From assembly GCF_900129325.1 (NCBI RefSeq), contig NZ_FQUP01000001.1:1654615-1718614 (forward strand): a stretch of 64,000 nucleotides of DNA. The letters run 5' to 3'. The DNA is from Kaistia soli DSM 19436 (GTDB lineage: Bacteria; Pseudomonadota; Alphaproteobacteria; Rhizobiales; Kaistiaceae). Shown here piece after piece: positions 1 through 64,000 of this stretch. The notes under the pieces were generated by a model, which was not told the origin of the DNA, searched no databases, and saw only the letters and a list, made by a program, of their open reading frames with translations. Position 1 is the first letter of the stretch. The number at the start of each line of letters is the position of its first letter. The position numbers were made by a program, and so were the translations under genes.

Positions 1-45
1 GGGAAGGTGCCACTCTCGCCGCCGCAAATCGGACCCTCACGGCAT

Positions 46-1266
46 ATGAAGACCATTCTCATCATCGGCGGCGGCCATGCCGGCGCCCAGGCAGCGGCGA
101 GCCTCAGGGCGGACGGATTTGACGGGCGCCTCGCGCTGATTTCGTCCGAGACCGAAATTCCCTATCACCGGCCGCCCCTTTCCAAGGCCTTCGTGAAGAC
201 GCCCGATGAAGACCTTCAGGAACTGCGGCCGGCGCTCTTCTATGAGAAGAACGGTATCGATCTCGAACTCGGCCGGACGGTCGTCGCGATCGAGCGCGAT
301 GCCGGGCGCGTCAAGCTCGATGACGGACATCTCGATTTCGACGCGCTAGTGCTGGCGACGGGTGCGCGCGTGCGCGTGCCGCCGGTTCCCGGCATCGAAC
401 TTGGCAATGTCTTCATGCTCCGCACCGCCAAGGACGCAAGGCGGCTCAGGGAGCGGTTCGCGCTGGCGAGGGATGTCGTCGTGGTCGGCGGCGGGTTTAT
501 CGGGCTTGAATTGGCTGCGACTGCACGGCTGCTCGGAAAGACGGTGACGGTGATCGAAGCGGCGCCGCGATTGATGGGCCGGGTCGTCGCGCCGCAGATC
601 TCGTCCTTCTTTCTCGATATGCATCGGGGTCTCGGCACGACGGTGCGGCTCGAGACGCCGGTCGCAGCCATCATCGGCGAAGACGGCGTCGCCGTCGCCG
701 TCGAGACATTGGCTGGCGAACGCATTGCCGCCGACACAGTCATCGTCGGCGTCGGCGTGGTGCCGAATATCGAGCTGGCCGCGGAGGCTGGCCTTAGTGT
801 CGGCAATGGCGTCATCGTCGACGAAGCCATGCGGACGTCCGATCCGCGCATCGTTGCCGCTGGCGACGCCGTGTCGTTCCATCACTGGGCGCTCGGCCGG
901 GCCGTACGGCTCGAAAGCGTGCAGAACGCCGTCGATCAGGCGAAGACGGCGAGCGCCACGCTGATGGGCAAAGCCGAGCCCTACAATGCGGTCCCGTGGT
1001 TCTGGTCGGACCAGGGCGACTACAAGCTGCAGATGGTCGGGCTTTCCAATGATGCCGACCGAAGCGTCACACGCGGACGCCCCGAGAACGGCAGCTTCTC
1101 AGTGTTCCACTATCGCGGCGAAGCGCTCGTCGCGATCGATTCCGTCAATCGCGCGAGCGATCACATGCTAGGGCGCCGGCTGCTGGCGATGGGCATTTCG
1201 CCTGATCCCGCGACCGTTTCCGATGAGGCTTTCGAACTCAAGAGCCTGATCGCGCGGGCCGGGTGA
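46..1266 (+). CDS. NAD(P)H-dependent ferredoxin/rubredoxin reductase (FAD-binding)
   Basis: This 406-residue flavoprotein should pass electrons from NAD(P)H through FAD to a small ferredoxin or rubredoxin partner. The N-terminus has the FAD-binding GGGHAG motif (residues 8-13). A second Rossmann motif, GGGFIG near residue 148, binds NAD(P)H, and the late FAD signature RIVAAGDA follows. The tail, with VPWFWSDQ, is typical of the C-terminal domain of the rubredoxin/putidaredoxin reductase family. I start it at the ATG at 46, because the fold begins immediately there; the frame is open to GTG 7. No ferredoxin or oxygenase gene lies beside it in the window, so the partner is unknown. The family is secure and the physiological role is not. 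Confidence 0.85.
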   Translation: MKTILIIGGGHAGAQAAASLRADGFDGRLALISSETEIPYHRPPLSKAFVKTPDEDLQELRPALFYEKNGIDLELGRTVVAIERDAGRVKLDDGHLDFDALVLATGARVRVPPVPGIELGNVFMLRTAKDARRLRERFALARDVVVVGGGFIGLELAATARLLGKTVTVIEAAPRLMGRVVAPQISSFFLDMHRGLGTTVRLETPVAAIIGEDGVAVAVETLAGERIAADTVIVGVGVVPNIELAAEAGLSVGNGVIVDEAMRTSDPRIVAAGDAVSFHHWALGRAVRLESVQNAVDQAKTASATLMGKAEPYNAVPWFWSDQGDYKLQMVGLSNDADRSVTRGRPENGSFSVFHYRGEALVAIDSVNRASDHMLGRRLLAMGISPDPATVSDEAFELKSLIARAG

Positions 1267-1388
1267 GCCCGCGTCGCATGCCGTGCGGCGCCGTTTTCGT
1301 TGCTCCGCAGCAACGCATCGACTAGAAGAGCGCCAAACCAATCCCCACATCCTGCCCCTCACCGGCGAGCGGGCATCCGGAGCATTCC

Positions 1389-3041
<1,653 letters not shown>

Positions 3042-3442
3042 GCGGCATATGATCGGGCGATGCACGGCTTCGCCGCGCACCGCCCGCCGCCCCACCGGCC
3101 CGGCCGGTTCAGCTTGTGCGCCGCTTTCGGCGCAAAATTATCGACGGACGGTCCTGCCTGGGTCTTAGGGGCAGGGGCAGAACCGTCCGCCCTTCCTCAG
3201 CCCCGACAAGGCAGAGGGTCTCGCAGGCCGCAGCCGAGCCGGCGCGGCCATTATTCTGTCGCGCTGAGAGCCGTCGCGCAGTCCAGGGTGCTACGCCTGT
3301 TCTTGCTCGGCTCGTCCGCAGCGTTGGCGCCTTGGGGTGGCAGGCGCCTTCCTCATGCTGCATCATGGCTTGCCGGGCCGCTCTAGTCTGTGACCACCAT
3401 CACAAGATACGCGTATGAACGACGGTCGGTTTCAGAGGTAAT
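3042..3442. other. 400-bp intergenic region with two strong hairpins, no convincing gene
   Basis: No open frame here has a recognisable protein or a good ribosome site. Two inverted repeats are visible. A GCGCCG/CGGCGC hairpin with a four-base loop lies at 3118-3133. A larger one has arms CGGACGGT (3145-3152) and ACCGTCCG (3182-3189) and an inner CTGCC/GGCAG pair. Neither is followed by a clear T-run. The palindrome ATACGCGTAT is at 3407-3416, just before the MOSC gene. A small RNA or the transcript end of ettA are both possible. Confidence 0.4.
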
Positions 3443-4024
3443 ATGAGCGGCACGATCGTGGCAGCGAATGTATTCAACGCGGTCGTCGATGCGGTCTTTG
3501 TCGCTGACGGCGCAGGTTTCGAAACTCGCTCTGTCGAGGCGCTCACGCTCGATTTCGAGGGGATCGTCGGCGATCGCCACGCGGGCACGACGCGAAGGAG
3601 CGGCGGTCGCGAACCGTGGTATCCGCGCCGCACGGAAATCCGCAACGAGCGTCAGGTGTCAATCGTCGCGCGCGACGAGCTCGCTGAGGCCGCATCTGCC
3701 ATGGGCATCGCCGCGCTCGAGCCGGAATGGATCGGCGCCAATCTCGTACTAGGCGGATTGGAGCACCTCTCGTGGGTGCCGCCCCGCAGCCGGCTGCTCT
3801 TTGCTGGCGGCGCGACGATTGCGATCGATGGCCAGAACGCGCCGTGCCGGCTGGCGGGCGCCGCCATCGCACGGCATATTCTGGGCCGCGAGGACCTGAC
3901 GCTGCTGTTTCCCAAGGCTGCAAAGCATCTGCGCGGCCTTGTCGGCTGGGTCGAGAAGCCGGGCGTGATCCGCGTCGGCGAAACGGTGTCCGTGCGCGTG
4001 CCCGTCCAGCGACTCTATTCCTGA
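3443..4024 (+). CDS. MOSC domain-containing protein (molybdenum-cofactor sulfurase C-terminal type)
   Basis: This 193-residue protein belongs to the stand-alone MOSC family, related to the C-terminal domain of Moco sulfurases and to YiiM/mARC proteins. The central segment has LEPEWIGANLVLGGL, followed by the conserved-cysteine motif NAPCRLAG at about residues 132-139. In this family that cysteine is thought to carry sulfur or touch the molybdenum cofactor. Basic, Arg-rich residues near 50-60 fit a phosphate-binding surface. No molybdoenzyme gene is adjacent, so the substrate is not indicated. The family call is confident and the reaction is not. Confidence 0.8.
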   Translation: MSGTIVAANVFNAVVDAVFVADGAGFETRSVEALTLDFEGIVGDRHAGTTRRSGGREPWYPRRTEIRNERQVSIVARDELAEAASAMGIAALEPEWIGANLVLGGLEHLSWVPPRSRLLFAGGATIAIDGQNAPCRLAGAAIARHILGREDLTLLFPKAAKHLRGLVGWVEKPGVIRVGETVSVRVPVQRLYS

Positions 4025-4108
4025 CCGGCAACCCGTGATCGGCCGCGACTGCCATTAATCCGTCCAACGTGCGTGCTAGGCATGGTCAGACTTCGAAAGA
4101 GAGAAATC

Positions 4109-4879
4109 ATGGCCTGGTCGGCGGAGCAGTATCTGAAATTCGAGGATGAGCGGACGCGTCCCGCACGCGATCTTCTGGCGCAGGTGCCGCTCTCGCAGCC
4201 GCAGAGCGTCATCGATCTTGGTTGCGGGCCGGGCAATTCGACGGAATTGCTGGTCGAGCGATTTTCCGGGGCGGAAGTGGCGGGCCTCGATTCGGACGAA
4301 AATATGCTGACTGCGGCGCGCCAGCGGCTGCCGCAATGCCGGTTCATGGCCGCGGATATCGGTGCATGGATGCCGGAGACGCCCGTTGATCTGCTCTTCG
4401 CCAACGCTGTCTTCCAATGGGTGCCCGATCATCTGGCGGTGCTGAACCGGTTGATGGATGCGATTACGCCGGGCGGGGTCCTTGCCGTGCAGATGCCCGA
4501 TAATCTCGCCGAGCCGAGCCATCTCGCCATGGATGCATCGGCGCATAGTGGTCTGTTCGCCGAGATCTTCGCTGGCCGGGCGATCCGCCGGCCGCCGCTG
4601 CCTGACCCGCGTGCCTATTTCGAGCAGCTCGGCCCTAAGTCCGCCCGGATCGATCTTTGGCACTCGATCTACCAGCACAAGCTCGCCGACCCCGCCGCGA
4701 TCGTCGAATGGGTCAAGGGAACGGGGCTCCGGCCCTATCTCGACGTGCTGCCACCGAACCTTCGCGAGGCCTTCCTCGCCGATTATCTTGCGCGCATCAC
4801 GGCCGCCTATCCGCCGCTTGCCGATGGCAGCGTTCTGCTGCGCTTTCCGCGGCTCTTCATCGTGGCGGTAAAGGATTGA
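4109..4879 (+). CDS. tam: Trans-aconitate 2-methyltransferase
   Basis: This 256-residue cytosolic class I SAM-dependent methyltransferase probably methylates trans-aconitate, an inhibitory by-product of the TCA cycle. The N-terminus [18 protein letters not shown] is characteristic of Tam. It is followed by the SAM-binding loop [11 protein letters not shown] (about residues 37-47) and the acidic GLDSDENML strand. I start at ATG 4109 because a GAAAGAGAG ribosome site sits just before it; the frame is open upstream to 4073. Its last 23 bases overlap the end of the convergent ATPase gene on the other strand. Confidence 0.88.
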
Positions 4880-5597
4880 GCGGCACGGCCGGTGTCTCAA
4901 AGCCGATCCGGCCGTCATGCATGAAGAAGGCACGCGAGAAGAGCGTGACATCGAGCGGGTTGGGCAGGCGTATGTCGCCCATGCCGGGTACCGGGCGGAC
5001 GGCTGAATCGAATGTGCGATCGATCTGCGAAAGGAAGCAGAATGCGATGCCGCTCGTCCGGGCAAAGTCGCGAAGCGCCGCGACCTGATCAAAAAGCGGA
5101 GGCTTGCGGCGCTGCTGGTCGAGGATCTGCAGATAATCGATGACGGCGACACTGCCGCGCGGAGCGCTGAGGAGATGGCCGATGATCGTCGCGGCGCTGA
5201 TCTCGTCGGAACTGACGATCTCGATCCCCGTCCAGAGATCCGCGTCGTCGGGGGCAAGCCGCCTGATGCGTGCCCTTGCTTCTGCCTCGGTACATTCGAG
5301 GGTGAAGAAGAAGGCGCGCCGGTTGGCACGTGCCGCCTTAAGCAGGATTTCGAGCCCGAGCAGCGTCTTGCCGTGCCCCGGCCGTGCGCCGAGCAGGACG
5401 ACCTCGCCCTCTGCGAGGTCCGGCGCCATGGCACGGCGCGGCGCTTCCGCGACGGACCGGGCGTGCAGCAGGCTCCATGTGGCAAAGCCTTCGTCGCGGG
5501 CTATGCGATCGAGCGCCGCATGAAGAGGCAATGATTCGCGGCGCGCGAGAAGACGGGCGCGGCGCTTCAGTCGGGAAAGCGGGGCAGGCGACTTCAT
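4857..5597 (-). CDS. Stand-alone DnaB/RecA-fold ATPase (helicase C-terminal-like)
   Basis: This 246-residue protein resembles the ATPase half of DnaB helicase without the N-terminal primase-binding domain. It has a Walker A-like loop ARPGHGKT (residues 71-78), the FFFTLECTE strand, and a Walker B-like [11 protein letters not shown] (about 149-159). The sensor-like FLSQIDR segment follows. The first 60 residues are Arg-rich and resemble no domain I can name. Proteins of this type are annotated as DNA helicase in rhizobia, but helicase activity is not shown. It is transcribed away from oxyR and converges with tam, overlapping its end by 23 bp. Confidence 0.7.
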
Positions 5598-5768
5598 GAA
5601 CGAATCTCCGTTGCGAGCCGGAAACGCAACCCCTCCTCATGCGACTGCTCGAACAGGCGATTCGATGATGTCGATGCCCCGTATTGCGATACTTCCCCGA
5701 TCGGAGGGGGGAGGCGCGGGCCAAGCCTTGCGCAGAATCTATCGCGCGGCGCGTGCGGCTGCAAGCGC

Positions 5769-6674
5769 TCAGGCCGGTACGGTTCCGGCCCGCATCGCCT
5801 CGATGACCAGGTCGCCAAGTGCTTCGAAATCGACACGGCGTGGCGATGATCGGCGCCAGACGAGCCCGATCTCGCGCTGTGGCTCGGGATCGGCGAAACG
5901 GGAGAGCGCGATGCGTGTGTCCTTCGCCTCGACATCGACGCAGATCTCCGGCAGCAGCGTCACGCCATAGCCGTTGGCGACCATCTGCATGATCGTCGCG
6001 AGGCTCGCCGAGCCGAAGCTCGCCTGCAGCTCGGATTTCTGGATCCGGCAATAGGTCAAAGCCTGATCGCGCAGGCAGTGGCCCTCTTCAAGCAGCAAGA
6101 GCCGATCGGGCGGAATCGCGTCCGGGCTCGCCGGCGCCGCCGTATCGGCGTCTCCGCCGGCGCGCCGTGCCAGAAGGAAGCGATCGACGAAGAGCGGTCG
6201 GCTTTCGAGGCTGGGGTCGCCCGATGGCAGCGCCATCAGCAGCACATCGAGCCGGCCCTGTGCCAGTTCCTGCCGCAACTGGTCCGTACGTGTCTCGCGC
6301 AGATGCAGTTCCAGCCCCGGATAGGCTTCGTGCACGAGGGGCAGTACTTTCGGCAGCACATAGGGAGCGACGGAGGGAATGACGCCGAGCTTCAGCGTCC
6401 CAGATAGCACGCCGCCGCCATGGCTGGCGAAGTCCGTCAGGTCGCGGACGTCGCCCAGAATGCGCGTGGCGCGGCGGGCGATCTCCTCGCCTTTCGGCGT
6501 CAGTGCAAGCCGCCTTGCCCCGCGCTCGACCAGCGGCAGCACAAGCATCGCCTCCATTTCCTGGATCTGCTGTGAGAGTGCCGGCTGCGAGATGCCGCAT
6601 TCCTCCGCGGCGCGCCCGAAATGCAGATGACGCGCGAGGGCCTCGAAGTAGCGCAATTGGCGAAGTGTGATCAT
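5769..6674 (-). CDS. oxyR: Hydrogen-peroxide-sensing LysR-family regulator OxyR
   Basis: This is a 301-residue LysR-type regulator with an N-terminal winged helix (ISQPALSQQIQEME, about residues 28-41). The effector domain contains GHC-LRDQALTY-C, with Cys200 and Cys209 separated as the peroxidatic and resolving cysteines of OxyR (Cys199/Cys208 in E. coli). That makes a peroxide-sensing disulfide switch very likely. It is divergent from katA, and the 149-bp gap carries an OxyR-like palindrome, the classic arrangement for peroxide induction of catalase. The ATG at 6674 is the natural start because the HTH begins immediately. Confidence 0.92.
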   Translation of the reverse strand: MITLRQLRYFEALARHLHFGRAAEECGISQPALSQQIQEMEAMLVLPLVERGARRLALTPKGEEIARRATRILGDVRDLTDFASHGGGVLSGTLKLGVIPSVAPYVLPKVLPLVHEAYPGLELHLRETRTDQLRQELAQGRLDVLLMALPSGDPSLESRPLFVDRFLLARRAGGDADTAAPASPDAIPPDRLLLLEEGHCLRDQALTYCRIQKSELQASFGSASLATIMQMVANGYGVTLLPEICVDVEAKDTRIALSRFADPEPQREIGLVWRRSSPRRVDFEALGDLVIEAMRAGTVPA

Positions 6675-6704
6675 CGGTAGCGGGCTGAGACATCGAGCAT
6701 GGCC

Positions 6705-6721
6705 GATAAGCTAAACTTATC
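6705..6721. promoter_or_regulatory. Candidate OxyR operator between oxyR and katA
   Basis: A 17-bp inverted repeat, GATAAG-N5-CTTATC, lies 31 bp before the oxyR start and about 100 bp before katA. Its ATAA-N7-TTAT core has the spacing of an OxyR half-operator (ATAG-N7-CTAT). The second half-site expected 7 bp further on is poor (TCCA-N7-TGAT). Binding by OxyR is inferred from position, symmetry and spacing. Confidence 0.6.
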
Positions 6722-6823
6722 GCTCGCTCCATTCAATATGATTGGAACCGATCCAAGCTGCGTGGCATGGTGTGCCCATGATGACGGCGGCGGTGAGCCG
6801 ATCTGGATTAAATGGAGTGCGCC

Positions 6824-8302
6824 ATGACTGAAAAAACGACACCCGATCAATTGACGACCACGGCCGGCGCGCCGATCGCAGATAACCAGAATTCGCTTTC
6901 GGCCGGCGAGCGCGGGCCGCTGCTGCTCGAGGATTACCAGCTGATCGAAAAGCTCGCGCACCAGAATCGCGAGCGCATTCCCGAGCGCGTCGTGCATGCT
7001 AAAGGCTGGGGCGCGCATGGGACGCTGACCGTCACCCACGACATCACGCGCTATACGAAAGCCAAGATCTTCGGCGAGGTCGGCAAGAAGACCGACCTGA
7101 TCGCCCGGTTCTCGACCGTCGCGGGCGAGACGGGCGCCGCCGACGCCGAGCGCGACGTGCGCGGTTTCGCGGTGAAGTTCTACACCGAGGAAGGCAATTG
7201 GGACCTCGTCGGCAACAATACGCCGGTGTTCTTCGTCCGCGATCCTCTGAAATTCCCCGACTTCATCCACACGCAGAAGCGTCATCCGAAGAGCAATCTC
7301 CGCTCGCCGACGGCGATGTGGGATTTCTGGTCGCTCTCACCGGAGAGCCTGCATCAGGTGACGATCCTGTTCTCGGATCGTGGCCTGCCGCAGAACGTGC
7401 GCCATATGCACGGCTTCGGCTCGCACACCTTCTCGTTCATCAATGCCGCGAACGAGCGATTCTGGATCAAGTTCCACTTCAAGTCGCTGCAAGGCATCAA
7501 GAACTGGACCAATGGCGAAGCGGCGGGTGTCGTCGGCCATACGCGCGAGTCGACGCAGGAGGATCTGTTCGGCTCCATCGAGCGCGGCGATTTCCCGCGC
7601 TGGCGTTTTGCCGTGCAGATCATGCCTGAGGCCGACGCCGACAAGACGAGCTACAATCCCTTCGACCTCACCAAGGTGTGGCCGCATGGCGATTATCCGC
7701 TGATCGATGTCGGTATCATGGAGCTCAACCGCAACGCGGACAATTACTTCGCCGAGATCGAGCAGGCCGCGTTCTCGCCGTCCAATATCGTGCCGGGCAT
7801 CGGCTTCTCGCCGGACAAGATGCTGCAGGCGCGCATCTTCTCTTATGCCGACGCCCATCGCTATCGCCTCGGCACGCATTACGAGGCGCTGCCGGTGAAC
7901 CATCCGAAGGTTCCCGTACACAATTATCACAAGGACGGGCAGATGCGCTTCTTCCCGCCGGGTACGCCTGCGGATGCCTATTACGAGCCGAATTCCTTCT
8001 CGGGTCCGAAACAGGACGAGCGTTTCCGCGAGCCGCCGCTGAAGATCAATGGCGACGCCGATCGCTACAACCACCGGGTCGGAAACGACGACTATACGCA
8101 GGCCGGCAATCTGTTCCGTCTGATGTCGGACGAGCAGAAACAGCAGCTCTTCGGCAATGTCGCCGCGGCGATGCAGACTGTTCCGGTCGAGATCATCAAC
8201 CGGCAGCTGGTGCATTTCTATCGCGCCGATCCTGATTACGGCATCGGCGTTGCCAAGGCGCTCGGCCTGCCGACCGATGGACTGGCGGTCGCCGCCGAAT
8301 AG
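6824..8302 (+). CDS. katA: Monofunctional heme catalase (small-subunit, clade 3 type)
   Basis: This 492-residue enzyme dismutates hydrogen peroxide to water and oxygen. The distal catalytic histidine is in [12 protein letters not shown] (His58), and the active-site asparagine is in [13 protein letters not shown] (near residue 131). The proximal heme-ligand tyrosine is in [14 protein letters not shown] (near 340). Its length fits small-subunit catalases, with no C-terminal flavodoxin-like extension. I start at ATG 6824 because GGAG lies eight bases upstream and the frame continues only four codons further. It is divergent from oxyR and ends at a rho-independent terminator. Expression is probably OxyR-activated. 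Confidence 0.95.
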
Positions 8303-8342
8303 GTTGAGGGCGGCGCATTTGGCGATTGACCCTGTCACGATC

Positions 8343-8380
8343 GAAGCCCCTGCGCCCAAGCGCGGGGGCTTCTTCGTTTT
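8343..8380 (+). terminator. Rho-independent terminator after katA
   Basis: A 13-bp stem (8343-8355 with 8360-8372, one G-T pair) with a CCAA loop is followed by TTCGTTTT. It lies about 40 bp after the katA stop and fits the end of a single-gene transcript. Confidence 0.85.
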
Positions 8381-8461
8381 GCGCTGTCGTCGCTAAAGAG
8401 ATTGCCCCGCGGTACCGGTCAGGGTTTTCATCACCCGGCGTTCGTGCCGAGGCAGACTTTC

Positions 8462-9181
8462 ATGCATCTTGATATTTCCGAACTGACCGAGCCCTTTCCG
8501 GCGTTCCGCGTTGCCGTTGTCCTTTTCGAGGGTCTCGCGATTGGCCACGGCCGGCCGGCTTCTCTCGAAGCGGCAATCGCGGCGCGCGAGGCGGAAGCGC
8601 GGACGCTGTGGCAAGGAAAGGAGCTCTCCGAAATCCCGGCCATCGCCGCATGGCGGCAGGCTTATCGCGCCTTCGGCATCAAGAAGACGAGCTACCGCTC
8701 TTCGGTCGAACGTTTAATGAAGAATGTCCTTGCCGAGCGCGCCCTGCCGGTCATCAATCCGTTCGTCGATGCCTATAACGCCGTCTCGCTGACGCATGTC
8801 TTGCCGATCGGCGCCGATGATCTCGACCGGATTACAGGCGACATCGCGTTTCGGTATGCGCGGCCAGGCGATAGCTTCCTCGACATGGCTGGCGGGGATA
8901 ATGGCGCTGAGGGGTCGGTCGAAGACCCGCCCAAACCGGGCGAAGTCGTCTATGCCGATGCCGAAAAGGTCCTCTGCCGACGTTGGAACTGGCGTCAGGA
9001 TGCGCGCTCGCTGGTGTCGGGGCAGACACGGCGGGCTGTTGTGACCATTCAGGCGACCGGCGTCGGCAGCGTGGAGGCCGCCGCCGCCGACCTAATTTCG
9101 CTGATCGCTGCACATTGCGGCGGCACGGCGTGTTTTGTCATCGCCGATCGGGCGCATCCACGGGCCGAAATCGCCGGCTAG
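8462..9181 (+). CDS. B3/B4 domain protein (stand-alone PheRS-beta editing-like domain)
   Basis: This 239-residue protein is a stand-alone relative of the B3/B4 domain of phenylalanyl-tRNA synthetase beta subunit, which hydrolyses mischarged Tyr-tRNA(Phe). Recognisable parts are ALPVINPFVDAYNAVSLTHVLPIGADDLD in the middle (given here in outline by positions 100-128), then EVVYADAEKVLCRRWNWRQD. Free-standing members may edit aminoacyl-tRNAs or bind amino acids, but this is not established. I start at ATG 8462 because conservation begins with HLDISELTEPFP; the 20 upstream codons have no family character. It sits between the katA terminator and the SahR-type regulator with no sign of co-transcription with either. 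Confidence 0.75.
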   Translation: MHLDISELTEPFPAFRVAVVLFEGLAIGHGRPASLEAAIAAREAEARTLWQGKELSEIPAIAAWRQAYRAFGIKKTSYRSSVERLMKNVLAERALPVINPFVDAYNAVSLTHVLPIGADDLDRITGDIAFRYARPGDSFLDMAGGDNGAEGSVEDPPKPGEVVYADAEKVLCRRWNWRQDARSLVSGQTRRAVVTIQATGVGSVEAAAADLISLIAAHCGGTACFVIADRAHPRAEIAG

Positions 9182-9202
9182 GCGGCTTCAGCCCCTTTAC
9201 TC

Positions 9203-9222
9203 ATATAAAGATATCTTTATAT
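9203..9222. promoter_or_regulatory. Perfect 20-bp palindrome, candidate SahR operator
   Basis: ATATAAAGATATCTTTATAT is perfectly self-complementary and stands in an otherwise GC-rich gap, 48 bp before the GTG of the ArsR/methyltransferase gene. ArsR-family dimers bind such symmetric AT-rich sites. SahR regulators of the SAM cycle are known to autoregulate and to control metF/metH. It is inferred to control the regulator-metF-metH block. Confidence 0.75.
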
Positions 9223-9270
9223 CTTGTTGGCTTGGTGCCGGGACCACCGGCCTGCCGACGGAGACGACGC

Positions 9271-10278
9271 GTGACGAGTGCCTCGCAGACGCTCGATTCG
9301 GAAACGCTGGTGACCGCGCTGAAGGCGGCCGGCGAACCGACGCGCCTGCGTATTCTGGCGCTGCTCAGCGAGAGCGAGTTGACGGTCAAGGATATGACCT
9401 CGATCCTTGGCCAGTCGCAGCCGCGCATTTCGCGGCATCTGAAGCTGCTGGCTGATGCCAATCTCATCATGCGCTATCCCGAAGGCGCCTGGGTCTACTA
9501 CCGGATCGCCGAGGGCGGCGCCGAGCGCCGGCTTGCCGACGATCTCGTCGGGCTTTGCGATCCTGGCGATCCCGCTGTAGCACGCGACCGCGATTGGCTC
9601 GCCAACGTCAAGCGCGAGCATGCCGCCGAGGCGCTCCGCTACTTTGCGCAGAACGCGGCCGCCTGGGACCAAATCCGTTCGCTGCATCTGCCGGATGCTG
9701 CCGTCGAGACGGCGATGGTCGCGCTGCTTGGCGATCGGCCTGTCGATCGCTTCCTCGATCTCGGTACCGGGACCGGACGGTTGCTCGAAGTCTTTTCGGG
9801 CATCTATCGCACCGGGATTGGCATCGATGCGTCGACGGCCATGCTCTCGGTTGCGCGGGCCAATCTCGACAAGGCGGGCCTATCGCATGCGCAGGTCCGT
9901 CTTGGCGAGATCATGAAGTTGCCGATGCCGCGTGACAGCTTCGATCTCGTTGCGATCCATCAGGTGCTGCATTATCTCGACGATCCGGCCGAGGCGCTCG
10001 CCGAAGCTGCGCGGGTCCTGCGTCCCGGCGGTCGGCTGCTGATCGTCGACTTCGCGCCGCACAGCCTGGAGTTTCTGCGCGAGAAGCATGCCCATCGCCG
10101 GCTCGGATTCTCGCATGAGACGATGCTCGGCTGGACGCGGCAACTCGGGCTTGAGATGGACAAGGTGCTCGATCTCGGCGCGGGCGCCGGGGCCGATAAA
10201 TTGACAGTGACGCTCTGGCTGCTGCGCGATCCGCGCTTCAACATCGCCGGGGCGGATCGAGGGTTGGAGACCGCATGA
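9271..10278 (+). CDS. ArsR-family regulator fused to a SAM-dependent methyltransferase-like domain (SahR-like)
   Basis: This 335-residue protein joins an ArsR winged helix (LKAAGEPTRLRILALLSE, then SQPRISRHLKLL, about residues 14-67) to a class I methyltransferase fold with DLGTGTGRLLEV (about 162-173) and VLRPGGRLLIVDFAPH. Proteins of this architecture include SahR, which senses S-adenosylhomocysteine and represses methionine-cycle genes in Proteobacteria. The start is the GTG at 9271, 48 bp after a perfect palindrome. Its stop overlaps the metF start by four bases (ATGA), so the two are co-transcribed. Ligand and repression are inferred from architecture and context. Confidence 0.82.
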   Translation: MTSASQTLDSETLVTALKAAGEPTRLRILALLSESELTVKDMTSILGQSQPRISRHLKLLADANLIMRYPEGAWVYYRIAEGGAERRLADDLVGLCDPGDPAVARDRDWLANVKREHAAEALRYFAQNAAAWDQIRSLHLPDAAVETAMVALLGDRPVDRFLDLGTGTGRLLEVFSGIYRTGIGIDASTAMLSVARANLDKAGLSHAQVRLGEIMKLPMPRDSFDLVAIHQVLHYLDDPAEALAEAARVLRPGGRLLIVDFAPHSLEFLREKHAHRRLGFSHETMLGWTRQLGLEMDKVLDLGAGAGADKLTVTLWLLRDPRFNIAGADRGLETA

Positions 10279-11204
10279 TGACAGACGCGACCGCGCGGGC
10301 GAGCCGCAGCAGCCGGAGCCCGAGCGACCTCAGTGTGTCGTTCGAGTTCTTCCCGCCAAAGACGGAGGCGATGGAGGAGACTTTGTGGCGCTCCATCGAA
10401 CGGCTGGCCCCGCTGGCACCGGATTTCGTCTCGGTGACCTATGGCGCCGGCGGATCGACCCGTGAGCGTACGCACGCCACCGTCGCGCGAATCCTGTCCG
10501 AGACTGGGCTGAAGCCTGCCGCGCATCTGACCTGCGTCGGCGCCACCAAGGGCGAAGTCGATGCGGTCGTCGACAGCTATGCCGAGGCTGGCGTTCGCCA
10601 CATCGTGGCGCTGCGCGGTGATCCGGTGGAGGGAATCGGCACGGCCTACCGGGCGCATCCCGGCGGCTATGACCGCGCCGCCGATCTCGTCGAGGCGATT
10701 CGCTCGCATCATCCCGAGATCGAGGTTTCCGTCTCGGCCTATGCCGAACGTCATCCGGAAAGCCCGGACTGGTCGACGGAGATCGACAATCTGAAGCGGA
10801 AGGTCGATGCGGGCGCGACCCGTGCGATCACGCAGTTCTTCTTCGACAACGATCTCTATTCGGCGTTCCTCGACCGCGTGGCAGCGGCCGGCATCTCAAT
10901 TCCGATCGTTCCTGGCATCGTGCCGGTCCTCAATTTCTCGCAGACCGCGAAATTCGCCCAGAAGGCCGGCGCCAGCGTTCCGGATTGGTTCGCCGCGCGG
11001 TTCGAGGGGCTCGAGGAAGATCAGGCGACACGCCAGCTCGTGGCGGCGGCTGTCTGCGCCGAGCAGGTGCTCGATCTGGTTGATCGCGGCGTCTCGGACT
11101 TCCATTTCTACACGATGAACCGGGCTGACCTCGTCTATGCGATCTGCCATCTGCTCGGCATGCGGCCTGTGAAGCCCGCTGCTCCCGACGCGGCGGCGGC
11201 GTGA
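10275..11204 (+). CDS. metF: 5,10-methylenetetrahydrofolate reductase
   Basis: This 309-residue FAD-dependent TIM-barrel enzyme reduces methylene-THF to 5-methyl-THF, the methyl donor for methionine synthase. [15 protein letters not shown] near the N-terminus, [23 protein letters not shown] and HIVALRGDP are the family motifs. [12 protein letters not shown] supplies the later conserved block. The ATG overlaps the stop of the SahR-like regulator, and metH genes follow after 43 bp, so the block makes and uses methyl-THF. Full length with no anomalies. Confidence 0.95.
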
Positions 11205-11247
11205 CGGCATCGACGAGACAAGACCCACGCTAAGAGGACCAGGACCG

Positions 11248-12315
11248 ATGAGCCAGGCGACTGATTTCGGCAATCCGACGCTCGCTGCCGCAGCGCAGAA
11301 GCGCATTCTCGTTCTCGACGGCGCCATGGGCACCATGATCCAGCGTCTCAAGCTCACCGAGGCGGACTTCCGCGGCGAGCGTTTCAAGGACTGGCCGCGC
11401 GATCTCAAGGGCAACAACGATCTTCTGATCCTGACCCGGCCGGATGCAGTCGAAGCGATCCACAGACAGTATTTCGAGGCCGGTGCCGACATCGTCGAGA
11501 CGAACACGTTCTCGTCGACCTCGATCGCTCAGGCCGATTACGGCATGGAGTCGCTCGCCTATGAGCTCAACCTCGAAGGCGCGCGCGTCGCGCGTCGCGC
11601 GGCCGATGCCGTCGCGCGGGAAACAGGCATTCCGCGCTATGTCGCCGGTGCCATCGGCCCGACCAATCGCACTGCCTCGATCTCGCCGGATGTGAACAAT
11701 CCCGGCTACCGGGCCGTCACCTTCGACGATCTCCGCAATGCCTATGCCGAGGCGGCGCGGGGGCTGGTCGATGGCGGCGCCGACCTCATTTTGATCGAGA
11801 CGATCTTCGATACGCTGAACGCCAAGGCGGCGGTGGCCGCCGTCGAGGACGTGTTCGAAGAAAAGGGTGTCAAGCTGCCGATCATGATCTCTGGCACGAT
11901 CACAGATCTCTCCGGCCGCACGCTTTCAGGCCAGACGCCGACCGCCTTCTGGTATTCGCTGCGCCATGCAGAGCCGTTCTCGATCGGCCTCAACTGCGCG
12001 CTCGGTGCTCGTGAGATGCGGGCGCATATCGACGAGATCGGGCGTGTTGCCGATACCTTCGTCTGCGCCTATCCGAATGCCGGCCTGCCGAATGAATTCG
12101 GCGAGTATGACGAGAGCCCCGAAGCGATGGCGAAGCTGGTCGGAGAGTTCGCGCGCTCCGGCCTCGTCAATGTCGTCGGCGGCTGCTGCGGCACCACGCC
12201 CGATCATATCCGGGCGATCGCCGGTGCCGTGAAGGATGTCGCGCCGCGCGCCATTCCCGCGGTCGCGCCGCAGTTGCGCCTGTCGGGGCTCGAACCGTTC
12301 GTCAGCGCGGCCTGA
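11248..12315 (+). CDS. Methionine synthase, homocysteine-binding part (split MetH, N-terminal gene)
   Basis: This 355-residue protein corresponds to the N-terminal homocysteine/zinc domain of cobalamin-dependent methionine synthase. It opens with [14 protein letters not shown] and carries the three zinc cysteines: NCALG (Cys250) and GGCCG (Cys313, Cys314). It ends naturally after the barrel at position 355, and the next gene begins with the folate domain of MetH. Together they make one methionine synthase in two polypeptides. A clear intergenic gap of 86 bp with a new start shows this is a gene split, not a sequencing frameshift. A stand-alone betaine or S-methylmethionine methyltransferase is less likely given the neighbour. 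Confidence 0.88.
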
Positions 12316-12401
12316 GCTCCGCCGGCGGGTGTCGCGGCTCCATGAAGCGCGTATAGAATGACTGATCAAGAGATGATGGCCGCAACTTCCGGGATGATCC
12401 A

Positions 12402-15077
<2,676 letters not shown>

Positions 15078-15080
15078 ATC

Positions 15081-15776
15081 GTGTCGCCATACTTCTCGCG
15101 GGCAGGGTTCTCCCGCGGCTTTTTCGAGGGCATCGGCCTGTTGCCGGGCATGATCGCCTTCGGGATCGTCTTCGGCGTGCTGGCGGATGGCGTCGGACTT
15201 TCGATCACGGGCGCCTCCGCGATGAGCTTCTTCGTCTTCGCAGGGACAGCGCAGCTGCTGGCCCTGCATGCCTGGGGCGCGCCCGACCTGCTGGTTGCCG
15301 TCGTGGTGTCGGTCATTGCGATGAACGCGCGCTATGTGCTGTTTGGCGCGGCCATTCAGCCCTGGATGCGAGGCCTGCCGCCCTGGATCGCCTATGCCTC
15401 GCTGTTTCTGCTGGTCGATCCGAACTGGGCAGCGGCGATGCGCGAGCGCGACGCGGGCCGGCACGACATCGCCGTCTTCGTCGGCATGGGCGTCGCCTTC
15501 ATGATTGGCTGGATTGTCGGCACGGCCGCAGGCGCCGGCTTCGGTCCCCTGCTGGGTGATCCGCGCCGGCTCGGTCTCGATTTCTTCCTGCCGGCCTTCT
15601 TCCTGTCGCTTGCCTGCGGCTTCTGGAAGGGCAGGGGCGATCTTCTTCCGTTCGCTATCGGTGCCGCGGTGGCGCTCGTCTTTGAGCGCTTCGTCGGTGG
15701 CTCCTGGCATGTCCTGGCCGGCGGGCTTGCCGGCAGCCTGACGGCGGCCTTTCTGCCGCGAAAGGCTGCGACGTGA
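15081..15776 (+). CDS. azlC: AzlC family branched-chain amino acid exporter subunit
   Basis: This 231-residue inner-membrane protein belongs to the AzlC family, the large subunit of the AzlCD exporters for branched-chain amino acids and analogues. It starts with GFFEGIGLLPGMIAFGIVFGV-type helices (from residue 13), the SAMSFFVFAGTAQLLAL segment follows, and there are several further hydrophobic stretches. It begins three bases after the metH stop and its own stop overlaps the azlD start. It is therefore read with metH, and methionine or a related amino acid is a possible substrate, though this is inference. Confidence 0.85.
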   Translation: MSPYFSRAGFSRGFFEGIGLLPGMIAFGIVFGVLADGVGLSITGASAMSFFVFAGTAQLLALHAWGAPDLLVAVVVSVIAMNARYVLFGAAIQPWMRGLPPWIAYASLFLLVDPNWAAAMRERDAGRHDIAVFVGMGVAFMIGWIVGTAAGAGFGPLLGDPRRLGLDFFLPAFFLSLACGFWKGRGDLLPFAIGAAVALVFERFVGGSWHVLAGGLAGSLTAAFLPRKAAT

Positions 15777-16093
15777 GTGTCGATCCCACCACGACTTCGG
15801 GGCTGGCCGTCATCATTCTCGCGATGGCGGTGGCGGCCTATCTGACGCGGATCTCCGGCTTCTTTCTGATGCGGTTCGTAGCGGTGACGCCGCGCGTCGA
15901 GGCCTGGCTGAAGGCGCTGCCGCTCGCGATCATGGGCTCGATCCTGGCACCAATCGCTGCGCATGGCGGACCGGCCGAGTATGCGGGCTTTGCAGCGACG
16001 ATCGCGATGTTCCTATGGCGCCGGAACGATATCCTCGCCGCCTTTGCCGGCATGGCGGCTGTCGCCGTCATGCGGCTATCGTTCGGGTTCTAG
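15773..16093 (+). CDS. azlD: AzlD domain-containing protein, small exporter subunit
   Basis: This 106-residue membrane protein has three to four hydrophobic helices and the AzlD signature AAYLTRISGFFLM near the N-terminus, then VEAWLKALPLAIMGSILAP. It starts at a GTG overlapping the azlC stop (GTGA), as usual for this obligate pair. It ends the methionine block; the next gene on the right is on the opposite strand. Confidence 0.85.
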   Translation: MSVDPTTTSGLAVIILAMAVAAYLTRISGFFLMRFVAVTPRVEAWLKALPLAIMGSILAPIAAHGGPAEYAGFAATIAMFLWRRNDILAAFAGMAAVAVMRLSFGF

Positions 16094-16191
16094 CTGCGAG
16101 GACCTTCGGCGCGCATACGTCTCACCGCGCTGCTCGGCGCGTGGTCTCAGACGAGATGCTATGCGTGGGCCTTGGCTTGGCCGTTGCCCGA

Positions 16192-16275
16192 CTAAAGCGC
16201 CCCGATGACGATCGCTGCAATGAACAGGAACGCGGCGCTGAGGGCAACGAACTGGATCGGACGAGCGAGGCTCAT
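16192..16275 (-). CDS. 27-residue single-pass membrane peptide
   Basis: A short reading frame gives a 27-residue peptide that begins MSLARPIQFVALSAAF and continues as one hydrophobic helix to a TAG stop. The N-terminus is short and basic and the rest is apolar (FLFIAAIVIGAL), the profile of a small inner-membrane protein. A GGGAG ribosome site lies seven bases before the ATG. A promoter with TTGTCC and TAATCT hexamers 16 bp apart lies just upstream. I do not recognise a named family. It is convergent with azlD, whose stop is 98 bp away. Confidence 0.6.
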   Translation of the reverse strand: MSLARPIQFVALSAAFLFIAAIVIGAL

Positions 16276-16320
16276 GGACATCTCCCGGGTCTCTCTTTCC
16301 GTGTCTCCAAAACGCCATAA

Positions 16321-16348
16321 AGATTAACCGATCCCTCCGCCTGGACAA
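16321..16348 (-). promoter_or_regulatory. Sigma-70-type promoter for the 27-residue peptide gene
   Basis: Read on the minus strand, TTGTCC (16348-16343) and TAATCT (16326-16321) are separated by 16 bp. A start a few bases beyond would leave a leader of about 35-40 nt before the ATG at 16275. Confidence 0.5.
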
Positions 16349-16573
16349 GGGGTAGCTGCGGCCTCCTACGCCTTTTCGCGATGTTTTCATTCCGAAATTA
16401 ATCGAAGGGACGAAACGAATTTGCTGGAGAGGGCCATCAAGGCCCGAGGAGCCCGCCTCGATCTCGCCACGAATCGTCGCAAATCACCGCCGAAGTTTAG
16501 TGGATCCCGCAATCGTTCCTTATGAGTTGGATGCGAGACTTCGAGCCATCACGAATTGGCTTCTGAGGTGATC

Positions 16574-17539
16574 ATGTTGGAGCATTTGACGCGGCTGGCA
16601 CACGACCGCGCCCCGGCGCGGCGCGCCGAGCTCCTGGTGGCGATCATCGATCTGTACCGCGCCGCCGGCGCGCGGGCAGAGGGTTCTCTGGGCCCGCTCT
16701 TTGGGGATATTGTGCGGCAATTGCTGCCGGGGTTGCCGGGGCCGCAGCAGGCCGGCGTCGCTACGCGCCTCGCGGAACTCGCGACCCTTCCTCATGCCCT
16801 GGCGCTCGAGCTCGCAGTTTCGGGCGGTTTCATTGGCGAGGCCATGTTGCGCGGTGCCAGCGTGCTCACCGACGATGATCTCCTGGACCTTGCTGGCCGG
16901 GTTGACGAAGAGGGCCTGATGGCGATCGCGGCACGCGTGCCGCTTTCCGAGCGCATGTCGGACGCGCTTGTGGCTCTGGGTGGGGCGCGTCTCTGCCGGG
17001 CTGTCGCCGCGAACCGGTCGGCGCGATTGTCGCCGCAGTGCCTCGCCCGGATCGTTGCTTCATGCGGTGCCGGCAGCGCCGCCGATCTGCGCCCGCCAGC
17101 TGATATCGTCGCGTTTCCGGCGGTTCAGGGCGCGGAGCGTCGGCGGTTTGGCGAGCCGATGGGCGCCGTCATTCCCTGGCCCAAGGCGACGCTGCAGCGA
17201 CCGGCCACGGCAGCCTCTCCGGTTGCGGCTGCCATCGCCGCGATCGCGTCGAGCGACCGTATGCTTGAAGTCGCCATGCTGCTTGCCGCGCATGCTGGAT
17301 TGCCGCCCGACTTGGTGAGTCGCCTGATCGCGCGTCCGGACCCGTCGCTGCTGGCCGTGCTCTGCCGCGCCGCATCCGTGCCGCCTTCGACGTTTTCCGT
17401 GATTGCCCGCATCCGCGGCCGCCGCTTCGGTCATCCGCTTTCAGAGACGATGGCCGTCGAGGCAGCCTATGCCGAACTGACCGAGGCCGAAGCCCGGGCG
17501 ACGCTCGGCAGCATGAAGGCGCTGCAGAGAAAAGCGTAA
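16574..17539 (+). CDS. DUF2336 domain-containing protein
   Basis: This 321-residue, Ala-rich helical protein matches DUF2336, a family found mainly in alphaproteobacteria and without a proven role. It opens with LEHLTRLAHDRAPARRAELL and contains repeated helical hairpins (LGPLFGDIVRQLLPGL and later ISxxR-type segments). HEAT-like helical repeats are suggested but not certain. I start at ATG 16574 because GAGGTG lies just upstream; a TTG at 16556 is the alternative. There is no signal peptide or membrane segment. It is a single gene followed by a hairpin at 17564-17580. Confidence 0.75.
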   Translation: MLEHLTRLAHDRAPARRAELLVAIIDLYRAAGARAEGSLGPLFGDIVRQLLPGLPGPQQAGVATRLAELATLPHALALELAVSGGFIGEAMLRGASVLTDDDLLDLAGRVDEEGLMAIAARVPLSERMSDALVALGGARLCRAVAANRSARLSPQCLARIVASCGAGSAADLRPPADIVAFPAVQGAERRRFGEPMGAVIPWPKATLQRPATAASPVAAAIAAIASSDRMLEVAMLLAAHAGLPPDLVSRLIARPDPSLLAVLCRAASVPPSTFSVIARIRGRRFGHPLSETMAVEAAYAELTEAEARATLGSMKALQRKA

Positions 17540-17563
17540 GGCCGGATCTAGACCAGCGTTCAG

Positions 17564-17580
17564 TGCTGCCTGAGGCAGCA
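17564..17580 (+). terminator. Hairpin after the DUF2336 gene, weak terminator candidate
   Basis: TGCTGCC and GGCAGCA form a perfect 7-bp stem with a three-base loop, 25 bp after the stop. The following CCTTCTTTG is only moderately T-rich, so termination is uncertain. Confidence 0.4.
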
Positions 17581-17607
17581 GCCGGGCCTTCTTTGTTCCT
17601 CCGGCCT

Positions 17608-17636
17608 GTCATTGCCGGGTCAAGCCCGGCGATGAC
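17608..17636. repeat. Palindromic repeat element, copy 1 (CCGGG-TCAAG-CCCGG type)
   Basis: Arms GTCATTGCCGGG and CCCGGCGATGAC flank TCAAG, with one G-T pair. A related element with the same ACAAG/TCAAG loop follows 62 bp later. Elements of this shape are scattered between genes in many Hyphomicrobiales genomes. Confidence 0.65.
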
Positions 17637-17698
17637 AAGCTGATGGGCCGGCGTGCGTCGGCTCAGGAATCCGGAACGGCCGGGCAGGCGAAGACGAA

Positions 17699-17723
17699 CA
17701 TGGCCGGGACAAGCCCGGCCATG
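17699..17723. repeat. Palindromic repeat element, copy 2
   Basis: CATGGCCGGG and CCCGGCCATG are perfect 10-base arms around ACAAG. It shares the core of copy 1 and lies 31 bp before the end of the convergent BMP-protein gene. Confidence 0.65.
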
Positions 17724-17754
17724 ATGGTGAGCGCTTTTCGCGCGAAGTGGCAGA

Positions 17755-18861
17755 TCAGGTGATGGAACCGACGACGCCTTCGATCAGGTAGTCGGTGCCC
17801 CAGAGGCTCGGGTCATAGAGTTCGATCGTCGTTGGGCTGATCAGCTTGCCGGTGTTCGACTTGATCGGGCCGATGAAATAGGGCTTGCCGGCCTTGAGGT
17901 CGGCGATCGCCGCGAGGGCCGCCGCCTTGGCGGGCTCGGTCGCTCCGGGGCCGAAGGCCGTGCTCGCCACCATGTCGCGGTCATAGCCGCCATAGTTCTC
18001 GTTCGGCAGCTTTTCACCCTTGGCCAACAGGTTGGCATAGGCCGTGTAGACGGTGCCCCATTTCAGCTCGGCGCCGGTGATGAAGCCCTTCGGCGCCAGC
18101 GACGACTGGTCGGCATTGTGGCCGCAGCTCATGATGCCGCGCTTTTCGGCCGTCTCGACGATGACCTTCGGGCTGTCGACATGGCAGGCGATGATATCGC
18201 AGCCAGCATCGGCAAGCGCGTTGGCGGCCTCGGCCTCGCGCACCGGCAGCGACCATTCGCCGGTGATGATCAGCCGAACTTCGGCGTTCGGATTGACCTT
18301 GCGCACGCCCGTCGTGAAGGCATTGACGTTGCGCAGCACAAGCGCGATCGGCTTGGCGGCGATGAAGCCGATCTTGTTCGACTTGGTCGACAGGCCGGCA
18401 GCGATGCCGTTCACATAGTGCGCCTGATCGAGATAGCAGAAATAGCCGCCGAGATTCATCGGGTGCTTTTTCGGATCCCAGAGCGACGTCGGATGACGGA
18501 ACTCGACATCGGGATATTTCTTGGCGGCGGCGATCATGAAGGGATCGAAATAGCCGAACGAGGTCGGGAACAGGAGGCTCGCGCCGTCGAGTTCGATCAT
18601 CGATTCCATGGTCTTCGAGACGGCGTCGGTCTCGGGGACGTTTTCCTCCTCGACCACCGTGACGCCCGGAATGGACTTCAGCGCCTGCGCGCCGACGGCA
18701 TGGGCCTGATTCCAGCCGAAATCATCACGCGGCCCAACATAGATCAGGCCGATCGTCAGCTTGTCGGCCGCCTTGGCCCGGAAGGGCAGGGCGGAGGCGG
18801 AAAGGCCGAGCGCGCCGATGGCCGCGCCCTTGAGCAGGGTTCGTCTCGAAACTGTGGTCAT
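17755..18861 (-). CDS. BMP family ABC transporter substrate-binding protein (PnrA-like)
   Basis: This 368-residue exported protein belongs to the basic membrane protein (BMP/PnrA/Med) family of periplasmic binding proteins, usually for nucleosides or purines. The N-terminus carries a twin-arginine signal (SRRTLLKGAAIGALG) ending near ALPFRAKA. The mature part begins KLTIGLIYVGPRDDFGWNQAH. I start at the ATG at 18861, preceded by GAGGGAC. No permease or ATPase gene is adjacent, so it is an orphan binding protein here. The GntR gene 139 bp upstream on the same strand is a likely regulator. The substrate is not predictable beyond the family. Confidence 0.85.
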   Translation of the reverse strand: MTTVSRRTLLKGAAIGALGLSASALPFRAKAADKLTIGLIYVGPRDDFGWNQAHAVGAQALKSIPGVTVVEEENVPETDAVSKTMESMIELDGASLLFPTSFGYFDPFMIAAAKKYPDVEFRHPTSLWDPKKHPMNLGGYFCYLDQAHYVNGIAAGLSTKSNKIGFIAAKPIALVLRNVNAFTTGVRKVNPNAEVRLIITGEWSLPVREAEAANALADAGCDIIACHVDSPKVIVETAEKRGIMSCGHNADQSSLAPKGFITGAELKWGTVYTAYANLLAKGEKLPNENYGGYDRDMVASTAFGPGATEPAKAAALAAIADLKAGKPYFIGPIKSNTGKLISPTTIELYDPSLWGTDYLIEGVVGSIT

Positions 18862-19000
18862 GGCAGGTCCCTCTTGATCTCTCTGGCTTGGCGTCGTGGA
18901 TGGCGGTTGCCGGAAGGTCGGCCGCGCGCTTCTGCGGCGCGTCGGCTGAAGCGGTTCGGCGGATCGTTCCCGGTCCGCCGATGGGTTGAACTGCGACGCG

Positions 19001-19720
19001 TCAGACGCTCGCAATGGGGGCGAGCGGCAGATAGCGCGCCAGGATCTCGCCAATATCGGGCTCGGCCGGAGCCTCGCCACCGACGCCGCGCCGCTCGACC
19101 AGCGCGACATGATGCTCCATCGACGTCGCCGCGCGTGCCGCATCCCCGGCCGCCAGCGCCTCGATGATGGCGCGATGCTCCTCGATCGCGCATTCCGACT
19201 GATGCGGCCGGCCGAACACCGAAAGGATCAGCGAGCAGCGCGAGACCACTTCGGCCACGTAGCGGGCAAGTAGCGGATTGCCGCTCATGCCGGCGAGCTT
19301 GACGTGAAACTCGGCTGCGAGGCGTATCGTCGCCTTGCTGTCGCCGCCATGGGCCGCCTGCTGCTCCTCCGAGAGATGTGCCGCAAGGCTCGTGGCGAAA
19401 CCGTCATTCCATTTCTCGGCGACAAGCCGCGCCACCTCGCGCTCCAGGCATCGGCGCACCTCGAAAACCGAGCGCGCTTCCTCGAGGCTTGGCCGGGCCA
19501 CCGTCGCCGTCCGCTTCACCTGCATGTCCACGAGGCCATCGGCGGCCAGGCGTTGCAGGGCAGCCCGCACGATGGTGCGGCTGACGCCGAACTGCGCGCC
19601 GATGCTGTCCTCTGGCAGCTTGGTCCCCGGCGGCAGCGCCTGGTCGACAATCGCCTGCTGCAGCACGGCATAGACCCGGCCGCCGCGACCCGACGATGCT
19701 GTGCTGCCGTTGCGCTGCAC
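19001..19720 (-). CDS. GntR family regulator, FCD (FadR) subfamily
   Basis: This 239-residue regulator has an N-terminal GntR winged helix (LPPGTKLPEDSIGAQFGVSR, then RAALQRLAADGLV, about residues 28-66) and a C-terminal all-helical FCD ligand domain with FHVKLAGMSGNPLL and EEHRAIIEALAAGD. The FCD domain usually binds an organic acid, often with a metal held by the conserved Asp/His residues. It precedes the BMP binding-protein gene on the same strand, so control of that uptake protein is likely. GTATAC-centred sites lie in the AT-richer region upstream. Confidence 0.85.
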   Translation of the reverse strand: MQRNGSTASSGRGGRVYAVLQQAIVDQALPPGTKLPEDSIGAQFGVSRTIVRAALQRLAADGLVDMQVKRTATVARPSLEEARSVFEVRRCLEREVARLVAEKWNDGFATSLAAHLSEEQQAAHGGDSKATIRLAAEFHVKLAGMSGNPLLARYVAEVVSRCSLILSVFGRPHQSECAIEEHRAIIEALAAGDAARAATSMEHHVALVERRGVGGEAPAEPDIGEILARYLPLAPIASV

Positions 19721-19757
19721 TCTCGATTCTCAATCACTCATTGCGGAGCTCATTTCT

Positions 19758-19906
19758 AGTATACTGAAATTCTCTGTTCAAGTATCCGCGATGCTGAAAG
19801 AAATCTCAGTATTTGCTTGGGATTTGGGCAGATTGATTTGGTTTTCGGCAGCGAGCGATAGCTTGGATCGCCTGACTGGCGTTATCAGTCGCGCAATCAA
19901 GTATAC
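19758..19906. promoter_or_regulatory. Two GTATAC-centred sites upstream of the GntR gene
   Basis: AGTATACT (19758-19765) and CAAGTATACAAG (core 19901-19906) lie in a relatively AT-rich gap between the GntR gene and the divergent extensin-like gene. FCD-type GntR proteins bind short symmetric TNGTATACNA-like sites, so these are candidate operators. No experimental motif is known to me for this exact protein. Confidence 0.35.
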
Positions 19907-19980
19907 AAGACTGGGTGGTAGCGCCTGCGCCGATGCGTTGGTTGACCGTTCATTAAGGCGTTCGCTCGCATTGTCCTGAT

Positions 19981-20904
19981 ATGTCGAGTGGTGTTGCGTT
20001 GCGTATCGGGTCGGTGATTGCCCTCATCTCGCTTGCGGGATGCGCGCTCAACTTCTTCGACGAGCGCGAAGCCTGGCGCGACCAGACCGAGCGCGCCTGC
20101 TACCAGCAGAAGCTGGTGGTGCCGAGCTATTTCCAGGAGCCGTCGCGCGAGATCGACGGACGCGGCGCTTGCGGCATCGAGCAGCCGCTGCGCGTGAACG
20201 CATTCGAGTCGGGTGTAGTCTCCGTCGGTGGCTCCGAAGTCGTGCTTGGCTGCATGATGACCTACACGATGGAGAAATGGATCCGGAACGCCGTCCAGCC
20301 GGCGGCGCAGCAGCGCTTCGGCATGCCGGTCACCGAGATCCTGACCATGGGCACCTATTCGTGCCGCTCCCGCAACAATCGCCATGGCGACAAGCTCTCC
20401 GAGCATGCCTTCGCCAACGCCTTCGACGTCGCCGGCTTCCGCCTTGCCGACGGCCGCACGATCCGCGTCAAGAGCGACTGGCGCAACGGCGACCCGGTCT
20501 CGCAGGCCTTCCTGCGGCAGACGCTCATTTCCGCCTGTGACTATTTCACGACCGTGCTCGGGCCGGGCTCCAACCGGTTGCACGAGGACCATATCCACAT
20601 CGACCTCGCGCATCACAACGCCGCCGGGACGTCGCGCTACTGCCGGCCGAAACTCGAGATGCCACCGCCGACCTTCGACCCGAACGCGCCGATGGTCAGC
20701 CTGCCGCCCGCGCCCGGCACAGCGCCAGCGGCCTCGATGGAACAGCGCACCTTCACCTATCGCTGGGATGACCAGCTCGGAACGCCCGACGCAACCGTGA
20801 CGGGTACGGCGAATTCCGCGGCGGTGGCGCCCGCCGTCCCGGCCGACGACGGCGCGCCCGTGCGCCTGCCGCCTGCCAGCGTGCCGCTCTCCTACGCCGA
20901 GTGA
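19981..20904 (+). CDS. Extensin-like family lipoprotein
   Basis: This 307-residue envelope protein begins with a lipoprotein signal (SVIALISLAGC, lipobox cysteine near residue 21). It then carries the bacterial extensin-like C domain (about residues 60-220). Visible landmarks are ERACYQQ, the cysteine at CGIEQPL, GTYSCRSRNNR, the HAFANAFDVAGF block and HEDHIHIDLAHH. These His/Asp motifs resemble DD-carboxypeptidase-like zinc sites, so a peptidoglycan role is plausible. The last 80 residues are Pro-rich. Divergent from the GntR gene. Confidence 0.75.
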   Translation: MSSGVALRIGSVIALISLAGCALNFFDEREAWRDQTERACYQQKLVVPSYFQEPSREIDGRGACGIEQPLRVNAFESGVVSVGGSEVVLGCMMTYTMEKWIRNAVQPAAQQRFGMPVTEILTMGTYSCRSRNNRHGDKLSEHAFANAFDVAGFRLADGRTIRVKSDWRNGDPVSQAFLRQTLISACDYFTTVLGPGSNRLHEDHIHIDLAHHNAAGTSRYCRPKLEMPPPTFDPNAPMVSLPPAPGTAPAASMEQRTFTYRWDDQLGTPDATVTGTANSAAVAPAVPADDGAPVRLPPASVPLSYAE

Positions 20905-21003
20905 CGCCGGCACCTGGTCCGGCGTCCGAAATCGCTCAGTGAATGGCGTCACAGACAGTCCGTGGCGGCTCCCCTAAACGGGCGCCATCAACCACGGGGA
21001 ACC

Positions 21004-21708
21004 ATGATGAACGCCATCAGCAAGATCTATGTCGATGAGAGCCGCTACAACCTGTACACGATGCCGCATAAGGCGCTGCGCTATGCGCAGATGCAGATCT
21101 CGATCCGGCTCGGAGCGATCGACGGCGAGGATGACGCGGCCGTACGCGCGCTTGTCGGCGACATGCGCGCCCTGATCGGCGCCGGCCGCGGCCATCTGCA
21201 TCACGAGAACGCCCACATCCACGAGGTCATCGAGGCGCATCGGGCCGGTGCGACGGACCAGCTCGCCGACGATCATGAGCATCACGAGCGCGATTTCGAC
21301 GAGCTCGAGGCGATGCTGGACGCGATCGAGGCGGCTCCGGCGGCGAGCCGCCCCGCGCTGCTGCGCGCGCTCTATCTCCGCTACTCGCTGTTCATCGCGG
21401 CTGACCTTCAGCACATGGTGGAGGAGGAGACCGAGACGCTTGCGTTGCTGCACACCCTCTTTGGCGATGATGAACTCAGGGCGATCGAGCAGCGGATCGT
21501 CGCGTCGATCGATGCGGACACCATGATGGGCTTCCTGCGGCTGATGATGCCGTCGATGAACCATGGCGAGCGGATGGAAATGCTCAGCGGCATGCGCGCC
21601 GGCATGCCGGCCGCCATCTTCTCGGCGGTGTTCGATGGCGTGGTGCGGCCGTCGCTCGGCGAGGCCGAGTTCCGCCGCCTCGCCGCCGATCTCCGCCTCG
21701 CGGCCTAG
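21004..21708 (+). CDS. Hemerythrin-like domain protein
   Basis: This 234-residue soluble helical protein looks like a hemerythrin/HHE-type di-iron protein. Histidine/acid clusters occur in the expected helices: HHENAHIHEVIEAH, then HEHHERDFDELE, then HMVEEETETL. Such proteins bind oxygen or NO, or act in iron or redox sensing. The C-terminal 80 residues (MMGFLRLMMPSMNHGERMEM-type, positions about 175-195) form an extra helical region. I start at ATG 21004 after GGGGAACC. No neighbour suggests a partner. Confidence 0.65.
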   Translation: MMNAISKIYVDESRYNLYTMPHKALRYAQMQISIRLGAIDGEDDAAVRALVGDMRALIGAGRGHLHHENAHIHEVIEAHRAGATDQLADDHEHHERDFDELEAMLDAIEAAPAASRPALLRALYLRYSLFIAADLQHMVEEETETLALLHTLFGDDELRAIEQRIVASIDADTMMGFLRLMMPSMNHGERMEMLSGMRAGMPAAIFSAVFDGVVRPSLGEAEFRRLAADLRLAA

Positions 21709-21796
21709 GGTCCCTACGCGTGACCTCAACTTGTGTTGTGTCTTCGGGGGCGATCGGCTGCGCGACGCGTTATGGGGGCAGAGGACGGTTCGCCAT

Positions 21797-21821
21797 GTGG
21801 TAGAGCACGATGCCCTACCAC
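21797..21821. other. Hairpin in the gap before the zinc-type dehydrogenase gene
   Basis: GTGGTAG and CTACCAC make a perfect 7-bp stem with an 11-base loop in the 156-bp gap. No T-run follows. It could be a transcript end or part of the leader of the next gene. Confidence 0.3.
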
Positions 21822-21864
21822 GGCCCTCTCTCCGGACCGTGCCGAGATGCAAGCGGAGATCGCC

Positions 21865-22884
21865 ATGCGCGCCATTGCCTATTCCAAGTCGCTGCCCGTT
21901 GAAGACCCAGAGGCGTTTATCGAGATCGTGCGCGATCAGCCTGAGCCCGGGCCGCGTGACCTAATCGTCAAGATCGAGGCGGTCTCGGTAAACCCTGTCG
22001 ATTGCAAGGTTCGTAAATCGGGCGATCCCGAAGGCGAGCCGCGCGTCCTCGGCTTCGACGCTGCGGGCACGGTGGTTTCGGTTGGCACCGAGGCCCAGCT
22101 CTTCAAGCCTGGCGATGCGGTTTTCTATGCCGGCTCAATCATGCGGCCCGGAGCCAATTCCGAGTTCCACGCCGTGGACGAGCGGATCGTCGGCACCAAA
22201 CCGGCAAGCTTGGATTTTGCCGCTGCCGCCGCACTGCCTCTGACGGCGCTGACGGCTTGGGAATTGCTGTTTGACCGGATTGGCGTCGTGCCTGGCATTG
22301 CCACCGACTCCCGCACGCTGCTGATCGTCTCTGGTGCCGGCGGTGTCGGCTCGATCGCCATCCAGCTCGCCCGAGCCCTGACCGGGCTCACGGTGATCGC
22401 GACGGCGTCACGGCCGGAGTCGGCGGAATGGGTGAAGAGCCTCGGCGCTCATCACGTCGTCGACCATGCGCAGCCGCTCGGCCCCCAGCTCGCCGCTCTC
22501 GGGCACCCCGGCGTCGACATCGTGCTGGCCTTCGGGGGGACCAAGCAGCACGCGGCCGCGATCGCTGGCCTGGTCGCTCCGGAAGGCCATATCGGCCTGA
22601 TCGAAGGCGCGGATGGATTTGGGGCGGCCGAGTTCGGGACGATGTTCCAGAAATCGGTCGGCCTGCATCTCGAACTGATGTTCACACGCTCCCGCTTCGA
22701 AACGCGCGATATCGAGAAGCAACACGCGATCCTTGATGCCGTGTCCGGGCTCGTCGACGAGGGCAAGATTCGAACGACGCTCACCAAGACGCTCGGGCCG
22801 ATCAGCGCCGCCAATCTGCGCGAGGCGCACCGTTCGGTCGAGAGCGGCCGGATGATCGGCAAGGTGGTCGTCGCCGGCTGGTGA
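21865..22884 (+). CDS. Zinc-binding-alcohol-dehydrogenase family oxidoreductase (quinone reductase-like, MDR)
   Basis: This 339-residue medium-chain dehydrogenase/reductase has the GroES-like start with VSVNPVDCKVRKSGD and LGFDAAGTVVSVG. The NADPH-binding fold has SGAGGVGSIAIQLAR (about residues 153-167). It lacks the structural zinc cysteines, so it is closer to the quinone oxidoreductase/ZinB subgroup that reduces quinones or enones. I start at ATG 21865 with GCGGAGA upstream; the open frame extends to 21733 but those codons look non-coding. Single gene, substrate unknown. Confidence 0.82.
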   Translation: MRAIAYSKSLPVEDPEAFIEIVRDQPEPGPRDLIVKIEAVSVNPVDCKVRKSGDPEGEPRVLGFDAAGTVVSVGTEAQLFKPGDAVFYAGSIMRPGANSEFHAVDERIVGTKPASLDFAAAAALPLTALTAWELLFDRIGVVPGIATDSRTLLIVSGAGGVGSIAIQLARALTGLTVIATASRPESAEWVKSLGAHHVVDHAQPLGPQLAALGHPGVDIVLAFGGTKQHAAAIAGLVAPEGHIGLIEGADGFGAAEFGTMFQKSVGLHLELMFTRSRFETRDIEKQHAILDAVSGLVDEGKIRTTLTKTLGPISAANLREAHRSVESGRMIGKVVVAGW

Positions 22885-22907
22885 GAACGTCGAATCGGGT
22901 CTCGGCC

Positions 22908-23615
22908 CTAGAGCTCTCGTATGATGCGAGGCGCTTTGCGGATCGACGCGAGGTCAAGTTCCAGTTCGACCTCGCGCGATGGAATCCAGGCCCCCACAGT
23001 GAAGCCTCCAAACGCCAACACCGACAAGGTCGATGTATTTCCAATAAAGGGAGTTCTGAATACATCTGGGACGAAAGTGTCGTGCAGAAAGAACTCGACA
23101 TATTCGCCCGCCTTTAAGGATTCGGTTGTCGGATCGCCTTTGACGAAGAGATTGACCCGAACCCATTCTGGCGAACTGAATGAGCTGAATGTGGCGCTCA
23201 AACTAAAGCCTCCGGAGCTTTGCGCGCCGCCGAAACGTCCCTTATTCGGATCTTGCTGGTCTATAACCGGAAGGTTCGCGGCTGGCGCCGGCAGAGCTGG
23301 TGTCTTCACGTCAACGTGCCCGGAAAACCCTTCGACCAAGAGTTCGATCGACCCAATTCGCTTCTCCAAAGCGTTGAGTCCGGAGCTTACGTCTTGAGCG
23401 AATTCGACGTTGACACCACCCGCGCTGAGCGACCGTATGAAGGGCCCGAGTTCCGCTAGCAAAAGCAGCGCGATCGCGATCGCAATCAACGAGACAATGC
23501 CGGTCGAAATATCCGTCGTTGTCGATCCATTACTTAGCAAAACCTGCAGCACGACGGCTGCACCCAGCAAGAGATAGGAGATTACACGTAGGGTCCTCGT
23601 ATTCTCACGGGTCAT
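22908..23615 (-). CDS. Two-helix membrane protein with a probable prokaryotic YEATS domain
   Basis: This 235-residue protein has two hydrophobic helices (about residues 9-27 and 38-56) and a middle coiled segment around ALEKRIGSIELL. It ends in a beta-rich domain (about 140-235) with RVNLFVKGD, EYVEFFLHDTFVPD, FGGFTVGAWIPSREVELELDLA. That pattern, with a ...F-LHDTF... strand and a final ...LELDLA..., matches my knowledge of the prokaryotic YEATS (pYEATS) family, seen in membrane-tethered conflict or signalling proteins. Base composition is visibly less GC-rich than its neighbours, with many A/T-ending codons, so recent acquisition is possible. No effector gene lies beside it. Confidence 0.55.
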   Translation of the reverse strand: MTRENTRTLRVISYLLLGAAVVLQVLLSNGSTTTDISTGIVSLIAIAIALLLLAELGPFIRSLSAGGVNVEFAQDVSSGLNALEKRIGSIELLVEGFSGHVDVKTPALPAPAANLPVIDQQDPNKGRFGGAQSSGGFSLSATFSSFSSPEWVRVNLFVKGDPTTESLKAGEYVEFFLHDTFVPDVFRTPFIGNTSTLSVLAFGGFTVGAWIPSREVELELDLASIRKAPRIIREL

Positions 23616-23703
23616 TGGTTACAGCCTCTATGAGTGACGTAGTTACCCTATATCAAATTGGTTGCATCTAATCCACAAATGCTCTCTATGGTAGATGGTT
23701 CGA

Positions 23704-26700
23704 TCAGCTGGGCTCGCCATATCCCCCGCCGGTCGGCGTGGTGACGATCACTGCTTCGCCGGGCTTCAGCACGGTCTGGTCGCAGCCATTCAGCGGCTCG
23801 ATGCTGCCGTCCTGGCGGCGGACCTCGGTCTTGCCGAGCTGGCCGGGGTCGCCGCCGAACAGTCCGTGCGGGTGAATCTTCCGGTGGGAGGCGAGGATCG
23901 CGAGCTGCATTTCTTCCAGGAAACGCAGCGTGCGACGGGTGCCGCCGCCGGCCGACCAGCGGCCGCGCCCGCCGGAGCCCTCGCGGATGTGAAAATCCTC
24001 GAGCAGCACCGGGAAACGGAATTCGAGCACTTCAGGATCGGTGAGACGAGAGTTGGTCATGTGGACATGGACGCCATCCGTACCGTCGAAGCCACTGCCG
24101 TCGTTGAAGACGCCGGCCGGCGCGCCGGAGCAGAGCGTCTCGTAATACTGGTAGGTGGCGTTGCCGAAGGTCAGGTTGTTCATCGAGCCCTGCGAGGAGG
24201 AGAGCGCGCCGAGCGCGCCGAACAGGGCATTGGTGACGTGCTGGCTCGTCTCGACATTGCCGGCGACGACTGCCGCGGGATAGCGGGGCGCCAGCATCGA
24301 TCCTTCCGGGATGATGATCCGGATCGGCCTCAGGCAGCCGGCATTCATCGGGATGTCGCCCTCGACCATGACGCGGAAGGCATAGAGCACGGCGGCGCGC
24401 GTCACCGGCTCCGGCGCGTTGAAGTTCGTCGCCTGCTGCGGGCTCGTCCCGGTGAAATCGACCGTGGCTTCGCGCTTCTCGCGGTCGACGGTGATCTTGA
24501 CCTTGATCACGGCGCCCTGGTCGGTCTCGACGGTGAAATCCGAATCCTTCAGCGCGCCGAGCACGCGGCGGACGCTCTCGGCGGCGTTGTCCTGGACATG
24601 GCCCATATAGGCGGTGACGGTCTCAAGACCGAAATGGCCGACCATGCGGGCGAGTTCCTGCACGCCCTTCTCATTGGCGGCGATCTGTGCCTTCAAGTCG
24701 GCGACGTTCTGGACGACGTTGCGGACCGGAAAAGGGTGGCTTGTCAGGAGTTCGACGAGCTCTGCCTCGCGGAAATGGCCGCGATCGACGAGCTTCAGAT
24801 TGTCGATCAGCACGCCTTCCTCGTCGACGGTGGTGGCCAGTGGCGTCATCGAGCCGGGCGCCGATCCACCGACATCGGCATGATGGCCGCGGCTGGCGAC
24901 GAAGAAGAGGATGGTCTCGCCGTCGTCCGCGAAGACCGGCGTCACGACGGTGATGTCAGGGAGATGCGTGCCGCCATTATAAGGTGCGTTGAGGGCGTAG
25001 ACGTCGCCGGGGCGCATCATGCCCTCGTTCTGCGCGATGATCGTTTCCACCGAGCGATCCATCGAGCCGAGATGAACCGGCATATGCGGCGCGTTGGCGA
25101 CGAGGCGACCGGCGCTGTCGAAGACAGCGCAGGAGAAATCGAGCCGCTCCTTGATGTTGACCGAATAGGCGGTGTTCTGGAGCGTGACGCCCATCTGCTC
25201 GGCGATCGACATGAAGAGGTTGTTGAACACCTCCAGCATGACCGGGTCCGCCTCGGTGCCAATCGCCCGCCGGCGGGTCAGCGCTGCGACACGCGTCAGT
25301 ACGACATGGCCATGGCCGGTGATGGCCGCCTGCCAGCCCGGCTCGACGACGATGGTCTGATGCGGCTCGATCAGCAGGGCGGGGCCGGCGATGACGGCGC
25401 CGCGTGGCAGGTCGGCGCGGAGATGGATGCCCGCCTCGTGATCCGAGCCCGCCGAATGGATGGTGATCATCTCGACCGGTTCGGGGTGCGAGGCCGGCGC
25501 CTCTTCCAGCGGTTCGGCGATCCGCGCGCCGCCGCCGACCGCCTCGACCTCGAGGCTTTCCACGACAATCGCCTTGCCCTCGAAGACGAAGCCGAATTGC
25601 CGCCGGTGCGCCGCCTCAAAGGCGGCGATGATGGCGGCGCGGGCGAGCCATGCGGCGGGTCCGGTGGCGTCCTTTCGCATCACCTCGATCGGGATCGGCG
25701 TGTCGGTGCCGTCGTAGCGAAGATGCGCGCGGGCAAAAACCGTGATCGCGGAATCGGTTACGCCCTGTCCTGAAAGTTCGGCGACAACCTCGTCTTCAAG
25801 TGTTGATTCAAGGGCTTGAAGTTCCGATTCCGCGGCATCGTCCAAGTGCTTGACCAGCGCGCGGCTGCGATGAGCCCGGATGTCGGCGAGGCCCATGCCA
25901 TAGGCCGAGAGAATGCCCGAGAACGGATGGATCAGGACGGTCGTCATGCCGAGACTGTCAGCCACCATGCAGGCATGCTGGCCGCCGGCACCGCCGAAGC
26001 AGTTGAGCACATAGGCCGTTACGTCATGGCCGCGCTGGACCGAGATCTTCTTGATCGCGTTCGCCATGTTCTCGACGGCGATGTGCAGGAAACCGTCGGC
26101 AATCTCTTCGGGCCTGCGCCGGTCGCCGATCTCGGCGGCAAGCGCCTCGAACTTCTCCCGGACGATCGCCGCATCGAGCGGCTGGTCACGCCCCGGACCA
26201 AAGATGCGCGGAAAATAATCCGGCCGGAGCTTGCCAGTCATGACGTTGGCGTCTGTGACCGCGAGCGGCCCGCCCCGGCGATAACAGGCCGGGCCGGGAT
26301 TGGCGCCGGCCGAATCGGGACCGACGCGGAAGCGCCCGGCTTCATAATGCAGGATGGAGCCGCCACCGGCCGCGACCGTGTGGATGCGCATCATCGGCGC
26401 GCGCATGCGCACGCCGGCCACCTCGGTCTCGAAGGAGCGTTCGAGCTCGCCGTCATAATGCGACACGTCCGTGGAGGTGCCGCCCATGTCGAAGCCGATC
26501 ACCTGCGAGAACCCGGCTTCCGCAGCTGTTTCCACGGCAGCAACAACCCCGCCGGCCGGGCCGGAGAGGATCGCATCCTTGCCCTGGAAGAGTTCGGCGG
26601 CGGTGAGTCCGCCCGATGACATCATGAACATCAGCCGGGTTGCGGGTGCGTCGCTCGTCGCGCCTTCCGAAAGCGCGCCGGCAACCTCATCGACATAGCG

Positions 26701-27372
26701 GCGCAGGATCGGCGAGAGATAGGCGTCGACGACGGTGGTGTCGCCGCGGCCGACCAGCTTCATCAGCGGCGAAACCTCGTGGGAGACCGAAACCTGCGTG
26801 AAGCCGGCAGCGCGCGCGATGCGGGCGGCAAACTGTTCGTGCTGGGGGTAGCGCCAGGCATGCATGAAGACGATCGCCACGGCGCGGATGCCGTCGGCGT
26901 GAGCCGCCGCCAGCGCCGCTTCGATCTCGTCGGTCCTGGGCACGGCCTCAACGGTTCCATCGACCCGCACGCGCTCCGTGATCTCCGCGACCCGTTCATA
27001 GAGTAATTCGGGCTTGACGATCTTCTTGGCGAAGATGTCGGGGCGCGCCTGATATCCGATCCGAAGCGCATCGCGGAAGCCGCGCGTGATCAGCAGCAGC
27101 GTGCGATCGCCCTTGCGCTCGAGCAGCGCATTGGTCGCAACCGTGGTTCCCATCTTCACGGCGCCGACGAGACCCGTCGGGATCGGTGCGCCTCGATCGA
27201 GGCCGAGCAGATCGCGGATGCCCTGGATGGCCGCATCACGATAGGCGCCCGGATTTTCCGACAGCAACTTGTGCGCGACGATGCCGCCATCCGGCCGCCG
27301 TCCGACAATATCGGTAAAGGTGCCGCCCCGGTCGATCCAGAAATCCCAGTTGCTTGCGGTTCCCGCCGTCAT
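23704..27372 (-). CDS. Fused hydantoinase A/B - 5-oxoprolinase family protein
   Basis: This 1222-residue protein joins the HyuA half (opening [22 protein letters not shown]-like from residue 9) to the HyuB half. The HyuA half includes [17 protein letters not shown] and an ATP-binding fold. The HyuB half starts near residue 720 with [20 protein letters not shown]. The fusion order is that of ATP-dependent 5-oxoprolinase, which opens 5-oxoproline to glutamate. Hydantoin or other lactam substrates are equally possible. I start at the ATG at 27372, preceded by GAGGGTG; several upstream ATGs lack a ribosome site. It is divergent from the TerB-DnaJ gene. Confidence 0.88.
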
Positions 27373-27509
27373 CGCCACCCTCATGCGCACTGCCCGATCG
27401 TTCATCCAAGAACCACGCACCCGGCCGTCGCTGCAAGTCGGACGCGTTGCGGCAGAGCCGTGTCGGGTGGTCTCGCATCGGCGCGTGCGATGCATTATGT
27501 TGGCGCGCC

Positions 27510-28214
27510 ATGAGCATCTGGCGCCGCCTCGGCGATATCATTCACCGGATTCCCGGTTCCTGCGTCCTGATCGACCATGTCGTCGAGGCCGTCCGTTCGA
27601 CCTTCGGCACCTCGGCCGAGCGGCGTCATGCCGCCTTTTCGATTTCGATGATCGCGTTGTCGGCCAAGATGGCCAAGGCCGATGGCGTCGTCACGGGCGA
27701 CGAGGTCAACGCTTTCAAGCAACTCTTCGAAATCCCGGACGGCGAGAAGCGCAATGTCGCTCGCCTGTTCAACCTCGCCAAGCAGGATGTGGCCGGGTTC
27801 GAGGCGTATGCGCGCAAGATATCCGGGCTGTTCGCCGAGGGTGCCGAGATCTTCGAAGATATCGTCGACGGCCTGTTTCACATCGCCAAGGCCGACGGCA
27901 TGGTCCATGAGGCGGAACTCGAATTCATCGCCCGCGTCGCCCGGGTGTTCGGGCTCACCGAGCCGGCTTTCGCGCGCATCAGCAGCCGCCATGTCGTGCC
28001 GGAGGAGGGGGATCCCTATCTCATCCTCGGCATCGACCGCGCCGCTACCAACGAGGACGTCAAGCGGCACTATCGCCGGATCGTCGCGGAGACCCATCCC
28101 GACAAGCTGATGGCGCGCGGCGTTCCGGCCGAATTCATTGCGATCGCCACGGCAAAGCTCGCCGCGCTCAACGGCGCCTATGACCGGATCCGGCAGGAAC
28201 GGGCGTTTGCATGA
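27510..28214 (+). CDS. TerB-like plus DnaJ-domain protein (DjlA-like co-chaperone)
   Basis: This 234-residue protein combines a TerB-like helical domain (about residues 32-155, with two similar acidic motifs [12 protein letters not shown] and [12 protein letters not shown]) with a C-terminal J domain. The J domain reads DPYLILGI near residue 169 and has the HPD tripeptide in ETHPDKL that stimulates DnaK. The order matches DjlA, but the N-terminal membrane helix of E. coli DjlA is not evident; residues 1-30 are only moderately hydrophobic. The stop overlaps the amidase start by four bases, so it is coupled to a cell-wall enzyme. Confidence 0.8.
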
Positions 28215-28996
28215 TCGGATATAGCGACCCGGCCGCCATCTGGCGGCCGTCGCCGAATTTTGGCGTGCGGGCAGAGGGCACCGAAACGGACCTGCTCATC
28301 CTGCACTATACCGACATGGGGACGGCAGAGGCGGCGATCGACTGGCTCTGCGATCCCGTCTCGCAGGTGTCGTGCCACTATGTCGTGGCCGAGGACGGCA
28401 AGATCACGCAGCTCGTCTCCGAGGCCGACCGCGCCTGGCATGCGGGCGTCTCGTCCTGGCATGGCGAGGGCGACGTCAACTCGCGGTCGATCGGCATCGA
28501 AATCGCCAATGCCGGCCACGACCATGGCTATCCCGATTTTCCTACGCCCCAGATCGACGCGGTCATCCACCTTTGCCGCGACATCATCGCGCGCCACCCG
28601 ATCAAGCCGCAGGGTGTCCTTGCCCATTCCGACGTGGCGCCGGCGCGCAAGCGCGATCCCGGCGAGAAGTTTCCCTGGCCGCGGCTTGCCGACGCCGGGG
28701 TCGGGCATCTTGTCGCGCCCGAGCCGTTGTCGGGAGGCCGCCTGCTGCAGCGCGGCGATGTCGGCTTCTCTGTTGGGGCACTGCAGGCCATCCTGATGCT
28801 CTACGGCTATGGCATCGACGTCACGGGCGAGTATGACGACGGCACGGAGCAGGTGATCGCGGCCTTTCAGCGCCATTTCCGCCCCGAACGGGTGGACGGC
28901 ATCGCCGATGCGTCCACCGTCGCGACGCTGCATAAACTCTCCCGCGCGCTGGCGCCTCCGAACATGCGGACGACGGCTCTGGCGAAGGGTCGGTAA
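28211..28996 (+). CDS. N-acetylmuramoyl-L-alanine amidase (Amidase_2 with peptidoglycan-binding domain)
   Basis: This 261-residue zinc amidase is AmiD/AmpD-like and cleaves the amide bond between MurNAc and the stem peptide. Zinc ligands are likely the His in LLILHYTDM (about residue 33), the His of VLAHSDVAPARKRDPG and the Asp in the same segment. VSCHYVVAEDGKI is also typical. A C-terminal PG_binding_1-like region (GDVGFSVGALQAILMLYGYG to FQRHFRPERVDG) follows. No signal peptide is evident, so a cytoplasmic recycling role like AmpD is possible. It overlaps the TerB-DnaJ gene by four bases. Confidence 0.85.
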   Translation: MIGYSDPAAIWRPSPNFGVRAEGTETDLLILHYTDMGTAEAAIDWLCDPVSQVSCHYVVAEDGKITQLVSEADRAWHAGVSSWHGEGDVNSRSIGIEIANAGHDHGYPDFPTPQIDAVIHLCRDIIARHPIKPQGVLAHSDVAPARKRDPGEKFPWPRLADAGVGHLVAPEPLSGGRLLQRGDVGFSVGALQAILMLYGYGIDVTGEYDDGTEQVIAAFQRHFRPERVDGIADASTVATLHKLSRALAPPNMRTTALAKGR

Positions 28997-29117
28997 CGGT
29001 TCCCTCGATCACGGGATCGTGAACACGGCCCTATCCGTGACGTCTCATTGCCTCATTTCGGGACAGTTCCGCCGCGATTGGCAGGGGCATTGTCAACGAT
29101 GTGAGTGCTCCTCCCGT

Positions 29118-29630
29118 ATGAAGACGTTCTGCGTAACCGGTCTCGCCGCGGCTCTCTCCCTTGCCACGGTTGCGACTGCGCCTTCCGCCGCCTTCGCCGG
29201 TTCAGCCCGGCTGCTTCCTTCCAATTCCGTCCGCATCGCGGCTGCCGATCGCAGCGATGGGCGTTTCGACAGCCTCATCGCCAGCTATGCCAGCGCCAAT
29301 GGCGTCCCGCTTTCGCTGGCCCACGCCGTCGTGACGGTCGAGAGCAACTACAATCCGAAGATGCGCGGCCGGGCCGGCGAAATCGGCCTGATGCAGGTGA
29401 AGCTCGGCACGGCGCGCGCCATGGGCTATCGCGGCTCGGCGAAAGAGCTCTACGAGCCCGCCACCAATATCCGCTACGGCATGATGTATCTCGGCGAGGC
29501 CCGAAAGCTGGCCGACGGCGATCTCTGCGGCACCATCCTCAAATATAATGGTGGCCATGGCGCGAAGCGCATGAGCCGCGGGCCTCTCGCCTATTGCGGC
29601 AAGGTGCGCCAGCTCATCGCCATGAATTGA
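29118..29630 (+). CDS. Secreted lytic transglycosylase (SLT domain)
   Basis: This 170-residue periplasmic enzyme cleaves glycan strands to 1,6-anhydro ends. It has a Sec signal peptide (residues 1-27, ending PSAAFAGSA). The transglycosylase core follows: HAVVTVESNYNPKMRGR, where the Glu in VES is the catalytic acid, then GEIGLMQVKLGTARAMGY and NIRYGMMYLGEA, and finally LKYNGGHG. It is compact, with no extra domains. It lies 121 bp after the amidase, on the same strand, and just before rnpB. The ATG at 29118 is chosen for the signal peptide. Confidence 0.85.
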   Translation: MKTFCVTGLAAALSLATVATAPSAAFAGSARLLPSNSVRIAAADRSDGRFDSLIASYASANGVPLSLAHAVVTVESNYNPKMRGRAGEIGLMQVKLGTARAMGYRGSAKELYEPATNIRYGMMYLGEARKLADGDLCGTILKYNGGHGAKRMSRGPLAYCGKVRQLIAMN

Positions 29631-29700
29631 GCCAGCTTGCAGCCTGGCTTCGGAGGCGGCGGGGTTGACCCGCTGCCCCATCCCCCATAGGTGCTGGCCT

Positions 29701-30097
29701 GCCAGCTGGCTGGACGGCCGCTCCTGCAAGATCGAAAGGTCGCAGGAGAGGAAAGTCCGGGCTCCATGGAAACACGGTGCCGGATAACGTCCGGCGGGGG
29801 CGACCCCAGGGAAAGTGCCACAGAGAGCAGACCGCCCGGGAAGCCTTACGAGGCAGTCCGGGTAAGGGTGAAAGGGTGGGGTAAGAGCCCACCGCGGGCC
29901 CAGCAATGGGAACGGCATGGCAAACCCCACCGGGAGCAAGACCGAATAGGGGCGGCACGGGCGCAAGCCCAGTCTGTTTCCCGACCCGCCGCCCGGGTTG
30001 GTTGCGTGAGGCGTCCGGCAACGGGCGTCCAAGATGAATGGTCGTCACGCGGTGGTTCGCCACCGCCCTACAGAACCCGGCTTATAGGCCAGCTGGC
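29701..30097 (+). ncRNA. rnpB: RNase P RNA (bacterial type A)
   Basis: The sequence contains the universally conserved GAGGAAAGTCCGGGCT block (from about 29748) and the 3' block ACAGAACCCGGCTTAT (from about 30070). It also has internal GGTGAAAGGGTG and GCAAACCCCACCGGGAGCAAG-type segments (about 29869-29940). Ends are set by the P1 helix: GCCAGCTGGC at 29701-29710 pairs with the same palindromic sequence at 30088-30097. This RNA is the catalytic part of the tRNA 5'-processing enzyme. Its place just before mraZ is common in alphaproteobacteria. Exact ends could differ by a few bases. Confidence 0.95.
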
Positions 30098-30447
30098 GCT
30101 GCCTTTCGCTGAAGATCCCGACGATGAGCGGGGCCATCGCGGCGCTGTCGCGAGGTCCGGGCCGCAGCGCGACGGCCGGTTCACCGGCGCTTTTGCGCTG
30201 CTGAGCGGACGCCTTGGGCCTGATGCATGCTGCAGTCTGCGCATGGGCAGAATTCCCACGGTTCGCCCACCCGCCCATCACGGCGTCCGCTCCATCTCCT
30301 CCGACTTGTCCACCGGCGGTCTCTCGATCGAGCGCTCGGACCCGTGCGTGCCGAAACGCAGGCAGCGCAAGGATTTGCAACGGAAAATTAAGCTTAACGA
30401 CTTCATGGTTTTCCACGGCCGCAGCCTGGCCGTGGAGAGCGATTCCA

Positions 30448-30476
30448 TTGACGCCCATGTCCTCCCATGGTATCCC
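30448..30476 (+). promoter_or_regulatory. Promoter of the dcw cluster (mraZ promoter)
   Basis: TTGACG (30448-30453) and TATCCC (30471-30476) are exactly 17 bp apart. The -35 is near consensus and the -10 is weaker. All four MraZ boxes start between the -35 end and the expected transcription start, which supports this as the controlled promoter. Confidence 0.6.
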
Positions 30477-30487
30477 AAATCGTCCCG
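30453..30487. promoter_or_regulatory. MraZ operator: four 10-bp-spaced boxes
   Basis: On the plus strand GCCCA, TCCCA, TCCCA and TCCCG begin at 30453, 30463, 30473 and 30483, a strict 10-bp period. On the minus strand they read as TGGG-type repeats with five-base spacers, the known form of the MraZ operator. They overlie the mraZ promoter, so MraZ binding should block RNA polymerase and autoregulate the cluster. Confidence 0.8.
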
Positions 30488-30646
30488 GTACGAAGGGGTC
30501 GCCTTCGGCATTCACAGCCGTGCTTTCGACCTCATTCGCGTCCCGGGCGAGCGTTTCCAGTTCGCGTCCGTGGGTTTTCATCCGTGCTCGGCAGCGGGCC
30601 GCGGAACGGGACGTCGCGTGTTGCATCCGGAGCGGTCAGAGGGGCA

Positions 30647-31114
30647 ATGGACGAGTTCGTTTCCACCTTCACCAACCGGCTGGATTCGAAGGGACGCGTG
30701 TCGATTCCGGCGCCGTTCCGCTCCGTGCTGATGCGTGACGGTTTCGAGGGGCTCTATTGTTGTCCGACGCTGGATCAAAATGCCGTGGATGCAGGGGGCA
30801 ATCGGCTCCGGGAGCAGATCCGCGCCATGCTGGCGCTGTTCGAGCCGTTCTCGGAAGATCACGAGCTGCTCTCGACCACGCTGATCGGCGAGAGCGAAAT
30901 CCTGAGGGTCGATACGGAGGGGCGCGTCGCGCTGCCGGAAGCTATCAAGGCGCATGCCGGGATCGGCGATACGGTCACCTTCGTCGGCCAGGGCTACAAA
31001 TTCCAGATCTGGGAGCCGGAGCGCTTCCTTGCCTATCGCGCGGAAGCCAAGAACCGGGTGCGCGAACTGCGCCGCCGGCTCGGTGGCCGGCGCGAGGCAG
31101 GGGGCACGGAATGA
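30647..31114 (+). CDS. mraZ: Transcriptional regulator MraZ
   Basis: This 155-residue protein contains two AbrB-like SpoVT/MraZ repeats: [18 protein letters not shown] (about residues 7-24) and [16 protein letters not shown] (about 86-101). MraZ forms rings, binds repeated TGGG boxes and represses the dcw operon. Four such boxes lie over the promoter upstream. I start at ATG 30647 with AGAGGGG just before. Its stop overlaps rsmH by four bases. It is the first gene of the division and wall cluster. Confidence 0.94.
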
Positions 31115-32124
31115 GCGATGCCTCAGGCGCCACGCCGCGCCACATCCCGGTCATGCTCGCCCCCGTGCTCGCCGCGCTCGGAGCCCAGCCGGGCGAAACC
31201 TTCATCGACGGCACGTTCGGCCTCGGCGGCTATACACGCGCGCTGCTCGACGCCGGCGCCAATGTCGTCGCCATCGACCGTGATCCGACGGCGATCGCCG
31301 GCGGGGCAGGGCTGGTTACGGAAGCCGCCGGCCGGCTGACCCTCGTGGAGGGGCGCTTCAGCGAACTCGATGCCATCGCGAACGACGCCGGTTTCGCCTC
31401 GGTCGATGGCGTCGTGCTCGATATCGGCGTCTCCTCGATGCAGATCGACGAAGCGGAGCGCGGTTTCTCGTTCCGTTTCGACGGGCCGCTCGACATGCGC
31501 ATGGCGCGGAGTGGTCCGAGCGCCGCCGACATCGTCAACACAATGCCGCCGCGCGAGCTTGCCCGCATCCTGTCCGTGCTCGGCGAGGAGCGGCGCGCTG
31601 GCGCCGTGGCCCGCGCCATATCCGAGGATCGTGTCGCGACGCCGTTCGTCTCGACGGCGCAGCTCGCCGGGCTCATCGAGCGCGTGGTGGGCCGCAAGCA
31701 CACCGACACGATTCATCCGGCGACGCGCAGCTTCCAGGCGCTGCGCATCTATGTGAACGAAGAACTCGACGAGCTCGGCGCTGCGCTCGCGGCAGCCGAG
31801 CGGATCCTGAAGCCTGGCGGCCGTCTCGTGGTGGTCTCGTTCCATTCGCTGGAGGACCGCATCGTCAAGCGCTTCCTCGGCGATCGCTCCGAGGAGCGGG
31901 CCGGCGGCTCGCGCCACATGCCGGAGCGCAGCATCGCCGCGCCCACCTTCCGCCTCGCCGCGAAGGGTCCCCAGGTCGCCGATGATGCCGAGATCGCGTC
32001 GAACCCGCGCTCCCGGTCCGCCAAGCTCCGTGCCGCCATCCGCACCGATGCGCCGGCGCGTCCTTTCGACCCGGCAGCCGCGGGTGTTCCGTCGCTGCCA
32101 ATCTTCAAGGCGGAGCGAGCGTGA
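31111..32124 (+). CDS. rsmH: 16S rRNA (cytosine-1402 N4)-methyltransferase
   Basis: This 337-residue RsmH (MraW) methylates N4 of C1402 in the ribosomal P site with SAM. Motifs are [10 protein letters not shown] at the start, [16 protein letters not shown] (about residues 30-45), [19 protein letters not shown], and the C-terminal [15 protein letters not shown]. It overlaps mraZ by four bases, and its stop overlaps the ftsL start. Length and motifs are normal. Confidence 0.95.
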
Positions 32125-32645
32125 TGAAGCGCGGCTGGAGCTTCTTCTGGGTCGGTCTGATGATCGCGGTCGCGGTCATCACCTATGCAATGAAGGACAG
32201 CGCCGGCCGGGCCGCCGACCATGTGATGGATCTGCGCGCCGGCATCGCCCGCGAGAAGCAGCAGCTCAATCTGCTGCGGGCCGAATGGGGCGTGCTGGAT
32301 CAGCCGTCGCGGCTGCAGTCGCTGGTCGAGCGCTACAACAGCTATCTCGAACTGAAGTCGCTGGACGTGCGCCAGCTCGCGACGATCGCCGATGTGCCGG
32401 CCCGCCCGGCGGATGCGATGGAAACCGGCGCCGACGCTGTGCCAAACGCGATCATGCGCAGCGCCGAGACGGCGCGCAAATCGGCCGCCGCCAAGACCGA
32501 TTCGATCGAGACCGGCAGCATCGAGGCGCCGACACGACCGAAGGTGGTCAAGCCGCCGGCGCCCGTGCGCCGCGTCGCGCCGCCTGCGCCAAAAGCCGCT
32601 GCGCCCGCGCTTCCTGCCCAGCCTGAGACGGGATATCTCGAATGA
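32124..32645 (+). CDS. ftsL: Cell division protein FtsL
   Basis: This 173-residue bitopic protein has a short cytoplasmic start and one membrane helix (about residues 6-22, FFWVGLMIAVAVITYAM). A periplasmic heptad segment follows (REKQQLNLLRAEWGVLDQPSRLQ is its range, about 45-67), as in FtsL/FtsB-type proteins. The Ala/Pro-rich tail is poorly conserved. The start could be GTG 32121 or ATG 32124. It is called mainly by its fold and its place between rsmH and ftsI. It recruits FtsB, FtsQ and FtsWI at the septum. Confidence 0.85.
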   Translation: MKRGWSFFWVGLMIAVAVITYAMKDSAGRAADHVMDLRAGIAREKQQLNLLRAEWGVLDQPSRLQSLVERYNSYLELKSLDVRQLATIADVPARPADAMETGADAVPNAIMRSAETARKSAAAKTDSIETGSIEAPTRPKVVKPPAPVRRVAPPAPKAAAPALPAQPETGYLE

Positions 32646-34381
32646 CGATGACCCTTACCGATCGTCCGGATGTGTTCAGCCGCCCCGCCGGCGCCGAACC
32701 ACGCGGCGAGCCGGCCGCCGTCGTCGCGAAGCGGAAGCAGGACCAAACTCGGAACCGGGTCCTGCTGGCGATTCTCGCCTTCGGGCTTGTCTACGGCATC
32801 ATCAGCGCCCGTCTCGTCATGCTCGGCCTCACCGATCCGGCCGATGCCGTGGCGCGCGGCAGCGCCGCCTCGGCTGTGGCCACGGCCCGTCCGGACATCG
32901 TCGATCGCAATGGCGAGATTCTCGCGACCGACATCCGCACTGCCTCGCTCTTCGCCGAGCCGAACAAGATCGTCGACCCCGACGAGGCGACGGAGCTGAT
33001 AACGAGCGTCCTGCAGGATCTCGACGCGACGGCGCTGCGCAAGAAGCTGTCGACCAAGGCCGGCTTCGTTTGGGTCAAGCGCGAGATCACGCCGACACAA
33101 CAGGCGCAGATCCACGATCTCGGTATCCCCGGTGTCGGCTTCCTTAACGAGAACAAGCGCTTCTATCCGGGCGGCCCGGCAGCCGCCCATATTGTCGGCC
33201 TGGTCAATATCGACAACCAGGGCATTGCGGGTCTCGAGCGCACGGTAGACGAGCGCGGCCTCAGCGACCTGCACAATGCCGGCTTCGCGATGAAGACCAA
33301 CAGCCAGCAGCCGGTCCAGCTCTCGATCGACCTGCGCGTCCAGCATGTCCTGCGCGATGAACTCGTCAGCGCGATGCAGAAGTATCAGTCGGTCGCGGCC
33401 ATGGGCGTCATGATCAACGCCAAGACCGGCGAGGTCGTCGCACTCGCGTCGATGCCAGATTTCGATCCTAATGCGCCTGTCGATGCCAACAAGCCCGACC
33501 GCCTTAACCGGCTGACCGCCGGCACCTACGAGCTCGGCTCGGTGTTCAAGAGCTTCACCTTCGCGATGGCGCTCGATAGCGGCAAGGTCAAGATGACCGA
33601 CAGCTTCGATGCGCGGTCGCCGATTCGCGTCGGACGCCAGGCAATCCATGATTCGCATCCGCAGGCGCGCTTCCTGACCGTGCCGGAAGTGTTCCAGTAT
33701 TCGTCGAATATCGGCACCGCCAAAATGGCGATGGCCATCGGCAGCCAGACGCAGCAGGAGTACATTCGCCGCTTCGGGCTGATGACCAAGCTGAAGACCG
33801 AATTGCCCGAGGTGGCGTCGCCGCAGGTGCCGAAGCGCTGGAGCGACGTCACGACCATGACCGTGGCCTTCGGCCACGGCATCGCGATCACCCCGATGCA
33901 GGCGGCGATGGCCGACTGCGCGCTCGTCAATGGCGGCTATCTGTTTCCTCCGACCTTCTTCCCCCGGACGCGTGAGGATGCGCTGGCGCAGGCGACCCGC
34001 GTCGTCTCGCAGCGGACGAGCGACGAGATGCGCTGGCTGTTCCGCTTCAACGGCGTCAAGGGCTCCGGCCGTCATGCCGATGTTCCCGGCTATGTCGTCG
34101 GCGGCAAGACGGGCACGGCCGAGAAGGTTGCCAACGGCCGCTATGTCGAGGGCCATTATCTCAATTCGTTCCTCGCGGTCTTCCCCATGGACGACCCGCA
34201 ATATGTCCTGATGATCTCGGTTGACGATCCGAAGCCCGAGAAGCCGGGCATGCCGGCGCTCGCGGCGTGGAACGCGGCCTATGTCGCGGGCAATGTCGTC
34301 CGTCGGTCCGCTGCCTTCCTCGGAGTCCAGCCGCGGACCGAACAGGAAAGCAACCCGGACGCCATGCTTGTGTCGTATTGA
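32642..34381 (+). CDS. ftsI: Septal penicillin-binding protein FtsI (PBP3)
   Basis: This 579-residue class B PBP performs septal transpeptidation with FtsW. A membrane helix (about residues 37-60) precedes the pedestal domain (DRNGEILATDI near 87). The transpeptidase domain has the active-site SVFK (about residue 300), YSSN (about 352) and KTGTAEK (about 493). Start overlaps ftsL by four bases. Full length with all three penicillin-binding motifs. Confidence 0.95.
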   Translation: MTMTLTDRPDVFSRPAGAEPRGEPAAVVAKRKQDQTRNRVLLAILAFGLVYGIISARLVMLGLTDPADAVARGSAASAVATARPDIVDRNGEILATDIRTASLFAEPNKIVDPDEATELITSVLQDLDATALRKKLSTKAGFVWVKREITPTQQAQIHDLGIPGVGFLNENKRFYPGGPAAAHIVGLVNIDNQGIAGLERTVDERGLSDLHNAGFAMKTNSQQPVQLSIDLRVQHVLRDELVSAMQKYQSVAAMGVMINAKTGEVVALASMPDFDPNAPVDANKPDRLNRLTAGTYELGSVFKSFTFAMALDSGKVKMTDSFDARSPIRVGRQAIHDSHPQARFLTVPEVFQYSSNIGTAKMAMAIGSQTQQEYIRRFGLMTKLKTELPEVASPQVPKRWSDVTTMTVAFGHGIAITPMQAAMADCALVNGGYLFPPTFFPRTREDALAQATRVVSQRTSDEMRWLFRFNGVKGSGRHADVPGYVVGGKTGTAEKVANGRYVEGHYLNSFLAVFPMDDPQYVLMISVDDPKPEKPGMPALAAWNAAYVAGNVVRRSAAFLGVQPRTEQESNPDAMLVSY

Positions 34382-34432
34382 GCGCCGATGGAGCCGCCCG
34401 TTCGGCTCCGTCTACTAGAAGGAACGCTCCGC

Positions 34433-35911
34433 ATGCGACGTAATCCGGTGATGCGCCTTGGCGATCTCGCCTCGACCGAAATTCCGCTCGCGCCCGATGC
34501 CGCTGCCGTCGAGATCACCGGCCTCACGGCCGACAGCCGCGCCGTTCAGCCTGGTTTCCTCTTCGCGGCGCTGAAGGGCGTCGCGGCAGACGGCGTGCGC
34601 TTCGCACCCGAAGCCGTGAAGCGCGGCGCCCTCGCGCTGCTCTGCGCGACCGATTCCTCGCTTGCCGAGGATCCCGGCGTTCCGGTGCTCCGTGCCGAGG
34701 ATCCGCGCATTGCGCTCGCCCATTTTGCCGCCCGCTTCTATCCGCGCCAGCCGGAAAAGCTGGTCGCCGTCACCGGCACTGCCGGCAAGACCTCTGTCGC
34801 AGTCTTCGCGCGGCAGATCTTCGCGGCAGCCGGCTTCGGCGGCGCTTCGATCGGCACCATCGGCGTCGTCGCGCCCTGGGGCGCGGAATATGGCAGCCTG
34901 ACCACGCCAGATCCTGTCGAACTGCACGCGACGTTGGACCGTCTTGCGCGCGAGGGCGTCACCCATGCGGCGCTCGAAGCATCCAGCCATGGTCTTGACC
35001 AGCATCGGCTCGACGGCGTTCGGCTCGTCGCCGCCGGCTTCACCAATCTCGGCCGCGACCACATGGATTATCATCCGACCGTCGAGGACTATTTCGCCGC
35101 GAAGATGCGGCTGTTCGCCGAGATCCTGCCCGAGGGCGCGACGGCGGTCATCGACGCCGACGGGCCCTATGCCGAGAGCGTCGCGACCATCGCGCGCGAC
35201 CGCCAGCAGCAGGTGGTGAGCGTCGGCGCGGCCGGGGAGGGGATTCGCCTTATCTCCATGACGCCGGCCGATCTGCATCAGGTTCTCAAGCTCGATGTGT
35301 TCGGCGAGAGCATGGAAGTCGACCTGCCGCTGGCCGGCGGTTTCCAGGCCTCGAACGCGCTCGTCGCGGCCGGCCTTGCCGTCGCCGCCGGTATCGCTCC
35401 AGCCGCAGCCATCGCTGCGCTGGCGGACCTCGAAGGCGCTCCGGGCCGGCTCGAAAAGGTCGGCATCACCCCAAGCGGTGGCGCCGTCTTCGTCGATTAC
35501 GCTCACAAGCCCGACGCGCTCGATCATGCACTTGCGGCGCTGCGCCCGATGACCCGCGGCCGGCTGATCGTCGTTTTCGGCGCGGGCGGCGATCGCGACG
35601 CTGGCAAGCGGCCGCTGATGGGCGAGGTCGCCAGCCGCCGCGCCGATGTCGTTATCGTCACGGACGACAATCCCCGCTCGGAGGATCCGGCTGCCATTCG
35701 CGCGGCCATCCTGGCCGCTGCGCCGGGAGCGATCGAGATTGGCGACCGGCGCCGGGCGATCGCCGAGGCCGTCTCCATGCTACGCGAGGGCGATGTTCTT
35801 TGCGTAGCCGGCAAGGGTCATGAGGCCGGCCAGATCGTGAAGGGCGTGGTGCATCCGTTCTCGGATCATGAGGCGGTCAGTGACGCCATCGCTCGCGGGG
35901 TAGCCGCATGA
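34433..35911 (+). CDS. murE: UDP-MurNAc-Ala-Glu:meso-DAP ligase MurE
   Basis: This 492-residue Mur ligase adds meso-diaminopimelate to the stem peptide. ATP loop TGTAGKTS (about residue 115) and the motif DDNPRSE (about 411) are present. The Asn-Pro-Arg form is the known signature of DAP-adding MurE, as opposed to Lys-adding enzymes. I start at ATG 34433, with AAGGAA 10-15 bases upstream. The frame opens earlier at 34388, and ATG 34451 is another candidate. Its stop overlaps murF by four bases. Confidence 0.93.
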
Positions 35912-37371
35912 CAGAGCCGCTCTGGACGTTCGAGGCTCTCGTCGCCGCGATGCGCGGCCGGCCGACCTCGACTGCCGCCCCGGCAATCTCCGGCATCTCG
36001 ATCGACAGCCGCACGGTGAAGCCGGGGGATGCCTTCTTCGCGATCCGCGGCGATCGTTTCGACGGCCATGATTTCGTCGGCAAGGCTGCGGCGCAGGGCG
36101 CGGCGGTCGCCGTCATTGCCGAGGATCGCCTTTCGGCGCTCGGACGGCTGACAATCCCGCTGGTCGTGGTCGGTGACGTCCTCGCCGCGCTGGAATCGCT
36201 CGGCCGGGCTGCGCGTGCGCGTTCGGTGGCCGGTATCGCGGCGGTTACCGGCAGCGTCGGCAAGACGACGACCAAGGAAATGCTGGCGCGCGCGCTCGCC
36301 GCCACCGGGCCGACGCATTTCTCGCCGGCCTCGTTCAACAATCATTGGGGCGTGCCGCTGACGCTGGCACGCATGCCCGCCGATGCCGCCTATGCGGTGT
36401 TCGAGATCGGCATGAACCATCCGGGCGAGATCGTCCCGCTGGTCCAGCAGGTGCGGCCGCATGTCGGCATCATCACGACGATCGAGCCTGTTCATGTCGA
36501 GTTCTTTCCGGACGGCATCGAGGGCATTACGCGCGCCAAGGCCGAGATCTTCGCGGGGATCGAGCGCGGTGGGGTGGCGATCCTCAATCGCGACAATCCG
36601 CAGTTCGAACCGCTTGCGCTGATGGCGATCGATTCCGGTGTCGAGCGGGTGCTCGGCTTCGGCGAGAACGGCGATGCGGAAGCGCGGCTGACCGCTATCG
36701 ATCTTCTGCCCGACCATTCCAGCGTCAAGGCCGATATTCTTGGCCGCGAGGTGCGCTTCACGATTGGTGCACCGGGGCGCCACCTCGTCCAGAACGCGCT
36801 CGCGGTGCTGCTCGCGGTTCACATCCTCGGCGGCGACCTCGATCTCGCGGCCGATTCGCTGAGCGGCATGGCGGCACCCGCCGGCCGTGGCGCGCAGCAT
36901 GTGCTGTCGCTGGGCGAGGGCGAGGCCCTGCTGATCGACGAGAGCTACAACGCCAATCCGACATCCATGCGTGCCGCGATCGCCGTTCTCGCCGCCTCGA
37001 AGCCCGCCCCGGGGGGCAAGCGGATCGCCGTGCTCGGCGACATGCTGGAGCTCGGCGAGCGCTCGGGGGAGATGCATGCCGGCCTCGTCGAGCCGTTGAC
37101 CGCGGCGGGCATCGACCGCGTCTATTGCGCGGGCCGGCTGATGCAGGCGCTGTGGAGCGTCTTGCCGAGCGATATGCAAGGCCAGTATGCGGAGACTGCA
37201 GAAGAACTCGACGTGATTCTCGGCGATGCCATTGCGGGCGGCGACGTGATCATGGTCAAAGGCTCCAAGGGCAGCCGGATGACGCCCCTCGTCGAGCGAT
37301 TGACGACCCGCTTTGCCAAGCCCGAGCCAGATAATGCCGGGCAAGATCCTGAGATTGAAGGACTCGCCTGA
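35908..37371 (+). CDS. murF: UDP-MurNAc-tripeptide:D-Ala-D-Ala ligase MurF
   Basis: This 487-residue Mur ligase adds D-Ala-D-Ala to complete the UDP-MurNAc-pentapeptide. Motifs are [18 protein letters not shown], the ATP loop [11 protein letters not shown] (about residue 114), [13 protein letters not shown], and [11 protein letters not shown] (about 345). It overlaps murE (ATGA) and mraY (TGATG) by four and one bases. It takes the dipeptide made by Ddl, encoded later in the same cluster. Confidence 0.95.
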
Positions 37372-38456
37372 TGCTGTATTTCCTGGGGGATCTATCGGCG
37401 CAGTTCTCGGCCTTCAACGTCTTTCGCTACATTACCTTCCGCGTCGGCGGCGCCACGATGACGGCGTTGATCGTCGTGTTCCTGTTCGGGCCAACGATCA
37501 TTCGTGCGCTGCGCATGAAACAGGGCAGGGGCCAGCCGATCCGTGAAGACGGGCCGCAGAGCCACCTTCTGACCAAGAAGGGCACGCCGACCATGGGCGG
37601 GCTGATGATCCTGTTCGGGCTCATCGTCTCGACCCTGCTCTGGGCCAATCTCACCAGCTTCTATGTCTGGGTCGTGCTCGGCGTCACAGTCGGCTTCGGT
37701 CTGATCGGCTTCTATGACGACTATCTGAAGGTGACGAAGCAGAGCCATAAGGGCTTTTCGGGCCGCTCGCGTCTTCTCGTCGAATTCGTGATCGCGGCCA
37801 TCGGCTGCTACGTGCTCTCGCGCCTCGCCGGCGGGCCGCTCGCCGATGCGCTGACATTCCCCTTCGTGAAGTCGTGGGTGCTCAATCTCGGCTGGTTCTT
37901 CATCCCGTTCGGGGCGTTCGTGATCGTCGGCGCCGGCAATGCCGTGAACCTCACCGACGGTCTCGACGGCCTTGCCATCGTGCCGGTCATGGTCGCCGCG
38001 GCAAGCTTCGGCGTCATGGCCTATCTTTCGGGCAATGCCATCTTCGCGGAATATCTGCAGATCCACTTCGTGCCAGGGACAGGCGAACTCGCCGTGCTCT
38101 GCGGCGCGATGTTCGGCGCCGGGCTCGGCTTCCTCTGGTTCAACGCGCCGCCGGCTGCGATCTTCATGGGCGATACCGGCTCGCTGGCGCTTGGCGGCAT
38201 GCTGGGCTCCATCGCGGTCGCCACCAAGCACGAGATCGTTCTGGCCATCATCGGCGGCCTTTTCGTGCTCGAGGCGGTCTCGGTCATCATCCAGGTCGCG
38301 TCATTCAAGCTGACCGGCAAGCGCGTGTTCAAGATGGCGCCGATCCATCACCATTTCGAACAGCTCGGCTGGACCGAACCGCAGGTCGTCATCCGCTTCT
38401 GGATCATCGCCGTCGTGCTGGCGCTTGTCGGCCTCTCCAGCCTGAAGCTGAGGTAG
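37371..38456 (+). CDS. mraY: Phospho-MurNAc-pentapeptide transferase MraY
   Basis: This 361-residue polytopic inner-membrane enzyme moves phospho-MurNAc-pentapeptide to undecaprenyl phosphate, giving lipid I. About ten hydrophobic segments are visible. Catalytic motifs are GFYDDYLKV (Mg-binding aspartates, about residue 115), [13 protein letters not shown] (about 190), [12 protein letters not shown] (about 265) and APIHHHFE near the end. Start overlaps murF by one base. Confidence 0.96.
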
Positions 38457-38459
38457 GCG

Positions 38460-39860
38460 ATGATCCCGGTCACCGTTTTTGCGGGACGAAAGGTCGCCGT
38501 CTTCGGGCTTGGCGGCAGCGGGCTCGTGACGGCGAAGGCGCTGGCGGCCGGAGGCGCGCTGGTCGCGGCTTTCGACGATAATGCGGATTCCGTCGCCAAT
38601 GCGGCGGCGTCGGGCGTCACCACCCTCGATCTGCGCAGCGCCGATCTTTCCGAGTTCGCCGCGCTGGTTCTGGCGCCTGGCGTGCCGCTGACCCATCCCG
38701 AGCCGCACTGGATCGTGACGAAGGCCAAGGCCGCCGGCGTCGAGATCATCGGCGATATCGAGCTTTTCTGCCGCGAGCGCCGGGCCGTCGCGCCCGATGC
38801 GACGCTGATCGCCATCACCGGTACCAATGGTAAGTCGACGACGACGGCGCTGATCGCGCATCTCTTCGTCACCGCCGGGCGCGATGTCCAGCTTGGTGGC
38901 AATATCGGCACAGCGATCCTCTCGCTTGAGCCGATCACCAGCGATCGCGTCTATGTCGTCGAGTGTTCGTCGTTCCAGATCGACCTCGCCCCGACCATCG
39001 ATCCAACGGTCGGCATCCTGCTCAACGTCACCGAGGATCATCTCGACCGGCATGGCAGCATGGAGCGCTATGCCGCAATCAAGGCACGTCTGGTCGACGG
39101 CGCCGAAACGGCGGTGGTCGGCGTCGATGACGACTGGAGTGCCTCGATCGCGGCGGAAATCGATCGGCGTGGCAAACCGCTGGAGCGCATTTCCGTGCGC
39201 CGTCCAGTCGTCGATGGCTTCTATGTCGACAGGACGGATATCCTCAAGGCGGAGGATGCGTCGGCGCGCGAGGTTGCCGATCTTGCCGGCATCGGTTCGC
39301 TGCGCGGTGCGCACAATGCGCAGAACGCAGCCGCGGCCGTTGCGGCGGCCAGCGTGCTCGGCGTCTCCGATGACGTGATCCAGGAAGGCCTTTCGAGCTT
39401 CCCGGGCCTTGCGCACCGGATGGAAGAGGTGACGCGGATCGGCCGGGTGCTGTTCGTCAACGATTCCAAGGCCACCAATGCCGACGCTGCCGAAAAGGCG
39501 CTCGCGAGCTTCGACCGGATCTTCTGGATCCTCGGCGGCAAGGCGAAGACCGGCGGCATCGACAGCCTCGCGCCCTATTTCGGCAAGATCGCCAAGGCCT
39601 ATCTGATCGGCGCTGCCTCGGAGGCCTTTGCCGCGACGCTCGAGGGCAAGGTGCCCACCGTCATCGCCGGCACGATGGACCGCGCGGTCGCGCTGGCGGC
39701 GGACGATGCCGCGCGCGACACGGAGGCCGAGCCGGTCGTGCTGCTGTCGCCGGCCTGCGCCTCGTTCGACCAGTATCGCAATTTCGAAAAGCGCGGCGAT
39801 CATTTCCGCGAACTCGTCCTCGCCCGCGCCGGGGCGGACGCCATTGAGGAGGTCAGGTGA
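38460..39860 (+). CDS. murD: UDP-MurNAc-L-Ala:D-Glu ligase MurD
   Basis: This 466-residue Mur ligase adds D-glutamate to UDP-MurNAc-L-Ala. [20 protein letters not shown] (residues 6-25), the ATP loop [10 protein letters not shown] (about 121), ECSSFQID and LPPV-equivalent [12 protein letters not shown] mark the family. FVNDSKATN follows near 337. It starts three bases after mraY and its stop overlaps the ftsW start. Confidence 0.95.
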
Positions 39861-41023
39861 TGGTCAGCAGGGCCGATCGCGGCATCTTCGCCGAGTGGTG
39901 GTGGACGGTCGACAAGTACCTGCTGTTCTCGATGCTCGCGCTGATGATCATGGGCGTCGTGCTGTCGCTTGCCGGCAGCCCCCCGGTCGCCGAGCGCATC
40001 GGCCTCGACAGCTTCCACTTCACGACGCGCCACGTCCTGTTCCTGATCCCGACCGTCGCCATCATGCTCGCGACGTCGATGTTGTCGCCGCAGAAGGCGC
40101 GTCGCGCGGCATTGATCGTGTTCGCGATCGCGATCGTGCTGATGTTCGTGACGCTCTTCATCGGCCAGGAGGTCAAGGGCGCGCGGCGCTGGATCAACAT
40201 CGTCGGGTTTTCGCTGCAGCCGTCCGAGTTCATGAAGCCGGCCTTCGTCATTCTCTCGGCCTGGCTGTTCACCGAGAATTCGCGCCGCAGCGACATCCCC
40301 GGCAATATCTTCGCCATCTTGCTGCTCACCATCGTGGTGGCCCTGCTGGTCGCCCAGCCCGATCTCGGCCAGACCATGCTGGTGGTCATCGCCTGGTCGG
40401 CGGTGTTCTTCATGGCCGGTCTTTCCTGGTACTGGATCGCCGCGCTCGCCGGTCTCGGCGCCGGCGGTGTTCTGGCGGCCTATACGGTCTTCCCGCACTT
40501 CGCCGGCCGCATCAACCGCTTCCTCGATCCCGGCACCGGCGACACGTTCCAGGTCGATACGGCGATGCAGTCGATCCTCGGCGGCGGCTGGTTCGGGCGC
40601 GGCCCGGGCGAGGGTGTCGTCAAGCGCATCCTGCCGGACAGCCATACCGACTTCATCTTCGCCGTCGCGGCCGAGGAATACGGCATCCTGCTCTGCATCG
40701 GGCTTGTGCTCGTCTTTGCCTTCATCGTCGTGCGCGGGCTCAGCCACAGCCTGAAGAACGAAGACCCGTTCATCCGCCTTGGTTCGGCCGGCCTCATCGT
40801 CATGTTCGGCGTGCAGTCGGTCATCAACATGTCGGTCAATCTCAATCTGGTGCCGGCCAAGGGCATGACGCTGCCCTTCATCTCCTATGGCGGTTCCTCG
40901 ATGCTGGCGCTGGCCTTCCAGATGGGCCTCGTGCTTGCTCTGACGCGCCGCCGGTTCGAGCCGATCCGCCTTACCGCCGGGTTCGGGCGCTATGGCAATC
41001 CCGCCAAGGCCGGGGCGGCCTGA
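39860..41023 (+). CDS. ftsW: Lipid II polymerase FtsW (SEDS family)
   Basis: This 387-residue SEDS glycosyltransferase has about ten membrane helices and works with FtsI at the septum. Motifs include VKGARRWINI, LQPSEFMKPAFVI, VAQPDLGQTMLV (the conserved catalytic-region Asp), GGGWFGRGPGEGVVKR and LPFISYGGSSML. The ATG at 39860 overlaps the murD stop by one base; GTG 39857 is an alternative. Confidence 0.95.
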   Translation: MVSRADRGIFAEWWWTVDKYLLFSMLALMIMGVVLSLAGSPPVAERIGLDSFHFTTRHVLFLIPTVAIMLATSMLSPQKARRAALIVFAIAIVLMFVTLFIGQEVKGARRWINIVGFSLQPSEFMKPAFVILSAWLFTENSRRSDIPGNIFAILLLTIVVALLVAQPDLGQTMLVVIAWSAVFFMAGLSWYWIAALAGLGAGGVLAAYTVFPHFAGRINRFLDPGTGDTFQVDTAMQSILGGGWFGRGPGEGVVKRILPDSHTDFIFAVAAEEYGILLCIGLVLVFAFIVVRGLSHSLKNEDPFIRLGSAGLIVMFGVQSVINMSVNLNLVPAKGMTLPFISYGGSSMLALAFQMGLVLALTRRRFEPIRLTAGFGRYGNPAKAGAA

Positions 41024-41026
41024 GCC

Positions 41027-42129
41027 GTGGCCGGGACGATCCTCCTTTCGGCCGGCGGTACCGGCGGCCATCTTTTCCCAGCCGAGGCGCTGGCGCATGT
41101 GCTGATCGCGCGCGGCTGGACCATCCATCTCGCGACCGATCATCGTGCTGAGACCTATGGCCAGAACTTTCCGGCCGCCGAGACGCATATCATCCGCTCG
41201 GCGACACCCTCGGTGAAGTCGCCCGTCACGATCGCGCGGGCGCTCTGGAGCCTCTATGGCGGCTATCGCCAGTCGAAGAGCATGCTTCGCCGCGTCAGAC
41301 CGGCCGCCGCGATCGGCTTCGGTGGCTATCCGACCGTGCCGCCGCTGCTGGCCGCCGCGCATCTTCGGATTCCGACCATCGTCCACGACGCCAATGCCGT
41401 GCTCGGCCGGGCCAACCGGCTGTTGGCACCGCGCGTCAGCGTGCTTGCGACGTCCTTTGCCGAGGTCGGCTATGCCGAAGGGCTCAGGACGCGGGTCGTG
41501 CAGACGGGCAATCCGGTGCGCGAAGCCGTCATCGAAGCGAGCAGGATTCCGTTTGATCCGCCGAAGGGCGGTGCGCCGCTGCGTCTTGTCGTGTTCGGAG
41601 GCAGCCAAGGGGCGCGCTTCTTCTCCGACGTCATGCCTGAGGCGCTGGCGAAGCTCGACCCCGCCGATCGCGCCCGCCTCGCCATCGTGCAGCAATGCCG
41701 CCCCGAGGATATCGAGCGCGTGCGGGCTGCCTATGCGGCGCTCGGCGTCGCGGCCGAACTGGCGCCCTTCTTTCGCGACCTGCCGGCGCGGATTGCCGCC
41801 AGCCACCTTGTGCTTTGCCGGTCCGGCGCGTCGACCGTCAGCGAGCTTTCCGTCATCGGCCGGCCGGGCATCATGGTGCCGCTGCCGCATGCGATCGACC
41901 AGGACCAGAGCGTCAACGCCGCCGTGCTGGCAAAGGCCGGCGGCGGCTGGGTCGTGCCGCAGGCGCAATTGACCGCCGAAAGGCTCGCACAGGATTTCAG
42001 CGGTTTCCTCGCCGCACCGGATCACCTCGTGGCCGCGGCGGCCGCGGCGCGTTCGGTTGGCCGGCCGGATGCGGCCATGCGCCTCGCCGATCTCGTCGAG
42101 GAGGTCGCCAGGACAAAAGGAATGTCTTC

Positions 42130-42133
<4 letters not shown>
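41027..42133 (+). CDS. murG: Lipid II-forming GlcNAc transferase MurG
   Basis: This 368-residue GT-B glycosyltransferase adds GlcNAc to lipid [19 protein letters not shown] near the N-terminus and [15 protein letters not shown] mark the acceptor domain. [14 protein letters not shown] (about residue 187) and [25 protein letters not shown] follow in the donor domain. It begins with a GTG three bases after ftsW. Its stop overlaps the murC start by four bases. Confidence 0.95.
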
Positions 42134-43535
<1,402 letters not shown>

Positions 43536-43536
<1 letters not shown>

Positions 43537-44480
43537 TGAGCTTCCCGGTCCTTGATCTCGACCTCGCGGGCATCCGTGGCCGTGTCACGCCCAATTTCAG
43601 GCTCGATACCGTCACGTGGTTCCGCGTGGGTGGGCTCGCGCAGATGCTGTTCCAGCCGGCGGATGAGGCCGACCTTCAGTTGTTCCTGCAACAGTTGCCG
43701 GCCGAGGTGCCGGTGCTGGTCATCGGCGTCGGCTCGAACCTGCTTGTCCGTGATGGCGGTATTCCGGGTGTCGTGATTCGTCTCTCGGCCAAAGGTTTCG
43801 GGGGCATGGAGCGGCTTTCCGGCGACCGCATCCGGGTTGGGACCGCTCTGCCCGACAAGCGCGTCGCGGCATTCGCGCTGGACGAGGGCCTCGCCGGCTT
43901 CGCTTTCTATCACGGCATTCCCGGCGCCATCGGTGGCGCGCTCCGCATGAATGCCGGCGCCAATGGCGGCGAGACGCGCGAGCGGCTGGTCGAGGTCACC
44001 GCTCTCGACCGCAGCGGCACCCGCCATGTGCTCAGCAACGCCGATATGGGCTTCACCTACCGCCATACCGACGCTGCCGAAGACCTCATCTTCACCGAGG
44101 CGATCTATCAGGGCGAGCCGGCCAACCGCGGCGTCATCGAGGCCGCGATGGCCGAGGTCGAGGCACATCGCGAACGCGCTCAACCGATCCGTGAAAAGAC
44201 GGGCGGCTCGACCTTCAAGAACCCGCCCGGCCACTCGGCCTGGAAGCTCGTCGATGGTGCCGGCTGCCGTGGCCTCAAAATCGGCGGCGCGCAGGTTTCC
44301 GAGATGCATTGCAACTTCCTGATCAACACCGGCGACGCCACGGCTCATGATCTCGAATTGTTGGGCGAGACGGTTCGCGCCCGCGTGCTTGCAGCGAGCG
44401 GCGTCCGTCTCGACTGGGAAATCAAGCGCCTCGGATTGCCGGGCGCCGGTGGGGCCGTGGAGCCGTTTCTCGGCGCTTAG
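43536..44480 (+). CDS. murB: UDP-N-acetylenolpyruvoylglucosamine reductase MurB
   Basis: This 314-residue flavoprotein reduces UDP-GlcNAc-enolpyruvate to UDP-MurNAc with [57 protein letters not shown] and [15 protein letters not shown] are family landmarks; the Ser in GGSTFKNP is the catalytic proton donor. It starts on the last base of the murC stop. It is the last gene before a gap of about 120 bp with a hairpin and a CtrA-like site. Confidence 0.95.
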
Positions 44481-44503
44481 CGTCCTTCGCCGGCCAGGTG
44501 GCC

Positions 44504-44522
44504 CTGAGTCGTTTTGACTCAG
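44504..44522. other. Hairpin after murB
   Basis: CTGAGTC and GACTCAG pair around GTTTT, 24 bases after the murB stop. With no following T-run it is a poor terminator, but it may attenuate or stabilise the transcript between murB and ddl. Confidence 0.35.
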
Positions 44523-44539
44523 TGCGCGGCGGCAGCTGG

Positions 44540-44554
44540 TTAACGATCGATTAC
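44540..44554. promoter_or_regulatory. Candidate CtrA site before ddl
   Basis: TTAA-N7-TTAC fits the CtrA consensus TTAA-N7-TTAA with one mismatch. It lies about 50 bp before the ddl start, in one of the few gaps inside the dcw cluster. CtrA is the cell-cycle master regulator of alphaproteobacteria. Binding is inferred. Confidence 0.45.
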
Positions 44555-44602
44555 CTCTTCCCTGACATAGTGCCCCGATCGATTCGAAAGGGGTTAACTG
44601 TC

Positions 44603-45526
44603 TTGGCGAAGCACGTCGCCGTCCTGATGGGCGGATGGTCGAGCGAAAGACCGGTTTCGCTCAATTCCGGCAAGGGTTGCGCCGATGCGCTCGAGGTTGC
44701 CGGCTACCGGGTCACGCGGGTCGACGTCCAGCGCGATGTGGCCGAGGTGCTGGCGCGCCTGAAGCCTGACGTCGCTTTCAACGCGCTGCACGGTCCATTC
44801 GGCGAGGATGGCTGCATCCAGGGCGTCCTCGAGATTCTCAAGATCCCCTACACCCATTCCGGCGTGCTCGCCTCGGCGCTGGCCATGAACAAGGCGCGCG
44901 CCAAGGACGTCATGGCAGCCGCCGGCATACCGATCGCCGAATCCGTCCTCATGCACCGGCTTGAGGTCGCCAAGGCGCATCCGATGACGCCGCCTTATGT
45001 CGTGAAGCCCGTGGCGGAGGGGTCGAGTTTCGGCGTCCTGATCGTTCGCGAGGGCGCTCTTCACCCGCCTCAGCAACTCTTTGCTGAGGATTGGGCTTTC
45101 GGCGACACGGTCATGGTGGAGCGTTTTATCGGCGGGCGCGAGCTCACTTGCGGCGTCATGGGCGACGAAGCCCTTGATATCATTGAGCTCGTGACGGCCG
45201 ATGGTGGCTGGTACGACTACGACGCCAAATATTCCGACAACGGTGCACGACACGTAATTCCTGCGCCGCTTTTACCAGATGTTTACCAAAGTATACGGAA
45301 TCTGTCGGTGCGGGCTCATCGGGCTCTCGGGTGTCGCGGCATCAGCCGGGCGGACTTCCGATACGACGATCGACCTGACGGCACGGGGCGGCTGGTTTGC
45401 CTTGAAGTGAACACCCAGCCGGGCATGACGGCGACGTCGCTGGTCCCGGATATGGCAAGGCATGCCGGAATGAGTTTTCCGGAACTGGTGAGCTGGATGG
45501 TGGAGGACGCGTCGTGTGGCAGGTAG
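44603..45526 (+). CDS. ddl: D-alanine-D-alanine ligase
   Basis: This 307-residue ATP-grasp enzyme makes D-Ala-D-Ala for MurF. HVAVLMGGWSSERPVSL opens the protein, NALHGPFGEDGCIQGVLE binds ATP and substrate, and YVVKPVAEGSSFGV and CLEVNTQPGMTATSLVP follow. I start at TTG 44603, preceded by AAGGGG, because the conserved start AKHVAVLMGG follows at once; no ATG fits. Codons around 45242-45303 are strongly unlike the rest (TTA, CCA, CAA, AGT, ATA), which suggests an embedded control site. Its 3' end overlaps ftsQ by 13 bases. Confidence 0.93.
   Translation: MAKHVAVLMGGWSSERPVSLNSGKGCADALEVAGYRVTRVDVQRDVAEVLARLKPDVAFNALHGPFGEDGCIQGVLEILKIPYTHSGVLASALAMNKARAKDVMAAAGIPIAESVLMHRLEVAKAHPMTPPYVVKPVAEGSSFGVLIVREGALHPPQQLFAEDWAFGDTVMVERFIGGRELTCGVMGDEALDIIELVTADGGWYDYDAKYSDNGARHVIPAPLLPDVYQSIRNLSVRAHRALGCRGISRADFRYDDRPDGTGRLVCLEVNTQPGMTATSLVPDMARHAGMSFPELVSWMVEDASCGR
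45271..45287. promoter_or_regulatory. CtrA-spaced direct repeat inside ddl, candidate ftsQAZ control site
   Basis: TTTACC-N5-TTTACC is an 11-bp-period repeat, the spacing of a CtrA box (TTAA-N7-TTAA). It sits within ddl, about 230 bp before the ftsQ start, in a run of codons rare for this genome. In Caulobacter, CtrA controls ftsQA, so a matching role here is plausible but inferred. Confidence 0.5.
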
Positions 45527-46431
45527 GCGGGGGCGAGGCGGAAGAGCAGGGAGCGCGCGGGTCGGTCGACGCCGCCGCGCCGTCAGCTCTGCGGATGCCG
45601 TCCTGGCTGCATCGGCGGATGAAGTCACTGGCGCGTTACGAGCGCCGCCTGCCGCCGCATATCGGGCTTGAACTCACGGCGCTCCTGTTCATCGCGACGG
45701 GCATTGCCGGCGTCATGTCGGCTGGCCGCACCGATGAACTCGTCACCTCGTTGTCGAACGCCAGCGGACTGGTCGTCGAATCAGTGAAGATCACCGGCCA
45801 GATGGAGACCTCCGAGGTCGCGGTGCTGCAGAAGCTGCAGCTTCCGCCAGACGCCTCGCTGCCCGCGATCGATGTTGCCTCGGCGCGTGAGCGCATCGAG
45901 AGCCTGCCCTGGGTGCAGACCGCCTCGCTGCGCAAGGTCTATCCCTCGACGCTGAAGATCACGATCGACGAGCGCCAGCCTTATGTGCTGTGGCAGCACG
46001 ACCAGCAGCTTTCCGTTCTCGACGAGACCGGCCGTGTCATCGGCGATGCCAGCGATGCGCATCGCAGCCTCGTCCGCGTCGTCGGCGCCGGTGCCGAGAC
46101 GCGTGCCCCCGAGGCGCTGGCGCTGGCCGATACGGTTCCGGCCATCCGCGCCCGGCTCAAGGCCGCCGTCCTCATCGGGCAGCGGCGCTGGAATTTCGTG
46201 CTCGACAACGGCGTGACGCTGATGCTGCCGCAGGATGATCCGAAGGCCGCGCTCGCGCGCATTGCCGGCTTCGACCAGAGCAACAACCTGCTCGGCCGCG
46301 ATATCGTCAGCGTCGACCTGCGCCTCGGCGACCGGATGTTCGTACGCCTGACGCCCGAAGCCGCCACGAAGCGCGAAGCCGAACTCAAGGAGCAGGCGAA
46401 GCTTGCGAAGCGCAAAGGGGCGAGCACCTGA
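45514..46431 (+). CDS. ftsQ: Cell division protein FtsQ
   Basis: This 305-residue bitopic protein has a basic cytoplasmic segment (residues 1-50), one membrane helix (about 51-70, LELTALLFIATGIAGVM) and a periplasmic POTRA domain starting at VVESVKITGQ. The FtsQ beta domain follows with LPWVQTASLRKVYPSTLKI (about 130-148). It links FtsBL and FtsWI to the divisome. The GTG at 45514 overlaps ddl by 13 bases. Its stop overlaps ftsA by one base. Confidence 0.92.
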   Translation: MWQVGGGEAEEQGARGSVDAAAPSALRMPSWLHRRMKSLARYERRLPPHIGLELTALLFIATGIAGVMSAGRTDELVTSLSNASGLVVESVKITGQMETSEVAVLQKLQLPPDASLPAIDVASARERIESLPWVQTASLRKVYPSTLKITIDERQPYVLWQHDQQLSVLDETGRVIGDASDAHRSLVRVVGAGAETRAPEALALADTVPAIRARLKAAVLIGQRRWNFVLDNGVTLMLPQDDPKAALARIAGFDQSNNLLGRDIVSVDLRLGDRMFVRLTPEAATKREAELKEQAKLAKRKGAST

Positions 46432-47753
46432 TGGCCCTGTTCGTCACCTCCGAAAGCCGCTTGAAGCCGCTGTCGCCCAAGAAGGCGACCATCGTCTCGA
46501 TTCTCGATGTCGGCTCGTCCAAGGTCTGCTGCCTGATCGCGAAGCTTAAGCCTCGCGAGCTTGGCGACGTGCTGCCCGGCCGTACCCATGCGGTCGAGGT
46601 GCTTGGCATCGGTCACCAGCGTTCGCGCGGCATCAAGTCGGGCGTCGTTGTCGACCTCGACAAGGCCGAGCAGGCGATCCGTCTCGCGGTCGACGCCGCC
46701 GAGCGCATGGCCGGCGTCACCGTCGAATCGCTGATCGTGAACGTCTCCTGCGGCCGTCTTTCGAGCGAAGTCTATTCGGCGAGTGTCACGCTCGCCGGCC
46801 ATGAAGTGGTCGAGAACGACATCAAGCGGGTCCTGGCCGCCGGCCGCGAGCACACCGTCACGCCGGAGCGCGCGCCGATCCATTCGCTGCCGATCGGCTA
46901 TGCCATCGACGGCAATGGCGGCATCCGCGATCCGCGCGGCATGCTCGGCGAGCGCCTCGGTGTCGACATGCACATCGTCACCGGCGAATCCGCGCCGCTG
47001 CGCAATCTCGAGCTCTGCATCTCGCGCTGCCATCTCCAGGTCGAGGCGATGGTCGCGACTCCCTATGCGAGCGGCCTTTCGGCGCTTGTCGACGACGAGA
47101 CGGAACTCGGCGTCGCCTGTGTCGATCTCGGCGGCGGCACCACCACGATCTCGGTGTTCATGGACGGCCAGTTCGTCCACGCCGATGCGATCGCCATCGG
47201 CGGCCAGCACGTCACCACCGACATCGCGCGCGGTCTTTCGACCCGGATCGAGGATGCCGAGCGGCTGAAGACCATGCATGGCAGCGCGCTGCCGTCGGTC
47301 TCGGACGAGCGCGACATGCTTTCGGTTCTGCCGATCAGCGACGACGACCGCGATGTTCCGAACCAGATTCCGCGGGCCGCGCTGACGCGAATCATCCGCG
47401 CCCGCATCGAAGAGGTGCTGGAGCTGGTCCGCGACCGGCTCAACCGTTCCGGCTTCCAGACCATGGTCGGACGCCGGATCGTGCTCACCGGCGGCGGCAG
47501 CCAGCTTGCGGGCATCAACGAGGCGGCGCGGCGCATTCTAGCGCGCAATGTCCGGCTCGGCCGTCCCCTCGGCGTGACGGGTCTGCCCGAAGCGGCCAGG
47601 GGGCCCGCGTTCTCTGCGGCTGTCGGCCTTTTGATCTACCCGCAAGTCGCCCAGATCGAGCAGGTCTCGGCGATGCGCGGCCATCGCATGCCAATGACCG
47701 GGACGGGCGGTTATCTCTCCCGGGTCGGTCACTGGTTCCGGGAAAGTTTCTGA
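46431..47753 (+). CDS. ftsA: Cell division protein FtsA
   Basis: This 440-residue actin-like ATPase anchors FtsZ to the membrane. ATP-binding strands are [15 protein letters not shown] (phosphate 1, about residue 24), [14 protein letters not shown] (phosphate 2, about 227) and [12 protein letters not shown] (adenosine loop, about 351). The 1C subdomain lies between. The last residues, [10 protein letters not shown], form the amphipathic membrane-targeting helix. It starts one base inside the ftsQ stop. Confidence 0.95.
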
Positions 47754-47850
47754 TTGCCGAAAGGCGGGGCGCACAGGGCGAGGCGCCTCAATTGAACGAA
47801 GCCAGGCCGGTCTACGCCACCGGCTCAGGGGTCAAGACGACGAGGTCTCC

Positions 47851-49584
47851 ATGACGATCAACCTGAAGATGCCGGACATTACTGAGCTTAAGCCCAAGAT
47901 CACGGTCTTCGGCGTTGGTGGCGCAGGTGGCAACGCCGTCAACAACATGATCCGTTCCGGGCTGGAGGGCGTGGAGTTTGTCTGCGCCAACACCGACAGC
48001 CAGGCGCTCATGTCGGCGCGCGCCGAGCGGCTCATCCAGATGGGTACGGCGGTTACCGAGGGTCTCGGTGCCGGCTCGATGCCCGAAATCGGCCGCGCGG
48101 CCGCCGAGGAAGTGCTGGACGAGATCAACGATCATCTCGCCGGCTCGCACATGGTGTTCGTCACCGCGGGAATGGGCGGCGGCACCGGCACCGGCGCTGC
48201 GCCCGTCATCGCCCGCACGGCCCGTTCGCACGGGATCCTGACGGTCGGCGTCGTGACGAAGCCGTTCCAGTTCGAAGGTGCCCGCCGCATGCGCGTTGCC
48301 GAGGCCGGCATCCGCGAGCTGCAGGAATGCGTCGACACGCTGATCGTCATTCCGAACCAGAACCTGTTCCGTATCGCCAATGAGAAGACGACCTTCGCGG
48401 ACGCCTTCGCCATGGCCGACCAGGTCCTGTATTCGGGCGTCGCCTGCATCACCGACCTGATGGTCAAAGAAGGCCTGATCAATCTCGACTTCGCCGACGT
48501 CCGTTCGGTGATGCGCGAGATGGGCAAGGCGATGATGGGTACGGGCGAAGCCTCCGGCGAGCGCCGCGCCATCCTCGCGGCCGAGGCTGCGATCGCCAAT
48601 CCGCTGCTCGACGAGACGTCGATGCACGGTGCGCGCGGTCTGCTGATCTCGATCACCGGCGGCAAGGACCTGACGCTGTTCGAAGTTGACGAAGCCGCCA
48701 CCCGCATCCGCGAGGAAGTGGATCCGGACGCCAACATCATCCTCGGCGCCACCTTCGAGGAAAGCCTCGAAGGAGTCATCCGCGTCTCGGTCGTCGCCAC
48801 CGGCATCGACAGCGAAGTCCGCGAGGACGTCACGCCGACCGAAGTGCGCATGGCCGAGCTCAACCAGCGCATGAAGGCTGCCGCTCAGGCCGCCGTTCAG
48901 CCGCCGGCTGGCCGTACGCCGCAGGTGAACACCGAACTGCGCGCACCCGCTCCGCAGCAGATCGTCCGTCAGCCGGCGCAGTCCTATGCCCCGGCCCAGC
49001 CGGTCGCCCGCGATCCGGGCGTCACCATCGCCCCGCTGCAGCAGCCGCAGGCGTCGGTGTCCTATGACGAGGCCGAACTCGACCACGAGTTCGACATGGT
49101 CCCGGCTCCGGCCGATGCGCATGACCACCATCCGCAGCAGACCTTCATCCCGCCGGCGGCCGAGGCTCCGGCCTCAAGCCGCATGCCGCGGGTCGAGGAC
49201 TTCCCGGTCGTCGCCCAGCGCGAGATGCATGCTGCTCGCAATGAGGAGCCGCAGGAAGAGGATCGCGGCCCGATGGGTCTGCTCCGCCGGCTGGCCCATC
49301 TCGGCCGTCGCGAGGAGGAAGCCCAGCCGCCGCAGCCGCAGCGGACTGCGTCGGTCCAGCAGGCCCCGGCCCGGGCGCCTCAGCAGGCTCCGCGCCAGCA
49401 GGCTCCGGCTCCCCCGGCGCCACGTCCCCAGCAGGCGCCCCGCCAGGCCGCGCCCGCTCAGGACGGTTATCGCCAGCGCCAGCAGGCGGAACTCGATCCG
49501 CATGGCCGTGTGATGCCGCGTGAGCAGCGTCATGAGGATGACCAGCTCGAGATCCCGGCTTTCCTGCGCCGGCAAGCGAACTGA
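47851..49584 (+). CDS. ftsZ: Cell division tubulin homologue FtsZ
   Basis: This 577-residue GTPase forms the division ring. The globular core (about residues 1-320) has [16 protein letters not shown] and the tubulin signature [11 protein letters not shown] (about 110-120). A very long linker rich in Pro, Gln and Ala follows (about 330-560), typical of alphaproteobacterial FtsZ. The conserved C-terminal peptide [12 protein letters not shown] then binds FtsA. The linker is much longer than the roughly 50 residues of E. coli. It lies 97 bp after ftsA with GAGG before the ATG, and ends at a terminator. Confidence 0.97.
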
Positions 49585-49607
49585 GCGACTGCAGCATTTC
49601 GACCCTC

Positions 49608-49635
49608 GGCCCGGCGGTTTACCGCCGGGCCTTTT
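49608..49635 (+). terminator. Rho-independent terminator after ftsZ
   Basis: GGCCCGGCGGT and ACCGCCGGGCC are perfect arms separated by TT, followed by TTTT. It starts 24 bp after the ftsZ stop and marks the end of the dcw transcript. Confidence 0.85.
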
Positions 49636-49859
49636 CGCAGGCGCGGCAAGGCTCTCCCCGGCCCAAAGTCGCGTAACATACGGTTAGAAACCGTGATTTG
49701 TGGTGGAAGGGGGCGAGCCGTATCTTCAGCCTACGAATTGCTGCTCTGCAGCGCGATTCCCGCCGGAAAGACAAGCCGGCTTCATTCGCGAGCGAGCGGC
49801 CAGGTAGCTGAAGCGTGACAGGGACGCCGCGTAACTGGCGGTCCCCAGGGGTTCAATCG

Positions 49860-50816
49860 ATGGCAAAGCGTATGAGCACACCGCAGACGACGTTGCGTGA
49901 TCGCGTCGTCGTATCGGGTATCGGTGTGCATAGCGGCCAGCCGGTCTCGATGGCGCTCAACCCTGCGCCCGCCGACAGCGGCATCACATTCCAGCGCACC
50001 GACGGCGATGCTTCCGAGGCGGTGACGATCCGCGCCTCGATCGACAATCTCTCGGCCACCGATTCCTGCACGACGATCGCCCAAATGGGGCTTTCGATCG
50101 CCACGATCGAACATCTGCTTGCGACCTTCAACGGTCTTGGCGTCGATAATGTGGCGGTCGAGATCGATGGCGCCGAGGTGCCGATGATGGATGGCAGCGC
50201 CAGCGCTTTCGTCGCGCTGCTCGACCAGACCGAGATCGTTCAGCTTGCCGCCCGCCGCCGCTTCATCAAGGTCCTGAAGCCGATCCGCCTCGATCAGGGC
50301 CCGGCCTTTGCCGAGCTTCTGCCTTTCGATGGCCGTCGCTTCGAGATCGACATCGACTTCGATTCGCCCCTGATCGGCCGCCAGGCTTTCGTTACCGACC
50401 TGACCCCGGCGACGTTCCGCCGCGATCTCGCGCGTGCCCGGACCTTCGGTTTCCTGCGCGACGTGCAGACCTACTGGTCGCGCGGCCTCGCGCTCGGCTC
50501 CTCGCTCGACAACACGGTCGTGCTTGGCGATGACCGCGTGCTCAACCCTGAAGGGCTGCGCTTCGCGGACGAGTTCGTGCGCCACAAGGCGCTCGATGCG
50601 GTCGGCGACCTGGCGCTTGCCGGTGCGCCGATCATCGGTGCCTATCGCTCCTATCGCGGCGGCCATCGGCTCAACGCCCGCATCGTCGAAGCGCTGCTGG
50701 CTGATTCGTCGGCCTGGTCCTTCGTCGATGGCACGGCTGCGCCGCGCCGCGAGCCGGTTCGCGCGGAAGTTCCCGTCCGCCTCGCGGCCGCAGCGCTCGG
50801 TCCCGAAAAGTCCTGA
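49860..50816 (+). CDS. lpxC: UDP-3-O-acyl-N-acetylglucosamine deacetylase LpxC
   Basis: This 318-residue zinc enzyme performs the committed step of lipid A synthesis, so the cell makes lipopolysaccharide. The substrate motif VVSGIGVHSGQPV opens it. Zinc ligands are in TIEHLLATFNGLG (His near residue 81) and FVRHKALDAVGDLALAG (His and Asp). GGHRLN carries the catalytic His. I start at ATG 49860; ATG 49872 is an alternative. It follows the ftsZ terminator, so it has its own transcript. Confidence 0.94.
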   Translation: MAKRMSTPQTTLRDRVVVSGIGVHSGQPVSMALNPAPADSGITFQRTDGDASEAVTIRASIDNLSATDSCTTIAQMGLSIATIEHLLATFNGLGVDNVAVEIDGAEVPMMDGSASAFVALLDQTEIVQLAARRRFIKVLKPIRLDQGPAFAELLPFDGRRFEIDIDFDSPLIGRQAFVTDLTPATFRRDLARARTFGFLRDVQTYWSRGLALGSSLDNTVVLGDDRVLNPEGLRFADEFVRHKALDAVGDLALAGAPIIGAYRSYRGGHRLNARIVEALLADSSAWSFVDGTAAPRREPVRAEVPVRLAAAALGPEKS

Positions 50817-51001
50817 CGCGCCCTGCGGTCCGCGCGGTTGCGTGGCCAAGCTGCGGGCTCGCCGGATGATCCCCCTGCCTTGAAAATGCGCCAATGCGCT
50901 GGCACGGCTGGTGACATACTGATGTCGTTTCGGCTAGAGAAGCGGCAGTGCTTTGACCCGTCGATAGAGGCGAGGCCGGTTCCGCTGGCTCGTATTCCTG
51001 C

Positions 51002-51880
51002 ATGACAAATATCGATGCGACCCTTCCTTCCGCCGCTGCGAAGCTGGGGCGGAAGGGGACGATCGCCATTCGTGTCGTCCTGCTCTGCTCGCTGGTGGCG
51101 CTGGCCGGCTGCCTCGGCAAGGAAGACGACTCCGACCAGCCGGACATCCCGGCCGGCGAGCTCTACAATCAGGGCCTCAAGCTGATGTCGGAAGGCAAGC
51201 TTCGCGCTGCCGCAACGCGCTTCGGCGAGGTCGACAAGCAGCAGCCTTATACCGAATGGGCGCGCAAGGCCTTGATCATGCAGGCCTTCACCTATTATCG
51301 GCAGGGCAAGTATGACGACACGATCGAGGCCGCCAAGCGCTATGTCGCGCTTTATCCGGCGAGCCCGGACGCAGCTTACGCGCAGTACATGATCGGTCAG
51401 TCCTACTTCAAGCAGATCCCGGACGTGACGCGCGACCAGGAATCGACGCAGCGCGCCATCGCCGCGATGCAGGAAGTCGTCGATCGCTATCCGAATTCCG
51501 AATATGTCGACGACGCGCAGAAGGCGATCATCGTTGCCCGCGACCAGCTCGCCGGCAAGGAAATGCAGATCGGTCGCTATTACCTGGAGCGCCGCGAATA
51601 TCCCGCCGCCATCAACCGCTTCAAGTCGGTGGTGATACAGTACGGCAATACGCGCCAGGTCGAAGAGGCGCTCTATCGCCTGACCTCGGCCTATTACGCG
51701 ATGGGCATTGTCGGCGAGGCGCAGACGGCTGCGGCCGTGCTTGGCCACAACTTCCCGGATTCGCCCTGGTACAAGGATGCTTACAGCCTGTTGCAGACGG
51801 GCGGCGTGTCTCCTTCGGAGAACAGGAGCTCCTGGATCAGCAAGGCGTTCCAGACGGTAACCGGCCTCGGCAAGACCTGA
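51002..51880 (+). CDS. bamD: Outer membrane assembly lipoprotein BamD
   Basis: This 292-residue lipoprotein is part of the BAM complex that inserts beta-barrel proteins in the outer membrane. The signal ends in the lipobox LVALAGC (cysteine near residue 37). Five TPR-like helical pairs follow, including [17 protein letters not shown] and [24 protein letters not shown]-type segments (about 95-120). It lies between lpxC and recN, as usual in alphaproteobacteria. The signal is preceded by about 20 extra residues, so a later start is possible. Confidence 0.93.
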
Positions 51881-51902
51881 GGAGGAAGGGTCTAGCCTGC
51901 CG

Positions 51903-53591
51903 ATGCTCGCCGCGCTGTCCATCCGCGACATTGTCCTGATCGACAGGCTCGAGATCGATTTTGCCCCGGGCATGACGGTGCTGACTGGCGAGACCGGCGC
52001 GGGCAAGTCGATCCTGCTCGATGCGTTGGCGCTTGCGCTCGGCGGGCGGGGCGATGGTGCGCTGGTTCGCCACGGCGCCGCGCAGGGACAGGTGAGCGCG
52101 GTGTTCGACCTGCCGGCCGATCATCCGGCGCGGCAGTTTCTGACCGACAACGCCATCGACCATGACGGCGATCTGATCCTCCGCCGCGTCCAGACGGCCG
52201 ATGGCCGCACGCGCGCCTATGTCAACGACCAACCGGTCAGCGTCGCGCTGCTGCACGATGTCGGCGCGCGCCTGGTCGAGATTCATGGGCAGCATGACGA
52301 CCGTGCGCTGATCGATCCGGCCGTCCACCGGCAGCTCATCGATGCGTTTGGCGGGCTTGAGGCGGAAGCTGGAGAGGTTGCTGCCGCTTGGCGCGGCTGG
52401 CGCGCTGCCGAGAGCGAGGTGGCGCTGCTGCGGCGGCGGATCGCCTCCGCGCGCAGCGAGGGCGATTATCTCCGCGCCGCCGTCGACGAATTGCAGCGCC
52501 TCGCGCCCCAGGCCGGCGAGGAGACGGAACTTGCGGCCACGCGTCACCGCATGATGCAGATCGAGAAGATCGCGACCGATCTCAGCGACGCGCATGAAAC
52601 GATTGCAGGCCATGCCTCGCCCGTGCCGACGCTGGCGAGCCTCGCGCGGCGGCTGGAGCGCAAGCGCGATCAGGCCGGCGGGCTGCTCGACGGCGTCGTC
52701 GAGGCGATCGACCAGGCCATCGATGCGCTGGAGGATGCCGAGGGCCTTCTCGACGCCTCAATCCGTGCCAGCAATTTCGATCCGAAGGAATTGGAGCGCA
52801 CCGAGGAGCGACTGTTCGCGCTGCGCGCTGCCGCCCGCAAGCACGATGTGCCGGTCGAGGGGCTCGCGGGGCTGCGCACTCGCATGGAGGCCGACCTCGC
52901 TGCGCTCGATTCGGGCGAGGAGCGGCTTGCGGCGCTCGAAACCGCCGCCGAGCAGGCGCGGCATGGTTTCGATATCCGCGCCGCCGCGCTTTCAGCCCGC
53001 AGGCGCGCCGCCGCCGATGCGCTGGAACTGCGCGTCGCCGAGGAATTGCCGGCGCTGAAGCTCGAGCGCGCCGCCTTCATCGTCGCCATCGAAAGCGACG
53101 GCGAGGAGCGTTCGGAAAGCGGCATCGATGCCGTCTCCTTCGTCGTTCGCACCAATCCCGGCACGCGGCCGGGCCCGTTGATGAAGGTCGCGTCCGGTGG
53201 CGAGCTGTCCCGTTTTCTGCTTGCCATCAAGGTGGCGCTCGCCGATCGCGGCTCGGCACCGACGCTCGTCTTCGACGAGATCGACACCGGCGTCGGCGGC
53301 GCTGTCGCCGAGGCGATCGGGCGCCGCCTGGCGCGGCTCGCCGAGCGGGTGCAGGTGCTTTCGGTGACGCATGCGCCGCAGGTTGCCGCGCGGGCCTACA
53401 GCCACCTGCTGATCGCCAAGACGGTTGTCGTTTCGGGTGGTCAGCCAGCTGGCGAGGAGCGGGTCGCGACCGGTGTCACGCCGCTGAAGGGCGACGAGCG
53501 GCAGGAGGAAATCGCCCGCATGCTCGCCGGCAGCGTCATTACCAATGAAGCGCGTGCCGCTGCGGCGCAGCTGATCGGCGGGGCCGCCTGA
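51903..53591 (+). CDS. recN: DNA repair protein RecN
   Basis: This 562-residue SMC-like ATPase acts in double-strand break repair. It has the Walker A GETGAGKSILLDAL (about residues 28-41), two coiled-coil arms (about 150-350) and the ABC signature VASGGELSRFLLAIK (about 430). The Walker B TLVFDEIDTGVGG (about 455) follows. All domains are present. It lies 22 bp after bamD and ends six bases before the convergent methyltransferase gene. Confidence 0.95.
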   Translation: MLAALSIRDIVLIDRLEIDFAPGMTVLTGETGAGKSILLDALALALGGRGDGALVRHGAAQGQVSAVFDLPADHPARQFLTDNAIDHDGDLILRRVQTADGRTRAYVNDQPVSVALLHDVGARLVEIHGQHDDRALIDPAVHRQLIDAFGGLEAEAGEVAAAWRGWRAAESEVALLRRRIASARSEGDYLRAAVDELQRLAPQAGEETELAATRHRMMQIEKIATDLSDAHETIAGHASPVPTLASLARRLERKRDQAGGLLDGVVEAIDQAIDALEDAEGLLDASIRASNFDPKELERTEERLFALRAAARKHDVPVEGLAGLRTRMEADLAALDSGEERLAALETAAEQARHGFDIRAAALSARRRAAADALELRVAEELPALKLERAAFIVAIESDGEERSESGIDAVSFVVRTNPGTRPGPLMKVASGGELSRFLLAIKVALADRGSAPTLVFDEIDTGVGGAVAEAIGRRLARLAERVQVLSVTHAPQVAARAYSHLLIAKTVVVSGGQPAGEERVATGVTPLKGDERQEEIARMLAGSVITNEARAAAAQLIGGAA

Positions 53592-53597
53592 GCGACG

Positions 53598-54350
53598 TCA
53601 GCGGCGGCGATAGACATTGGCTCGGGCCTTCACCGTCTCCATGCGCGCTCCATCCGGGAAATAAGGCTCCAGCGCGGCCATCAGGTCGGCGCGGCAGGCG
53701 TCTAGCCGATCGCCGAGCACCGCCGGTGACGTCGAGGAGCGGGTCAGTAGCCGCTCGAACAGGTCCTCGGGCGAGATCGGCGACGTGAATACATGCTCGA
53801 TCGCCTCCGTCTCTACAAAGGGCGTGCCGTCGAACCAGCTGGCATAGACAGCGTCCCATCCGGTGGTCTTGCGCGATGAATAAGCGAGATTGACTGCCTC
53901 GAATGCCTGGTGCCACGGGTTGCGCTCGTCCTTCACCGGCGATGCGCCGCAGATCAGGATCACGCCGTTCGCGGCGAGGATCCGGTCCAGCACCGGCGCG
54001 GTCGTCGCTTTGTCCATCCAGTGCAAGGCACGGCCGATGGTGATGAGATCGAAGCGGCCGATGTCGGCGGCGAGATCTTCGGTCCGTCCGGCAATCAGCG
54101 GCAGCTCGATAGCCGCCGCCGCCGCGTCTTCGCGCGCTGCGGCGAGCATGTTCGGCTCAGGATCGACGCCGAGGATCGACCCGACATAGGGATGAAAGCC
54201 GAGCGCGAGCACGCCTGGGCCGGTGCCGAGATCGATCAGGGCCTCATGGCCGTCCAGCGCCAGCCGTTCCGCGATCAACGCGAAGAAGCCCGCCGGATAA
54301 GGCTCGCGGAAGCGCCTGTAGGTCTCCGCAGTCGACGCAAATCGTCCCAT
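53598..54350 (-). CDS. Class I SAM-dependent methyltransferase
   Basis: This 250-residue methyltransferase has the SAM loop LIDLGTGPGVLALGF (about residues 39-53) and GVDPEPNMLAAARE. FDLITIGRALHWMDK is the ubiquinone/menaquinone-type post-II motif. It resembles small Methyltransf_11/UbiE-like proteins of unknown substrate. It converges with recN, with only six bases between stops. Start at the ATG at 54350. No pathway neighbour identifies the substrate. Confidence 0.8.
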   Translation of the reverse strand: MGRFASTAETYRRFREPYPAGFFALIAERLALDGHEALIDLGTGPGVLALGFHPYVGSILGVDPEPNMLAAAREDAAAAAIELPLIAGRTEDLAADIGRFDLITIGRALHWMDKATTAPVLDRILAANGVILICGASPVKDERNPWHQAFEAVNLAYSSRKTTGWDAVYASWFDGTPFVETEAIEHVFTSPISPEDLFERLLTRSSTSPAVLGDRLDACRADLMAALEPYFPDGARMETVKARANVYRRR

Positions 54351-54495
54351 CTTGCCTTCCCCCGCTGTGCCATCGGCCGGCTCTCATAGGGCCCGATGCG
54401 GTCCTCAACGTGTCAGCGGCGCGGCTCCAGTCGCGCTTGCGCAGATTTGCCGCAGTCTTGACGATCCCGATCGGCGTGATTGGCCGTACCGCACG

Positions 54496-54524
54496 TTGAC
54501 CCCTATCCGGGATCGACGTATTTT
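54496..54524 (+). promoter_or_regulatory. Sigma-70-type promoter upstream of the MFS exporter gene
   Basis: TTGACC (54496-54501) and TATTTT (54519-54524) are 17 bp apart in an AT-rich patch. A start near 54530 would give a leader of about 170 nt before the MFS gene. Confidence 0.5.
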
Positions 54525-54555
54525 TTCATAAGGGAACATTATTTGATCGGGAAAT

Positions 54556-54569
54556 GTGACGGCGGTCAC
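54556..54569. promoter_or_regulatory. Inverted repeat GTGAC-N4-GTCAC downstream of the MFS promoter
   Basis: A perfect five-base inverted repeat lies about 25 bp after the expected start site, where a repressor could bind. The remaining part of the 350-bp gap (54351-54700) shows no other gene or repeat. Confidence 0.3.
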
Positions 54570-54700
54570 CGCAACGCCACAAAACCCGGATTATGAGTGA
54601 TCCCGCAGCCCGCGCTCCGGTCGTTCGTTGTTGTTTGCCGCCGCGCGCTGTTCTTCGTGCCGGACCTCCCGCCCGCACGTTCATACCTTAGAGAATTGCA

Positions 54701-55981
54701 ATGTCCGCCATATCAACGGTGCCCGCGTCCCGCGCGGTGTCCGAGCCGTCTTTCTTCGAATTCGTGCTGATCATCGCCTTCATGATGGCGCTCGGCTCGA
54801 TGTCGATCGATAATTTGCTGCCGGCCTTCGACCCGATCCGGGCCGACTACGGCCTCGCCTCGACCAACGAGGTGCAGCTCATCCTGACCGTCTATATGAT
54901 CGGCTTCGCGATCATGCAGCTCTTCTATGGGCCGATCTCCGACATCATCGGGCGACGGCCGACATTGATGATCGGTCTCGTCATCTTCGCGATCGGCAGC
55001 TTCATCGCGCTGTTCTCCACCAGCTTCGAGATGCTGCTTGCCGCGCGGATGATCCAGGGCATGGGCGCCGCGGCGACGCGCATCCTCTCGGTCGCCATCG
55101 TGCGGGATCGTTTCCAGGGCCGCGAGATGGCGCGCGTGATGTCGCTCACCATGATGGTCTTCATCATCGTGCCGATCTTCGCGCCTTCGATCGGCAGCCT
55201 GTTCCTGCTATTCGGCACATGGCACACGATCTTCGTATCGATGTTGGTACTGGCCGTGCTGCTGGCCCTCTGGTTCGGCCGCCGCATGCCCGAGACGCTG
55301 CATCCCGAATATCGCATGCCGTTTTCCGTGAAGCGGATCACCGATGGCGCGCGGCGCTGCCTGTCGCAGCGGACGACGGTCGGCTATGCCACGGCCATGG
55401 GCCTGATGTTCGGCGCGCTGATGGGGTATCTTGGCTCGACGCAGCAGATCTTCGAGACCGAGGTCTACGGCCTCGGGCCGATCTTCCCGGTCGTGTTCGG
55501 CTCCCTTGCAGCGGTGATGGGCATTGCGTCCTTCATCAATGCGCGGCTCGTGCGTCGGCTCGGCATGCGCCGGCTGTCGCATTTCGGCATCTGCGGCTAT
55601 GTGCTGTTCTCGGCCGCGATGGTCGCCGTCGCGCTCATCTATGGCGGCAAGCCGCCGCTGATGGTGTTTGCGGTCACGCTCGCCGGCTGCCAGTTCCTGT
55701 TCAGCCTGACGATGCCGAACTTCAACACCATGGCGATGGAGCCGCTCGGCGACATTGCCGGCACGGCCTCCTCGCTGATCGGTTTTTACACGACCATCCT
55801 CGGAACGCTGGTCGGCCTTGCGATCAGCCAGAGCTTCGATGGTTCGGTGCTGCCGCTGGCGATCGGCTTCCTCGCCGCCGGCATCTGCGCTTTCGTGACG
55901 GTCGTCGTCACGGAGCGCGGCAAGCTGTTCCAGCCGCACCATGCCGATCCGCTGCCCTCCGCCGAGGCCTTTGGTCACTGA
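54701..55981 (+). CDS. Bcr/CflA-type MFS drug exporter
   Basis: This 426-residue inner-membrane transporter has about 12 hydrophobic segments. The drug:H+ antiporter features YMIGFAIMQLFYGPISDIIGRRP (range about 67-89) and RMIQGMGAAATRILSVAIVRDRF (about 127-150, motif C region) match the Bcr/CflA family. Substrates are likely drugs or metabolites. It has its own promoter and a long leader. The next gene on the right is convergent. Confidence 0.85.
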   Translation: MSAISTVPASRAVSEPSFFEFVLIIAFMMALGSMSIDNLLPAFDPIRADYGLASTNEVQLILTVYMIGFAIMQLFYGPISDIIGRRPTLMIGLVIFAIGSFIALFSTSFEMLLAARMIQGMGAAATRILSVAIVRDRFQGREMARVMSLTMMVFIIVPIFAPSIGSLFLLFGTWHTIFVSMLVLAVLLALWFGRRMPETLHPEYRMPFSVKRITDGARRCLSQRTTVGYATAMGLMFGALMGYLGSTQQIFETEVYGLGPIFPVVFGSLAAVMGIASFINARLVRRLGMRRLSHFGICGYVLFSAAMVAVALIYGGKPPLMVFAVTLAGCQFLFSLTMPNFNTMAMEPLGDIAGTASSLIGFYTTILGTLVGLAISQSFDGSVLPLAIGFLAAGICAFVTVVVTERGKLFQPHHADPLPSAEAFGH

Positions 55982-55990
55982 CCAAGGCCG

Positions 55991-57427
55991 TCACGCATTC
56001 CCCGGCCGCTGCGTCCTGCCGCGGCCGGGATCGAACTGAAACGGCACCACGCCGCGCAGATTCTCGTCGATGAGGATCGGCCGTGCGGCCGGTGGCTCGG
56101 CCCGCTGCGCGCAATCGGTCCGCTCGCAGAGCCGGCAATTGGTGCCGATGCGCGCTGCCGCGCCGCCCTCGCCATCGGCATAGACGATCCGTCCCGCATA
56201 TTTCATCTCGCAGACAAGCCCGATCGCGAAGCGGGCCTCGCGCGCCGGGAAGGGCTGCCGCGCGCCGCTGACCGAGGCGGCAATCGAAAAGAAGGCGGTG
56301 CCGTCGGGCATCTCCAGTCGCTGTGTCAGGATGGCGCCGGGGCTGCGGAATGTCTCATGCAGGTTCCAGAGCGGGCAGGTGCCGCCATAGCGCGAGAGAT
56401 GGAAGCGGCCCGAGGCATGGCGCTTCGAGACATTGCCGGCATCGTCGACGCGGATCATGAAGAACGGCACGCCGCGCGCACCCGCGCGCTGCAACGTCGT
56501 CAGGCGGTGGCACACCTGCTCGAGGCTGGCATTGAAGCGCTGCGCCAATACCGTGACGTCATAGCGGCAGGCCTCGGCGGCAGCAAAAAAGCGGCCATAG
56601 GGCATCATCACCGCGCCGGCGAAGGAGTTGGCGAGGAAGATGCGGAACATGCGCCGCGCCGTCGCGTCGGTCAGCGCCGTTTCGTCGACAAGCGCATCGA
56701 TCAGCGCGGCATGTTCGATGGTCGCCAGCTGGAACGCCGCCTGGAAGACCCGGCCTGATGGCGACACCATCTCCGAAAGCTGCAATTGCCGGCGGTGGCG
56801 GTCGAAACGGCGCAAGGCGCCGGCCATCACATCGGCCGGAAGGATGCGCAGGCGAACGCTATGACGGGCCTGCAGGCGCGCAGCGAGCGCGCCGAGGAGA
56901 TCGGGCCCGGCTTCGGCAAGCTCAGTCGCAAGGGCCTCGGCGGTCTCGTCGAGCGCCGGAAAATAGTTCCGGGCCGCTTCAATGGCATTGCGCACCGCCT
57001 CGACCGGATCGAAGGGGCGGCTCTCGGCGCCTGCGGTGGCATCAGGATCGCGCTGCGTCTGCTGATAGGCCTGGTAGAGCCGGCGGATCGCATCGGCGAC
57101 CGACGGGCAGGTCTCGACGAGATCGCGCAATTCCTGCTGCGGCACGGCGAGATCGCGAAACAGCGGATCGCTCATCGCCGCCTGGAGCTCGGTGAGGCTC
57201 CGATCATCCTCCGAGGCTGCGAGGGCGCCGATATCGAGGTAGTAGACCTCGGCGAGGCGGATCAGCACCTGCGCCGAAACAGGGCGCTGGTTGCGCTCCA
57301 TCAGGTTGGCATAGCTTGGCGATATGCCAAGGTCCTCCGCCAGCCGGGTCTGGCTGAGCCCGAGATCGCGGCGGAGGCGGCGCAGTTTGCCGCCGATGAA
57401 CAATTTCCGTCCTGTGTCATTTGTCAT
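55991..57427 (-). CDS. ScfR-type (short-chain fatty acyl-CoA) transcriptional regulator, RamB-like
   Basis: This 478-residue regulator has an N-terminal XRE helix-turn-helix (KLRRLRRDLGLSQTRLAEDLG, about residues 14-34) followed by an IrrE-like domain (about 170-290). A C-terminal cysteine cluster (CRLCERTDCAQRAEP, about 440-454) follows. This is the architecture of ScfR/RamB proteins that sense acyl-CoA and control acetate and propionate genes. It is divergent from isocitrate lyase aceA, matching glyoxylate-shunt control. A 13-bp palindrome lies in the shared gap. Confidence 0.85.
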   Translation of the reverse strand: MTNDTGRKLFIGGKLRRLRRDLGLSQTRLAEDLGISPSYANLMERNQRPVSAQVLIRLAEVYYLDIGALAASEDDRSLTELQAAMSDPLFRDLAVPQQELRDLVETCPSVADAIRRLYQAYQQTQRDPDATAGAESRPFDPVEAVRNAIEAARNYFPALDETAEALATELAEAGPDLLGALAARLQARHSVRLRILPADVMAGALRRFDRHRRQLQLSEMVSPSGRVFQAAFQLATIEHAALIDALVDETALTDATARRMFRIFLANSFAGAVMMPYGRFFAAAEACRYDVTVLAQRFNASLEQVCHRLTTLQRAGARGVPFFMIRVDDAGNVSKRHASGRFHLSRYGGTCPLWNLHETFRSPGAILTQRLEMPDGTAFFSIAASVSGARQPFPAREARFAIGLVCEMKYAGRIVYADGEGGAAARIGTNCRLCERTDCAQRAEPPAARPILIDENLRGVVPFQFDPGRGRTQRPGNA

Positions 57428-57453
57428 TATTTTACAGCTTTACATGTCTGACC

Positions 57454-57466
57454 GTCACAGGGTGAC
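57454..57466. promoter_or_regulatory. Palindrome in the ScfR-aceA gap, candidate operator
   Basis: GTCAC-AGG-GTGAC is a perfect inverted repeat 27 bp from the regulator start and about 120 bp before aceA. A repeated TTTACAGCTTTACA lies beside it at 57430-57443. Either could bind the ScfR protein. The function is inferred from position only. Confidence 0.4.
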
Positions 57467-57588
57467 ACCGCAACCCGATTGATCCAGAAAGCCTTTGTCT
57501 TTCAGGATTTTGATCGGCACATTGCTGTTGTCGTCGTCGTTGCAGAAGCAATCGCAGACGATGCCACGACCTGTCAATGGAGCCGATC

Positions 57589-58878
<1,290 letters not shown>

Positions 58879-58893
58879 GAGGGAGATGAGATC

Positions 58894-59085
58894 ATGCAAC
58901 CATCACGTTTCTGGATCGTCGGCGGCGAATATGTCTCGACGGCATTCGACACGCTGATCGAGGGCAGCGAGCGTGTCGTCGGTCCCTTCGGCGAACGGCG
59001 CAAGGCAGAGGACGCCTGGCGCCGGCTCTCCGAGGACAACCGCAGTCAATGCTGCGTCCGCTTCACCATCGCGGCGGAGCGCTAG
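58894..59085 (+). CDS. Small DUF4170 protein
   Basis: This 63-residue protein has the DUF4170 pattern: FWIVGGEYVSTAFDTLIEG, then VVGPFGERRKAEDAWRRLSE (about residues 28-47) and a final CVRFTI strand. Its function is unknown. It lies 15 bases after aceA on the same strand and is probably co-transcribed. A GAGGGAGATGAG stretch before the ATG provides a strong ribosome site. Confidence 0.8.
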   Translation: MQPSRFWIVGGEYVSTAFDTLIEGSERVVGPFGERRKAEDAWRRLSEDNRSQCCVRFTIAAER

Positions 59086-59280
59086 CGGTACCGGCACGGC
59101 CTTCCGCTCGCGCGCCGAGCGGGAGGTTGCAGGCGCTGTTGCCACCGGGCGGGGGAACAGCGCCGATGCTTGTGACGCCCGCACTTTGGTCGTCTAGAGG
59201 AATACCACTTTGATTGACTCGCCTGGCAGTTGTCGCAATGGTCGGCGGCCCGGAAGGCAGGCCACCGACGAGTTGTAGTC

Positions 59281-61977
59281 ATGACAGGAACACAGGACCG
59301 CCGATCGGATGTATTGGGCGGTCGCGATCGCGAGAGCGGAGTAGCGCCGGCGCCGGCTCCCGTGGACCAAAAGGATTTGCAGCGGGTCGAATTGCTTTCC
59401 GGCGAGATCGACGCGGCGAAGGCAGACCTCGCAAAGACAAGGCGGGACTTGGCCGCCATGGCTGAGGCCGTCAATGCGCGGCAGGCGAGGGAACGCGAAC
59501 TCACCGAGCAGTTCAACGAGCGGACGCACGAACTGCTGCGGGCTCGAAAGCGGCCTTTTCGGAACCTTGGCGTCTATCTGGCCTTCAAAGCGCTGAAGGC
59601 GCTGTCTTCCAGCGGATCGCCCCTTCCAGCGCGGATGAAATCACGCTTTCGGCGTAGCGCCGCCAGGCGCGATCCGAAACGATATCTGCCCGAAATCGAG
59701 CCGGCGATCGCGGCGCTGCCCGACCTTGTCGAACCGGGTTTCGTCCTGCCAGGACTCGTGCCTTATCGGGACGATCGGCCCGTCGTCGTCATCGTGAGCC
59801 ATGAGGCCAGCCGCTCGGGTGCGCCGATCCTCGCCCTCAATCTCGCGAGGACCTTTGCCGAGCGCTACAATGTCGTTGTGGTCAGCCTGCGCGCCGGCGA
59901 GGTCCTTGTCGATTTCCAGGAGACTTGCACGGAGGTTCGTATCGCCGCCCAGCCGTTCGACAGCGCCGATCAATACGGCCCCATGTTGGATGAGATCGGC
60001 GCGGCAGCCCAGCCGCTCTTCGCGGTCGTGAACTGCATCGAGTCCCGGCATATGCTCCGCGCCTTGCGGGAGCGCGGGATTCCGACGGTTGGCCTCTTTC
60101 ATGAGTTCGCTTCGAACATTCTGCCGAAGACGGCTTTCGCCGAAGCGTTTCGGGAGGCGGACCAGATCGTGTTCTCGACCGAACTCACGATCGAGAATGC
60201 GCTGGAACAGACCTCCTTCGTGCGGACCGAGCGTTTCCATGTGCTGCCCCAGGGGCGGTGCGAACTGCCGGGGCGCGGGGAATCCGAAGCTTCGCGCCAG
60301 AAGGAGCGCGCGCGCCTTGATGCCGTGCTGCAGCCGAACGGTCCCGACGCCGGCGAGTTTCTCGTGCTCGGGGCCGGCTATGTGCAGATGCGCAAGGGCG
60401 TCGACCTCTTCATCAACGTCGCGCGGCGCGTTCTTTCCACCCCAGAGGGGCGTTCCGCCCGCTTTGTCTGGATCGGCCCAAAATACGATCCTGAGCGTGA
60501 CGCCGGCTACTCCGTCTATATCGAGGATCAGATCACCCGCGCGGGCCTGTCTGATCGCATGACGATGGTGCCCGAAACCTCGGAAATCGATCATGCCTAT
60601 GCGCTGTCGCGCGTGCTCCTTTTGACCAGCCGGCTCGATCCGCTGCCCAATGTGGCGATCGACGCGATGTCCGAGGGCCTGCCGGTCATCTGCTTCGAAA
60701 AGACGACCGGGATCGCGGATCTTTTGAAGGAGGCGGGTCTCGGACCGGCCTGCGTCGCCGACTATCTCGATACCGAGCAGGCGGCATCGAGGTTGCTCGA
60801 CCTCATGCGCAGTCCCGAGCGCTATCGCGAGGTCGCCGATCGAACCAGGGACTATGCCGCCAAGAGGTTTGACGCCAGGGCATACGCGCTTCAGATCGAG
60901 GACCTGGCGCTCTCGGCACGGGCGGCTGCCGAGGGTCTGGAGAGCGATCTCGCCGTGATCGCGGCCTCCGGGCAATTCGATCCCGCTTTCATGCTTCCCG
61001 AATGGAAGCGCTCCGCGTCGCCGAGCGAGGCCGCCCACTACTACCTGACAGAGAACAAGCGCCAGCCAGAGCCGCGCCGGCCGGAACCCGGGTTCAATCC
61101 GCTCGTCTTCGCGGAGGCCATCGCGGCCGAGACTGCACGGCCGCGAGATGCTTATGCCGAGTTCCTGCGCCGAGACTGTCCCGCAGGTCCCTGGTCGCGG
61201 CGGGTCATTCGCGAATCCGATCCGGCCACCGATGACAGTGCCTCGCCTGCCATCAGGACGGCGTTGCACATCCATGCCTATTATCCCGATGTCGTCGCGA
61301 CTATCGCCGGACGCCTCGCGGTCAACGCCAGCCGGCCCGACCTCTTCGTCAGCGCGGCCGACCAAGCGAGCCTCGATCAGGCGGTCGAGCGATTGCAGGC
61401 GCATGGCGGCCGGATCGCCGAGGCGCGGGTCACCGCTAATCGCGGCCGGGATCTCGGCCCTTTATTAACCGCGTTCGGTCCGGCCCTCGTGCGCGACTAC
61501 GAGCTCATAGGCCATGTCCACACCAAGAAGAGCGTATCAATCGCCGACCGCGCCATGATCGAACGCTGGGTGAACTTCCTGTACGAGAATATGCTCGGCG
61601 GCGATCAGGGCGGCGCGATGATGGACCGTGTCATCACTGCCTTCGCTCGTGACCCGCGGCTCGGCTTGGTTTTCCCGTCCGATCCCAATATTCTTGCATG
61701 GTCTGCCAATGAAGCCGATGCGCACAGTCTTGCTGCGAGGCTTGGACTAGACATCATCCCGCGACATTTCGACTTTCCGGTCGGATCAATGTTCTGGACG
61801 CGTGCCGAAGCCATTGAACCTTTCGTCAGGCTCGGACTTAACTGGAGCGATTACCCGCTTGAGCCTGCGCCTCGTGATGGCACTCTCCTGCACGCGATCG
61901 AGAGGCTGTTCGGCATTGTCGCCGAGCGTCGCGGACTGAATGTCGCAGTCACGCATGTGACCGGCGTCACGAGGTAG
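59281..61977 (+). CDS. GT4 glycosyltransferase fused to a rhamnan-synthesis RgpF-like domain
   Basis: This 898-residue protein has three parts. A coiled coil (about residues 35-95, around QKDLQRVELLSGEIDAAKADL in outline) comes first. A GT-B domain (about 160-560) has RKGVDLFINVARR, SRLDPLPNVAIDAMSEGLPVI and the Glu-rich donor site. A C-terminal RgpF domain (about 660-898) has HIHAYYPDV, ANRGRDLGPLL and GHVHTKKS. RgpF proteins build rhamnose-glucose surface polymers. It is followed by a sugar aminotransferase, so a surface glycan is likely. I start at ATG 59281; the frame is open to 59230. Confidence 0.82.
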   Translation: MTGTQDRRSDVLGGRDRESGVAPAPAPVDQKDLQRVELLSGEIDAAKADLAKTRRDLAAMAEAVNARQARERELTEQFNERTHELLRARKRPFRNLGVYLAFKALKALSSSGSPLPARMKSRFRRSAARRDPKRYLPEIEPAIAALPDLVEPGFVLPGLVPYRDDRPVVVIVSHEASRSGAPILALNLARTFAERYNVVVVSLRAGEVLVDFQETCTEVRIAAQPFDSADQYGPMLDEIGAAAQPLFAVVNCIESRHMLRALRERGIPTVGLFHEFASNILPKTAFAEAFREADQIVFSTELTIENALEQTSFVRTERFHVLPQGRCELPGRGESEASRQKERARLDAVLQPNGPDAGEFLVLGAGYVQMRKGVDLFINVARRVLSTPEGRSARFVWIGPKYDPERDAGYSVYIEDQITRAGLSDRMTMVPETSEIDHAYALSRVLLLTSRLDPLPNVAIDAMSEGLPVICFEKTTGIADLLKEAGLGPACVADYLDTEQAASRLLDLMRSPERYREVADRTRDYAAKRFDARAYALQIEDLALSARAAAEGLESDLAVIAASGQFDPAFMLPEWKRSASPSEAAHYYLTENKRQPEPRRPEPGFNPLVFAEAIAAETARPRDAYAEFLRRDCPAGPWSRRVIRESDPATDDSASPAIRTALHIHAYYPDVVATIAGRLAVNASRPDLFVSAADQASLDQAVERLQAHGGRIAEARVTANRGRDLGPLLTAFGPALVRDYELIGHVHTKKSVSIADRAMIERWVNFLYENMLGGDQGGAMMDRVITAFARDPRLGLVFPSDPNILAWSANEADAHSLAARLGLDIIPRHFDFPVGSMFWTRAEAIEPFVRLGLNWSDYPLEPAPRDGTLLHAIERLFGIVAERRGLNVAVTHVTGVTR

Positions 61978-62442
61978 GGAACAGCAACCGGGGCAGGATG
62001 GCGGCAGAGCCGGGACTCGCCTTGTCCCTGGCTGGGCGAGACGGGATATCGTGCCGATGGCCAGCAGGTCAGAAGGCTCGCGAGACGAGATCAGAACGGT
62101 TGGCTATATCCCTGTCGATGGTTTGGGATGGCCTCTGGAACAGAGGTGATGTGTTTTGCGCCCGCGGCGGGCGACGTGGGGACGATGCCGCCTAAGTGAC
62201 TTGGTCCGTCCGGTCACTTGTGACAACTGAGCTGACCGCCAGCATCCCGAGGGATGATGTTGGAGATTGCGCGGACCTGGGACAGGGGAGGATTTGCACA
62301 GTGGTGTCGTATAGACGGGGTCGGATAACCTGTTCGAGTCGGAAAGCCTTATCTGGAGCTTCGGGCCCCGCCGAATCATTGTCCGCCGCATGGCAGGACC
62401 ATTCGCCCTTGTCAGCGCTCTCCTCCGCGGGACGCCGCTAGC
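61978..62442. other. 465-bp gap in the glycan cluster, no convincing gene
   Basis: No frame has a recognisable protein. A 30-codon frame at 62057-62149 and an 82-codon frame at 62196-62441 lack ribosome sites and family character. A small inverted repeat CATCCC-GAG-GGATG lies at about 62243-62256. The composition is slightly less GC-rich than nearby genes, which could mark an old insertion or deletion point. Confidence 0.4.
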
Positions 62443-63567
62443 ATGTCGTCCGCCGCAAAGCTGCTTACGGTAACGCGTCCATCGTTGCCGCCCTTCGACG
62501 ATATGGTTGGCTTGCTCCGCGAGATTTGGGACAGCGGAATCCTGACCAATGGCGGCCCGTTCCATGAGCGTCTGGAGGCGGCGCTCGGCGAATATCTCGG
62601 CGTCCAGCATGTCTCGCTGTTCAGCAATGGCACGATCGGCCTGATTACTGCGTTGCAGGCGCTCGAGGTCGAGGGCGAGGTCATCACGACGCCCTTTTCC
62701 TTTGTCGCGACTGCACATGCGCTGCTTTGGAAGCGCCTCACGCCGCGCTTTGTCGACATTGATCCGCGTACGATGAATCTGGACCCCGAACGGATCCGGG
62801 CGGCCATCACGCCTTCGACCGCCGCGATCATGCCTGTCCACTGCTACGGACGGCCGTGCGATGTCGACGCCATCGAGTCCATTGCGCGCGAATATGGGCT
62901 GAAGGTGATCTATGACGCCGCTCATGCCTTCGGAGTGCGTTTGTCGGACGACAACCTCTTCGCTCACGGCGATCTGTCTGTCCTCAGCTTCCACGCCACC
63001 AAGGTGTTCAACACGTTCGAGGGCGGCGCCATCATCTCTCCCGACGCCGCTATGAAGCGGAGGGTCGATCAGCTCAAGAATTTCGGATTTGTCGACGATG
63101 TCACCGTGGTTGCGGCGGGCATCAACGGCAAGATGAATGAGTTCAGTTCCGCGCTGGGCCTGCTGCAGCTGCGCGATATCGATGCGATGATCGCGCGACG
63201 TGGCGAAATCGACGCCTACTACAGGGATCGCCTTAATGGGGTACCCGGCATCGAACTGACGGGGGCGGGCAATGCGGCGCGACCCAACCATTCCTACTTC
63301 CCGATCCTGGTCGGCCCGGAATTTCCACTGACGCGCGATGAGCTTTATCAGCGTCTGCGGGCCAATGGGGTGTTCGCACGCCGCTATTTCTACCCTTTGA
63401 TCAGCACGTTCGGCATGTACAACGAGCTTCCTTCGGCGGCCCAATCCAACCTGCCCGAAGCGACGCGCATCGCCTCGCAAGTGATCTGCCTGCCGATCTA
63501 TCCGATGCTGGAAGAGCACGAGATCGACCGCGTCATTGCCGTGATCACCGAGGCCTCGCTATCGTGA
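62443..63567 (+). CDS. DegT/DnrJ/EryC1/StrS family PLP sugar aminotransferase
   Basis: This 374-residue PLP enzyme probably transfers an amino group to a keto-sugar nucleotide for surface polysaccharide. Landmarks are LFSNGTIGLITALQAL (about residues 64-79), PVHCYGRPCDVDAIE, YDAAHAFGV, and HATKVFNTFEGGAI with the PLP lysine Lys187. The C-terminal part, NHSYFPILV and ARRYFYPL, is typical. Sugar identity (for example a 3- or 4-amino-6-deoxy sugar) cannot be read. The neighbouring genes at both sides are glycan-related or unknown. Confidence 0.85.
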   Translation: MSSAAKLLTVTRPSLPPFDDMVGLLREIWDSGILTNGGPFHERLEAALGEYLGVQHVSLFSNGTIGLITALQALEVEGEVITTPFSFVATAHALLWKRLTPRFVDIDPRTMNLDPERIRAAITPSTAAIMPVHCYGRPCDVDAIESIAREYGLKVIYDAAHAFGVRLSDDNLFAHGDLSVLSFHATKVFNTFEGGAIISPDAAMKRRVDQLKNFGFVDDVTVVAAGINGKMNEFSSALGLLQLRDIDAMIARRGEIDAYYRDRLNGVPGIELTGAGNAARPNHSYFPILVGPEFPLTRDELYQRLRANGVFARRYFYPLISTFGMYNELPSAAQSNLPEATRIASQVICLPIYPMLEEHEIDRVIAVITEASLS

Positions 63568-63672
63568 GACCGATGACGGGCCTGGCTCAGACCAGCACGG
63601 CAAGCGACGTCGCAATGGCTTCTGCGAGCGTCGGGAGCGTCCGAACCCGAAAATGACGAATTGACATCCCGG

Positions 63673-64000
63673 ATGCCCGCATATCGTTCGAAGGCGTATG
63701 TCGACAGTCTCTCCGAATTCGGCGAGGCGGCGGCGCTGCCCGGCAGTGGCGGCTGGTTCCTTCGCAGGTCGATCGCAGGCCACGATCTCCATGACGGCAT
63801 GACCTATCCCATCCTCGCCTGCGAAGATTGGTCGGCGCTCGCGGATGACATCGAAGGGTGGCGCGGCAGGCTTGTTAGTTTTGCGACTGTTCCCGATCCC
63901 TTGGGACAGTATGCGATGGCAGATCTCGAGCGGGCCTTCCCAGATCGTCTCGTGCCTTTCAAGCATCACCATGTTGCCGACCTATCTTTTCCGACCGATC
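63673..64000 (+). CDS. Unidentified protein, N-terminal part cut by the window end
   Basis: An open frame of at least 109 residues runs off the window. It begins MPAYRSKAYVDSLSEFGE and continues with GWFLRRSI, MTYPILACEDW and TVPDPLGQYAMADLERAF near residue 90. This resembles GNAT/FemAB-type acyltransferase-like proteins of polysaccharide clusters, though I am not certain. The ribosome site is weak; a TTG at 63661 is an alternative start. It follows the aminotransferase in the same direction. Confidence 0.55.
   Translation, partial: MPAYRSKAYVDSLSEFGEAAALPGSGGWFLRRSIAGHDLHDGMTYPILACEDWSALADDIEGWRGRLVSFATVPDPLGQYAMADLERAFPDRLVPFKHHHVADLSFPTD

Follow-up and report, generated by a model that had tools for sequence, protein, structure and literature searches.

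The ddl gene of Kaistia soli DSM 19436 contains a short stretch of DNA that appears to be maintained for its base sequence rather than for the protein it encodes; that selection acts on the DNA word is well supported by the alignments. The element very probably controls transcription of ftsQA(Z), and on balance we read it as an internal ftsQA(Z) promoter with a site for a regulator of the OmpR family, most likely CtrA. Of the candidate binders CtrA is the likeliest, and a plausible one. We infer the binding of a protein, the promoter itself, its transcription start, the sign of control and the reach of the transcript. In the window (the whole stretch of 64,000 nucleotides that was analysed), the features concerned are the following.

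44603 to 45526, forward strand: ddl, D-alanine--D-alanine ligase, the host gene of the element (Pfam PF07478, 1.4e-43; PF01820, 2.4e-19; alignments).
45269 to 45298, forward strand: core of the element, conserved DNA (synonymous conservation in up to 14 congeners).
45271 to 45276, forward strand: first half-site, TTTACC (TTTACC, TTCACC or TAAACC across the order).
45282 to 45287, forward strand: second half-site, TTTACC (counts in genus, family and order below).
45292 to 45297, forward strand: TATACG, a candidate -10 hexamer (from codon choice at 45293).
45298 to 45302, forward strand: GAATC, a possible CcrM (GANTC) methylation site (this genus only).
45514 to 46431, forward strand: ftsQ (Pfam PF03799, 3.8e-17; PF08478, 1.5e-15).
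46431 to 47753, forward strand: ftsA (Pfam PF14450, 2.6e-46).
47851 to 49584, forward strand: ftsZ (Pfam PF00091, 4.1e-48; PF12327, 1e-36).

The first gene 3′ of the element is ftsQ, which overlaps the ddl stop codon and begins 227 nt 3′ of the element in the window. It would share its transcript with ftsA, and ftsZ is a possible further target. The start of ddl itself is probably a TTG codon, which gives the LAKHV start common to the congeners.

The preliminary description had pointed to an island of rare codons within ddl, and the codons that it named (GTA, ATT, CCT, CTT, TTA, CCA, GTT, CAA, AGT and ATA) are all present. A sliding codon profile, with frequencies taken from 13 cluster genes in up to 14 congeneric genomes, ranks codons 45242-45301 first for rarity among the 4919 20-codon stretches of those genes (score -2.50), while the next-rarest non-overlapping stretch, in ftsA, scores -1.05. 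In cluster usage TTA accounts for 0.3% of Leu codons, ATA for 1.0% of Ile, CCA for 2.6% of Pro and CAA for 5.5% of Gln. The repeat TTTACC-N5-TTTACC also lies where it had been described, followed by GTATAC at 45291-45296; its 11-bp period is equivalent to N7 between four-base cores, and it has a single exact match in the 5.23-Mb genome, compared with none for a reversed control. Two parts of the earlier picture need redrawing. The whole of 45242-45301 is rare, but codons 45242-45262 vary among congeners and the conserved core extends only from about 45269 to 45298. Similarly, TTTACC-N5-TTTACC is the word of this genome, but across the order the word is looser in its first half.

Within the genus, Ddl was found in all 14 congeneric genomes, and in the codon alignment all 14 use almost the same synonymous codons, the rare ones among them, at 45266-45299, with amino-acid substitutions present inside the block. 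On a synonymous-mismatch score computed by amino acid, which is to be read for ranks only because neighbouring stretches overlap and the genomes are related, 45263-45292 is first of 4547 10-codon stretches (mean mismatch 0.01) and 45266-45355 is first of 4408 30-codon stretches (z -5.66); at 15 and 20 codons the ddl element is second to a stretch of ftsZ near 48484. Most genes contributed 13-14 rows to this ranking, mraY 11 and murB 7 (murB dropped out).

The ftsZ stretch, at 48469-48528, has the strongest synonymous conservation at both of the latter lengths. Two more stretches of ddl, 45158-45217 and 45317-45361, are also strongly conserved at synonymous positions in the genus, and the second holds GCT CTC GGG TGT nearly unchanged. 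The GAATC at 45298-45302 is present in 14 of 14 congeners and in none of the 13 other loci of the family; in the window as a whole GANTC occurs 109 times, where base composition predicts 206. Ahead of ddl, 12 of the 14 congeners have a TTAA about 63-81 nt (here TTAACGATCGATTACC, at 44540-44555) and a GANTC about 22-38 nt (here 44581-44585) before the start codon. These could be a CtrA half-site and a CcrM/GcrA site at a ddl promoter.

Beyond the genus, three samples were compared. The family is represented by 13 loci and the rest of the order by 64 loci from other families, drawn from 143 other-family genomes with a match (the 24 best-scoring, plus 40 chosen at one per family except f24, which is represented twice); genomes whose best match is distant, such as those of family f46, fall outside this sample. 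The third sample consists of 40 loci outside the order, chosen from the better-scoring matches in the class. The full word, TT[TA][TCA]ACC-N5-TTTACC, occurs in 11 of 13 family loci outside the genus, in 44 of 64 order loci, and in none of the 40 loci from other orders. Its second half, TTTACC, is present in 14/14 loci of the genus, 13/13 of the family, 49/64 of the order and 0/40 beyond it. Across genus, family and order the element is borne by 70 of 91 loci, all with identical spacing, and several of the 21 family and order loci that do not have the full word are one base short of it.

Codon choice at the element differs sharply from that elsewhere in the same genes. Among the 77 family and order loci, TTA is used at the element in 17 of 17 cases (4% elsewhere), TCA in 30 of 31 (12%), AAA in 20 of 20 (38%), CTT in 26 of 31 (16%), GTT in 27 of 31 (18%), CAA in 53 of 58 (24%) and TAC in 71 of 75 (52%); because the loci share descent, the p-values attached to these choices are descriptive only. 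The preference for TAC over TAT, a C-ending codon in an A/T-ending run, implies that a word has been kept and not A+T content, and simple A+T richness was ruled out as the cause on this ground. Where CC stands at 45275-45276 and the second half reads TTTACC (55 family and order loci), codon 45272 is in every case TTA, TCA or AAA, codons for three unlike amino acids that are each one step from TAA. The base pattern survives changes among Leu, Ser and Lys, and among Asp, Asn and Phe. Since the word is kept through amino-acid changes from family to order, selection on the DNA word is indicated. The earlier proposal of selection on DNA rather than on protein thus stands: the preliminary description had itself named a lack of synonymous conservation in relatives as what would refute it, and the ddl alignments found such conservation in the genus, the family and the order.

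The same data bear on three other explanations for the island. One is translational, with conserved rare codons slowing the ribosome to assist folding of Ddl. The codons are indeed the rarest in the cluster, but some of the conserved ones are common (GAT 36%, TAC 39%, AAT 43%), the base pattern outlasts the amino-acid changes just described, and ddl of other orders has no such run. Rare-codon pausing was rejected because it is codon identity that is kept, not rarity, and we regard it as highly improbable. A second is that the island arose by chance, horizontal transfer or gene conversion. We found no point in favour of this scenario; the element persists across many families of the order amid neighbouring synonymous sites that vary, and amino-acid substitutions occur within the conserved block. 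Conservation through amino-acid changes and across families led us to reject it as scarcely credible. A third possibility is a signal in the RNA, which could be a structure in the mRNA or a place between ddl and ftsQ where it is processed. Predicted folding of the 41-nt core is weaker than that of its shuffles (z 1.81), as would suit a cleavage specific for single strands. Three longer stretches have no unusually stable structure (z -0.54, 0.45 and 1.30), a search of 44400-46400 gave no Rfam match at gathering thresholds, and the 11-bp period has no evident reason at the level of RNA. Structure and known RNA families were rejected on the fold scores and the Rfam search, and we consider an RNA signal very unlikely.

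The word is widely distributed in the order, being present in most of the families sampled. Among the best 80 named loci of 588 relatives, it is carried by 51, with Rhizobium, Ensifer, Mesorhizobium, Ochrobactrum, Methylobacterium, Microvirga, Roseibium, Chelatococcus and Hyphomicrobium among the named carriers. In the same set the Aureimonas and Parvibaculum loci are without the word, the loci of Devosia, Pelagibacterium and Arsenicitalea have TTTACG as the second half, and the most similar Ddl (91%) is that of a Bosea metagenome genome. The extrapolated start of ftsQ lies 179-335 nt 3′ of the aligned position in these 80 loci, with or without the element. One carrier, L199, is on a metagenome contig labelled Sphingomonadaceae; it has an element of the Hyphomicrobiales type and a Ddl with 66-67% identity, and the contig is likely to have been mis-assigned.

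A substitute for the element was found at one locus, L114, out of the 21 in family and order that lack the full word. This locus has TTTACCTGTTCTTAACC, an 11-of-12 match, 146 nt upstream of its ddl (genome G063), and the same sequence occupies a like place in G099 (C1:2022773). From these sequences it looks as if the site had moved in the L114 lineage from inside ddl to upstream of it. A 10-of-12 match upstream of ddl is also present in 4 of the 70 element-bearing loci.

With regard to the regulator, the key question is how closely the element resembles a CtrA box. Measured against TTAACC-N5-TTAACC, 69 of the 70 element-bearing loci agree at 10 of the 12 positions and L093 agrees at 11, so that each half is typically one mismatch from TTAACC. 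The imperfection has a ready explanation in the reading frame of ddl, because TTAACC in the first half would introduce the stop codon TAA, and in the second half would change a Tyr codon, TAC, to AAC. L093 shows this very change, with AAC (Asn) in place of the Tyr codon and TTAACC as its second half. The element has the two half-sites and the 11-bp period of a full CtrA box; TTAA is present in both halves in 0 of the 70 loci and in one half in L093 only. By our membership rule we therefore do not class it as a CtrA box, but only as an element that would work in the same way. Compared with the alphaproteobacterial boxes, TTAA-N7-TTAAC as given for Hyphomonas in PMC7200025, it shares the spacing and the direct-repeat form, and differs in the mismatch in each half and in its location within coding sequence.

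Genome-wide counts in 81 genomes of the order show how far the analogy extends. TTAACC-N5-TTAACC is clearly enriched (146 matches; reversed control, 36), and words mixed in one half are mildly so (59 against 34, and 72 against 47). The looser word TTYACC-N5-TTTACC has 95 matches, 33 of them inside ddl by coordinates; outside ddl there are 62, against 63 control matches. Having no excess there, the word does not behave as a general site for CtrA. A further consideration is that the Tyr of the second half is present in 55 of 56 element-bearing family and order loci, whereas Tyr occupies this position in only 21 of the 40 loci from other orders. As the residue is kept though replaceable, TTAACC could have arisen more often had it been preferred, and TTTACC may itself be the wanted word.

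This persistence of TTTACC where TTAACC seems reachable is among the points that favour another OmpR-family regulator, such as ChvI/BvrR or CenR, or one so far unrecognised in the Hyphomicrobiales, which would connect envelope stress to the division genes. Another is that among the sampled loci the element was seen only in the order, apart from the oddly labelled L199, whereas CtrA is generally regarded as class-wide. In addition, ACC-N8-ACC, the core of the element, is arranged like the Sinorhizobium meliloti ChvI consensus GCC-N8-GCC as quoted in PMC9731502, in that both are direct repeats of a trinucleotide with 8 bp between, and the part of the Brucella BvrR ChIP-seq data given in Table 3 of PMC9491525 includes single signals near ftsQ and ftsA. 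Unlike the quoted ChvI site, the element has ACC in place of GCC and a T-rich flank: the base before CC is A, not G, in 88% (45274) and 100% (45285) of the 64 order loci, among which a GCC-N8-GCC repeat was not found. Moreover, a single base change separates TTAACC from each of the first-half variants, TTTACC, TTCACC and TAAACC. CenR was set aside on its motif, since both forms compared differ from the element (TGA-N8-TGA in Rhodobacter sphaeroides, and an inverted TCAC/GTGA repeat at the srlA promoter of S. meliloti and three others), and NtrX was set aside because its motif is GCA-N9-TGC. We judge a regulator of this kind to be unlikely, and continue with CtrA as the candidate.

In S. meliloti minCD is a CtrA target, and in the cited part of PMC4433202 the only division genes given as under direct CtrA control are minC and minD; the CtrA ChIP-seq of that study comprises 198 peaks, 79% of them intergenic. 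In Hyphomonas CtrA is stated to regulate ftsAKQZ (PMC7200025). The genome of the window has a perfect TTAACC-N5-TTAACC (L167, 1501-1517) upstream of minC and a MinD/ParA-family gene. Two more CtrA-like boxes, TTTACCGGTAATTAACC and TTAACCGCGGGTTAACC, are present in the same genome (L169, 1501-1517, and L168, 1501-1517).

For the promoter, the evidence comes from position and from codon choice downstream of the repeat. The element has two properties expected of an intragenic ftsQ promoter: conservation of the DNA beyond the constraint on the protein, and a location in ddl (here its 3′ third) that is 5′ of ftsQ and codirectional with it. At codon 45293 the family and order loci use ATA for Ile in 21 of 35 cases (5% elsewhere) and GTA for Val in 18 of 40 (4% elsewhere), a preference that favours TATAC at 45292-45296. 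A simple scan found no sigma-70 consensus match at the element, and on that result a promoter of consensus type was provisionally set aside. The -35 element recognised by sigma-70 is TTGAC. It is nevertheless conceivable that the conserved bases are the -35 and -10 of a plain housekeeping ftsQA promoter with no dedicated regulator, comparable to the ftsQ promoters that E. coli has within ddlB. The strong enrichment of ATA/GTA at 45293 fits this idea, as does the extent of the A/T-rich core, about 30 bp, but the sequence at the -35 position for a 17-base spacer is CTTTTA, CTTTCA or CTTAAA, which is poor against TTGAC, and a bare promoter leaves the constrained 11-bp direct repeat unexplained. 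We consider it rather improbable. For a regulated promoter of the CtrA type, one Caulobacter case described in the cited part of PMC4287350 has an activating full motif with its 5′ base at -39, and the same placement would put the start near 45310 here.

Comparable systems are known. In Escherichia coli, ftsQ promoters lie inside ddlB. The likeness to the present case is that of promoters for ftsQ within the upstream ddl gene; the regulators and the sequence are different, and homology has no support. A closer parallel is the CtrA site of Caulobacter crescentus ftsQA, CCGTTATGACGACATTAACGA in Table 2 of PMC3751295. All 21 of its letters are found in the ddl frame of a related locus (L267), where the site reads CGT TAT GAC GAC ATT AAC GA, and the presence of the published site inside ddl of a relative is a precedent for intragenic control of ftsQA. 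In the Caulobacter-like order (30 of 41 genomes plus three named loci), TTATGAC-N4-TTAA occurs in ddl at 11 of 33 loci, which include three named Caulobacteraceae or Brevundimonas loci, and Val codons at the site are GTT in 7 of 7 cases (15% elsewhere). The letters of the studied site are thus maintained in codon choice within their own group. The loci with a site of this type are among L231, L238, L241 and L251-L280.

The Caulobacter site and the ddl element share a CtrA-type repeat, N7 spacing and a position upstream of ftsQA in the 3′ part of ddl (as judged from L267). The former lies in the RYDDIN codons, about 90 bp to the 3′ side of the latter, and one of its halves retains TTAA; the other half of the published site, as printed in the table, is without it, like the halves of the element. 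At the corresponding position the window reads CGA TAC GAC GAT CGA CCT. On these comparisons the two look like independently placed, separate solutions to one need. A second Caulobacter example is the operon-internal promoter P2, for which the cited part of PMC4287350 gives the motif TTAC-N7-TTCA inside CCNA_00876, together with a GANTC. It resembles the ddl element in being an imperfect CtrA motif in coding sequence with GANTC nearby, and differs in belonging to another operon and in having a start that was mapped experimentally there, as opposed to inferred here. A search of open-licence literature found, in the texts it covered, no previous description of a conserved site of CtrA type within ddl of this order. 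The suggestion with which the analysis began, an internal ftsQAZ promoter or CtrA site, is thus upheld as to an intragenic control site for ftsQA(Z), which is the best reading and has the Caulobacter precedent, and goes no further than plausible as to CtrA.

If this reading is correct, the 3′ third of ddl houses a regulatory element, which would be bound by an OmpR-family regulator, likely CtrA, at an internal promoter, from which a transcript of ftsQ, ftsA and possibly ftsZ would be made at a set time in the cell cycle, separately from that of the upstream mur genes. A bolder version, which we put forward tentatively and at slightly less than even chances, is that the residues of Ddl at codons 45272-45289 are set by the DNA word, that the word is as near to a CtrA box as the reading frame permits without a stop codon, and that it forms a division-control switch in most of the sampled Hyphomicrobiales. 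Codon 45272 specifies Leu, Ser or Lys in element bearers and Pro in 24 of 40 loci of other orders; Pro, Tyr and Gln follow it within 45272-45289.

Finally, we note what such a site would mean for the group. It would bring ftsQA(Z) into the cell-cycle regulon in rhizobia, methylobacteria and their relatives, in contrast to the published S. meliloti work, which in the parts cited places ftsQA(Z) outside the direct targets of CtrA and suggests that CtrA reaches division through minCD and not through ftsQA. Motif scans that skip coding sequence would miss a site of this kind. The ddl element thus names a place in which to seek direct control of ftsQA(Z) in a group that contains nitrogen-fixing symbionts and methylobacteria, and it would provide a clean case of a regulatory site shaping the choice of codons, and perhaps of amino acids, in an essential enzyme.
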